Positions 1-45,027 of a DNA stretch of 45,027 nt are shown here, one piece after another. The notes under the pieces were generated by a model, which searched no databases, was not told the origin of the DNA, and saw only the letters and a program-made list of their open reading frames with translations. This DNA comes from Pseudomonadota bacterium (GTDB lineage Bacteria > Pseudomonadota > Gammaproteobacteria > Pseudomonadales > Moraxellaceae): contig CAUJHL010000007.1 in NCBI GenBank assembly GCA_963204705.1, positions 1-45,027 of the forward strand, written 5' to 3'. A program made the position numbers and the translations under genes. Numbering within the stretch: the stretch's first letter is position 1; each line of letters starts with the position of its first letter.

Positions 1-31
1 ATCACCCGATCCACATCACCAGGCCCGTCCC

Positions 32-1435
32 TTAGCCGGGAGGGCGCTTCATATCGTTGTTTTTATCCACATTTCGTGCCACCTGTTGCAGGGCAAGAAT
101 AATACGGTCCCGGTCGTAACTGCGCACCTGATCCATATCCAGCTGAAGGTTAAAACCTTCCATTTCAAATTCCAGCCAGCGCCGCGAATATTCCTGGGTA
201 TTATCAAAATGATCCATTACTTGCCAGGTTTGCAGGGGCTTTGCGATACCCTTGAGCTGTAGCGTGCCCCGCTCCCGACAATTGATACGATCACGAATCA
301 GTAGGTAGGTGTCGTTGGAAATCAGAATCTCATCTGGATCAGCAACCGACTGCAAGCGTGCTGCCAAATTGGCATCGCGGCCAATGATGGTATAGCTCAT
401 GCGGTTGGCGCTGCCAAAATTGCCCACATGGCAATAACCTGTGGTAATCCCCATCCGAACATGCAGGCCTTCAAAACCGAGCGCCTTCCATTTTTGCCGT
501 AGCAGTTTCATTTCACGGCGCATGGCAATCGCCATCTCGACGCAGGCCAATGCATCGTTCCGGGCGCCGTTGCTGGTGGGGTCACCAAAGAAAATCAGCA
601 GGGCATCGCCAATGAACTTGTCGATCGTACCGCCATGTTTCTTGGCCAGCTCCGACATGTGTTCAAAATACGTGTTCAGGATGGCAGCCAGATCATCCGG
701 AAGCAAACTTTCTGAGAGCTCGGTAAAACCCTGAATGTCTGAGAAAAAAATGGTCAACTTTTTGCGCTTATTTTCAATGCGGGCATCACGATCGCCCCGC
801 ACAATCGATTGCCAGACCTGACTGGGGGCATACCGTGCAATTTTATTCGCCATATTCATAAAATGATTGGCCTGTTGTTGTGCCGAATCCAGCGAACCTT
901 CCGCTTCATCAGCCCGATTGCGGGCCGAACTCATTTCCAGTGCCACATACCCAATAAACCCCACCATACAGGCAAAGCTGACAACCATAGGCGTTTGAAT
1001 AAAATGATCGGTAGGAATGTGCAGTAGATTGGCCGTCATAAAAATGCCAGCAATGCACAGGATGATATTGATTACCCAGTAAAATGCGCTGTTAATTCCA
1101 AACAGATTGAGAAATAAAATCCCAAAAAACACCAACGTGGGAATGATCGAAAACTGGCTAAGAGCGACACAGCAACCCAGCACCAAGGCATCAATCAAAT
1201 AGATGGACATGGCATTGCGTTCATCGCCATAGCGCCGCCGGAACCAGATGAGTGTGCGTGCCTGAATAAATGGAATCAAAATCAGGAGAGGCATCAAATA
1301 GATACCAAAAGGATGGATCGATTTGAATTGGAGTGAAATCAGAAAAATACCCAGGACCAGCAAATACAGCGAATAACGGTCATTCCGACTGAACCGTCTC
1401 AGGGTATCTCGCAGTGGATTAATGACACTGGCCAT
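32..1435 (-). CDS. Membrane-anchored class III adenylate/guanylate cyclase
   Basis: Likely makes cAMP (or cGMP) from the nucleoside triphosphate at the inner membrane. The N-terminal 170 residues hold about five to six hydrophobic segments, followed by a short linker that may be helical and a class III cyclase catalytic domain over the last 230 residues. Visible catalytic features are FFSDIQGFTE (first metal Asp), IDKFIGDALLIFFGD (Lys of adenine-type cyclases and second metal Asp) and YTIIGRDANLAARL. The upstream in-frame TTG at 1468 has no Shine-Dalgarno; the ATG at 1435 follows GGAAGCTT and is preferred, giving 467 residues. No HAMP, CHASE or PAS domain is recognisable, so the input signal is unknown. 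Family assignment is firm; adenylate over guanylate specificity is inference from the Lys. Confidence 0.88.
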   Translation of the reverse strand: MASVINPLRDTLRRFSRNDRYSLYLLVLGIFLISLQFKSIHPFGIYLMPLLILIPFIQARTLIWFRRRYGDERNAMSIYLIDALVLGCCVALSQFSIIPTLVFFGILFLNLFGINSAFYWVINIILCIAGIFMTANLLHIPTDHFIQTPMVVSFACMVGFIGYVALEMSSARNRADEAEGSLDSAQQQANHFMNMANKIARYAPSQVWQSIVRGDRDARIENKRKKLTIFFSDIQGFTELSESLLPDDLAAILNTYFEHMSELAKKHGGTIDKFIGDALLIFFGDPTSNGARNDALACVEMAIAMRREMKLLRQKWKALGFEGLHVRMGITTGYCHVGNFGSANRMSYTIIGRDANLAARLQSVADPDEILISNDTYLLIRDRINCRERGTLQLKGIAKPLQTWQVMDHFDNTQEYSRRWLEFEMEGFNLQLDMDQVRSYDRDRIILALQQVARNVDKNNDMKRPPG

Positions 1436-1817
1436 AAGCTTCCATGATAGCTGTGCAGAGAAAACCAAGCGACAGAGGTCGATCTGAGAGGAGGCAAATC
1501 CCTGCTGGATTCATTCCTGAAATCATCCCAACGTCAGCGCACAAGGCTGATCGGAGGAATGTGTGTCTTTAGCCAAAATTTGAGAGTAGGCCACTCTAGG
1601 GGCTAATACAAGTATAGAGTGCTGTTGCACATTAAAACGGTTATAGCGCACACGATTGCGCCAATTATCCGAATTAAACGCGCGCCGATCGAATTAATGG
1701 CTTCAGCTCGCGATTGAAACCTGCTATCGAAACCGGCTGGATAATCGATTCACCTAACCGAAATCACTTCAAATAAGTCCTAAGAAGAAATGCTACCGCC
1801 TTTATTCGTCTGGTCGT
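1436..1817. other. Intergenic stretch upstream of the cyclase and downstream of the HIT gene
   Basis: About 380 bases without a convincing gene; small ORFs here overlap the HIT gene in another frame. It should contain the cyclase promoter on the minus strand. A TATACT -10-like sequence lies on that strand at 1611-1616, but no convincing -35 box stands at the right distance. The heptamer GAATTAA occurs twice near 1672-1698, around a GC-rich core (ACGCGCGCC). No terminator hairpin with a T-tract was seen behind the HIT gene. Confidence 0.4.
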
Positions 1818-2255
1818 TTAGTCATCCATTTTCCAGTCAAATGGCATATCACCTTGTCCGCGTAATGCGATCATCAGGGTCTGACGCATCCGCTGCAAAA
1901 TATCAGTGGTATAAGGAATCGCAGGCTGACCCCAGACGGGATTTGGCCAGCTGGCATCATTCTGGTAGCGCACGATATGATGAAAATGCAACTGAGGTAC
2001 TTTATTGCCCAGTGCGGCGACATTCATTTTGTCTGCGCGAAAAATACGCGACAACTGCCGGGAAACCCAGCTTGATTCGCGTAAAAACTGCTCCTGATCC
2101 GCCGGACTCAGTTCATACAGCTCGCTCACACCCGCTACCCGAGGCACCAATATGACCCAGGGATACTGCATATCATTGATCAAGCGGCACTGGGACAGTG
2201 GGAAGTCACCAATCAAAAAACTGTCCTGAGCGAGAGTGGGATGCAGACTGAACAT
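1818..2255 (-). CDS. HIT family protein (histidine-triad-like hydrolase)
   Basis: 145 residues, the usual size for a small HIT-domain protein, which hydrolyses or transfers nucleotide phosphoesters in the cytoplasm. The active-site region reads VPQLHFHHIVRY near residues 87-98. This is the Q-L-H-x-H form of the triad common in proteobacteria, in which the last classical His position is replaced. The upstream half has the HIT N-terminal pattern (CRLINDMQYPWVILVPR). It lies downstream of alkM on the same strand, separated by a terminator, so it is probably transcribed independently. The true substrate cannot be read from sequence. Confidence 0.85.
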   Translation of the reverse strand: MFSLHPTLAQDSFLIGDFPLSQCRLINDMQYPWVILVPRVAGVSELYELSPADQEQFLRESSWVSRQLSRIFRADKMNVAALGNKVPQLHFHHIVRYQNDASWPNPVWGQPAIPYTTDILQRMRQTLMIALRGQGDMPFDWKMDD

Positions 2256-2318
2256 GGGGCGCTAGACTTCCTGAAATACTCGTGCCGAATGGTAGCATAA
2301 GCCAACCGCAAATGAGCC

Positions 2319-2345
2319 AAAAAAATGCCCCGTCAAAGACAGGGC
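2319..2345 (-). terminator. Rho-independent terminator of the alkane hydroxylase gene
   Basis: On the minus strand GCCCTGTC, loop TTT, GACGGGGC forms an 8-bp stem with one mismatch, followed by ATTTTTTT. It begins about 45 bases after the alkM stop codon. Confidence 0.8.
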
Positions 2346-2389
2346 TGTGGTCGCAGGGCATTTCCAGGACAAATGATGCATTACTGCAT

Positions 2390-3649
2390 TTAGGCTGTTT
2401 CGGCTTCCAATTCAGACGAACTTGCCGTCGAGGGAGTCTCGGTGACACCAAATCGGGCAAAGAGCTCCGCCCGCCGAGATGGCAGCACGTTGGCTTTGGT
2501 CAGATCGCCGCCATAATGCTTGGCAACGCGTTTATCCATAATGCTAAACCACCAGGCTGGAATATACGCGGGTAATAACATGGAGGCATAACCAGCCGGT
2601 AACTGCGGGGCATTGCCAAAGTGCCTGAGCGCCTGAAAGCTGCGGCTCGGATAGGCGTGATGATCGGAATGGCGTTGCAACTGATATAGTACCAGATTGG
2701 TCACGATTTTATTACTGTTCCAGCTGTGCTCGGGCATGGTACGAGCGTATTTGCCCTCGCCCAGTTTTTCCCGCTGCAACCCATAATGCTCGACATAATT
2801 AATCACTTCTAGCAGGCTAAACCCATACACTGCCTGAATCGCCAGATACGGAATGACGCGGCGGCCAAATACCGCAATCATCACACTGTACAGACCGGCA
2901 CTCATGGCCCAGCCTTGCAGCAATTCATTTTCCAGTGACCAGAAACCTTTACCCTTGCGCTTGAGGCGACGGGTTTCGATTTCGATGGCCGATTTAAAAC
3001 TGCCAATTACGGTGCGCGGCAAGAACTGCCAGAAAGTTTCACCCATTTTGGAACTAGCTGGATCTTCAGGCGTAGCGGCGCGCTTGTGATGACCATAGGG
3101 ATGCTCTACGCGAAAATGTCCATAACCCGTTGGAGCCAACGCCACCAGCGACAATACCTGTTCCAGTTTGGTATGTTTATGACTTAGCTCGTGCGCGGTA
3201 TTAATGGCAATCCCGTTCAGCACACCGGCTGACAGCGCAAGCCCAATCTGATCGGACAAAGGGGTGCCCTTACGGCTGGCCAGATACGCGCCGACAAAGA
3301 AAGCCAGATACTGCAGGGGAATAAAGGACTTCACCACGCGGGCATAGTAGGGGTCATTTTCCAGCTGGCGAATGACGTCTTCAGGCGGATTATTGGCATC
3401 CTCGCCAATCAGCCGATCCAGAGTGGGAACAATAACATGCACCAGTAATGGCCCAATCCAGCTTAGGCCGCGCATTTTTTTCGGTGCCAGCCCATAAATC
3501 AGTAGCGCACCACTGCCAATCAGAGGCATGGCTGGACTGAGCAGCCAGAGATAGCGCTTGGCGTCTGACCAGTTCTGGCTGGCAGTTTGGTTATTGGCCT
3601 GTTTCTCGGTCTGGGATTGCATCATATCGAGGGGGGTTGGTGCATTCAT
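2390..3649 (-). CDS. alkM: Alkane 1-monooxygenase (AlkB/AlkM family, non-heme diiron)
   Basis: Integral membrane hydroxylase that oxidises the terminal carbon of n-alkanes to 1-alkanols using O2 and electrons from rubredoxin. All the histidine boxes are present: HELSHKH (residues 153-159), EHPYGHHKRAATPEDP (182-197), NYVEHYG (284-290) and LQRHSDHHAYPSRSFQALR (324-342). Hydrophobic segments lie near 33-53, 64-77, 107-125 and 245-283. The 419-residue length fits the family. At the position equivalent to Trp55 of P. putida GPo1 AlkB, reported to limit substrate chain length, this protein has His71 (LLVHVIVP against LLVWYGALP). The gene is divergent from an AraC-family regulator, as for alkM/alkR of Acinetobacter. 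No rubredoxin or rubredoxin reductase gene is in the window. Confidence 0.95.
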   Translation of the reverse strand: MNAPTPLDMMQSQTEKQANNQTASQNWSDAKRYLWLLSPAMPLIGSGALLIYGLAPKKMRGLSWIGPLLVHVIVPTLDRLIGEDANNPPEDVIRQLENDPYYARVVKSFIPLQYLAFFVGAYLASRKGTPLSDQIGLALSAGVLNGIAINTAHELSHKHTKLEQVLSLVALAPTGYGHFRVEHPYGHHKRAATPEDPASSKMGETFWQFLPRTVIGSFKSAIEIETRRLKRKGKGFWSLENELLQGWAMSAGLYSVMIAVFGRRVIPYLAIQAVYGFSLLEVINYVEHYGLQREKLGEGKYARTMPEHSWNSNKIVTNLVLYQLQRHSDHHAYPSRSFQALRHFGNAPQLPAGYASMLLPAYIPAWWFSIMDKRVAKHYGGDLTKANVLPSRRAELFARFGVTETPSTASSSELEAETA

Positions 3650-3803
3650 GACGGTTCCTGAGAATTCACTATAACCCTATCATTGAACAATGGTACGATC
3701 ATGACTATTCCTATCCGTCCTGAAAACCTGCGTCAAACACCGACAACGCGGAATTTGGCTAGGATCAAGTCCGCCAAATTCACAGCCAACCCAAGGCAAT
3801 TTC

Positions 3804-3839
3804 GATGAAATTAGCGCTAATTTGTTCGCTGTTTTCATC
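3804..3839. promoter_or_regulatory. Nested inverted repeats between alkM and its divergent regulator (candidate operator)
   Basis: A perfect 16-bp palindrome AAATTAGCGCTAATTT lies at 3808-3823. It sits inside a wider inverted repeat, GATGAAA (3804-3810) and TTTCATC (3833-3839), and AGCG/CGCT arms overlap it at 3813-3830. The element is 30 to 65 bases ahead of the regulator start and about 155-180 bases ahead of the alkM start. A role in binding the AraC-family protein or another dimeric regulator is inference. Confidence 0.5.
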
Positions 3840-3870
3840 TCTGTTTTCTAATCGTTAGAGACTTAAACAC

Positions 3871-4845
3871 ATGGATGCCCTGAGCCAGATTCTGGATGAC
3901 TTTCACCTGAGTCGTGCGCAATATGTTTATCTGCGTACGCTGGGTGACTGGCACTTGCACTGCGACCCATCGGGTATCTCTGTGTTTTATATCGTGATTA
4001 TGGGGCGTGCCTGGCTACGCTCCAGCGCTCAGGACAAAAAATCACCCCATCATCCTGACGAAGCCACTTTACTGTCTACGGGCGATATGATCATGTTGCC
4101 CTCCGGCCAACCGCATCAGCTGTACTCCGCTGAGCATCCCGAACGCAGCCTGCAAACCCCTGCTCATGAGCTCATTGATGAATTTCAGGGGCATCGCCGT
4201 GACAGCATTGCCATTCACGAAGGGCGACCGAATGCGCTGATATTAGCCGTGCGCTGCCTCCTGGATGCCGATATGGCCAGACCGCTGATGTCAGCCCTGC
4301 CTCCCCTCTTGCACATTCAGAACACCCTGCAATCCGCTGGCCCTGACTGGCTACAGATAGGGTTGCAGTTTTTATCACTGGAAGCTGAAAAAGAACGACC
4401 CGGACGCGACACGCTAATCAACCGTCTGGTGAGTATGCTGTTTATAGAATGTATCCGCGATCTGGTCGAAAACCAGAGTGATGAATCCACCAGCTGGATT
4501 AAGGCGCTGAAAGATAATCAGCTGGCTCCGGTGTTAAGCGCCCTGCACGCAAGCCCTGAATACCCCTGGACCGTCAATGAGATGGCAGCGCTGGCTTGTC
4601 AGTCACGGTCTGCCTTTGCAGACCGCTTTACCCAGATTATGGGCGTGCCACCGCTGAACTATTTATCCACCCATCGCTTACGACTCGCCGCCTGGTATTT
4701 GCGCCAAAATGAATTATCGGTTTCCAGAGTCAGTGAACGAGTGGGATATGGCTCCGAAACGGCTTTCAGTCAGGCATTCAAGCGCCTGTATAATCTATCA
4801 CCCAGCCAATACCGCAAACAGCAGAATTCCAGCCAGACCGGATAG
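3871..4845 (+). CDS. AraC/XylS-family transcriptional regulator, probable alkane-hydroxylase activator
   Basis: 324 residues. The N-terminal part (about 10-115) has a cupin-like sensing domain (GDWHLHCDPSG, GRAWLR, GDMIMLPSGQPHQL), as in AraC regulators with a cupin_6 domain. The C-terminal 100 residues form the double helix-turn-helix: WTVNEMAALACQSRSAFADR for the first and VSRVSERVGYGSETAFSQAF for the second, then the family ending FKRLYNLSPSQYRK. Divergent orientation and a shared 220-bp intergenic region with alkM suggest control of that gene in response to alkanes, by analogy with AlkR of Acinetobacter baylyi. That pairing is inference; family assignment is firm. No clear terminator follows. 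Confidence 0.88.
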   Translation: MDALSQILDDFHLSRAQYVYLRTLGDWHLHCDPSGISVFYIVIMGRAWLRSSAQDKKSPHHPDEATLLSTGDMIMLPSGQPHQLYSAEHPERSLQTPAHELIDEFQGHRRDSIAIHEGRPNALILAVRCLLDADMARPLMSALPPLLHIQNTLQSAGPDWLQIGLQFLSLEAEKERPGRDTLINRLVSMLFIECIRDLVENQSDESTSWIKALKDNQLAPVLSALHASPEYPWTVNEMAALACQSRSAFADRFTQIMGVPPLNYLSTHRLRLAAWYLRQNELSVSRVSERVGYGSETAFSQAFKRLYNLSPSQYRKQQNSSQTG

Positions 4846-5161
4846 CTTTATCAACCATTGAATAAAAAAGGGTTAGCAGGTAAACACTTAGTAGAAAACG
4901 AGCGAATACATTAAATACTGATCAGGAAATCAGCATTTCAAAACAAGAAGCACAAATCCAAGCCAAAGCCCCAGTAACCTTGGATAAATTTTAAAATACC
5001 TAGTGGCTGATTAAATCCAAAAATTTTTTCGACTGGCTCCAATATTAACCGCAAACGTAAAATTGAAAAACCCTCTGAACTCAACAGCTCAAAGGGTTCA
5101 TAGTACTAGAATAGAGGCGTTAAAATCAGCTGAATAAACTCAGTGTATGACTTTGAGGGTT
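4846..5161. other. Intergenic stretch between convergent regulator and poly-Q genes
   Basis: About 316 A+T-rich bases between two convergent genes. The only structure recognised is the minus-strand terminator at 5064-5098; no ORF here has coding character. Confidence 0.5.
5064..5098 (-). terminator. Rho-independent terminator of the poly-Q protein gene
   Basis: AACCCTCTGAACT (5069-5081) pairs with AGCTCAAAGGGTT (5086-5098) with two mismatches and loop CAAC. On the minus strand the stem runs into TTTTTCAATT. It starts about 64 bases past the stop codon. Confidence 0.72.
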
Positions 5162-5521
5162 TTATTGCTGTTGCTGTTGCTGCTGTTGAGCCGCTTTTGC
5201 AGCACCCGGAGAAAATTCAGCCTGATTGGTAGGTTGTGCTGCTTTCATCTGCGGCGGCAAATGCTGTGCCGGATTCATATTGGCTGCGAGTTGCGACGTA
5301 CTCAGCTGCTGGGCTGCATCGCGTATCGCTTCGTTGCCATGGCTACAGCCTGCTTCGTGATGTTTGGGCGCAGGGTTATCCTGCTGATATTGCTGTTGAA
5401 TTTGATTCACCGCTGACTCCAGCGGTTTTTGCAGGCTTGCGATACTGTTCATCAAACCACTTTGTTGCAGCCGGTTAAGCGCCTGATCTTTTTGCTGCTG
5501 AGTCGCTTTCTGGGTAGACAT
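5162..5521 (-). CDS. Glutamine-rich hypothetical protein ending in a poly-Q tract
   Basis: 119 residues, not recognised as any family. Reality is supported by a good Shine-Dalgarno (GAAGGAGA, 6 bases before the ATG) and a matching terminator downstream. Composition is strongly biased to Gln, Ala, Asn and Ser, with a single Cys in a small polar patch (HHEAGCSHG, about residues 54-62). The protein ends in eight consecutive glutamines coded by alternating CAA and CAG codons, directly before the stop. No signal peptide or membrane segment is visible, so it is probably cytoplasmic. The N-terminal part (ALNRLQQSGLMNSIASLQKP) could form an amphipathic helix. Function unknown; the codon repeat could vary in length between strains. 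Confidence 0.7.
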   Translation of the reverse strand: MSTQKATQQQKDQALNRLQQSGLMNSIASLQKPLESAVNQIQQQYQQDNPAPKHHEAGCSHGNEAIRDAAQQLSTSQLAANMNPAQHLPPQMKAAQPTNQAEFSPGAAKAAQQQQQQQQ

Positions 5522-5836
5522 AAGAATTTCTCCTTCTGTATAAAATCACTTATAAGCATGTATAAACCGAGACGAAATCATGAGTAAATAATGCTGACCA
5601 CTAAATTACCTTAGCACTTTTAATCCATGAATATTTAAATTTATGTAGTAACGCTGTTTCTCAATGTTAAGTCATTAAAACAAAAAACATTTGTATAGCC
5701 ATTTAGCAACATGTCTAAATTAAAAAAGATAGCCCTCACAATGTACCCAAGAATTACACTGGATTTTAACGAATTTTCTTTAGGCCAATCATCACGATAA
5801 TGTATTGATTTCCTTTTATTCATAGAAGAACAGGTC

Positions 5837-5965
5837 ATGAGTCATTCAGCAAATCACCTGATCGCTTCAGTCACCGCCATGCTTCATTCTCCGACCAAGG
5901 GCGCATCCACTGCCCTCAACGGAAGGGTAATCGCTAGCACATTGACAGGGACTCACTTAAACTAG
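5837..5965 (+). CDS. Possible 42-residue small ORF
   Basis: ATG to TAG, starting MSHSANHLIASVTAMLHSP and ending GTHLN. The Shine-Dalgarno is weak (CAGG four bases before the ATG). There is no recognised family and no hydrophobic helix. It is listed only because a strong terminator about 95 bases downstream shows that something is transcribed here on the plus strand. It may be part of an untranslated RNA instead. Confidence 0.2.
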   Translation: MSHSANHLIASVTAMLHSPTKGASTALNGRVIASTLTGTHLN

Positions 5966-5967
5966 GG

Positions 5968-6087
5968 TCTTGTTAGCGGCAGCCCTGCAGTTATGGTATG
6001 GATTGTCGTCAATGAATCCGACGCTTTTCGGACTGGCTGGCTCCCTCCAGTCAGTTTCCAGCCGCAGCTCCTTACTGCGGCTTTTTT
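5968..6087 (+). ncRNA. Candidate small RNA ending in a strong terminator
   Basis: The terminator at 6060-6087 has no coding gene of normal size before it. A TTGACA box at 5942-5947 with TAGGGT fifteen bases on could start a transcript near 5970, giving an RNA of about 115-120 nucleotides. Within it are potential hairpins: GTCG...CGAC around 6007-6024 and GACTGG...CCAGTC around 6034-6055. No known RNA family was recognised. The 15-base spacer is short and the start point is a guess. Confidence 0.3.
6060..6087 (+). terminator. Strong orphan Rho-independent terminator
   Basis: AGCCGCAG, loop CTCCTTA, CTGCGGCT forms a perfect 8-bp stem followed by TTTTT. It lies about 150 bases before aspS and ends an upstream plus-strand transcript of unknown nature. 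Confidence 0.85.
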
Positions 6088-6238
6088 AATTCTAAAACCC
6101 GCTTCATCACGTCAATTCCCGAGCTTTTTCCTTGTCCTGCCTATGCCCTGCAGGCATAATTAAACGCTTTGGCGCAGGGTCGCTCAGACCTGTCACGCCG
6201 TGTTACCCATGATACCTACGAACCGGATTCCTTTTGCC

Positions 6239-8056
6239 ATGATGCGCACCCATTACTGTGGCTCTCTGACCGAAGCTCAACTCGATCAAACCATTACCCT
6301 CTGTGGCTGGGTACACCGTCGTCGCGATCATGGCGGGGTCATCTTTCTGGACATGCGTGACCGCGATGGACTGGTGCAAGTGGTCATCGACCCGGACACC
6401 CCGGAAGCCTTTGCAACCGCCGATCGGGCCCGTTCTGAATATGTGCTGAAAATCACCGGCCGTGTGCGCAAGCGTTATGCGGGTACCGAAAATGCCGCGA
6501 TGGTCAGTGGCCAGATTGAAGTGCTGGCCAAGCAGATCGAAACGCTGGCAACTGCCGAGACTCCTCCTTTCCCGCTGAATGATGACTTTGGCCATGTGTC
6601 CGAAGAAAACCGGCTGAAATACCGTTTTCTTGATATGCGCCGCCCAGAAATGCAGGAGCGTATGCGTTTCCGCTCCCGTGTAACCAGCCTGATCCGTAGC
6701 TATCTGGATGCCAATGGCTTTATGGATGTGGAAACGCCGATTTTGACCCGTGCCACACCTGAAGGTGCCCGTGACTATCTGGTGCCCTCGCGTACCCAGC
6801 CGGGCAGTTTTTTTGCCCTGCCGCAGTCGCCCCAGTTGTTCAAGCAGCTGCTCATGGTTGCGGGCTTTGATCGTTATTATCAGATTGCCAAGTGCTTCCG
6901 TGATGAAGACCTGCGTGCCGATCGCCAGCCTGAGTTCACCCAGATCGACATCGAAACCTCGTTTATGTCCGATGAAGACATCATGTCCATGATGGAAGGC
7001 ATGATTGTTCAACTGTTTGATACCTTGCTGCAGGTGAAATTTGACACCTTCCCGCGCATGACTTACGCCGATGCCATGCGGGATTATGCTTCCGACAAAC
7101 CCGACCTGCGTATCCCGCTGAAACTGATTGACGTCGCCGATGTGATGAAAGACGTCAACTTCAAAGTGTTTGCCGGCCCTGCGAATGACCCCAAAGGCCG
7201 TGTCGTCGCACTGCGCATCCCTGGTGGAGCGAGCATTTCACGTGGACAGATTGACGAATACACTAAATTTGTCGGGATTTATGGCGCCAAGGGTTTGGCC
7301 TATATTAAGGTCAATGACGTCAGTAAAATCAACAACGGCGTTGATCAGGAATCCGGTCTGCAATCTCCAATCATCAAGAACATCAGCGATGACGTGCTGA
7401 AAACCCTGATTGAGCGGACTGGTGCGGGCAATGGCGATGTGATTTTCTTTGGCGCTGATAAAGCCAAAATCGTCAACGATGCCATGGGTGCCCTGCGCAT
7501 CAAGATTGGCCACGACCTGAATATGGTCACCTGTGAATGGGCGCCACTCTGGGTGGTGGATTTCCCGATGTTCGAAGAAGTGAGTGACGGCGTCTGGACG
7601 TCGGTGCATCACCCCTTTACCCTGCCTAAATGCTCAGTAGACACCATGAAACAGGATCCTGGCGCCGCGCTGTCGGTCGCCTATGACATGGTGCTCAACG
7701 GAACTGAAATTGGGGGTGGCAGCCTGCGTATTTATACGCTGGACATGCAAAAGGCCGTGTTTGAAGCGCTCGGTATTTCGGAAGAAGAGGCCAACGACAA
7801 GTTCAGCTTCCTGCTGGATGCCCTGAAATACGGCGCGCCACCGCATGGTGGACTGGCTTTTGGTCTGGACCGTCTGGTGATGCTGATGACTGGCACGGCG
7901 TCCATTCGTGAAGTGATCGCATTCCCGAAAACCAAAACGGCTGAATGCCCACTGACTGAAGCACCTGCACCCGTTGAGGCCAACCAGCTGCGTGACCTTG
8001 GTATTCGCCTGCGCGAAAAGGTAAAACCGGACGCCGCCACCAACGCAGAAGGCTGA
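6239..8056 (+). CDS. aspS: Aspartyl-tRNA synthetase, probably non-discriminating type
   Basis: Class II synthetase charging tRNA-Asp. The order is an N-terminal OB anticodon-binding domain ([19 protein letters not shown]), the catalytic core with motif 2 ([20 protein letters not shown]), the GAD insertion, and motif 3 ([13 protein letters not shown]). The start at MMRTHYCG matches the usual start of Pseudomonas-type AspRS; an in-frame ATG at 6200 would add 13 unmatched residues, and neither start has a good Shine-Dalgarno. Counted from 6239, residues His31 and Gly82 are present, where E. coli has Leu and a non-Gly residue. These positions are linked to the enzyme that also charges tRNA-Asn, which then needs GatCAB amidation; that reading is inference. 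The downstream lipoprotein gene begins 1 base after the stop. Confidence 0.96.
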
Positions 8057-8057
8057 C

Positions 8058-8402
8058 ATGAAAGCCGCGTCTTGCCTAAAAGCCAGTCTGGGTCTGGGAC
8101 TCATTCTCCTGCAGTCAGCCTGTTCGCGGCCACCTTCTGATAGTGACGCCTTAACCGCTTATCAGCAGGAAGTCGGTCAAGTGAATCACGCCACCGAACA
8201 GCTCGGCAGCTCAGCACTGGCGATTACGGTACATTCGGTGCATGTGCTCAACTGTGAGCGTCGGGCGGATACGGATCAATACCGCTGTGAAGCACAAGTC
8301 GAAACCACCCTCCCCCTGATTGGTCGCCAAACCCAGAACACCACACTGACTTTTGGTAAAACCGACCACGGCTGGGTAGTGGTCAGGGGGGCGGGGAATT
8401 GA
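8058..8402 (+). CDS. Small putative lipoprotein, first gene after aspS
   Basis: 114 residues. The N-terminus is a lipoprotein signal: Lys and hydrophobic core, then LLQSAC with Cys22 as the probable acylated residue. The rest is soluble with two further Cys (LNCERR, YRCEAQ, about residues 59-72) that could form a disulfide. No known domain was recognised. The gene starts 1 base after aspS and its stop overlaps the TTG start of the deacetylase gene, so it is translationally coupled to the glycan locus. A role in envelope glycan assembly is guessed from position only. Confidence 0.75.
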   Translation: MKAASCLKASLGLGLILLQSACSRPPSDSDALTAYQQEVGQVNHATEQLGSSALAITVHSVHVLNCERRADTDQYRCEAQVETTLPLIGRQTQNTTLTFGKTDHGWVVVRGAGN

Positions 8403-9235
8403 CTGGGCTGGTGATGCTTGTCATGTTGCTCTGTCTGGGTTTCCTTGCCTTCAGTCACCGCTTTGGTTGGTGGCGTAAAACGACGGATTGGCAGCATCCG
8501 CGGATTCTTATGTATCACATGGTGCGGGAGCACATTCCCTCAGCCAAATTCAACAAATTGCGGGTCACGCCTCGCGCTTTTGAACAACAACTACACTGGC
8601 TGAGCACGCAAGGCTTTCATTTTTTTACCATGCAAGAACTCAGGGCATTGTGGAAAGCAGGTCAACTGCCCGCCAAATCCGTGGCCATTACCTTTGATGA
8701 CGGCTATGAGGATAACCTCATTAATGCTCTGCCACTTTTGCAAAAATATCAGGCCAAGGCCACGATTTATGTGGTGGTGGATCGCCATGACAATGACTGG
8801 GCAACCTATAAGAAAGCGCACCATAACAACGGCGAATTAATGCGTGAGCCCAAACTATCAGACCTGCAAGTGCAGGCGCTGGTAGACAGTGGCTGTATCG
8901 AGATCGGTTCCCATACGATGACGCATGTGAATCTGGGCAAACTGAACGATGAGAAGCTGAGGCTTAAGGAATTGACCGAATCCCGCACTCAGTTACAACA
9001 GTTGACCGGACAACCGGTTGAGAGTTTCGCCTATCCCTTTGGCATCTATGGACAGGCGGACGTGGAAGCAGCGCGCGCAGCAGGCTATCAGGATGCTGTC
9101 ACAGTCGCCGAAGGCATTGATCCAGCGCATCCACTGCCTGATTTTCTTCAGCTCAAGCGCATTAAAATCAGCGGTAAAGACACTCTGCTGGCATTTCGCA
9201 TCCGGTTAAGAACCGGAAAACGGGGCTGGAAGTGA
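8399..9235 (+). CDS. Polysaccharide deacetylase (NodB-homology, carbohydrate esterase 4)
   Basis: 278 residues: an N-terminal membrane anchor (about 2-19), then a NodB domain. Metal and catalytic motifs are visible: TFDDGY (98-103) with the Asp-Asp pair, and SHTMTH (171-176) giving the two zinc-ligand His. The family removes N- or O-acetyl groups from surface or cell-wall glycans, and the anchor places the enzyme in the periplasm facing the membrane. Start is TTG at 8399 overlapping the lipoprotein stop, with a purine-rich AGGGGG before it; GTG 8411 and ATG 8414 are alternatives. The stop overlaps the GTG of the next gene. The substrate is probably the product of this locus (inference). Confidence 0.88.
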   Translation: MTGLVMLVMLLCLGFLAFSHRFGWWRKTTDWQHPRILMYHMVREHIPSAKFNKLRVTPRAFEQQLHWLSTQGFHFFTMQELRALWKAGQLPAKSVAITFDDGYEDNLINALPLLQKYQAKATIYVVVDRHDNDWATYKKAHHNNGELMREPKLSDLQVQALVDSGCIEIGSHTMTHVNLGKLNDEKLRLKELTESRTQLQQLTGQPVESFAYPFGIYGQADVEAARAAGYQDAVTVAEGIDPAHPLPDFLQLKRIKISGKDTLLAFRIRLRTGKRGWK

Positions 9236-10296
9236 TCTATACTCATACGTCTTTCCCTGAACTTTCCGTGACTTTGGTCATGGCAGGTGTCGAAGATGGC
9301 GGAATGGAAAAGCATGTGCTGGAGCTGGCTGCAGGGCTGGCAGAGGCTGGGTTGGCGATCACCCTTATCGCTCATCCACGCTATCAGGCCATGCTGTCAA
9401 CGCGTAGAGTCACCTTTATGCCGGTTGATCTGGGCAAAAGCCGCCGTAACCCGATGGTGTTATTAGCGCTTAGGAAAGCACTCTATCAAAGTCGGCCTGG
9501 CCTGATTCATGTCCATGGCAACAAAGCCGCTGCCATGGTAGGAAGTCTAAAATCATGGCTTCCGCCAGTGCCTTTACTCGCCACCTTTCATAGCAGTCGC
9601 GGCAAGGCCAGTCCATTTAAGCGGTTTGACCACATCATCGCGGTCAGTGAGCGCTCGGCCTCGGTCATTCGGTCTCAGCTTCCCTCCATTCCCCTGTCCA
9701 TCATTCACAACGGCATCCAGCCACCCGTGAACATTGGGCATCCGGAACGTAAAGCCGATCGTTTGCTCGCCATCGGCAGACTGGTCCCCATCAAGAATTA
9801 TTCCGCGCTGATTGAGGCTATTCGTGGCTTGCCAGTGACATTGTGGGTAGCTGGTGATGGGCCGGAAAAAGACAGCCTCCAGCAACAAATCGCGCAATCC
9901 GGACAACAGGGCCAGGTTACATTGCTAGGCCACCGTGAGGATGTCACTGAACTCTTGCAGCACACGGGCTGGCATATAATCAGCTCGGTAGATGAAGGCG
10001 GCCCCTATACCCTTGCCGAGGCACTGTTATTGGAATGCCCCGTACTGGCCACCCCCGTTGGCATGGTCGCCGATTATCTGGATCCCCGCTGGATCAGTAG
10101 TGACAGCACCGTTGCATCACTGCGTTCATTCATTCAGACCTCAATTACCGTGTCACTGGAAGAACGGCAGATCGCATTTGCCCCTGCCTTTGCTCGGGCA
10201 CAACAGGAACTGACGTTTGACGCGATGTGCGGGCAGGTCCTTGCGCTGTATCAGCAGGTCTGTGGCAACTCACCAGCAACGGAGCACATGGCATGA
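9232..10296 (+). CDS. Glycosyltransferase family 4 (GT-B, retaining)
   Basis: 354 residues. It shows the GT4 pattern: an N-terminal glycine motif (GVEDGGMEKHVLELAAGL, about 19-36), a donor-domain entry (LLAIGRLVPIKNYSALIEAI, 178-197) and the E-x7-E signature EGGPYTLAEAL with Glu255 and Glu263. It transfers a sugar from a nucleotide donor to a lipid-linked or core glycan at the cytoplasmic face. Start GTG at 9232 overlaps the deacetylase stop (GTGA), and its own stop overlaps the next ATG (ATGA), so translation is tightly coupled. Donor and acceptor cannot be read. Confidence 0.9.
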   Translation: MIYTHTSFPELSVTLVMAGVEDGGMEKHVLELAAGLAEAGLAITLIAHPRYQAMLSTRRVTFMPVDLGKSRRNPMVLLALRKALYQSRPGLIHVHGNKAAAMVGSLKSWLPPVPLLATFHSSRGKASPFKRFDHIIAVSERSASVIRSQLPSIPLSIIHNGIQPPVNIGHPERKADRLLAIGRLVPIKNYSALIEAIRGLPVTLWVAGDGPEKDSLQQQIAQSGQQGQVTLLGHREDVTELLQHTGWHIISSVDEGGPYTLAEALLLECPVLATPVGMVADYLDPRWISSDSTVASLRSFIQTSITVSLEERQIAFAPAFARAQQELTFDAMCGQVLALYQQVCGNSPATEHMA

Positions 10297-11321
10297 CGAC
10301 CAAGCGGGTCATCTGGGTGCTGAGTGACGGAAAACCTGGCCATTACAATCAATCCAAAGGCGTGGTAGAAGCATTGGAACTACTTGGCCCCAATGAATTG
10401 CACTGGATTGATATACGCCTGCGTTCAGGACTTTGGCGCCCGCTGTTTAAGTTTTGGCAGAACACCCACAATGGCCAACTACCAGCACATTGGCTCCGCT
10501 GGGCCTACCAGGGACTATCATCGCTACCGAGTTCGGTGCCCGATGTGATCGTTACGACGGGAGGCAAACAGCTGTATGCCCTGATAGCACTGGCCAGAAT
10601 CTATTCAGCTAAAACGATTTTTGTCGGTACCTTGCATGGACTCCACCCAGAATTATTGGATGCCATACTGGTTCTGGAAACGCACCCAGAGCCGCAATAC
10701 CTGACCCTTCCACTTGCCCCCATGCCTGGAAATGAAGCTCTTTTTCAGCAAGCCTCAGCTGACTGGCAGCGAACCCACCCGCTTGAATCGGGCACCCTCT
10801 GGGCCATGCTCATCGGCGGGGATGGAGCAGGAGCTCGATACCAACCCCAAGACTGGCTACAACTTGCCCAATGGATGAATGCAACTGCAGCACAACAGGG
10901 TATACGCTGGCTGGTAACTACCTCAAGACGTACAGGGATCGAAGCGGAGTCCCTGCTTAAATCCCACCTGGACATGTCCACCCTTGCGGATGCTGTGTGG
11001 TGGGGTGAAAATCCTGCTAAGATAATGGCCGCCTATCTCGGGCGTGCTGCGCTTGTTTGCAGTACGATTGATTCCTTATCCATGATTACTGAAGCCATCA
11101 GCGCGGGGCGCCCGGTGATTGCACTAACTCCTGCAGAGTTTAAACCGGACCAGCGGTATGAGGAGGCTATTAACCGGATGGAAAGCAGGGGCTGGCTCAG
11201 AATGTTATCCGTGTTTTCTCCTCTAACTCCCCCGTTACCCGCTGTGTCCCTGCCAGCCGGTAATAGACAGCAACTGGCCAAAATGCTGAATACCCGGCTT
11301 GTTGCGCAGAGCAGTCGCTAA
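10293..11321 (+). CDS. ELM1-like GT-B fold protein (PF06258 / DUF1022 family)
   Basis: 342 residues beginning MTTKRVIWVLSDGKPGHYNQ, the characteristic start of bacterial relatives of the plant mitochondrial-fission protein ELM1. The C-terminal half contains ALVCSTIDSLSMITEAISAGRPVIAL, resembling the nucleotide-binding part of GT-B transferases. The start at 10293 overlaps the GT4 stop; the open frame extends 22 codons upstream but those overlap GT4. Bacterial members occur in LPS and glycan gene sets and are suspected glycosyltransferases, but no activity is established to my knowledge. The locus supports a role in surface glycan assembly. Confidence 0.82.
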   Translation: MTTKRVIWVLSDGKPGHYNQSKGVVEALELLGPNELHWIDIRLRSGLWRPLFKFWQNTHNGQLPAHWLRWAYQGLSSLPSSVPDVIVTTGGKQLYALIALARIYSAKTIFVGTLHGLHPELLDAILVLETHPEPQYLTLPLAPMPGNEALFQQASADWQRTHPLESGTLWAMLIGGDGAGARYQPQDWLQLAQWMNATAAQQGIRWLVTTSRRTGIEAESLLKSHLDMSTLADAVWWGENPAKIMAAYLGRAALVCSTIDSLSMITEAISAGRPVIALTPAEFKPDQRYEEAINRMESRGWLRMLSVFSPLTPPLPAVSLPAGNRQQLAKMLNTRLVAQSSR

Positions 11322-11438
11322 AGCAAGACAGCTATTCATTTTTGAGTAACAACACGCTGGATTGATTTGGCCTACAGGGTTAACATGCGGTTCATACCAC
11401 ATGAATGCTTTAGTGGTCTGTCTGGAGACCAATCTTCC

Positions 11439-12764
11439 ATGCCGTCTAGTCCCCGTGGCCCAGTCCTCTACTGGGGGTTTACGACCCATGATTTATCTGA
11501 GGCCGTTCAGGCAGTCTTGCGACCAGAGGATCTCTGGATAGGTAAAAATGTTCGTTGCCAGTATTCAGTGATCGACTTTCTGGAGTTTCGGCTAGAGCGA
11601 TTAACACTTCCAGTGCCATTGCAACACACCGATCTTTGTTTTGGGGCTGAATTGACACTGAGCATATATGCCACGATGCAACGCGAGCTGATGGGATGGC
11701 AAACCGGCCAAGTGGAAAAACAACAATTGCTGCGTTATTACACCCGGTGGTTTGCCACACTGCTTAAGCTTTACAAAATCGAGGAGGTTTGGTTTGCCTA
11801 CATACCCCACGAAGGAGCTTCGCTGATTCTTTATGCGGTGGCACAGGCCCTGGGTATTCGCACACCTATGTTCTACCAGTCACTGATGAGTAATCGGACG
11901 TTTCTGATTGAGCAGATTGAAGACATGGGCAAACTGCCTCAGCACGCCGGTCCGTGGCCTCCTTTTGCCGATACCCTAACGTTTGGCAAGCCGGAGCAAG
12001 ATTTGTTTTATATGCGCACCCTGCCCCCTGTAGTGAGTCAGCTGCGTTTTGGCTGGCGGAGTTTCTGGCCGAGACTCAAGGCTAAATTACGGGGAAAAAT
12101 TGCGCATATCGGAGTGATTGCGATAGCCGCTCGTCTAGCTCAGCGCCGTCAATGGCTGGCCATGCAAGCCAGAATGCAATGGGACTCCACGGAGTCATTT
12201 GCCAATAAAGCTTTTGTGTATGTACCGCTCCATTTGCAACCCGAACTCACCACGGATCCTCTGGGTGGCAAATATGGCGATCAGGCCCTGTTTATTGAAA
12301 TGCTTCGCCGCAAATTGCCTGAAGACATAGCTATTGTTATCAAGGAAAACCCCAAACAGGAATTTGAATCACGCAGTCAATTCTTTTGGCAACGACTGCG
12401 GCGCCTGCCCGAAACTTATGTGGTCGACCCGGGGGTGAATACCTATTTCCTGCTCCACCAATCTGCTGCTGTTGCCACGATCACTGGGACTGCTGGATGG
12501 GAGGGAGTTCTTGCTGGAAAACCAGTGGTTGTCGGTGGTGCGGCATGGTATCAAGACCTTCCGGGTGTGTGGCAACTGGATGAACTGCCTGAATGGCAGA
12601 ACCTGATGAAATTCAAGGCTGATTTTACACTTACCCGTAACGCGCTGGAATGTCTGGCCAGCAGTATGCCAGAGGTGATTGCAGACCCCGATTATCGCCT
12701 CATTTACCCCAGTTATGACTCAAGGGCAAACCAGTCCCGACTACAGGAAATTCTACAAACATGA
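11439..12764 (+). CDS. Capsule-synthesis-like glycosyltransferase, copy A
   Basis: 441 residues from ATG 11439, chosen because GGAG stands 11 bases before it and the protein start (PVLYWGF) then aligns with the start of the next gene. An in-frame ATG at 11385 and a TTG at 11367 are also possible. The C-terminal half has VYVPLHLQPELTTDPLGG, IVIKENPKQ and ITGTAGWEGVLAGKPVVV, resembling capsule polysaccharide synthesis proteins (PF05159, KpsC/KpsS-like). Those are beta-Kdo transferases using CMP-Kdo. It shares these blocks with the next gene (paralogue). Given the CMP-sugar genes downstream, a CMP-nonulosonate transferase is a reasonable guess. No signal peptide or membrane helix is visible, so cytoplasmic. 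Confidence 0.75.
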   Translation: MPSSPRGPVLYWGFTTHDLSEAVQAVLRPEDLWIGKNVRCQYSVIDFLEFRLERLTLPVPLQHTDLCFGAELTLSIYATMQRELMGWQTGQVEKQQLLRYYTRWFATLLKLYKIEEVWFAYIPHEGASLILYAVAQALGIRTPMFYQSLMSNRTFLIEQIEDMGKLPQHAGPWPPFADTLTFGKPEQDLFYMRTLPPVVSQLRFGWRSFWPRLKAKLRGKIAHIGVIAIAARLAQRRQWLAMQARMQWDSTESFANKAFVYVPLHLQPELTTDPLGGKYGDQALFIEMLRRKLPEDIAIVIKENPKQEFESRSQFFWQRLRRLPETYVVDPGVNTYFLLHQSAAVATITGTAGWEGVLAGKPVVVGGAAWYQDLPGVWQLDELPEWQNLMKFKADFTLTRNALECLASSMPEVIADPDYRLIYPSYDSRANQSRLQEILQT

Positions 12765-14140
12765 CCCGCCCTCGCCTGATCTGGGGGCTGGACCACCCAT
12801 TGACCCGTGTGGACTCGATCACAGACAAAGACCTATGGTTCGGTGATCGCCGTCTTTCACCCGTGCGTTTTGACACCATACGGTTATTTGCGGGTGACTT
12901 GAGTGAACTGGAACCTTGGCTAAAGCAAGGTTTGCTGGCACCGGAGCGACTTCAGGAACGATTTTATGAAAATCTGGACAAGTATTTAACCGTTTTCGAT
13001 CGTACTATTTTCGCCAGGGACCGAGATTTATCCACCTGTCGGGACTGGTTTTTTCTCCTATTCCACGCTCTAAATACTTTATTGCAACAAGAACGCCCAA
13101 ACTATGCGTTCTTTATTGCCCCCCCTCATTACGCGATTGATGTATTGCTTAGCGATTTATGTGAATGGCTGCACATTCCCCTTTTTTGGGGATTTCAAAG
13201 TTTGTTCCCAAATTGTTTTTGGATTTTGACTCCCTCCTTTGAAAAGATTCCAGCACCAACGCGTATAAGTGACATTGCTTTTCCAGAAGTAAATACGGAA
13301 AAGTTATTTTATATGCAAAACCTCAAGGTGCCCACTCGTTCTTACCTGTCTGTGATCGTTTTATGGCTTCGCATTCTGCTAGGCAAGCAAAAAAACAGTA
13401 CGGCATATACCGTTAAAAAAACCCTTTTGCAAATTCAATTTCAGCATAAGATGAAATCATTGAGTGAGCAATTGAAAACGCCAGAGCAGTTTCAGGATTA
13501 TCTACTTCTACAACCTTATGTGTATGTGCCTTTGCACCTTCAGCCAGAAATGACCACCAGTGCGTTGGGTGGAAATCGTTATCATGACCAGGGATGCGTC
13601 ATTGAAGATTTATTAGATAGGCTTCCTGACGGATGGCGCCTTCTCATCAAGGAAAATCCAAAGCAAGACTGGCAATTTCGCAGCGAGGCATTTTGGGCAC
13701 GGATTATGTCGGATTCTCGGGTGCATCTCGTGCCGAGAAATTTTTCTTCAAAACTGATTATTGAACACAGTGAAATGGTCGCTGTTATTTCTGGCACAGC
13801 TGGCTGGGAAGCGATTCGTATGGGAAAACCTGTTTTGGCATTTGGCTGGTGTTGGTATGGGGAGCTTCCGGGGGTATTTAAATATCACCCCACCGTAAAC
13901 CTTTCTACGCTCGCTAAACACAAGATTGTTCAGAACTCACTTCGCAAAGAATTTCAGTTAATGATGAATACCACCTGGGAAGGGATCATTGATGCTGACT
14001 ATAGCGTTCTAGTCTCAAATCACACTGACAAGGCGCAAACCCCTAACAAGATCGCTCATCTGATTGAGTGGCTGGACACACGTTATGCTGGAAATGATGC
14101 AGGATTAAGAACATCCTCTATTGAGGCTGCAATTCCGTAA
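12761..14140 (+). CDS. Capsule-synthesis-like glycosyltransferase, copy B
   Basis: 459 residues, overlapping copy A by ATGA. It repeats the same blocks: RLIWGLDHPL at the start, VYVPLHLQPEMTTSALGG, LLIKENPKQDWQFRSEAFW and ISGTAGWEAIRMGKPVL near the end. The two are a diverged tandem pair and not a recent copy, since the N-terminal 200 residues differ greatly. The gene is visibly richer in A+T than the genes upstream of it, marking where composition shifts. Function as for copy A: a GT-B transferase perhaps using CMP-activated acidic sugar, inferred from fold resemblance and the neighbouring genes. Confidence 0.75.
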   Translation: MTRPRLIWGLDHPLTRVDSITDKDLWFGDRRLSPVRFDTIRLFAGDLSELEPWLKQGLLAPERLQERFYENLDKYLTVFDRTIFARDRDLSTCRDWFFLLFHALNTLLQQERPNYAFFIAPPHYAIDVLLSDLCEWLHIPLFWGFQSLFPNCFWILTPSFEKIPAPTRISDIAFPEVNTEKLFYMQNLKVPTRSYLSVIVLWLRILLGKQKNSTAYTVKKTLLQIQFQHKMKSLSEQLKTPEQFQDYLLLQPYVYVPLHLQPEMTTSALGGNRYHDQGCVIEDLLDRLPDGWRLLIKENPKQDWQFRSEAFWARIMSDSRVHLVPRNFSSKLIIEHSEMVAVISGTAGWEAIRMGKPVLAFGWCWYGELPGVFKYHPTVNLSTLAKHKIVQNSLRKEFQLMMNTTWEGIIDADYSVLVSNHTDKAQTPNKIAHLIEWLDTRYAGNDAGLRTSSIEAAIP

Positions 14141-14247
14141 CGCTATATGAAGAACTTATTTTTTAGGATATGCATAATGCCCAGATTGACAAGTAATTTT
14201 CAATACCATGATCGTATTCTTGTGATATTAGGGCTTTGAGAAACCGT

Positions 14248-16275
14248 ATGAAAACAATTGCTATAGTTCAGGCAAGAATGGGTTCAACAAGACTCCCTAA
14301 TAAGGTGATGAAACGAATCAATGGATTGCCTGTTATTGAAATTCTTATTAGTCGTCTAAAACGATCATCCTGTCTCGATGGTATTGTGATTGCAACCTCC
14401 ATTAATCCCAATAATCTTCCCCTTATTGAACATGCCCAATCCCTGAACATACCCATTGAGCAAGGAAGTGAGGACGATGTATTTGATCGTTTTTTGCAAA
14501 CGGCCCGCAAACATCAGGCAGATATAGTGGTTCGGGTAACTGCAGATTGCCCACTCATTGATGCGAGATTAATTGATACTGCAATCGAACGCTTTCATGC
14601 ACTTGGTGTTGATTATCTCAGTAATGGGGCACCCCCTACGTACCCTGATGGATTGGATGTGGAGGTTATGAGCCGCGCTGCCCTTGAAAAGGCGGCCAGT
14701 GCGAATTTAACCACATTCGACAGAGAACATGTGACTCCGTATTTGCGCAAGTCTGGCAATTTTAAAATAGGTGTACTAAGCAACCCGATAGATTATTCCA
14801 GCCACCGCTGGACCGTTGATGAGCAAGTCGATTTTGAAGTAGTAACCAACGTGTTTAAACACTTTTCTCCCAATATTCATTTTGGCTGGGAGGAGATTTT
14901 AGAGCTTTCTCGAATTAAGCCAGAATTATTTACAGCAAATCAAAACCTGATCCGGAATGAAGGAGCCACCATGGGCACTGGCCAGAAACTTTGGAAACGC
15001 GCCAAGCAAATTATTCCCGGTGGCAACATGCTCCTGTCCAAACGGTCGGAAATGTTTTTGCCGGAACAGTGGCCGTCGTATTTTAGTAAATCCAAAGGCT
15101 GTACCGTCTGGGACTTGGATGGAAAGGCCTATACCGATATGTCGATTATGGGCATTGGTACTAATACGCTCGGGTACGGTCATCCCGAAGTCGATGCTGC
15201 CGTCATGCAGACCATTCAAAACGGGAATATGTCCACGCTAAACTGTCCTGAAGAAGTGTATCTGGCGGAAAAGTTATTGGCCCTGCATCCCTGGGCAGAC
15301 ATGGCACGGTTTGCCCGTTCGGGGGGCGAAGCCAATGCGATTGCCATTCGTATAGCCAGAGCAGCCACTGGTAAAGACAAAATTGCGGTATGTGGCTACC
15401 ACGGCTGGCATGACTGGTATTTGTCAGCCAATTTGGGGGATGAGCAAAATCTCGCGGGTCACTTATTGCCAGGTTTAAACCCTGCTGGGGTTCCCCAGAA
15501 TTTGCGTGGAACTGTGTTTCCCTTTAACTATAATCGCTACGACGAATTGGAAAAGCTGGTCACCGATCATGAGATTGGCGTTATTAAAATGGAAGTTATC
15601 CGTAATACCGGACCCGAAGATAACTTCTTGCATAAGGTTAGGGAGCTTGCGACGCGTAAAGGGATTGTTCTGATATTTGATGAGTGTACGTCTGGTTTCC
15701 GCGAAACATTTGGTGGCATTCATTTAAAATATGGTGTTGAACCGGATATGGCCATGTTTGGCAAGGCATTAGGCAATGGCTATGCTATTACTGCCACGAT
15801 AGGCCGCCGTGAAATTATGGAAGCTGCACAGTCTACATTTATCAGTAGCACTTTTTGGACAGAGCGGGTTGGCCCAACAGCTGCTGTTAAGACATTGGAA
15901 GTCATGGAAAAAGTAAAATCGTGGGAATCGATTACCAGTACAGGCTTACAAATTAAAAAGGGCTGGCAGCAACTTGCTGACAAACATGATTTGCCAATTG
16001 ATCATTGGGGTATACCAGCACTGACTGGTTTCAGCTTTTTAAGCGACCGTGCGCTCGAATATAAGACATTGATCACTCAGGAAATGCTTGAAAAGGGCTA
16101 TTTGGCTGGTAATAGCGTTTATGTTTGTACTGAGCACACTCCTGAAATAGTAGAAGCTTACTTTCACAATCTTGACCCTATTTTCGCGTTAATTAAAGAG
16201 TGCGAAGAAGGACGGGATGTATCAAGCTTATTAAAAGGCCCGGTGTGTCATGCGGGTTTTAAACGTCTTAACTGA
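14248..16275 (+). CDS. Fused SpsF-like cytidylyltransferase and class III aminotransferase
   Basis: 675 residues in two parts. Residues 1 to about 235 are a nucleotidyltransferase of the SpsF type (IAIVQARMGSTRLPNKVMK; VVRVTADCPLIDARLID), predicted to make a CMP-sugar. Residues about 242-675 are a fold-type I class III PLP aminotransferase similar to glutamate-1-semialdehyde aminomutase: IPGGNMLLSKR, ARSGGEANAIAIRIARA, IFDECTSGFRE and MFGKALGNGYA with the PLP Lys506. HemL normally has EVMTGFR where this has ECTSGFR, so it is not the housekeeping enzyme. ATG 14248 is preferred over TTG 14236. A strong Shine-Dalgarno and an in-frame ATG (14971) sit at the junction, so the second half may also be made alone. 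Base use is A+T-rich. Confidence 0.85.
   Translation: MKTIAIVQARMGSTRLPNKVMKRINGLPVIEILISRLKRSSCLDGIVIATSINPNNLPLIEHAQSLNIPIEQGSEDDVFDRFLQTARKHQADIVVRVTADCPLIDARLIDTAIERFHALGVDYLSNGAPPTYPDGLDVEVMSRAALEKAASANLTTFDREHVTPYLRKSGNFKIGVLSNPIDYSSHRWTVDEQVDFEVVTNVFKHFSPNIHFGWEEILELSRIKPELFTANQNLIRNEGATMGTGQKLWKRAKQIIPGGNMLLSKRSEMFLPEQWPSYFSKSKGCTVWDLDGKAYTDMSIMGIGTNTLGYGHPEVDAAVMQTIQNGNMSTLNCPEEVYLAEKLLALHPWADMARFARSGGEANAIAIRIARAATGKDKIAVCGYHGWHDWYLSANLGDEQNLAGHLLPGLNPAGVPQNLRGTVFPFNYNRYDELEKLVTDHEIGVIKMEVIRNTGPEDNFLHKVRELATRKGIVLIFDECTSGFRETFGGIHLKYGVEPDMAMFGKALGNGYAITATIGRREIMEAAQSTFISSTFWTERVGPTAAVKTLEVMEKVKSWESITSTGLQIKKGWQQLADKHDLPIDHWGIPALTGFSFLSDRALEYKTLITQEMLEKGYLAGNSVYVCTEHTPEIVEAYFHNLDPIFALIKECEEGRDVSSLLKGPVCHAGFKRLN
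14960..14973 (+). promoter_or_regulatory. Internal ribosome binding site and in-frame ATG at the domain junction
   Basis: AAGGAG (14960-14965), five bases, then ATG (14971-14973), in frame with the fusion and exactly at the start of the aminotransferase domain (MGTGQKLWKRAKQ). It is one of the best Shine-Dalgarno matches in the locus. Internal initiation is inference. Confidence 0.55.
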
Positions 16276-16287
16276 GCACACTAAATA

Positions 16288-17808
16288 ATGAATCTTATCG
16301 TAATACGGGTGGATGCTTCCAATACTATGGGTTCAGGCCATATCATGCGTTGCCTGACGTTAGCCAACGCGCTTTCAGAACAGGGCTGCCGATCTCATTT
16401 TATCGTGCGCCATCTCCCAGCATCGCTTGAAGATTTGATTAAGCAATCGGGACATGAATGCACCCGTCTGCCTAGAGCAGATTCCACCCCGGATGAATTG
16501 CCACACAGCGAATGGCTGGGTGTTTCTCAGGCAGACGATGCAAAAGCCACTGCGCAGTTCATTGTACAGCTGGACTCAAAACCCGACTGGCTGATTGTGG
16601 ACCATTACGCTCTGGATATTCGCTGGGAAACGTTGCTTCGCCCCTTAATTTGCCGGTTAATGGTCATTGATGATCTGGCTGATCGCCATCATGACTGTGA
16701 TGTATTGCTTGACCAGAATGAATATTTGGATAAAGCCTCTCGATATCGTGAGTTGATACCCACTCACACCCCCTTGGCTTTAGGGGCTCGTTTTGCTCTA
16801 TTGAGACCTGAGTTTAAGCGCTTGCATACGCAAGTGGCTACGCGTCAGGGTCCTGTAAGAAATATTTTGATTTTTTTTGGAGGCATGGATACACACAATT
16901 ATACTGCTAAAGTTTTATCAATACTTCCAGAAGTTCTAATTCAGCTTGAGTCTAGTGTTGAGATTAATGTCATCATTGGAAGCGAGCACCCCGATCGGGA
17001 GTACATTACCCGAATTTGTGACGAGCAATCGTATAATCTCCATATTCAAACTACCAAAATGGCTGAACTCATGGCTGCAGCGGATATGGCGATTGGTGCT
17101 GGAGGTTCGGCAAGTTGGGAAAGATGCAGTGTCGGACTTCCTTCTCTCGCATTTGCTGTTGCTCACAACCAAATTCAGTTAACCGAAGATGCTTGTCTTT
17201 CAGGTGTTTTGGAAAGTCCTGCCGTGGACTGGAACAGTGCATCTTCTATTAAAGTAGCAATTAGTGCGATGATCATGAATCCGCTGGGTCGACAGCGTAT
17301 TTCCCAATTGGGTTTAGCAATGGTCGATGGCCGGGGTGTCGATCGTATCCTGAGATTAATGGATTTCCATTCCTGCACGCTAAGAAAAGCTTGCCAAGAT
17401 GACTCGGAATTCATCTGGAACTGGAGAAATCACGAAAAGATACGTAATGTTTCCAGGAATCAAGAGGTAATACCTTGGGAAAATCATAAGATTTGGTTTG
17501 ATAATACTCTTAAATCGCATGATCGCCTATTACTTATTGGTGAAATGCACTCACTGCCAATAGCTGTCCTCAGATTTGATCTTATCAACTTACAAAGGGC
17601 CGAAATCTCTATATTTCTTGATCCAGAGTCTTCAATACAGGGTATGGCTGTAGAGTTGATAAATGCTGCAGAACATCATGCCAAATTGTTTTTTTCAGGG
17701 CTAAACGAAATTGTTGCTGTAGTACTGGCCGACAATCATGCTTCACACGCACTTTTTCATCATGCCGGGTTTCATAGAATAGAAACTCATTATTGCAAAT
17801 CTATTTAG
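16288..17808 (+). CDS. PseG/SpsG-like UDP-sugar hydrolase fused to a GNAT acetyltransferase (PseH-like)
   Basis: 506 residues. Residues 1 to about 345 resemble PseG, which cleaves UDP from the altrose-type precursor of pseudaminic acid: RVDASNTMGSGHIMRCLTLA with the conserved His18, WLIVDHYALD, and the nucleotide-binding GAGGSASWERCSVGLPSL. Residues about 352-506 look like a GNAT acyltransferase: TLRKACQDDSEFIWNWRNH at the start and LADNHASHALFHHAGF near the end, as in PseH, which acetylates the 4-amino group. In canonical systems these are two proteins. The Shine-Dalgarno is weak. The gene follows the fusion by 12 bases and precedes the synthase by 10, so one operon. The A+T content is high. 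Confidence 0.85.
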   Translation: MNLIVIRVDASNTMGSGHIMRCLTLANALSEQGCRSHFIVRHLPASLEDLIKQSGHECTRLPRADSTPDELPHSEWLGVSQADDAKATAQFIVQLDSKPDWLIVDHYALDIRWETLLRPLICRLMVIDDLADRHHDCDVLLDQNEYLDKASRYRELIPTHTPLALGARFALLRPEFKRLHTQVATRQGPVRNILIFFGGMDTHNYTAKVLSILPEVLIQLESSVEINVIIGSEHPDREYITRICDEQSYNLHIQTTKMAELMAAADMAIGAGGSASWERCSVGLPSLAFAVAHNQIQLTEDACLSGVLESPAVDWNSASSIKVAISAMIMNPLGRQRISQLGLAMVDGRGVDRILRLMDFHSCTLRKACQDDSEFIWNWRNHEKIRNVSRNQEVIPWENHKIWFDNTLKSHDRLLLIGEMHSLPIAVLRFDLINLQRAEISIFLDPESSIQGMAVELINAAEHHAKLFFSGLNEIVAVVLADNHASHALFHHAGFHRIETHYCKSI

Positions 17809-17818
17809 GCTTAATCCT

Positions 17819-18886
17819 ATGAATACTGTATTAAAAATCGGCAATCGGTTAATTGGCCCTGATTATGCCCCATTTATTATCGCCGAAATGTCCGGTAATC
17901 ACAACCAGTCGCTTGAGCGCGCATTTGAACTGGTTGATGCCGCAGCGGCTGCGGGTGCTCACGCACTCAAATTGCAGACTTATACGGCGGATACCATCAC
18001 GCTAAATGTACGTGAGAAAGGTTTTGTCATTGAAGACCCCAACAGTCTGTGGGCAAATCAAAATCTACATGATTTGTACAGTAAAGCTTACACACCCTGG
18101 GAATGGCATGCACCTATTTTTGAACGGGCAAAACAACATGGAATGGAGTGCTTCAGCTCACCTTTTGATGAAAGTGCGGTCGATTTTCTGGAAACGCTCA
18201 ATGTTCCTGCCTATAAAATTGCATCATTTGAAAATAATCATTTACCCTTAATTCGCAAGGTCGCGGCAACTGGTAAACCCATGATTATCTCAACGGGTAT
18301 GTCCACAGCTTCGGACATTGAAGAGGCGGTCAAAACCGCACGTTTAGCGGGGTGCAAGGATCTGATTCTTTTAAAATGCACCAGCACTTATCCTGCCTTG
18401 CCGACTAATTCTAATGTCATAACAATCCCTCATATGCGTGAGTTATTTGGCTGTCAGGTTGGCCTGTCTGACCATACCATGGGAGTTGGTGTTTCAGTTG
18501 CTGCCGTCTCTCATGGTGCTACGGTTATTGAAAAACATTTCACTTTAAGAAGAGCGGATGGCGGTGTCGACAGTAGTTTTTCGCTGGAACCTGAGGAATT
18601 AAAATCTCTGGTAATCGAAACTGAGCGGGCTTGGCAAAGCCTGGGCAAAGTCAATTATGGCCCTACAGAGGCAGAAACAAAATCGCTAATGTTCCGCCGG
18701 TCTATATACGTCGCACACGATATTCATGCAGGTGAACAGTTTACCGCTGAAAATATTCGGGTTGTAAGACCGGGTTTTGGATTACACCCACGCTTTTACG
18801 AGCAATTGATTGGTAAAGTTTCGCCTATTGCACTGACCGCTGGTACCCCTTTTAATTGGGAATTAATGCTTGATAAACATCCGTAG
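17819..18886 (+). CDS. pseI: Pseudaminic acid synthase (NeuB/PseI/SpsE family)
   Basis: 355 residues. It condenses phosphoenolpyruvate with a six-carbon amino sugar to a nine-carbon nonulosonic acid. The N-terminal TIM barrel carries FIIAEMSGNHNQSLERAFEL, LKLQTYTADTITL, AYTPWEWH, CFSSPFDESAV, KIASFE, STGMST, LKCTSTYPA, GLSDHTMG and EKHFTL. The C-terminal SAF (antifreeze-like) domain has FRRSIYVAHDIHAGE and GFGLHPRFYEQLIGK. The AYTPWEWH and LKCTSTYP forms match PseI better than sialic or legionaminic synthases. It is the last gene of the locus; a terminator follows within 30 bases. PseB and PseC are not in the window, so precursor supply must come from elsewhere or differ. Confidence 0.93.
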   Translation: MNTVLKIGNRLIGPDYAPFIIAEMSGNHNQSLERAFELVDAAAAAGAHALKLQTYTADTITLNVREKGFVIEDPNSLWANQNLHDLYSKAYTPWEWHAPIFERAKQHGMECFSSPFDESAVDFLETLNVPAYKIASFENNHLPLIRKVAATGKPMIISTGMSTASDIEEAVKTARLAGCKDLILLKCTSTYPALPTNSNVITIPHMRELFGCQVGLSDHTMGVGVSVAAVSHGATVIEKHFTLRRADGGVDSSFSLEPEELKSLVIETERAWQSLGKVNYGPTEAETKSLMFRRSIYVAHDIHAGEQFTAENIRVVRPGFGLHPRFYEQLIGKVSPIALTAGTPFNWELMLDKHP

Positions 18887-18915
18887 CAATTCGCTGGATG
18901 CGCCTATCAGAACTC

Positions 18916-18947
18916 AAAAAGCCAGTCAAACAGTTGACTGGCCTTTT
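18916..18947. terminator. Bidirectional terminator between pseI and the pirin gene
   Basis: GCCAGTCAA, loop ACAG, TTGACTGGC is a perfect 9-bp stem with an A-run before it and CTTTT after it, fitting termination on both strands between two convergent genes. Confidence 0.85.
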
Positions 18948-18970
18948 ACCTATGTTTAGCAAAGCGATTG

Positions 18971-19846
18971 CTACCCCCCAATCAATCCAAACTTGCCCGC
19001 ATTAAAATCATGAATTGCCTGACGGATTTCAGCATCCGTATTCATCACAAATGGGCCGTAAGCGGCGATCGGTTCACGGATCGGCACGCCTGAGAGCAGC
19101 AGTAGTTTAGCAGCTTTGCCATGAGTTGCTTCAAGCGCAACGCTACCACTGCCATTTTCAAATGTCACCAGATTACCCTCTTTGGCTTCCTGCTGATGAT
19201 TCAAACGCACCTCACCGCGCAGCACCACCATCAGCAGATTATGGTTTTCCGGTACGCTGAGGCTAGTTTCAGCATCCGCCTGTAGCTCTACCTCCCAGAC
19301 ATTGATCGGGCTGAAGGTTTTTGCGGCACCGGCTCTTCCATCGAGCTCCCCTGCAATTAACCGCACGGTACCGGCCTGATCAGGTAAGTCGATGACAGGA
19401 ATTTCGGCATTTGCCAGATGCTGGTAACCAGCTGGGGTAGTCTTATGAATGGCAGGCAGATTGACCCACAACTGCACCATTTCAAATTGCCCACCCCGCT
19501 CACTGAATGCTGGTGAATGAAATTCTTCGTGAATAATCCCGTTACCGGCCGTCATCCACTGCACATCACCCTCGCGGATGATCCCGCCACCACCACTGGA
19601 ATCACGATGCGCCACTTCGCCCTGGCAAGCAATCGTCACCGTTTCGAATCCTTTGTGTGGATGCTGCCCCACGCCGCGGGGATGTGCTGTGTTCGGTTTA
19701 AATTCCATCGGTGCTGCATAGTCGAGCATCAGGAAGGGATCGGTGTCGATACGGCCATCACCATGGGAAAACAAGGGTTGCACCTGAAAACCATCGCCCA
19801 CCCAGTGAGTGGGACGTGCACCATAAATCTGTTTTACCTGACGCAT
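18971..19846 (-). CDS. Pirin family protein (bicupin, quercetinase-like)
   Basis: 291 residues, full length for bacterial pirins (YhhW type). The metal site is intact: [10 protein letters not shown] supplies two His, and IIHEEFH the third His and the Glu. Some pirins cleave quercetin-type flavonols; others act as redox sensors, and the substrate here is not predictable. It is divergent from an HxlR regulator and 1.2 kb from a second pirin, suggesting a shared redox or electrophile response. The start ATG at 19846 has GGAGGAGT-type purines (AGGAGTCCTT) just ahead of it. Confidence 0.92.
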
Positions 19847-19913
19847 TTAAGGACTCCTCCGCTGTGGGCTGGCGCGCTGAATTCACAATTGTCGTATTTA
19901 GCAACAGATGCCA

Positions 19914-19941
19914 TTTACAGTATAATAATAGCATGTATAAT
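19914..19941 (+). promoter_or_regulatory. Predicted sigma-70 promoter of the HxlR gene, with flanking AGTATA/TATACT repeat
   Basis: TTTACA (19914-19919), 16-base spacer, TATAAT (19936-19941), 50 bases before the HxlR ATG. AGTATA (19919-19924) and TATACT (19967-19972) form a wide inverted repeat around the start region, a possible binding site for the regulator itself (inference). Confidence 0.6.
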
Positions 19942-19990
19942 AAATTTTGATAGTACGCACATTTTGTATACTGCCGTTCAGGAGTTTTCG

Positions 19991-20389
19991 ATGGGCAAGG
20001 CAATTACCGCACCGTTAGGTATCCCAAAGGATTTTCCCTCAAGCTCCCACTCCGCTGTAGTTCCCCAGTCTGGTGTAACTGACGAGTTTTGCCCCGTCAT
20101 GACAACGCTAGAAATGATTGGTGGTAAGTGGAAAGTCCTGATTCTGTATCATTTACAGTCACACTCCGTGCGTTTTAACGAACTCGGGCGCCTACTGCCT
20201 ACCGTGACGCAGCGCATGCTGACCCTGCAATTGCGTGAGCTTGAGCAGGATGGGCTGGTTCATCGCGAAGTTTTTCCAGTCGTACCGCCTAAAGTGGAAT
20301 ACAGTCTTACCCCACTTGGGATTTCACTGCTGCCAGTCATTTCAGCGATGCACGACTGGGGAGCCCAATTTGGCAATCGCTCGAACTGA
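19991..20389 (+). CDS. HxlR-family winged-helix transcriptional regulator
   Basis: 132 residues. The HxlR signature is clear: [52 protein letters not shown] and VEYSLTPLG. The conserved Cys near residue 33 precedes the winged helix and in several family members senses electrophiles or oxidants. The start at 19991 has CAGGAG six bases upstream; the open frame runs far upstream only because it is open across the antisense pirin gene. It likely controls the divergent pirin and perhaps the downstream OsmC and second pirin genes (inference). Confidence 0.92.
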
Positions 20390-20529
20390 ACGCTATACTG
20401 CTTTTTTGCCCCTACCCCCTCTTAAACAAGTCATTTAGGATGATTGGCCCTCCCTTACAGAAGAACCTAGGACAGGCTCTCTCACATTCATCAAGATCAC
20501 GACATCCAACGCATTGTGGAGCGATTCAT

Positions 20530-20958
20530 ATGTCTGAAAATTCCATCGTTTCAGCCAGTTGGCTACCCTCTCCTTTTCAGGTCAGCCTGACAGATCAGAC
20601 CCACCTTTGGCATGCAGACGAACCGATCAGCGCAGGCGGCTCCGATACTGCCCCAAATCCCATGCAATTATTACTGTCCTCGTTGGGTGCCTGTACTGCC
20701 ATCACGCTCAGAATGTACGCCGAACGCAAACAATGGCCATTACAAGATGTACGGGTAACTCTACGCTTTGCTGAATCTGCCGCACACAGTGCACAACCCG
20801 CAAACCATCGGAACATTATTCGGGAAATTGAGCTGATCGGCCCGCTCAGTACAGAACACCACCAACGACTGATGCAAATTGCCTATGCGTGTCCCGTTCA
20901 TAAAGTTCTGACTGGAACGATCACCATTGAGACCTCAGCGATTCCAGTGCCTGCCTAG
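20530..20958 (+). CDS. OsmC/Ohr-family protein (thiol peroxidase-like)
   Basis: 142 residues from ATG 20530, which has GGAG eight bases upstream; a longer frame from 20440 has no such support. The two family cysteines are in place: [16 protein letters not shown] (about residue 58) and YACPVHKVL (about 121). OsmC/Ohr proteins reduce organic hydroperoxides with this Cys pair in the cytoplasm. [15 protein letters not shown] matches the YhfA/OsmC branch more than Ohr. It lies 140 bases after the HxlR gene on the same strand, and pirin 2 follows after 108 bases; co-regulation is plausible. Confidence 0.88.
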
Positions 20959-21066
20959 AGTCGCGCTGCAGTCGCGAGAGGCTGAAAATGGAGTGCTTCC
21001 ACTAAAGCATGTCAGCAAAGGATTCACAGCAAATAATTAACCAAGACAAGTCATCAAGGAAACGCC

Positions 21067-21969
21067 ATGAGCGATTGGCAGGAATATCCCGCACGCATCT
21101 CTACCTTGGGAGAAGACACCGTTATTAGACGGCTGCTTCCCCATCGTCAACGCCGCATGATTGGAGCATGGTGTTTTCTGGATCATGCTGGCCCGGTGCA
21201 ATTTGCGAAGGGCAAAGGCTTACATATCGGAGCACATCCGCATATCGGGTTGCAGACCTTTACCTGGATGCTCAAAGGAGAAATTATCCATCGGGATAGC
21301 TTGGGCAATGAACAAGCGATACGTCAGGGTCAGGTCAACCTGATGACGGCTGGAAATGGAATTAGCCATACCGAAGACAGTCATTATGAGGGCGATAGCC
21401 TACATACGGCTCAACTATGGATTGCCTTGCCAGATAGCCATCGCCACTGTCCGCCCCGTTTCGAGCATTATCCGGACTTACCGACAATCGCTATAGGCAA
21501 TAATCAACTCACTCTGCTGGTCGGCGACTATGAAGGAGTGCAGTCTCCGGTCATGGTACACACTCCCTTATTTGGCGCTGATCTGTATAGTCCTGATGGA
21601 GGCAACTTCCGGCTCACCCTGAACCTGTCATTTGAATATGGCCTGATGATTCTGGAAGGCGATATTCAGCTTGAACACTCGGCTTTGACTGGGTGCACAC
21701 TTTACTATCAACCGCCGGGGATAGAGTCTCTGAGCCTCGTCATGCAGCCGGGGAGTCGGGCACTGTTGCTGGGCGGCGAACCTTTTCAAGAAGCGATTGT
21801 GCTGTGGTGGAATTTTGTCGCTCGCTCCCAGGAAGAATTGCAAGGAGCTGTAGACGACTGGAATTCTAACAATGAGGCGCGCTTCGGTCACATGCTCTCT
21901 GGTAGTCCTGCTGCAAAATTGAAAGCACCGACGCTGGAAAACGTGTTGCTTAAAACGTCTCCAGGGTAG
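21067..21969 (+). CDS. Second pirin family protein
   Basis: 300 residues. Metal ligands are conserved: GAHPHIGLQTFTW (two His) and GISHTED (His and Glu). It differs markedly from the other pirin in this window, so it is an old paralogue. The C-terminal cupin half (LMILEGDIQLEH, RALLLGGEPFQEAIVLWWNF) is complete. It is preceded by AAGGAAACGCC before the ATG. No terminator was seen after the stop. Function as for pirins generally: unknown substrate, likely linked to redox stress through the neighbouring HxlR and OsmC genes. Confidence 0.9.
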   Translation: MSDWQEYPARISTLGEDTVIRRLLPHRQRRMIGAWCFLDHAGPVQFAKGKGLHIGAHPHIGLQTFTWMLKGEIIHRDSLGNEQAIRQGQVNLMTAGNGISHTEDSHYEGDSLHTAQLWIALPDSHRHCPPRFEHYPDLPTIAIGNNQLTLLVGDYEGVQSPVMVHTPLFGADLYSPDGGNFRLTLNLSFEYGLMILEGDIQLEHSALTGCTLYYQPPGIESLSLVMQPGSRALLLGGEPFQEAIVLWWNFVARSQEELQGAVDDWNSNNEARFGHMLSGSPAAKLKAPTLENVLLKTSPG

Positions 21970-22096
21970 CGTTGCATATCATTCACCACGGTAATTTTTA
22001 TACAAATATATGCACAAATGAATAAATTAGTTGAGGCGCTTCAAAGTGTTGCAGATTGCGATCAATACAAGTGTATACCCGATAAACGGTCTATTA

Positions 22097-22186
22097 ATCT
22101 CAATACAGTGAGATATCCATCACAATTTTAGTGCTTTACGTCTGACATGAGCTTTCCTACCATGGCCTTAACGATCGGGAGATCGT
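22097..22186 (+). promoter_or_regulatory. Lipase leader region: inverted repeat, possible promoter and 5'-UTR hairpin
   Basis: ATCTCA, 6 bases, TGAGAT forms an inverted repeat at 22097-22114. A possible promoter follows: TTTACG (22135-22140), 17 bases, TACCAT (22158-22163). ACGATC, GGGA, GATCGT (22171-22186) would form a hairpin near the 5' end of the mRNA. Each element is moderate; a regulatory role is inference. Confidence 0.4.
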
Positions 22187-22225
22187 CATAACACTATTTA
22201 GCATTAGCCGGGGAGGCTACGCACC

Positions 22226-23158
22226 ATGTTTACACGCATTACGACTGCGCTCATCACTACCCTCGCCTGCATGACAGGTGTCAACCAAACTGCCCAGGCC
22301 GCTGGTTACACCCAGACCAAATATCCGGTCGTGTTGACCCATGGCATGTTTGGCTGGAATAAAATGGTTGGTGGTATCGACTATTTTTATCAGGTGCCCA
22401 GCACCCTGCAATCCGGTGGTGCGAAAGTCTACAGCACTGAAGTATCCGGTCTGGCCAGTTCTGAGCAACGTGGTGAACAACTGCTGAGTCAGGTCAAAAC
22501 CATTCTGGCCGTTTCCGGTTCGCCCAAAGTCAATCTGTTTGGTCATAGCCATGGCGGCCACTCGATTCGCTATGTTGCTGCCATGATTCCAGGACAAATT
22601 GCTTCGGTCACTGCCATTGGCACACCCGCCAAAGGCTCACCCGTAGCGGATCTGGTGATCAGTATTGACAGTGCCTCACCTGCTCTGGGTTCGATTGCCT
22701 ACACCATGCTGAATGGTCTGGACAGTCTGATCAATCTGCTCAGCAATGACAAAAATAAGGTGATTGATGCCCGTCAAAGTATGTATGCCCTGTCCTCCAA
22801 GGGTTCTGCTGAATTCAACGCTAAATTCCCTCAAGCCGTTCCTACCACTGCCTGTGGTCAGGGTGCCTCGTCGGTCAATGGTGTGCGTTACTACTCATGG
22901 GGCGGAACGGGCGTCGTCACCACCGGTATTGATCCTTCCGATGCCCTGATGGGCACCTTGTCGCTGGCCTTTCTTGGTGGCGCCAACGATGGTCTGGTTG
23001 GCAAATGCTCCTCACATATTGGTCAGGTATTGCGTGACAACTACAACATGAACCATCTGGACGAAGTTAACCAGATGCTGGGTGTGCGTGCCCTGTTTAC
23101 CAACCCGCTGGAAATCTATCGCCAGCACGCCAACCGTCTGCAACTGGGCGGCATGTAA
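22226..23158 (+). CDS. Secreted triacylglycerol lipase, subfamily I.1 (LipA-like)
   Basis: 310 residues with a Sec signal peptide ending AQA near residue 25. The alpha/beta-hydrolase nucleophile is Ser108 in GHSHGG. The acid is probably Asp255 (ANDGLVG) and the base His277 (NHLDEVNQ). Cys210 and Cys261 match the disulfide of the Pseudomonas enzyme, and the closing YRQHANRL is also shared. It hydrolyses long-chain triglycerides outside the cell. Relatives need a membrane foldase (Lif/LipB), usually coded next door, and export by type II secretion; neither is in the window. GGGGAGG lies eight bases before the ATG. Confidence 0.94.
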   Translation: MFTRITTALITTLACMTGVNQTAQAAGYTQTKYPVVLTHGMFGWNKMVGGIDYFYQVPSTLQSGGAKVYSTEVSGLASSEQRGEQLLSQVKTILAVSGSPKVNLFGHSHGGHSIRYVAAMIPGQIASVTAIGTPAKGSPVADLVISIDSASPALGSIAYTMLNGLDSLINLLSNDKNKVIDARQSMYALSSKGSAEFNAKFPQAVPTTACGQGASSVNGVRYYSWGGTGVVTTGIDPSDALMGTLSLAFLGGANDGLVGKCSSHIGQVLRDNYNMNHLDEVNQMLGVRALFTNPLEIYRQHANRLQLGGM

Positions 23159-23198
23159 GCACCTGACTGCATCGGAAGCACCTCATAACGCTTTATAG

Positions 23199-23222
23199 CC
23201 CTTGCTCCGGCAAGGGTTTTTT
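23199..23222 (+). terminator. Rho-independent terminator of the lipase gene
   Basis: CCCTTGC, loop TCCG, GCAAGGG followed by TTTTTT, 40 bases after the lipase stop. Confidence 0.9.
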
Positions 23223-23272
23223 ATGCGCCTGAGCATCTATTTTATTTTACCCGAGGCTTCCAATAGGCAAAT

Positions 23273-23298
23273 AAAACGGCAGTCTGACTGCCGTTTTT
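23273..23298. terminator. Bidirectional terminator between lipase and glutaredoxin genes
   Basis: AAAACGGCAGTC, T, GACTGCCGTTTTT: 9-bp core stem with A and T runs on both sides, serving the minus-strand glutaredoxin gene and acting as a second stop for the lipase. Confidence 0.8.
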
Positions 23299-23331
23299 CG
23301 CTCAAACATCTATTTTTCGCTCAAACATCTA
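23294..23331. repeat. Perfect 19-bp tandem duplication
   Basis: TTTTTCGCTCAAACATCTA occurs twice in direct succession (23294-23312, 23313-23331), just beyond the terminator stem. It duplicates the T-tract and so offers the lipase side two T-runs. Probably a replication-slippage product. Confidence 0.9.
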
Positions 23332-23362
23332 CCTGGGCCAAGCCGTGGATTTAGGCATTCGC

Positions 23363-23695
23363 TTAGGCAGCCGGACTGTATTGCTCAACCAGCGGTTTTA
23401 ACTCGCCTTTTTGAAACATGTCCAGCATGATATCACTGCCACCGATCAGCTCTCCATTAATCCAGAGCTGCGGGAACGTTGGCCAATTGGCAATTTTCGG
23501 CAAGGTCGAACGAATCTCAGGATTTTCCAGAATATTCACATAGGCAAATGGACGGCCAATCTGGCTCAGAGCATCCACCGCACGGGCGGAAAAACCGCAT
23601 TGTGGAAATTGAGGCGTGCCTTTCATGTACAGCAGAACCGGGTGTTTCGCGATTTGCTCACGGATCAGTTGTTCTACGCCAGTGTCAGTGCTCAT
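23363..23695 (-). CDS. grxD: Monothiol glutaredoxin (Grx4 type)
   Basis: 110 residues with the monothiol active site CGFS at 33-36 in GTPQFPQCGFSARAVDAL, followed by WPTFPQLWINGELIGGSDI, the glutathione-binding part. Grx4 proteins carry a glutathione-ligated [2Fe-2S] cluster as a dimer and deliver it in cytoplasmic iron-sulfur assembly. Length is normal for E. coli Grx4-type proteins. It is a single gene, convergent with the lipase and divergent from the aminotransferase gene downstream. Confidence 0.95.
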   Translation of the reverse strand: MSTDTGVEQLIREQIAKHPVLLYMKGTPQFPQCGFSARAVDALSQIGRPFAYVNILENPEIRSTLPKIANWPTFPQLWINGELIGGSDIMLDMFQKGELKPLVEQYSPAA

Positions 23696-23913
23696 GGTCG
23701 GATACCTCGCTTGGGACTAAAAAACGGTTGTTGGCAGTTGCCTACTATAGAGGAAACGCGCCAGCGAGCCGCGGACAGGCCCTAGTATAATCCAAAGTCT
23801 TCCCCGTCTGAATGTTTCATTCACTGTCCCTTTTGAGTTCTGATTTGCTACCATGCAGGACCACGCTTGTTTCGGGCGTCGATCCTTTATATTTACCTGT
23901 CAGAGAGCCGACC

Positions 23914-25164
23914 ATGACGAATCTCGCCTCACCTGCTACCGAGCCCACGGACTGTCATTCCGCCCCTACTGTTTCCAGTAGTCACCTGATGACCACCTAT
24001 GCCCGTCAGCCCATAGCATTTGTGCGTGGAGAAGGTAGCTTTCTGTACACCGCAGACGGTACCGCGTATCTGGATGCCCTGAGTGGGATCGCGGTGTGTG
24101 GACTAGGCCATGCGCATCCTGCGGTATCGGCAGCGATTGCGGATCAGGCCGCCACCCTCGTGCACACCAGCAATTTGTATCAGGTGCCATGGCAGGAAGC
24201 CGCGGGAGCGCTACTGTGTGACGTGGGCGGCATGGACAACTGTTTTTTTTCCAACAGCGGGGCAGAAGCCAACGAAGCAGCAATCAAACTGGCACGCCTT
24301 CATGGCCATAACAAGGGCATCGCCGACCCCCAGATCATCGTCATGGAAAAATCATTCCATGGCCGGACTCTGGCTACCCTCTCCGCTACTGGCAATGTCA
24401 AGGTACAGAAAGGCTTTGAACCGCTGGTCTCCGGCTTTTTGCGCGTTCCCTTTGGTGATGTAGCGGCAATTCGTGCGCTCGCTGCAACTCACCCTAACAT
24501 CGTCGCGATTCTGGTCGAGCCCATTCAAGGCGAAGGCGGGATCAATACGGCACCGCAGGGATTTTCATACCTGGAAGAATTACGGGCCCTGTGTGATACC
24601 CATGACTGGCTACTGATGCTGGACGAAATTCAAACCGGTAATGGCCGTACCGGAAAATACTTTGCCTATCAGCATACGGGCATTACTCCGGATGTCCTGA
24701 CCACTGCAAAAGGACTGGGAAATGGCTTTCCGGTCGGTGCCTGTCTGGCGCATGGCAAGGCAGCCAGCCTATTCCACCCAGGCAATCACGGTTCAACCTA
24801 TGGCGGCACGCCACTGGCTTGTCGAACGGTACATACCGTCATTCGCACGCTGGTTGAGGATGGGGTGATCGCCAATGCCGAAACAGTCGGGGCTTATCTG
24901 GTGAATTCCCTGAAGGCACAGTTACAGGGAACCGGCGCCAAAGTGCGCGGATTTGGCCTGATGATCGGAATCGAATTGCCTGTGACCAGTTGTGCCGAAC
25001 TGGTCGCTCAGGCACGGGACGAACAACTGCTCATCATTAATGTCACTGCCGATAATGTGGTGCGTTTATTGCCCGCGCTGACGCTGAGCCAGCAAGAAGC
25101 TGATCAGATAGTGGAGCGCCTGGTTCCCCTCATTCGCCGCTTGCTGGATCTGAACCCGTCCTGA
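23914..25164 (+). CDS. argD: Acetylornithine/succinyldiaminopimelate aminotransferase type (ArgD), class III PLP enzyme
   Basis: 416 residues from ATG 23914; the frame is open 34 codons further up without support. Class III aminotransferase motifs: YLDALSGIAVCGLGHAHP, FFSNSGAEANEAAIKLAR, VEPIQGEGGI, MLDEIQTGNGRTG, and TAKGLGNGFPVGA with the PLP Lys. These blocks are typical of ArgD, which converts N-acetylglutamate semialdehyde to N-acetylornithine in arginine synthesis and can serve lysine synthesis. No other arg genes are near, so related ornithine or GABA-type activities cannot be fully excluded. Confidence 0.85.
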   Translation: MTNLASPATEPTDCHSAPTVSSSHLMTTYARQPIAFVRGEGSFLYTADGTAYLDALSGIAVCGLGHAHPAVSAAIADQAATLVHTSNLYQVPWQEAAGALLCDVGGMDNCFFSNSGAEANEAAIKLARLHGHNKGIADPQIIVMEKSFHGRTLATLSATGNVKVQKGFEPLVSGFLRVPFGDVAAIRALAATHPNIVAILVEPIQGEGGINTAPQGFSYLEELRALCDTHDWLLMLDEIQTGNGRTGKYFAYQHTGITPDVLTTAKGLGNGFPVGACLAHGKAASLFHPGNHGSTYGGTPLACRTVHTVIRTLVEDGVIANAETVGAYLVNSLKAQLQGTGAKVRGFGLMIGIELPVTSCAELVAQARDEQLLIINVTADNVVRLLPALTLSQQEADQIVERLVPLIRRLLDLNPS

Positions 25165-25190
25165 GACAAACTTAGTAAATGAAATACATA

Positions 25191-25228
25191 AAAAAACCCT
25201 GTCAGAATTGTTGACAGGGTTCTTTCTT
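25191..25228. terminator. Terminator between argD and the Kbp-like gene
   Basis: AACCCTGTCA, loop GAATTGT, TGACAGGGTT: perfect 10-bp stem with six A before it and CTTTCTT after it, 27 bases past the argD stop. The A-run makes it usable from the minus strand also. Confidence 0.85.
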
Positions 25229-25378
25229 GGATTGGCTCTTGCTTTTCACTTGGCCTGCTGCCCATGTGATGGCTCCAAAGCCTGTAATTTAGGGTGTTAA
25301 TCCGCTTTACAGTCAGTCAGGTCACGTTTAACAATCAGGCTAAACTCAAGCCAGGATCACGTTAGGCACAATCTGGGC

Positions 25379-25891
25379 TTAGGCTGGTATGCGCAGAACC
25401 TGACCGGGATAAATTTTGTCCGGGCTGCTCAGCATGGGCTTGTTGGCATCAAAAATCTTGGGATACTGGTTGGCATCGCCATACATCTCTTTGGCGATTT
25501 TGGACAGGTTATCGCCGGATTTAACCGTGTACATACGGCTTTCAGGCTCTGGTGTGTCCAGCGTAATGTGATCCACTACCGTTGCGACATGATCGACATT
25601 GCCCAGAGCCAGAATGGCTTTTTCACGATCTGCCTGCGTTTTGGCTTTGCCCGACACGTCCACCGTGTCAGTGTTGCCATTGTAATTTACCGACAGATTT
25701 TCGATTGAAAGACCCAAATCCTGTACCCGCTTCAACAGCAGATTTGCCATAGCTTGTGCATTGGGCTCTGCTGGGGCAGCATGGGCAGCAGGCACGCCCG
25801 TAGGTGCAGCCGTTTTGGCATAGGCGTCTTCCAGCTTGTCGCGGCCAGTCAGTTTGTCGCCAATTCCTTTTACAAAACTAAAAATACCCAT
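25379..25891 (-). CDS. BON-LysM protein, Kbp/YgaU-like
   Basis: 170 residues. The N-terminus (MGIFSFVKGIGDKL) and the end (MLSSPDKIYPGQVLRIP) match E. coli Kbp, a cytoplasmic K+-binding protein. The BON domain covers about 50-112 and the LysM domain about 118-168 (YTVKSGDNLSKIAKEMYG). Compared with Kbp there is an extra Ala/Pro-rich linker at about 24-45 (AAPTGVPAAHAAPAEPNAQA). No signal peptide is present, which fits the cytoplasmic Kbp rather than a cell-wall LysM protein. GGAG lies nine bases before the ATG. Single gene. Confidence 0.88.
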   Translation of the reverse strand: MGIFSFVKGIGDKLTGRDKLEDAYAKTAAPTGVPAAHAAPAEPNAQAMANLLLKRVQDLGLSIENLSVNYNGNTDTVDVSGKAKTQADREKAILALGNVDHVATVVDHITLDTPEPESRMYTVKSGDNLSKIAKEMYGDANQYPKIFDANKPMLSSPDKIYPGQVLRIPA

Positions 25892-26086
25892 GTCACTTAC
25901 TCCGTCTAGTCAGGTTTGCCAGGCATAAAGGCAACCTTGCCGTTATAACCTCGAATTAAAAACCATCCCTAGACTACCCAAAACACCCGTCAGAAATGTC
26001 ACTGCTTGGGTCGCTCTGTGTAATGTTTTGAAAATTCTTTTAAAAAACGAATGTCGTTGACGTGTCTCACAAGGAGTATTCAGGGT

Positions 26087-27325
26087 TTAGCTGACCAATT
26101 TCTGGAAAATCAGTGAACCATTGGTACCGCCGAAGGCAAAGGAATTACTCATAACGGTATTCAGTGTCATAGAGCGGGCCTGATTCGGTACATAATCCAA
26201 CCGGCAATCCGGGTCTGGCGTCTCCAGATTGATCGTCGGCGGAAGTATCTGATCGCGTAGGGCGAGTACTGAGAAAATCGCCTCAACTGCGCCCGCTGCG
26301 CCCAGTAAATGCCCAGTCATGGATTTGGTGGAGCTGATGGCTAGCCTTGAAGCATGCTCCCCAAACAAGGCTTCAATTGCCAGGGACTCCACCTTGTCAC
26401 CCAGCGGCGTACTGGTGCCATGGGCATTAATGTAATCCACGGACTCCGGTGCGAGTCCCGCATCACGCAAGGCATGCCGCATCGCCTTGAGCGCGCCAGT
26501 TCCTTGTTCTTCAGGAGCAGTAATGTGAAAGGCATCATCGCTCATGCCAAAACCCGTCAGCTCAGCAATGATCGTTGCCCCTCGGGCCAGTGCGTGATCC
26601 AGTGATTCCAGTACCATCGCCCCGGCACCGTCACCCAGTACAAAGCCATCCCGATCCAGATCAAATGGCCGACTGGCGCGAGTGGGGTCATCATTGCGGG
26701 TAGACACCGCCTGCATGGCTGCAAAACCAGCGACACCGAGCATCGTAGAGGCTTTTTCGCTACCACCCGCGATCATCACATCGGCATCGCCGTAACTGAT
26801 TAGCCGCGCCGCCAGCCCAATGGCATGGGTTGAGGTGGAGCAAGCAGTGGCCGTGGCCAGATTCGGGCCTTCAAACCCATAGCGGATCGCCAGCATCCCC
26901 GCCATCATATTGATGATCGAGCCAGGGACAAAGAAGGGCGACACACGCCGCGCTCCTTGCGTGGTCAGGGTATGATAGCTCTCCTCAATCAGAGGCAATC
27001 CGCCAATCCCCGACCCCATACAAACACCCACACGATCGGGATCGCAGCCACTGGCTACGCCTGCCTGTTCAACGGCCTGAATCGCAGCGGCCATGCCATA
27101 CTGGATAAACGTATCAAACCGGCGGGCTTCTTTGGGCGACAAATAGGCAGACACGTCAAATCCCATCACGCGTCCGGCAATCTGTGCACGCAATCCTACT
27201 GCTTCGAACTCCGCGATCCGGCCGATGCCACTCTGCCCTGCCAGTGCGGCTTGCCAGCTGTGCTCTACGTCCAGACCCAGCGGCGACACCATGCCCAGGC
27301 CAGTCACTACGACGCGTTTTTTCAT
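26087..27325 (-). CDS. fabF: 3-oxoacyl-ACP synthase II
   Basis: 412 residues, full-length KAS II. Catalytic residues are Cys162 (TATACSTSTHAIG), His302 (NAHGTSTPLGD), Lys334 and His339 (STKSMTGHLLGAAG). It elongates acyl-ACP with malonyl-ACP in type II fatty acid synthesis. It follows acpP on the minus strand, but a terminator lies between them, so fabF probably also has its own promoter in the 310-base gap. Confidence 0.96.
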   Translation of the reverse strand: MKKRVVVTGLGMVSPLGLDVEHSWQAALAGQSGIGRIAEFEAVGLRAQIAGRVMGFDVSAYLSPKEARRFDTFIQYGMAAAIQAVEQAGVASGCDPDRVGVCMGSGIGGLPLIEESYHTLTTQGARRVSPFFVPGSIINMMAGMLAIRYGFEGPNLATATACSTSTHAIGLAARLISYGDADVMIAGGSEKASTMLGVAGFAAMQAVSTRNDDPTRASRPFDLDRDGFVLGDGAGAMVLESLDHALARGATIIAELTGFGMSDDAFHITAPEEQGTGALKAMRHALRDAGLAPESVDYINAHGTSTPLGDKVESLAIEALFGEHASRLAISSTKSMTGHLLGAAGAVEAIFSVLALRDQILPPTINLETPDPDCRLDYVPNQARSMTLNTVMSNSFAFGGTNGSLIFQKLVS

Positions 27326-27635
27326 GCAGGGTTCCCGGAGTTGCTGTTGTCTGCGTGCTGATCGCCCCGCACAAACGCGGAGAGACTGACCAGTCGTCTA
27401 AATGATGTCACAAAGTGTGTATTGTGCCAGTGTTGACGCAGGAATTCACGGCTAAACACGGAAAACTGATCGCATCTGCTCACTCACCCAAATCGGCAAA
27501 GTGTTAGGGAAAATGAGGGAAAATGCAAAAAGCCAAAAAAATAGCCCCGTCTATCAGTGACAGGGCTACTGTGTCGCTAGCGATGTGGCATCGCATGGCC
27601 AGCGGGTGTCTAGCTCATGATGTCAGAATCAACGC
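27326..27635. other. Gap between acpP and fabF
   Basis: About 310 bases. It holds the acpP terminator at 27535-27568 and must hold any separate fabF promoter, for which no clear boxes were found. No ORF with coding character. Confidence 0.5.
27535..27568 (-). terminator. Rho-independent terminator after acpP
   Basis: On the minus strand TAGCCCTGTC, loop, GACGGGGCTA with one mismatch, then TTTTTTTGG. It lies about 68 bases past the acpP stop and before fabF. Confidence 0.82.
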
Positions 27636-27878
27636 TTAGGCGTTATTGACCTTGGAGCTGACGTAATCAATGGCAGATTGTACAGTGGTGATGGCACTGG
27701 AATCTTCATCGGGAATGGTAATATCAAAGTCGTTCTCAAAGGACATAACGAGCTCAACCAGATCCAGTGAATCGGCGCCCAGGTCATCCATGAAAGACGC
27801 TTCGTTTTTAATGTCCTCAGCGCGTATCCCTAGCTGTTCTGCTACGGCTTTTTTGATACGCAGTTCAATGTCGCTCAC
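27636..27878 (-). CDS. acpP: Acyl carrier protein
   Basis: 80 residues, acidic, with the phosphopantetheine attachment Ser37 in the classic [10 protein letters not shown] motif. It carries growing acyl chains for all Fab enzymes in the cytoplasm. The start codon is GTG, with AGGAGA six to seven bases upstream. A strong promoter-like pair lies just ahead (27909-27937) and a terminator behind, so acpP can be made as an abundant short transcript, as is usual for this protein. Confidence 0.97.
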
Positions 27879-27908
27879 CGGAAGTCTCCTGATAGTGTGG
27901 CGTCGTTA

Positions 27909-27937
27909 AAAGTAGACCTAGTGTAGAGCAATGTCAA
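27909..27937 (-). promoter_or_regulatory. Predicted acpP promoter
   Basis: On the minus strand a perfect TTGACA (27937-27932) follows a run of nine T, then 17 bases, then TACTTT (27914-27909). The transcript would start about 25 bases before the GTG. The T-run may act as an UP element. Confidence 0.5.
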
Positions 27938-27970
27938 AAAAAAACAATCCACCTGCCCTGCCAGACCTGA

Positions 27971-28768
27971 TTAGTCTAGATACATTCCGCCATTGACAGG
28001 TAAAACGGTACCCGTAATAAAGCCAGCTCTTTCACTGGCAAGAAAACACACCGCAGCCGCAATGTCTGCTGGCGTCCCCAGCCGGTTCAGGGGAATGCGC
28101 TCGAGCATGCGTTCACGTTGAGCCTCATTCAGCGCATCAGTCATGTCCGTTTCAATCATCCCGGGCGCCACACAGTTCACCGTGATTCCCCGGCTTCCCA
28201 TTTCACCGGCCAGTGCACGACTGAACCCTTCAACCCCTGCCTTGGCAGCGCAGTAATTGGTCTGGCCGGGATTACCCATGCGCGCCACTACGGAACTGAT
28301 GCTGATGATTCGGCCAAATCGCACTTTGGTCATCCCCTTCAAAACCCGTCTGGACAGGTAATACACACTGTTCAAATGCGTCGCTATGATGTCTTGCCAT
28401 TCTTCGGGTTTCATCCGCAGCAACAAGCCATCACGGGTGATGCCGGCATTGTTTACCAGCAAAAGAACAGCACCAAACTCGGCTTCGATAGAACCAATCA
28501 GCGCGTCAATTGCGCTGGAATCCCTCACATCCAGCACACGGCCATAGCCCTGAGGAGGTGAATTCTGCCCGCTTGTGGATGCGTTGGCATTCAAGCTGCC
28601 GAGCTGGCGGCTAATGTGTTTGGCGCCGGCCTCGGTGGTTGCGGTCCCAATCACCAGCCAGCCATCTTGTCTCAAGTGCTGGGAGATTTCCGCCCCAATG
28701 CCCCGGCTGGCGCCTGTCACCAGTGCAACTCTTGGCACTGGGGTCTCGGCGGTCTGAGTCGCTTCCAT
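27971..28768 (-). CDS. fabG: 3-oxoacyl-ACP reductase
   Basis: 265 residues, short-chain dehydrogenase fold. NADPH motif TGASRGIG (18-25), NNAG, and the catalytic set Ser159, Tyr172 and Lys176 (SISSVV; NYCAAKAGVEG). It is longer than the usual 244-248 because of about 10 extra N-terminal residues and an insert near residues 58-76 (SLNANASTSGQNSPPQGYGR). The insert sits where the second beta strand and helix meet, probably a surface loop. It lies between fabD and acpP in the expected order. Confidence 0.94.
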   Translation of the reverse strand: MEATQTAETPVPRVALVTGASRGIGAEISQHLRQDGWLVIGTATTEAGAKHISRQLGSLNANASTSGQNSPPQGYGRVLDVRDSSAIDALIGSIEAEFGAVLLLVNNAGITRDGLLLRMKPEEWQDIIATHLNSVYYLSRRVLKGMTKVRFGRIISISSVVARMGNPGQTNYCAAKAGVEGFSRALAGEMGSRGITVNCVAPGMIETDMTDALNEAQRERMLERIPLNRLGTPADIAAAVCFLASERAGFITGTVLPVNGGMYLD

Positions 28769-28867
28769 AGTCTTTGCCTGATCCGGTTTTGATGCTTGTT
28801 TTGGGTGCTGATTCGGTTCTAACCTAGCCGGTAAGAACCCGATTAACCTGAAGGGAATTGTGATGAT

Positions 28868-29818
28868 TTAAGCCGTCAATGCCTTAACAGCAGCCTCCAG
28901 CTTTTGGGGTGTGTCGAGGCCCAGCGGATTCCAGCCAAACGGCAGCCGTTTGACCAGATTGGATAACACCACGCCCGGACCACATTCCAGCGTAGTCTGA
29001 ATGGAAAACTGATCGTGAATGTACTGCATGCTCTGATGCCAGCGGACAGGCTCGTATAATTGCTCCTGCAAGCACTGTAAAATGTTTGCGGTATCGGCTG
29101 CGACTTCACCGGTACGATTGTGAACCACCGGAATGCTGGGCATGGTGAGCTTCAGAGTGTGCAATGCTTCGGAAAACTGTGTCGCTGCCGCCCGCATCAG
29201 TGGGCAATGGGAGGGCACACTCACCGCCAGTGGAATGGCTTTTCCGCCCTCTGCCTTGGCCAATTGACTGGCTGCGGCTACTCCAGAAGCATTTCCAGCA
29301 ATCACGACCTGGCCTTCGGCATTAAAGTTGGCGGGTGAGACAACAGCATTGTTTGCCTGTAGATGGGCTGTTTCACAGAGCGCTATGACACGCTCATCAC
29401 TCAACCCCACAATCGCCGCCATGGCCCCTGCACCATCGGGAACTGCTTCCTGCATGAGCTGACCCCGCCGGCTAACCAGCTGCACGGCCTGCGTAAAAGG
29501 AATGGCTCCCGCCGCCACCAGCGCACTGTATTCCCCCAGGGAGTGACCCGCCATCACTGTCGGCACCATCGTCACCTGACTGGTCAGGAGGCGCCACAGG
29601 GCAATACTGGCGGTCAACAGCACAGGCTGGGTATTTTCCGTGCGATCCAGACCATCACCCTGCTGCGCAATGGCCCACAGGTCACGATTCAGGGCGGCGC
29701 TGGCCTCTTCAAAGGTCTGGACAACTACCGGGTATACCGATGCAAGCTCTGCCAGCATTCCTTTGCGCTGGGAGCCTTGTCCTGGAAATACCACAGCCAC
29801 AGGGTGCGTTGGTGTCAT
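28868..29818 (-). CDS. fabD: Malonyl-CoA:ACP transacylase
   Basis: 316 residues. FPGQGSQ near the N-terminus, the nucleophile Ser93 in GHSLGEYSAL, and the His204 region VPSHCPLM match FabD. It loads malonyl groups on ACP. GAGGAG lies eight bases before the ATG. In most gammaproteobacteria plsX and fabH stand between rpmF and fabD; here rpmF is the immediate upstream gene, with only a 230-base gap. Confidence 0.95.
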   Translation of the reverse strand: MTPTHPVAVVFPGQGSQRKGMLAELASVYPVVVQTFEEASAALNRDLWAIAQQGDGLDRTENTQPVLLTASIALWRLLTSQVTMVPTVMAGHSLGEYSALVAAGAIPFTQAVQLVSRRGQLMQEAVPDGAGAMAAIVGLSDERVIALCETAHLQANNAVVSPANFNAEGQVVIAGNASGVAAASQLAKAEGGKAIPLAVSVPSHCPLMRAAATQFSEALHTLKLTMPSIPVVHNRTGEVAADTANILQCLQEQLYEPVRWHQSMQYIHDQFSIQTTLECGPGVVLSNLVKRLPFGWNPLGLDTPQKLEAAVKALTA

Positions 29819-29971
29819 GGCAGGAACTCCTCAGATTAAAAAGCAGGGGAAACACGAACAATGGGGAAACTCAGGCAAATACCCACATCAGTGGCGAAGG
29901 TCGGGCAAGATATGCCGCCCTGGACACCCGCTTGATAACAGCCAATTTACAGGGATCAACAACAAAACCGG

Positions 29972-29995
29972 CAATAAGCCGGTTTGCTGAAATCC
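29972..29995 (-). terminator. Weak terminator-like hairpin between rpmF and fabD
   Basis: AAACCGGC, loop, GCCGGTTT: perfect 8-bp stem. On the minus strand it is followed only by TGTTGTTG, so the T-tract is poor and termination may be partial. Confidence 0.45.
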
Positions 29996-30051
29996 GCATC
30001 AGATCGGCTGTATTCCCGGTAGTTAGACCTGGTACACAGCAGAAAGCAGAA

Positions 30052-30237
30052 TTATTCGGTGACTGCCGCTACGGTAAACAGCTGACGGCCACGATAAAAG
30101 CCATCTTTGGTCACGTGGTGACGCAGGTGGGTTTCACCGGTGGTTTTATCGGTGCTCAGTGCGCTGGCAACGAGAAAATCGTGCGAACGGCGCATGTCAC
30201 GGCGTGAACGGCTTTTGCGGTTTTGTTGAACGGCCAT
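30052..30237 (-). CDS. rpmF: 50S ribosomal protein L32
   Basis: 61 residues beginning [20 protein letters not shown], the standard L32 start. AAGGAG stands six bases before the ATG at 30237; the frame is open further upstream without support. The Cys residues of zinc-type L32 are absent, so it is the zinc-independent form. It follows yceD, the usual partner, after about 200 bases. Confidence 0.96.
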
Positions 30238-30438
30238 GAAAGGCTCCTTGACGATAACTGGACAGCAAGCTGTCAGTGCATGGGCGCTTTCCAACATGTA
30301 ACAGGGTCATGCGCGATGCATGCATCCAGACCGGAGAAAGCTGTCCCGGATAAACAAATTTAAAATCCACACCCTGATGCGAAAATATCCGCGGTCAACG
30401 GCAATGGTTTCACCCAAAAATATTTGCAATCCCCACTC

Positions 30439-31008
30439 TTAGGAGGGGCGATTGCCTTTTAACGCAGCCAGTACGGCGAAGGGATTGTCTTCACGCTTTA
30501 CCGGTATTTCTTCAACTGGCGCTGCTACCACTGCTGGCTGGCACTCAGGGTCACCACTGTCATGACGCGGAGCCAGTGGCAGGGTGAGCATCAGCTCATC
30601 TTCCAGCACTGCCAGTAAAGCGAGTGATTCCTCACCTGCCTGATGAACCATTTCTGCCTCGTCCATCAGGATATAATCAGCGTCTTCGCCCAGCCGCTCA
30701 GCGTAGGCAGGATCCCTCAGGATCGCCAGGCCCACTGAAACCCCAACGGGTGTGCAGACCGCCTGTAGGCAACGCTGACAGGTAAAAGCCAGATTGCCTG
30801 ACACACTCGCATTCAGGAACGGATTTCCGTAGGTATCCCGCTCAAAGGCAACCTCAACGTCAAGTGCCAGCGACTCCGCATCGACCTGAACGTCAGCAGC
30901 CACACGTTCGAACTGGCTGACCGGCACCACGCCTTCCCAGCGAAAACCCTGATCGGCGGCTTTGACCGGATCAATTCTGACCGGAAAAGCGGAAGTATTC
31001 TGACTCAC
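30439..31008 (-). CDS. yceD: YceD/DUF177 family protein
   Basis: 189 residues from GTG 31008 (start MSQNTSAFPVRIDPVKAADQ), which fits the family; upstream codons are open but unsupported, and no Shine-Dalgarno is obvious. The central CQRCL, followed by a third Cys (AVCTPV), is the conserved feature. Bacterial YceD proteins sit beside rpmF almost everywhere, and plant relatives act in 23S rRNA accumulation, so a role in ribosome biogenesis is likely but unproven here. Confidence 0.88.
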   Translation of the reverse strand: MSQNTSAFPVRIDPVKAADQGFRWEGVVPVSQFERVAADVQVDAESLALDVEVAFERDTYGNPFLNASVSGNLAFTCQRCLQAVCTPVGVSVGLAILRDPAYAERLGEDADYILMDEAEMVHQAGEESLALLAVLEDELMLTLPLAPRHDSGDPECQPAVVAAPVEEIPVKREDNPFAVLAALKGNRPS

Positions 31009-31150
31009 GGAGGCGACACACCAGCTTGATAGGGGCAGGATTCTACAAACTTGCTTGAAATCTGTCAAAGCCTGTGTGGGATTTCTGCTACCATTTAGGT
31101 GAGTTAGTAGCACTTTTTCTGATCGCTGGATTTCCCGGACTTTTTTGCCC

Positions 31151-31963
31151 ATGTCTGCCATTCTCTCTCCTGAGGCGTCTTCGCTTTCCGGCATGCATTG
31201 CTGCAGTGTTGGCCTCTGGCCAGCCATGGAGCCGTTACCCAACCCCGGAAGTCTGGCCGATCAGACACTGGAGTATGCGCGAACCGAATGGTTAATAAAT
31301 TGTTTTAACACTACTTTTTTAGATTACCAAACCATTCTGGTACGCGGTAGCGGTGAGCCTGAGTATCTGCCTGCTACGGCGTCAGAACCGGCACAGATTC
31401 AGTTTGCTCATGGTTTTTTTTCCAGTGCGCTGCATGAAATCAGCCACTGGTGCATTGCGGGCGCTGCCCGTCGTCTGTTGCCTGATCTCGGCTACTGGTA
31501 TGCCCCGGATGGCCGCAATGCGGAACAGCAGCGGCAGTTTGAACAGGTAGAAATCCGGCCTCAGGCAGTAGAATGGCTGCTGCATATGGCCTGCAATTTG
31601 CCGTTTCAGGTATCCCGGGACAATTTGAGCGGCGAACCGGAATGCAGCGATCCTTCAGCACCCTCTTTAGATCCGGCTGAGAGAAGCACGCGGGGTACTG
31701 ATTTTGCTTCACAGGTACACCGTCATGCCCTGGCAATGCTGGTAGGTGAAGCCACGATTCCACGGGATGCCCAGCGACTGATTGGGGTGCTGTGTCAGCA
31801 CATTCGAGCAGGAAAACCGCTATCAGTTGGGGAACTGAACCCAAGCGCTTGCCAGACAACGCACTCCAGCCAGCCATTCACTACCGATCCAAACAGTCTC
31901 CGGCAGACTCATACAGCTCATACAGCTCATATAGACAGACAGCAAACAGGGCTAATCCTATGA
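31151..31963 (+). CDS. epmC: Elongation factor P hydroxylase (EpmC/YfcM-like) with extended ends
   Basis: 270 residues from ATG 31151. The core FAHGFFSSALHEISHWCIAG, GYWYAPDGRNAEQQRQFE and EIRPQAVEWLL matches YfcM, which hydroxylates the beta-lysylated lysine of elongation factor P; HEISH supplies the likely metal ligands. E. coli YfcM has about 182 residues. This protein has about 35 extra at the N-terminus if the first ATG is used (ATG 31226 would remove most) and a polar C-terminal tail of about 60 with a short repeat (HTAHTAHIDR). No good Shine-Dalgarno supports any start. EpmA and EpmB genes are not in the window. The stop overlaps the next ATG. Confidence 0.85.
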   Translation: MSAILSPEASSLSGMHCCSVGLWPAMEPLPNPGSLADQTLEYARTEWLINCFNTTFLDYQTILVRGSGEPEYLPATASEPAQIQFAHGFFSSALHEISHWCIAGAARRLLPDLGYWYAPDGRNAEQQRQFEQVEIRPQAVEWLLHMACNLPFQVSRDNLSGEPECSDPSAPSLDPAERSTRGTDFASQVHRHALAMLVGEATIPRDAQRLIGVLCQHIRAGKPLSVGELNPSACQTTHSSQPFTTDPNSLRQTHTAHTAHIDRQQTGLIL

Positions 31964-32580
31964 TTCATTTGCATGTTCACCCTGACAATCCCCAGCAACG
32001 ATTGATCCGGCAAGCCGCAGACCAGCTGAAAGCCGGCAAAGTCATTGCACATTTAACCGACACTGCTTACGCACTGGGTTGCCACCTGGGCGACAAATCC
32101 GCACTCGAACGCATCGCTCGCATCCGTAAATTACCAGAAAATCATCAATATACCCTGCTGTGTCGTGATTTATCTGACATTGCTACTTATGCCAAAGTGA
32201 GCAATGCACACTATCGGCTACTGAAAGCGCATACGCCGTCCGCCTGTACCTTTATTTTACCGGCAACCAGCGAATTGCCCCGAAGGCTGATGCATCCCAA
32301 AAAGAAAACTATCGGAATCCGCGTACCGACCAATCCCGTCACGCAAGCATTGCTGGAAGCGCTGGAAGAACCCCTGATCACCAGTACGCTGATTCTGCCT
32401 GGGGAGGATCTGCCGCTGGATGACCCGCAGGACATCGAGACGCGCATTGGTCACCAGATTGATCTCTTGCTGGACAGTGGTTTCGGCACCCGTTCTGTCT
32501 CTACCATCGTGGACATGTCAGGGGATAATCCAGTTCTGGTTCGGCAGGGGGTGTGTCAGGTGGATACCTTGATTGGGTAA
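31960..32580 (+). CDS. yciO: YciO-like protein (Sua5/YrdC fold)
   Basis: 206 residues from ATG 31960, which overlaps the epmC stop (ATGA) and gives exactly the usual YciO length; the longer frame from 31792 lies inside epmC. YrdC-fold features: GKVIAHLTDTAYALGCHLGD, RIRKLPENHQYTLLCRDL, FILPATSELPRRLMHPKKKTIG and STIVDMSGDNPVLVRQG. YrdC/Sua5 make threonylcarbamoyl-AMP for the tRNA t6A modification; YciO is a paralogue with weak or unclear activity, so the role is open. Confidence 0.9.
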   Translation: MIHLHVHPDNPQQRLIRQAADQLKAGKVIAHLTDTAYALGCHLGDKSALERIARIRKLPENHQYTLLCRDLSDIATYAKVSNAHYRLLKAHTPSACTFILPATSELPRRLMHPKKKTIGIRVPTNPVTQALLEALEEPLITSTLILPGEDLPLDDPQDIETRIGHQIDLLLDSGFGTRSVSTIVDMSGDNPVLVRQGVCQVDTLIG

Positions 32581-32720
32581 TGCCCAGCCACTCCTGAATT
32601 CTTTATACTCGCTGTCTTTTTAAGACCAGGTGCAGACCTTAGCGGCCAATCTAGGCCATCATTCAGCCAGCACGCACTGCCGGGAACCCTTGACATCCCG
32701 CTTTCACCAAGGAAAACCCT

Positions 32721-33977
32721 GTGACTGACACGAACACTCCCACTGCTTTGGCCCCAACCAACTTTTCCAAGGGCCAGCGGATTCTTTCCGGCATGCGCCC
32801 TACCGGCTGGCTGCATTTGGGCCATTATCATGGGGTACTGGAAAACTGGGTACGCCTGCAGCATGACAACGCCTGTTTTTTCTTTGTGGCCGACTGGCAT
32901 GCCCTGACCACGCATTACGAAGACCCACGTGGCCTGGCCCAGCATACCCGGGACATGGTGATTGACTGGCTGGCTGCCGGACTCGATCCCGAAAAGGCGA
33001 CGCTCTTTGTGCAGTCCGCCTTGCCGGAGCATGCGGAATTGCACGTGCTGCTCTCGATGGGCACACCGTTGTCCTGGCTGGAACGGGTACCCACCTATAA
33101 GGACCAGCAAGAAAAATTACGGGAAAAAGACCTCGCAACCTATGGCTTTCTGGGTTATCCCTTGCTGCAAAGTGCCGACATTTTGCTGTATCGCGCCGAT
33201 CAGGTACCCGTAGGGGCTGATCAGGTCTCGCATGTCGAGCTGACCCGCGAAGTGGCTCGCCGGTTTAATCATCTCTATGGCCGCGAACCGGATGCGGCAG
33301 AACGGCTGACGGCCCTGCTCGGTACGCTGGACAAAGAAACTGTCAAAAAATATCAGCGACTGGCGCGTAAATTTCAGGAAAAAGGCGATAGTGAAGCCTT
33401 GCATTATGGTCAATTGCTCGTCAATCAACTTTCTGGCCTAAGTGATGCCGAACGCGAACGACTGCGCAGCGGGCTGGATGGTTCAGGTCGTATCATTTTG
33501 CCAGAACCTCAGGCGCTGCTCACCGAAGCCAGCAAAATGCCCGGCCTTGATGGCCTTAAAATGTCCAAATCCTATGGCAACACGATCAGCCTGCGCGAGT
33601 CTCCCGAGCAAGTACGCGACAAACTGAAAAAAATGCCCACGGATCCTGCCCGTGTTCGCCGTACCGATCCGGGCAATCCGGAGCACTGTCCGGTCTTTCA
33701 GCTGCATGAAGTCTATAGCAGTGAATCCACCCGCCAGTGGGTATGCCAAGGCTGTACCACGGCGAGCATCGGCTGTCTGGAGTGCAAGGAACCGGTCATT
33801 CAGGCTATTAATGACATGTTGATTCCGATGCGTGAGCGAGCCGAGCCTTTTGAGCAAGATCCCGCACACTTGCAACGTATCCTTTCGCGTGGCAACGAAC
33901 GGGCTCGTGCGGTAGCTCAGGAAACCCTGCGGGATGTGCGTGAAGCCATGGGACTGATCGGGTCGTGGAGCAGCTAA
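32721..33977 (+). CDS. trpS: Tryptophanyl-tRNA synthetase
   Basis: 418 residues, class Ic synthetase. The HIGH-type motif is HLGH (32-35) in RPTGWLHLGHYHG and the KMSKS motif is LKMSKSYGN. It belongs to the longer bacterial form, with an insert that holds a CxxC pair (WVCQGCTTASIGCLECK) near the anticodon-binding part; whether it binds metal is not known to me. Start is GTG at 32721, preceded by AAGGAAAACCCT. The stop overlaps scpA by 13 bases. Confidence 0.95.
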   Translation: MTDTNTPTALAPTNFSKGQRILSGMRPTGWLHLGHYHGVLENWVRLQHDNACFFFVADWHALTTHYEDPRGLAQHTRDMVIDWLAAGLDPEKATLFVQSALPEHAELHVLLSMGTPLSWLERVPTYKDQQEKLREKDLATYGFLGYPLLQSADILLYRADQVPVGADQVSHVELTREVARRFNHLYGREPDAAERLTALLGTLDKETVKKYQRLARKFQEKGDSEALHYGQLLVNQLSGLSDAERERLRSGLDGSGRIILPEPQALLTEASKMPGLDGLKMSKSYGNTISLRESPEQVRDKLKKMPTDPARVRRTDPGNPEHCPVFQLHEVYSSESTRQWVCQGCTTASIGCLECKEPVIQAINDMLIPMRERAEPFEQDPAHLQRILSRGNERARAVAQETLRDVREAMGLIGSWSS

Positions 33978-34831
33978 GCGACGCGCCTGTTTCGGCGGAG
34001 CTGACTGGCCCGGCATTACTACCCCGAATTCGCGTCGGCGATGAGTGGGTTGAGGAGTTGCCGCAGGACCTCTATATCCCGCCGGATGCGTTTGCGGTGT
34101 TGCTGAGCTATTTTGAAGGCCCGCTGGATTTTTTGCTGTATCTGGTGCGGCGGCATGGCGTCAACCTGATCGACATCGACATCGCACCGATTGCCGAGCA
34201 ATACCTGCGTTACATTAGTCTGATGCAGGAACGCGATGTCGAGCTGGCATCCGACTATCTTGTGATGGCGGCCTTGCTGGTGGACATGAAATCCCGGCTG
34301 CTGTTGCCCAAACCTGCCACGCTGGCCGTTGAGGACGATCCTCGTGCTGAGTTGCTGGATCGGCTGGAAAAGTATGCGGCTTTAAAACAGGGCGCCGCCT
34401 GGCTCAATGCCCGCCCTGTCGACGATCGTAATGTCTTTGTGGCTCAGGCTGCTGTACCGGAACATTTTTATCACTCCTCAGAACCAGAGCCGGTCTTCGA
34501 GGTGTCATTGCTGAGTCAGGCGCTCGCAACGCTGCTGAGCAGACCCGTCATTGAACATCATGCCATTCTGGCGGAGCCGGTGCTGCTGGAAGAACGCCTT
34601 GCCGTCATCCGGTTGCGGATTCAACAGGAAGGCTCTTTGCCTTTTCGCAGCCTGCTTAACCCCCATCAGGGCAAACTGGGACTGGTCGTCACCTTTATGG
34701 CGATGCTGGAATTGATCCGCCTGCAGGAAATCAGCGTGATACAGGAAACGCCCGACTGTGATCCCCTGATTTCGGTATGGTCTGCCCCCCTGGCTTACGC
34801 GGACACTACGTCGGCAGCGGTGCCAGTATGA
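33965..34831 (+). CDS. scpA: Segregation and condensation protein A
   Basis: 288 residues. The kleisin N-terminal block FEGPLDFLLYLVRRHGVNLIDIDIAPIAEQY and the region LVMAALLVDMKSRLLLP are typical. ScpA bridges the SMC heads in the chromosome condensin complex with ScpB. It starts at GTG inside the last codons of trpS and its stop overlaps the scpB ATG, so trpS-scpA-scpB is one coupled unit. Confidence 0.94.
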   Translation: MEQLSDAPVSAELTGPALLPRIRVGDEWVEELPQDLYIPPDAFAVLLSYFEGPLDFLLYLVRRHGVNLIDIDIAPIAEQYLRYISLMQERDVELASDYLVMAALLVDMKSRLLLPKPATLAVEDDPRAELLDRLEKYAALKQGAAWLNARPVDDRNVFVAQAAVPEHFYHSSEPEPVFEVSLLSQALATLLSRPVIEHHAILAEPVLLEERLAVIRLRIQQEGSLPFRSLLNPHQGKLGLVVTFMAMLELIRLQEISVIQETPDCDPLISVWSAPLAYADTTSAAVPV

Positions 34832-35568
34832 GCAAGACGCTTAATCGTCCGAGTCAGGAAGTTCAGCTCACTGTGCTGGAGCGCTTACAACAGCAAGCAC
34901 TGCTGAGACTCGAAGCCCTGTTATTCAGCAGTCCCCAGCCGCTACCCCAGGCCGTGCTGAAACAGGCGCTGGCCGAGCTATTGACCGAGGCTGCTGACTA
35001 CTCACAGGACCCGGATTCGGGCTCCGACCGGGTGCGCACTGTGCAACAGTGGCTCAATGTCTGGCTGGAGGCTCTGGCGGAGCGTTATGCGGAAAGCGCT
35101 GTGGAATTACTGCACTCTGCCAGTGGGTATCGCCTGCAGGTGCGTGCAGAATTTGCCAGCCTGATCGGCAGCGTTTGGCCAGAACGGCCCCAAAAACTGT
35201 CTCAGGCGCTGCTGGAAACTCTGGCGGTGATTGCCTATCACCAGCCGGTGACGCGGGCAGACATTGAAAAATTACGCGGGGTCAGCCTGAACAGCCAGAT
35301 CCTGCGGCAATTATTTGAGCGGCAGTGGATTCAGGAACAGGGCGTGCGTGAAGTGCCGGGCCGTCCTGCGCTCCTGGTGACGACGGCGCGCTTTCTGGAT
35401 GCCTTCGGGTTGACGGCACTACAGCAGCTCCCATCGCTGGAAACCATGCCCCCACTGGTCATGGCGGACAGAATTACTGCAGTTTCAGCACTATTAACAA
35501 CCGAAGACGCTGAAACTGCGACGATAACGACAGATGCAGTGAGACCTTTGTCTCAAGATGCTCTATAA
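34828..35568 (+). CDS. scpB: Segregation and condensation protein B
   Basis: 246 residues with two winged-helix units: [22 protein letters not shown] and [23 protein letters not shown], then [22 protein letters not shown]. It dimerises on ScpA in the SMC complex. ATG at 34828 overlaps the scpA stop. The tail after residue 210 is low-complexity (many Thr, Ala, Glu). The rluB gene starts 28 bases later, probably in the same operon. Confidence 0.93.
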
Positions 35569-35596
35569 TGCTCAATGCGATTCCCGAGGTATAACC

Positions 35597-36454
35597 ATGA
35601 GCGAAAAGTTGCAAAAAGTTTTGGCCCGTATAGGACTGGGGTCACGTCGTTACATGGAAGAAGTCATTGCCTCCGGGCGCGTCACTGTCGATGGCCGTGT
35701 GGCTCAGGTCGGTGAACGAGTCGAGCCCGGCGTGGAAATACGCATTGACGGACGTAAAGTCAATTATCAGTCCGAAGAAGAAGTCCGTCGTCGGGTGCTG
35801 GTCTATTACAAGCCCGAAGGTGAAATCTGTTCACGCCACGACCCCGAAGGCCGTCCTACGGTGTTTGATCAATTGCCCCAGATCGCCAATGATCGCTGGG
35901 TAATGGTGGGCCGTCTGGACATTAACAGTACCGGCTTGCTGCTATTTACCAATGATGGCGAACTGGCCAACCGCCTGATGCACCCTTCCAGCGAAATTGA
36001 ACGCGAGTATGCGGTGCGTGTCATGGGCGAAGTGACCCCGGAAACCCGTCAGACGTTGCTCAATGGCGTCGAGCTGGACGATGGTTTTGCCAAATTTGAG
36101 TCATTTGGCGATATTGGCGGCGAGGGCATCAATCGCTGGTATCAGGTCATCGTCAAGGAAGGCCGTAACCGTGAAGTCCGCCGCCTGTTTGAATCCCAAC
36201 AGCTTAAAGTCAGCCGCTTGCTGCGTACCCGTTATGGCACCGTGATTTTGCCGCGTGAACTGCGCACAGGACGCTGGATGGAGCTAGATAAACAGGACAT
36301 CGATCATCTGACGCAAAGCGTCGAGCTGAAACCTCGCGTAGGCACAGGCCTGTATGGAATGGCCAAACGTCGCGCCGAACGCCAGATCGAAAACCCCCTG
36401 CCCGCGCGCCGTGGTGGCTATTTGCGCCAGCAGCGGCGGGATACCGACGACTGA
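35597..36454 (+). CDS. rluB: 23S rRNA pseudouridine synthase (RluB family)
   Basis: 285 residues from ATG 35597, which has CGAGGT six bases upstream. The N-terminal S4 RNA-binding domain is [20 protein letters not shown]; the catalytic Asp is in [20 protein letters not shown]; the family ending [13 protein letters not shown] is present. RluB modifies U2605 of 23S rRNA in E. coli; RluE/F relatives are less likely given the context after scpAB. The tail is basic (KRRAERQ...[11 protein letters not shown]). A strong terminator follows. Confidence 0.92.
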
Positions 36455-36521
36455 TCATTTAGAACACATTCGATGCTTTGATGTTTCTACAGGATGTTTC
36501 AATAGGCACTTCAATAGAGAG

Positions 36522-36551
36522 TCCCGCTGCACGCCAGCGGGATTTTTTTTT
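36522..36551 (+). terminator. Rho-independent terminator of the trpS-scpAB-rluB unit
   Basis: TCCCGCTG, loop CACGC, CAGCGGGA, then nine T. Lies 68 bases after the rluB stop. Confidence 0.92.
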
Positions 36552-36606
36552 GAAACTATTCATAACGGCAGCGCAGCACCTACACACCAAGTTCAGGGCA
36601 CCAAGG

Positions 36607-37596
36607 TCAGGTCAGCGTCAAAATATCAATGGATGGCCGCATATTGAATCGAAACGGCCAGGCGACCATCCCCGTTCCCGCGGTGACGTATACCTGTGCA
36701 CGATCGGTCTGATACAGACCCTCCTGAAACCCATGCACTGACATGGATTTCAGCAGTTTCAGGGTAATCCACGGTAAATCGATCTGGCCACCATGCGTAT
36801 GGCCGCACAACAACAACGGCTTTTTGGACAAGCCTGCCGGAACATGATCCACCGTATCCGGATTATGCGCCAGTACCAGCCAGGGTTTATCAGAGGGCAG
36901 CTCCTGCAGCTGATGCAGGTCCGCCTTGCCTGCCCACAGATCCCCGGTACCCAGTACGTAGACGGAATGCCATTCCTCCCAGTGATGCTCAATCGGGCGA
37001 TTGCCCAGTGCTACTAAACACTGCTTGTGCTCCTCCTGAATCGGCGGGCCGGGCAGTTCTTCGTCGTGATTTCCCGGTACCGAATAGGCCGGTGCATCGA
37101 GCAGGGACAGCGGATAGAGTTTGGACTGCAAATGGGGGCCAGGCTCATACGTCCAGTCGCCCGCAATCAGCACCGCATCCACTTTTTCCCGATTGATCTT
37201 TTTGACGATACGCTGAAGCTGAAACCGGCCACCCGAAAATAGGCCGACGTGCATATCAGCAATAAGGGCAATTCTTAAGGGTTGCTCCAGGCGATGATCC
37301 GCATCCAGTGGAATCGTTCGATAGCGCATAGCCAGCAGATTGGGTTCTATAAATCGGCAATACACGGCCAATACACTGAGCGCGAGCAAGGGCAACGCCT
37401 CAGTCAGGGTCTGCATACCTGACCAGACTCTCCATATCTGGTGTGCCGCCAGTAGCCAAAACAAATAAAATCCATAAAAAACGGCCATCTGGCCCAATGC
37501 CTTGCGACGATAGGATGTTTCTGACAGCAGGGTACGCCGTACTGCCAATACCATAAGCAGGACAAAAATCGCCCCATAGGCCATCTCAAACGACAT
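36607..37596 (-). CDS. Membrane-anchored metallophosphoesterase (YkuE/YaeI-like)
   Basis: 329 residues from ATG 37596, which has AGAGGA six bases upstream. The N-terminal part has three hydrophobic segments (about residues 3-20, 36-55 and 68-80), then a calcineurin-like phosphoesterase domain with ADMHVG, AGDWTYE, GNHDE, LAHNPD and GHTHGGQ, giving the full set of metal ligands. Similar proteins act on UDP-diacylglucosamine-type lipids or other phosphoesters; the substrate here is unknown. It is divergent from the phospholipase D gene with repeats in between. Confidence 0.88.
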   Translation of the reverse strand: MSFEMAYGAIFVLLMVLAVRRTLLSETSYRRKALGQMAVFYGFYLFWLLAAHQIWRVWSGMQTLTEALPLLALSVLAVYCRFIEPNLLAMRYRTIPLDADHRLEQPLRIALIADMHVGLFSGGRFQLQRIVKKINREKVDAVLIAGDWTYEPGPHLQSKLYPLSLLDAPAYSVPGNHDEELPGPPIQEEHKQCLVALGNRPIEHHWEEWHSVYVLGTGDLWAGKADLHQLQELPSDKPWLVLAHNPDTVDHVPAGLSKKPLLLCGHTHGGQIDLPWITLKLLKSMSVHGFQEGLYQTDRAQVYVTAGTGMVAWPFRFNMRPSIDILTLT

Positions 37597-37924
37597 GCGG
37601 TTTCCTCTGTCTATGGACGGGACAATCAAGGCACTGCAAGCAACGCGATGACTACGAGTGACACCTTTCGTAGTTTTCGTAGTTTTCGCGCCTTCTAAAG
37701 CACCCTCTATAACACTGGTTACAGTGCCTTTATACCGTACACTGTGCCCATTTCGGGTCTAAGTAAGTAGCTGTTTTTCAGGGCTGAACTGTTGTTTTTT
37801 TTGGCAAAAATGTCGTTATCCTGCATAGGGCCAGGGTTATGACCCCAAAAATCAGTCTGTCACTCCCTGTGTTTTCTGTCAGAATGAATTTCCCGCGCCA
37901 ACTGATGGATAGGTCATACAAGGA
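37597..37924. other. Divergent intergenic region with direct and inverted repeats
   Basis: About 328 bases between the metallophosphoesterase and phospholipase D genes. TTTCGTAGT is repeated in tandem (2.6 copies, 37666-37688), and ACTACGA (37651-37657) is the inverted match of TCGTAGT (37668-37674). CACTG-GTTA-CAGTG lies near 37714-37727. These may be regulator sites; no ORF is convincing. Confidence 0.45.
37651..37688. repeat. Tandem TTTCGTAGT repeats with an inverted partner
   Basis: Two full and one partial TTTCGTAGT units in direct succession, preceded by the reverse-complement heptamer ACTACGA ten bases upstream of TCGTAGT. Candidate operator or slippage repeat; function unknown. Confidence 0.7.
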
Positions 37925-39661
37925 ATGAGCGGCCCCATTCTCACACCGAGCCAACTGCCACACGGCAGTACAGACACGTTGCTGCGTCAAACTCCTACCC
38001 CGCGAAACGGGCGATGTATCCTGATATGGATTTTGCTTTGGCCACTGAGTTTGGCAAATATCATCCTGTCGGCCATCGTCTCGGGCTGTCGATCGCAACG
38101 AGCTGACGGACAACGACGACACATGGGCAGCTGGCTTGTGCTCTTCCTGTGTGTGAATACGCTGACTGCCTGTATGCAATTACCTCCCCGGCGCCCAGTA
38201 GACGTCAGCCACACCCTGAGCAGTCCTACCAAGACTCCGTTACAGCAGCTTGTTGAGAATGAAGCACGCCCGTATCCGGGACTGAGCGGATATCACGTGC
38301 TGTCTGAGCCCATCGAGGCGTTTGCAGCCCGATTGCTGATGATCGAAAAAGCCCAGAGTTCAGTGGATATTCAATATTATATCTGGCGGAATGACACCAT
38401 TGGCTCGCTGATGATGGATGCGCTGATCCGCGCGGCCGATCGCGGGGTGCGTGTCCGCTTATTACTCGACGACAATAACTCTGGCAGCCTAGACACATTG
38501 CTGGCCAGCCTTAATCTACATCCCAATATCGAGGTTCGGCTTTTTAATCCCTATACGTTCCGCAATACCCGCATTCTGGATTATTTATTTAATTTTCCTA
38601 GGATTAACCGAAGAATGCACAACAAAGTCATTCTCGCGGATCAGGCGGTTGGTTTGCTGGGGGGGCGCAATATCAGCGATAAATATTTTAATGCTGGCCC
38701 CGGAACCCAATTCAGCGATATCGATGTGATGGTCGCCGGCCCAATCACCAAAGAGATGAATGACTCCTTTGATCTCTATTGGAATCATCGGGCGGCATAC
38801 CCCATCCAAGATGTGTTAGCGCGCTCCACACCGATTCTGGGCATCGCTAATCTCCGCAAACAACTGGCGCTCTACAGCAAAAATAATGCAGTTCAAAATT
38901 ATCTGGAACAAACGAGTGATACCGATTTACTGAGTAATTGGCTTACAGGGGATTTAGGACTGCATTGGGCCAAAGCCAGACTAATCGTCGATCATCCGGA
39001 TAAAATTCTAAATCGTGCCCGGCGCAATCAGCGCTCTGATAATCAGCTGGAACGCTGGATGGGTAGTCCATTACACAGTATGGATATTATTTCAGCCTAT
39101 TTTATTGCCGGAAAACTGGGCACCCGCTCACTGATTGATATCGCGGATCACGGCATCAAAATTCGGGTATTGACCAATTCTTATGCCGCGACTGACGTGG
39201 GTCTCGTGCATGCCTTTTACAGCAAGCGCCGCGCAAAATTGCTGAAACATGGTATCGAACTCTATGAGTTTAAAGCCGTTTCTGATCAGACCAATCATTT
39301 GTCCTCTCGCCTTCATCTCAGGCAGACTGGAGATGCCAGCCTTCACGCCAAAATGCTCGCCATTGATGACAAACGGGCGTTTATTGGGTCTTTCAATGTA
39401 GATCCCCGATCGGCCAATCTGAATACAGAAATCGGTGTGGTTTTTGATAGCCCTTCCATGGCACGCAGTGTTTCGGATGCATTTAATCCCGCCATTCTGG
39501 GCATCGCCTATCAGGTGAGCCTGGACGATCAGGGTCGCCTGCAATGGAAAGAAGCGGATAATAATGGGGAGATTTATTATCACGATGAACCGGATATTGG
39601 CTTTTTTCAGCGGATTGGGCTGAAATTGCTGGGTCTCCTGCCGCTGGAAAATCTCCTGTAA
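37925..39661 (+). CDS. Phospholipase D / cardiolipin synthase family protein (ClsC-like)
   Basis: 578 residues from ATG 37925. Two HKD motifs give the two half-sites: MHNKVILADQ (His232, Lys234, Asp239) and HAKMLAIDDKRAFIGS (His474, Lys476, Asp481), with DIQYYIWRNDTIG ahead of the first. Such proteins make cardiolipin or cleave phospholipids at the membrane. The start is uncertain: from 37925 there is a hydrophobic stretch at 32-54 and a second at 69-83. From the in-frame ATG 38123 the protein would begin as a lipoprotein (VNTLTAC, Cys at residue 17). AAGGA touches the first ATG, which is a poor spacing. Confidence 0.88.
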   Translation: MSGPILTPSQLPHGSTDTLLRQTPTPRNGRCILIWILLWPLSLANIILSAIVSGCRSQRADGQRRHMGSWLVLFLCVNTLTACMQLPPRRPVDVSHTLSSPTKTPLQQLVENEARPYPGLSGYHVLSEPIEAFAARLLMIEKAQSSVDIQYYIWRNDTIGSLMMDALIRAADRGVRVRLLLDDNNSGSLDTLLASLNLHPNIEVRLFNPYTFRNTRILDYLFNFPRINRRMHNKVILADQAVGLLGGRNISDKYFNAGPGTQFSDIDVMVAGPITKEMNDSFDLYWNHRAAYPIQDVLARSTPILGIANLRKQLALYSKNNAVQNYLEQTSDTDLLSNWLTGDLGLHWAKARLIVDHPDKILNRARRNQRSDNQLERWMGSPLHSMDIISAYFIAGKLGTRSLIDIADHGIKIRVLTNSYAATDVGLVHAFYSKRRAKLLKHGIELYEFKAVSDQTNHLSSRLHLRQTGDASLHAKMLAIDDKRAFIGSFNVDPRSANLNTEIGVVFDSPSMARSVSDAFNPAILGIAYQVSLDDQGRLQWKEADNNGEIYYHDEPDIGFFQRIGLKLLGLLPLENLL

Positions 39662-39907
39662 ACGCGGTTGGCATAAATTGTTATCCCTGTTGGAAATGCT
39701 TGTGATATTGTTCCAAAATTCCCCGTAGGCACCTGTATCTCGGAAGGTGTGTACACAGCTAATCCCCGCTAATGACAGTTAGCGCCAGCGATCATTTTAG
39801 AAATCTACGATGCATGCGTGCGTGAATCCGTGTGATTTTCTGTGATGGTAGGGTGACCAATACCTTGGCTCATCGGCGGGTGGGCTTTCTTATTATGGAG
39901 TGTTAAT

Positions 39908-40420
39908 GTGTTCTCGCCTGCACTCTGGCAACTCACTTATTGCAGTACCAGTGCTTCCCGATTGCACGATTTGCGTAAGGATGTCGATGACATTCTGAGA
40001 GAAGCCCGTATTTTCAATCGCCAGCATCGTATCCAGGGTGTGTTGTTTTATGGCAACCACTTCTTTTTGCAGTGCTTGCAGGGCAATCGGGCTGACCTGG
40101 AAATGCTCTATGATAAATTGCAAAAAGACCACCGTCATATCCAGCTAAAACTATTGGAAAGCCGTGCGGTTGAAACCCCGCTATTTGATCAATGGCATAT
40201 GAAATATGTCGTTCTGGAACCGAAAATTCAGGAATTGTTGTCGCGCTGGCAGATGCAGCTGTTTATGCCCTATAATCTGTCAGAAACGCAACTGGCAGAA
40301 TTACTGTCGCTGTTTTCGGTAGTCAGGGATGCAGTAGATACCTCGCGTGCGCCTCCACCCAAAACAGGGAGGATTCTGAAAGCACTCCAGTGGGTCAGCC
40401 GTCAACTCAATCAGCCCTGA
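39908..40420 (+). CDS. BLUF-domain blue-light photoreceptor (BlsA-like)
   Basis: 170 residues. The BLUF domain covers about 6-100 and binds FAD. Key residues are all present: Tyr11 (LTYCSTSA), Asn37 (REARIFNRQH), Gln55 (FFLQCLQG), Trp96 and Met98 (FDQWHMKYV), corresponding to Tyr21, Asn45, Gln63, Trp104 and Met106 of AppA. After it comes only a helical tail with no output enzyme domain, as in short BLUF proteins such as Acinetobacter BlsA, which act by binding partners. Start is GTG with GGAG seven bases upstream. It stands alone, convergent with the acyltransferase gene. Confidence 0.93.
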   Translation: MFSPALWQLTYCSTSASRLHDLRKDVDDILREARIFNRQHRIQGVLFYGNHFFLQCLQGNRADLEMLYDKLQKDHRHIQLKLLESRAVETPLFDQWHMKYVVLEPKIQELLSRWQMQLFMPYNLSETQLAELLSLFSVVRDAVDTSRAPPPKTGRILKALQWVSRQLNQP

Positions 40421-40449
40421 ATTCGCTCCAGCCAAACAGTGGCAAATCC

Positions 40450-41361
40450 TTAAGACGACTGTCGTGGCGGGCTATGGTGATGACTGTGATGGTGGTGAGG
40501 TACTTCAACCAATACTTTCGCTTGCAATAGTTTTAATTCTTTTTGCATGACTTCCTGCAGCACTTCCGTCAGCGTATGGACACTGTGCCCCACCGGACTG
40601 ATGGCAGGCAGCGGCTGTACATGAGCGATGACCTTTTCGTGTGACAATACTTTAGGCAAATGTTCAGCCAGACTCATGTCCCCGATATAGGGAATCACTG
40701 GATCAATGTTGCCATCGGCCCCCTCATAGCACAGCAAAACTGGCTGAATGGGGGTGCCCGTTTCAATCGCGGCCGCCAGTAGCCGCCCATGCAGGCGCTT
40801 GACTTCAATGCCGTCCGTCGTCGTGGCTTCGGGAAAAAACAAAATGGGCAGTTTTTGCCTGAGAAAATCGGCAATTTGCTCTCTTACCTGACTGGAATCT
40901 CCAGAGCCCCGTTTGATAAATAACGTGCCTCCCGCCTGCGCCAGACGTCCAATCAGGGGCCAGCTGGCGACTTCCGCCTTGGATAAGAAAAACACCCGCG
41001 CCTGCGAACCGATCACTGGGATATCTGTCCAGGAAACATGATTACAGACCCAAAGGGCATGCTCAGTGGGGAGTGGTGCCAGCGGACGAACTTCGATCCC
41101 CACCGATTCACAGAGCCGCCGACAAAAATACCGCACGATCCGGGTATGCTCGGGCTGGTTTGGCTGGGCATGCATGTCTTTTCGGAAAGCAATCAGCAAG
41201 CCCTCGGTCAGGGTAGTGACAACTTTCGCAGTGCGATATACCGGCCTTACCCACTGGATCAAAGGGCTCAGGTGCCTAAATGCGCTTGTCTTTGTGTCAA
41301 TTTTGGGAGAATCCACTGTCGTGTCAGTGCTGACTGTCCTTTTGTTTGCCCCAACCGCCAT
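40450..41361 (-). CDS. 1-acyl-sn-glycerol-3-phosphate acyltransferase family protein (PlsC-like)
   Basis: 303 residues. The acyltransferase motifs are NHVSWTD (catalytic His-Asp), GTLFIKRGS, FFPEATTTDG and PVLLCYEG. It would add an acyl chain to lysophosphatidic acid or an ornithine or lyso-lipid at the inner membrane; a hydrophobic stretch lies near residues 45-60. The C-terminus is unusual: a His-rich tail (HHHHSHHH) that could bind metal ions. It is single and convergent with the BLUF gene. Confidence 0.88.
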   Translation of the reverse strand: MAVGANKRTVSTDTTVDSPKIDTKTSAFRHLSPLIQWVRPVYRTAKVVTTLTEGLLIAFRKDMHAQPNQPEHTRIVRYFCRRLCESVGIEVRPLAPLPTEHALWVCNHVSWTDIPVIGSQARVFFLSKAEVASWPLIGRLAQAGGTLFIKRGSGDSSQVREQIADFLRQKLPILFFPEATTTDGIEVKRLHGRLLAAAIETGTPIQPVLLCYEGADGNIDPVIPYIGDMSLAEHLPKVLSHEKVIAHVQPLPAISPVGHSVHTLTEVLQEVMQKELKLLQAKVLVEVPHHHHSHHHSPPRQSS

Positions 41362-41590
41362 AACGTCTTACCTTTTCACCACTCCTCGGATTCCAGTTAC
41401 TGTAGCAGTGCTATCCCAGACTTCCAAAGCGAATTGCGCATTTTTAATGCCATCACGGCAGCCTGAGCTGACACGACAGGCTGAGTTTCTCGTCACCGTA
41501 TAGCTGCTCGCCGGTGTTTGGCTGGATCGCCACTGAAACCTCAGTAAAAACACGGTATCATTCGCCTACTTTAAGCGGAGCACAGCGCAC

Positions 41591-43072
41591 TTGGATTATT
41601 TTGGTCGACATCAGGGGGGCGAGCGTGCCTTGCTGGTGCATTTGGACATAGGGACAGCCCCCCAGCGGGACGTTGAAGAATTCAGGCTGCTGGCGCGCTC
41701 GGCAGGCGCGGACGTGATCGACCTCATTCGCGGTAGTCGGGCCAAACCGGATGCACGGCTGTTTATTGGTAGTGGCAAGGCCGATGAAATCGCCGCCCGC
41801 GTGCAGGCAGAGGAGATTCAGGTGGTCATTTTTGACCATGCCCTGAGTCCGGCGCAGGAACGAAATCTGGAAAAAGTCTTGCAGTGTCAGGTACTCGATC
41901 GCACTGGGCTGATTCTGGATATTTTTGCCCAGCGTGCGCGAACATTTGAAGGCAAGTTACAGGTTGAGCTCGCCCAGCTGGATCATTTGTCTACGCGACT
42001 CGTCCGTGGCTGGACACACCTGGAGCGGCAAAAAGGCGGGATTGGCTTGCGTGGCCCCGGCGAAACCCAGTTGGAAACTGACCGGCGGCTGCTGCGAAAT
42101 CGCGTGATGCAACTCAAGGAAAAACTGGAAAAAGTACGCCAGACTCGCAGTCAGGGACGCGCCGCACGGCAAAAGGCAGACGTGCCGACCGTCTCACTGG
42201 TTGGATACACCAATGCAGGCAAATCCACCCTGTTTAACCGGCTTGCAGGCAGCGAGGTGTATGCAGCCGATCAGCTGTTTGCCACCCTGGACCCTACTTT
42301 GCGCCGTTTGCACTGGCCAGGAATCGGGCCAATGGTGCTGGTCGATACAGTAGGTTTTGTGCGGGATCTACCGCATGAGCTGGTCGATGCCTTTCGGGCG
42401 ACCCTTGAGGAAACCCTCGAAGCCGATCTGCTGCTGCACGTCATTGACAGCCATTCTCCCGATAAGCTGGATCAGATTGCCGCCGTTGAACAGGTGCTGA
42501 AGGACATTCAAAACCCCGTTCCCACGTTGCGTGTGTACAATAAAATTGATCAGAGTCAGGAACTTCCCCGCCTGACTGAACTGGAACCGGGCCATCCTGA
42601 TCGCGTCTACGTATCCGCGCACACCGGGCAAGGAATGGATTTGCTGAGACAGGCCGTGCAAGTGTGCCTGAGCGGTACGCTGGATCGGTTTGAACTGCAT
42701 CTTCCGGTAAACAGTGGCAAATTGCGCCATGAGCTGTATCGCCTGAATGTCGTGGAAAAGGAGCAGCAACAGGACGATGGCTCTCAGCTCGTCAGCGTGC
42801 ACCTGCCCCCTCAACGACTGGCGGCTCTCCTGCATCGCTGTGGGGTAGCGGCCGACACGGTACTGGCAGCAGCTGACTGCAGCCGCTTACAGCGTGAGCC
42901 TGAACCGTTTGAAACGGCATTGGCGACAGCCGCTAGTCGGCCTAAGCGGGATGACTCAATCCCAGACGACTTAAACCCAAGTGACTTATTACCCGATGAA
43001 CCATTACCCGATGAGCCATTATCAGATGCTGCAGTGACGGATCATTCGCCACTCGATGACAGTAAGTTGTAG
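41591..43072 (+). CDS. hflX: GTPase HflX
   Basis: 493 residues. The N-terminal HflX domain (GGERALLVHLDIG; LFIGSGKADEIAARV) is followed by a coiled-coil linker (MQLKEKLEKVRQTRSQGRA) and the G domain with GYTNAGKST (G1), LVDTVGFVRDLPH (G3) and YNKID (G4). HflX splits stalled 70S ribosomes. Start TTG at 41591 with GGAG ten bases upstream aligns with other HflX starts. The C-terminal 60 residues are an acidic, proline-rich extension with short repeats (LLPDEPLPDEPLSD). The hfq gene, a usual neighbour, is absent. Confidence 0.93.
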   Translation: MDYFGRHQGGERALLVHLDIGTAPQRDVEEFRLLARSAGADVIDLIRGSRAKPDARLFIGSGKADEIAARVQAEEIQVVIFDHALSPAQERNLEKVLQCQVLDRTGLILDIFAQRARTFEGKLQVELAQLDHLSTRLVRGWTHLERQKGGIGLRGPGETQLETDRRLLRNRVMQLKEKLEKVRQTRSQGRAARQKADVPTVSLVGYTNAGKSTLFNRLAGSEVYAADQLFATLDPTLRRLHWPGIGPMVLVDTVGFVRDLPHELVDAFRATLEETLEADLLLHVIDSHSPDKLDQIAAVEQVLKDIQNPVPTLRVYNKIDQSQELPRLTELEPGHPDRVYVSAHTGQGMDLLRQAVQVCLSGTLDRFELHLPVNSGKLRHELYRLNVVEKEQQQDDGSQLVSVHLPPQRLAALLHRCGVAADTVLAAADCSRLQREPEPFETALATAASRPKRDDSIPDDLNPSDLLPDEPLPDEPLSDAAVTDHSPLDDSKL

Positions 43073-43076
43073 ATAG

Positions 43077-43463
43077 ATGAGCTATATTCCCCGAATGACC
43101 GCGCTGCTCATGACAGCCCTGATCATCGTGTTGATTCGGGAAACTGGCGTCTGGCTATTGGAACAGCTGGGTCACGCAGAGCTGGGAAACTTTTGCGGAC
43201 TCTTTGTGTTCCTGGGTATCCTGATTCTGATACGGCGCCACGGTACGCTCCCCGAATGGTTGTTGCAGTCCAACACCGTCTTTATGAAAGAAAGTGCGCT
43301 GGCGTTTCTGCCGATTTCAGCGGGGGCCGCGACAGTCCTGCTGGCTGTGGGCGATGAGATTTGGGGCATGATGCTCGTGCTCCTCGTCAGTACGATACTG
43401 CCGCTCTGGGCGTTTGCCCGACTCACCGAACGGGGTCTTAAGGAAAATCATCCCGATGCCTGA
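43077..43463 (+). CDS. CidA/LrgA family membrane protein
   Basis: 128 residues with four hydrophobic segments, including LLMTALIIVLIRETGVWLL and FCGLFVFLGILILIRRHG. LrgA/CidA proteins are holin-like and form a pair with LrgB; in several bacteria the pair affects autolysis or transports small carboxylates. It starts 5 bases after hflX, so it may be co-transcribed, and overlaps the LrgB gene by 8 bases. Confidence 0.88.
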   Translation: MSYIPRMTALLMTALIIVLIRETGVWLLEQLGHAELGNFCGLFVFLGILILIRRHGTLPEWLLQSNTVFMKESALAFLPISAGAATVLLAVGDEIWGMMLVLLVSTILPLWAFARLTERGLKENHPDA

Positions 43464-44118
43464 TGCTACGTTTGCCATCGCTCTCTTGTTGACTCTGACA
43501 GCTCATACCCTTGCACGACTGGCCTGCCTGCGCTTTCCGGCCATACCCGTCGTATTGTTATCGGTGATTGTGCTGAGTGCGTTCCTGTGGCTACTGCATT
43601 GGCCCTATGACCAGTATTACCCGAGTGTGCAGGGCGTGTTTAGTCATTTATTGGGCTATGTCACAGTGGCGCTGGCGATTCCACTCGCCTCGATGAAATT
43701 TGACGATCTGCCGCTGAAAAATGTGTCACTCATTTTATTGTTTTCGACCCTGAGCGGTGCGTTATTTCCCATGGGATTGGCGTGGTTACTGCATCTGTCG
43801 CATCCGATGATCCTTGCCTTTGCCTCACGTGCCGTCACCACCCCCATCGCGCTTAACATCGCCACCCTGATTCATGCACCGCTCACACTGGCCAGTATTA
43901 TTGTGATCGTCTCGGGTTTGGTGGGAGCGGCGATTTCTCCGCTAATCCTGAAAAATTGTGACGACGAACGGGCTGCCGGGCTGGCGCTGGGATTGGCTGC
44001 ACACGCCATTGGCACCGTACAGGCATGGCAACGCAGTGTGGTGGCGGGACGGTATGCCGCATTTGGCATGGCGGTAAACGGAATTCTAACAGCATTGTGG
44101 GTTCCGATGGTTTTTTAG
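43456..44118 (+). CDS. LrgB family membrane protein
   Basis: 220 residues from ATG 43456, overlapping the LrgA stop; the frame is open to 43414 without support. Six to seven membrane segments and the LrgB motifs YVTVALAIPLASM, ASRAVTTPIALNIA, LGLAAHAIGTVQAW and FGMAVNGILTALWVP. It works with the LrgA partner at the inner membrane. No terminator was seen after the stop. Confidence 0.92.
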   Translation: MPDATFAIALLLTLTAHTLARLACLRFPAIPVVLLSVIVLSAFLWLLHWPYDQYYPSVQGVFSHLLGYVTVALAIPLASMKFDDLPLKNVSLILLFSTLSGALFPMGLAWLLHLSHPMILAFASRAVTTPIALNIATLIHAPLTLASIIVIVSGLVGAAISPLILKNCDDERAAGLALGLAAHAIGTVQAWQRSVVAGRYAAFGMAVNGILTALWVPMVF

Positions 44119-44216
44119 GCTATTACTCCGTTTATGACCGTTTCGTCACACGTATCTGCTAAATTTCTGTTATGTGCGTCACATTTGGTGGGGTGTTATT
44201 CCACAAAAAATATACC

Positions 44217-44228
44217 ATACAGCTGTAT
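44217..44228. promoter_or_regulatory. 12-bp palindrome upstream of the DUF2147 gene
   Basis: ATACAGCTGTAT is a perfect palindrome about 118 bases before the gene, within an A+T-rich area that should contain its promoter (TATACT overlaps at 44225-44230). A regulator site is possible but unproven. Confidence 0.3.
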
Positions 44229-44345
44229 ACTGTTTTTTTGTGCAAAAAATCCTGCTGAGGTTTTGACCACAGCCGACTTTCAAAGTACAGTGATTGTCTG
44301 AAAAAGGCTCTCTCAAAAGACTCACTCTCCAGGAGTATGAACAGG

Positions 44346-44921
44346 ATGTTCCGTCTACCCTCTTTGCGCACTGTGGCGCTGAGCACAGTACTACTCACCT
44401 CCTCTACGGGACTGATGTTTGGCTCCCTGGCTGCCCATGCAGCACAGGATGACATGGATACTCCGGCAGCCACGGTATCGACTAACGATACCATCGAAGG
44501 CAACTGGCGCACCATTGACGACAAAACCGGTTTTGCCAAGGCGATTGTCCGTATTCAGAAGGTGTCGAATAACACCTATGAAGGCACCATCACCCGCATC
44601 ATTCCTCGTCCTGACTATGTGCCCAAGGTCTACTGCCAGAACTGCCCAAAGCCCTTTACTGACAAACCCATCCTTGGGCTGCACGTGATCTGGGGACTAC
44701 GTGACGATCCCGATCGCCCCCGTCAGTATAAGTCTGGCCGCGTGCTCGACCCCTTGTCTGGCCACATTTACAACGCCAAGGCGCGACTGAGTGGGGACAA
44801 TCGTCGCCTCCTGATGCGTGGCTTTATTGGTTTCTCAGCTCTGGGACGCACCCAGACCTGGATCCGTGAAGTTCCAGAAAAAGAGAAACATGACACCGCG
44901 GAAAAGACCCACACGCCCTAA
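44346..44921 (+). CDS. Secreted DUF2147 family protein
   Basis: 191 residues from ATG 44346, which has AGGAG ten bases upstream; ATG 44337 has AGGAG only one base away. A signal peptide ends at AHA near residue 33. The mature part has the DUF2147 pattern: IEGNWRTIDDKTGFAKAIVR, YEGTI, CQNCPKPFTDKPILGL, GRVLDPLSGHIYNAKARL and a closing TQTWIR. Members are periplasmic or secreted and of unknown function. The CxxC in CQNC is a common feature. The C-terminal tail is charged. Confidence 0.88.
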   Translation: MFRLPSLRTVALSTVLLTSSTGLMFGSLAAHAAQDDMDTPAATVSTNDTIEGNWRTIDDKTGFAKAIVRIQKVSNNTYEGTITRIIPRPDYVPKVYCQNCPKPFTDKPILGLHVIWGLRDDPDRPRQYKSGRVLDPLSGHIYNAKARLSGDNRRLLMRGFIGFSALGRTQTWIREVPEKEKHDTAEKTHTP

Positions 44922-44931
44922 AGCATGCCAG

Positions 44932-44967
44932 CCCTCCGTCACAGGAAATGTGACGGGGGATTTTTTT
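44932..44967 (+). terminator. Rho-independent terminator of the DUF2147 gene
   Basis: CCCTCCGTCACA, loop GGAAA, TGTGACGGGGGA with one mismatch or bulge, then seven T. Confidence 0.88.
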
Positions 44968-45027
44968 CTGGTGAGTAGGCTTGAAATCCCCACAAACGTG
45001 CCGATATTTAGAGTATTGGCATCAATG

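Follow-up and report, generated by a model that had tools for sequence, protein, structure and literature searches.

A stretch of DNA from a bacterium of the Moraxellaceae, 45,027 nucleotides long and called the window here, carries two overlapping genes for capsule-synthesis-like proteins, and genes predicted to make a CMP-nonulosonate lie just downstream. Do the two proteins transfer the nonulosonic acid, and do they use the catalytic residues of the known capsule enzymes? Few known transferases place pseudaminic and related acids outside flagella. From sequence comparison, we consider it likely that KpsA and KpsB, as they are named here, are CMP-nonulosonate transferases and that their family, which is uncharacterised and widespread, has an altered catalytic set. 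The evidence for this assignment is homology, a resemblance in fold, linkage of the genes and conservation of residues.

A diverged pair of capsule-type proteins

11439..12764, + strand: KpsA (name given here), 441 aa, first Capsule_synth-like protein, predicted CMP-nonulosonate transferase
12761..14140, + strand: KpsB (name given here), 459 aa, second Capsule_synth-like protein, predicted CMP-nonulosonate transferase

The preliminary description of this DNA reported two diverged paralogues, and this is borne out. Both open reading frames are present at these coordinates, the end of KpsA and the start of KpsB have 4 bp (ATGA) in common on the + strand, and the proteins are 29% identical over their full length (BLASTP E 5e-39). 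Both match PF05159 (Capsule_synth), KpsA with an E-value of 2.5e-10 (40.8 bits) and KpsB with 1.3e-6 (28.5 bits). Because both scores are above the curated gathering cut-off of 20 bits, the resemblance to the capsule family is not due to chance. Three sequence blocks, i.e., LHLQPE (KpsA 264-269, KpsB 258-263), KENPKQ (KpsA 302-307, KpsB 297-302) and GTAGWE (KpsA 350-355, KpsB 345-350), had been described as shared with the capsule family. All three are found in both proteins, but they are signatures of the family to which the two proteins belong. Where KpsA and KpsB have LHLQPE and KENPKQ, KpsC and KpsS have QXXXD and KXHP.

The family is linked to nonulosonate synthesis genes

Homologues consistently standing apart from CMP-sugar genes would, according to the preliminary description, speak against a nonulosonate donor; we found the family together with such genes. 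Among 369 genomes of the class, 13 are positive for the family (called at E 1e-10). A NeuB-type synthase is present in all 13, compared with 109 of 369 overall (133 matches at E 1e-3 minus 24 weak ones; hypergeometric p 8e-8), and PseI is above the cut-off in 9 of 13, compared with 37 of 369 (p 2e-7). The family gene and the NeuB-type gene are in the same locus in 12 of the 13. As a control, genomes with a true KpsS show no enrichment, with a NeuB-type gene in 4 of 15 and none close by.

When 85,000 species genomes were scanned, 76 loci were found, and these span Pseudomonadota, Campylobacterota, Bacteroidota, Planctomycetota, Verrucomicrobiota, Bacillota, candidate phyla and archaea; the genome loci of the linkage survey overlap in taxonomy. 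A NeuB-type gene lies within the examined locus stretch in 50 of the 76 and elsewhere in the genome for 22 of the 26 others, i.e., 72 of 76 family genomes have one. For 23 family rows, the distance to the NeuB-type gene is less than 600 bp. Canonical PseC is present in 19 of the 24 family genomes tested. Gene linkage alone identifies neither the donor nor which transferase of a locus uses the nonulosonate.

One family member stands in a haloarchaeal locus (L115) beside NeuB, NeuC and AglB, the archaeal oligosaccharyltransferase. Haloarchaea are not known to make Kdo, and thus this member speaks against Kdo being the donor of the family. Three viral contigs (L116-L118) have a family member near a gene for a PseF-like cytidylyltransferase, an arrangement that suggests phage- or virus-encoded nonulosonate modification. 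No phage relatives were found in INPHARED, and the three plasmid relatives found are weak. The longest close relative of KpsA is in a Methanophagales archaeon MAG (L094, 10001-12986; 42% identity in the best segment), where another Capsule_synth protein, less closely related, comes after it, with two NeuB-type matches and a HemL-type aminotransferase nearby. An 852-aa ORF in L061 was considered as a fusion of PseI and the transferase and rejected, since Pfam finds no NeuB domain and the ORF is over-extended at its start.

Distant kinship with KpsC, KpsS and WbbB

Profile searches return only KpsC (1e-13) and WbbB (1.6e-6; family profile) as credible relatives in the PDB. In profile comparisons with hhalign, the best matches are other QXXXD-bearing Capsule_synth proteins (1.3e-21), and KpsS (7.5e-11) and the KpsC-C module (1.2e-9) are matched as well. 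AlphaFold models were obtained for KpsA (pTM 0.88, pLDDT 87.5, built on 89 family sequences) and KpsB (pTM 0.88, pLDDT 84.5, built on 81 family sequences). By Foldseek, the nearest glycosyltransferases to both models are KpsC and WbbB: the KpsA model matches WbbB at 9.6e-7 and KpsC at 4.7e-6, and the best match of the KpsB model is the KpsC ternary complex (E 1.5e-7). UDP-GlcNAc 2-epimerases have Foldseek E-values similar to those of KpsC and WbbB, and in the comparison of the reduced GT-B fold no global TM-score to KpsC exceeds 0.46, a low value. Because of this, Foldseek supports but does not prove the transferase assignment, and the fold alone does not fix the function. The kinship to KpsC/KpsS proposed earlier is retained as distant homology with a KpsC/WbbB-like fold, but the altered catalytic residues set the pair outside GT99/GT107.

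Altered residues at the presumed active site

KpsC and WbbB use the Asp of QXXXD as nucleophile and a Glu as base, and the His of their (K/R)XHP motif contacts the CMP phosphate (PMC10148158, PMC12887879). Profile alignments to KpsS and related proteins place HLQPE of KpsA on QXXXD and KENP on KXHP, and a MAFFT alignment with a true two-module KpsC gives the same placement. The corresponding sites are as follows.

12243..12245, + strand: KpsA Glu269 (QPE), placed by profile alignments on the KpsS Asp, which is the nucleophile position of QXXXD
13547..13549, + strand: KpsB Glu263, equivalent of KpsA Glu269
12342..12353, + strand: KpsA Lys302-Glu-Asn304-Pro305, counterpart of the (K/R)XHP CMP-binding motif
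13649..13660, + strand: KpsB Lys297-Glu-Asn299-Pro300, counterpart of the (K/R)XHP motif
11805..11810, + strand: KpsA Pro123-His124, near-invariant N-domain motif, candidate general base

Position 269 (KpsA numbering) is Glu in 109 of 109 family proteins and Asp in the KpsS/KpsC set, and position 302 is Lys in all 109. At position 304, Asn is found in 76 of these proteins, His in 32 and Asp in 1. Since most family members were found with a scan pattern that covers GTAGWE and not positions 269, 302 and 304, this conservation is not a selection effect. Arg82 and His124 are each conserved in 99 of 109, and Arg82, His124, Glu269 and Lys302 or their equivalents are present in both KpsA and KpsB. 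The KpsS-like general-base Glu falls near Tyr146/Gln147 of KpsA, a place at which few family members have Glu, but the alignment of the N-domain is weak. A link between Asn304 and PseI-type synthases (48:7 versus 10:13, Fisher p 1e-4) is not claimed, because no more than 3 independent pairs for it are present on the tree (sign test p 0.5).

Loss of the CMP-binding site was the other finding that had been named as decisive against a CMP-sugar donor, and here the outcome is mixed. KENP in both proteins retains the Lys and Pro of the motif, but the phosphate-contacting His is replaced by Asn. In KrkA, the equivalent His-to-Ala mutant is dead (PMC12887879). None of the known capsule enzymes checked here has the same residues at the presumed active site. 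Because KpsA and KpsB have Asn in place of the His and Glu in place of the nucleophilic Asp, they lie, as judged by these alignments, outside GT99/GT107, and their stereochemistry cannot be inferred from the Kdo transferases. The invariant Glu places the whole family outside GT99/GT107 too, while the basic scaffold and the CMP-site Lys remain.

Predicted donor genes and the surrounding locus

8399..11321, + strand: polysaccharide deacetylase, GT4 and ELM1-like glycosyltransferase triad, possible acceptor-glycan genes
14248..16275, + strand: PseF-like cytidylyltransferase fused to a HemL/GSA-type class-III aminotransferase (PF02348 1.1e-26, PF00202 8e-41)
16288..17808, + strand: PseG-like UDP-sugar hydrolase fused to a PseH-like acetyltransferase (TIGR03590, TIGR03585)
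17819..18886, + strand: PseI, pseudaminic acid synthase family (TIGR03586 499.8 bits, cut-off 340)

The genes downstream of the pair, predicted to make a CMP-nonulosonate, are present as described, with a PseF-like/aminotransferase fusion, a PseG/PseH-like fusion and a PseI that is above its curated cut-off. The PseG-like match scores 301 bits with TIGR03590 (cut-off 153.6). The PseH-like match with TIGR03585 (56 bits) and the match of the first fusion to NF004856 (1e-71) are below their cut-offs. A nine-pair hairpin with a T-rich tail just past PseI (18921-18942) is a likely operon terminator; such sites are no more frequent in this region than chance would give.

The genome that holds the window is 99.5% complete, and it has no PseC-type (DegT) match at all and no PseB above the cut-off. 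It still has PseF, PseG and PseI. Given the missing matches, the donor would be a CMP-nonulosonate of some kind, or the pathway may be incomplete here. The HemL-type aminotransferase is unsupported as a general PseC substitute, since other family genomes with the HemL type also have PseC. Close homologues of the 14248-16275 fusion (57-82% identical) are found in nonulosonate loci of other phyla, in genomes that have PseC. The fusion thus looks like an added step and not a PseC substitute. No Maf protein (PF01973), as an alternative transferase, was found in this genome.

The deacetylase-GT4-ELM1 triad occurs without KpsA and KpsB in relatives, whole in four and partial in two more. It looks, therefore, as if the pair and the nonulosonate genes had joined an envelope-glycan locus that is older than they are, and the glycan of this triad locus is probably the acceptor. 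In relatives with the triad but without the nonulosonate block, a second, diverged ELM1-like gene is often close by.

Two copies in one locus

Two family members are found in 19 of 88 loci, ten of these head to tail within about 115 bp, and the pair is a repeated design across loci. In the tree, the copies from Planctomycetota-type loci separate into two parallel clades, which indicates an old, retained duplication. KpsA and KpsB are both on long branches. A recent duplication as their origin is unsupported, given the low identity (29%) and the long unresolved branches. The GC content of KpsA (0.51) is like that of the upstream triad, and that of KpsB (0.45) is like that of the nonulosonate genes, a contrast that hints at separate histories. 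Across 11321-18886, GC steps from 0.51-0.55 (up to KpsA) to 0.44-0.45 (KpsB to PseI) inside the operon. From sequence comparison, it is plausible that the two copies serve two acceptors or form two linkages.

Proposed function and alternatives

We suggest that both proteins are GT-B glycosyltransferases that work in the cytoplasm, and that their uncharacterised family belongs to the KpsC/KpsS (Capsule_synth) superfamily. Each protein would take a nonulosonic acid from its CMP donor and add it to an envelope glycan under construction, of the LPS core or O-chain type. The products of the genes just downstream, i.e., the PseF-aminotransferase, PseG-PseH and PseI proteins, would supply the donor. 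The C-terminal domain would bind CMP via Lys302 and Pro305, with KENP replacing KXHP, and Asn304 would touch the phosphate where the relatives use His. Since Glu269 is invariant and stands at the place of the nucleophilic Asp of KpsC, it could be the nucleophile of a double displacement, or otherwise a catalytic carboxylate. The acceptor may be activated by a base other than the Glu of KpsC/WbbB, perhaps His124. The two copies probably act on two acceptors or add two successive nonulosonate residues, and this is the least certain step. A fuller hypothesis, of a new GT family spread widely over bacteria, archaea and viral contigs, with double displacement through a covalent glutamyl-sugar intermediate (Glu in place of Asp), Asn in place of His at the CMP phosphate and paired copies for two nonulosonate linkages, is put forward tentatively, as we doubt that all of these elements will hold. 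The original proposal, CMP-nonulosonate transfer by the pair, gains from homology, fold and specific, repeated gene linkage, but the KXHP His and the QXXXD Asp are replaced. Furthermore, the lack of canonical PseB and PseC in its own genome leaves the nature of the donor, and even its supply, in doubt.

An alternative is that KpsA and KpsB move an ordinary sugar, from a UDP, GDP or dTDP donor, that adjoins the nonulosonate, so that the linkage to NeuB only reflects shared clusters. Polysaccharide clusters contain several transferases, so linkage alone cannot assign a donor; the KXHP His is lost in both proteins, and Foldseek matches the GT-B epimerase fold too. However, we regard this as rather unlikely, since the association persists in many phyla, in archaea and on viral contigs, where the clusters are otherwise different, and the 23 family rows less than 600 bp from a NeuB-type gene point the same way. 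In addition, CMP-ulosonates are used by all of the closest characterised relatives, and Lys302 of the CMP motif is invariant. The nearest solved structures are those of Kdo transferases, and on this ground the pair could be true Kdo transferases like KpsC/KpsS that use the housekeeping donor CMP-Kdo. This is most improbable, given that QXXXD is absent and KXHP is altered, that the family tracks nonulosonate genes whereas true KpsS does not, and that a member is found in a haloarchaeon.

The locus could also be partly decayed or incomplete here, such that the nonulosonate is not made without PseB/PseC or one paralogue is inactive. The missing PseC-type and PseB matches in a nearly complete genome and the long branches of both paralogues are consistent with this, but every ORF is intact, both copies hold the family-conserved Arg82, His124, Glu269 and Lys302 or their equivalents, and the fused aminotransferase may indicate another precursor route. 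Decay is thus quite unlikely in our judgement, and transfer of a nonulosonic acid from CMP is the reading that we prefer.

Relation to known transferases

With nonulosonate transfer as the probable function, the family is coherent, has a fixed signature and is linked to the pathway across phyla and archaea, which provides many testable candidates. It also raises the question of whether the unusual double-displacement chemistry of Kdo transferases can operate with a glutamate nucleophile. It has been suggested that ulosonic acids with an axial C5 substituent, i.e., Kdo and Pse, suit this chemistry (PMC12887879), and the family bears on that suggestion.

KpsC and KpsS (GT107, the beta-Kdo transferases of group 2 capsules) share the Capsule_synth superfamily with KpsA and KpsB and may share the reduced GT-B fold; KpsC is the best PDB profile match, and the Lys and Pro of the CMP motif are retained. 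In contrast, the family has Glu for the QXXXD Asp and His or Gln for its Gln, KpsA and KpsB have Asn for the KXHP His, and the general-base Glu is not conserved in the family on a weak N-domain alignment. The family genes are also linked to nonulosonate genes, not to capsule-Kdo loci. The N-terminal domain of WbbB (GT99) is alike by Foldseek (9.6e-7) and by a weak profile match, but shows the same catalytic-residue differences as KpsC, and WbbB adds Kdo, not a nonulosonate. KrkA (GT140) is a CMP-ulosonate transferase of the same structural group, within which sequence similarity is negligible, and it retains QXXXD and HP (PMC12887879).

GtfS / TFUB4_00887 of Tannerella forsythia (Pse and Leg transferases), compared here by description, are similar as GT-B proteins of about 445 aa. 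GtfS is encoded directly after pseI and is genetically shown to be a Pse transferase, and GtfS / TFUB4_00887 knockouts lose the nonulosonate (PMC6388019, PMC6120980). Membership in NCBIfam NF046086 (the BFO_1060 family) was rejected, since 13 of 89 members match weakly and never near the cut-off, as was membership in the NCBIfam LA_1612 family, where the matches are weak and partial.

Between KpsS1 of Acinetobacter baumannii (GT118) and E. coli KpsS, the identity is 30% (PMC12887879), whereas KpsA and KpsB have only short, weak BLASTP matches to the available KpsS sequences (best E 2.5e-5 over 101 aa). On inspection of the translations, no conserved YE, the base motif of KpsS1, was seen in the N-domain of KpsA or KpsB. 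KpsS1 is a retaining transferase of Pse5Ac7Ac from CMP-Pse (PMC12887879). It is already known, therefore, from work on KpsS1 (GT118, PMC12887879), that a relative of KpsS can be a retaining pseudaminyltransferase, and this capsule-type protein, compared by description, is the precedent for the function proposed for KpsA and KpsB.
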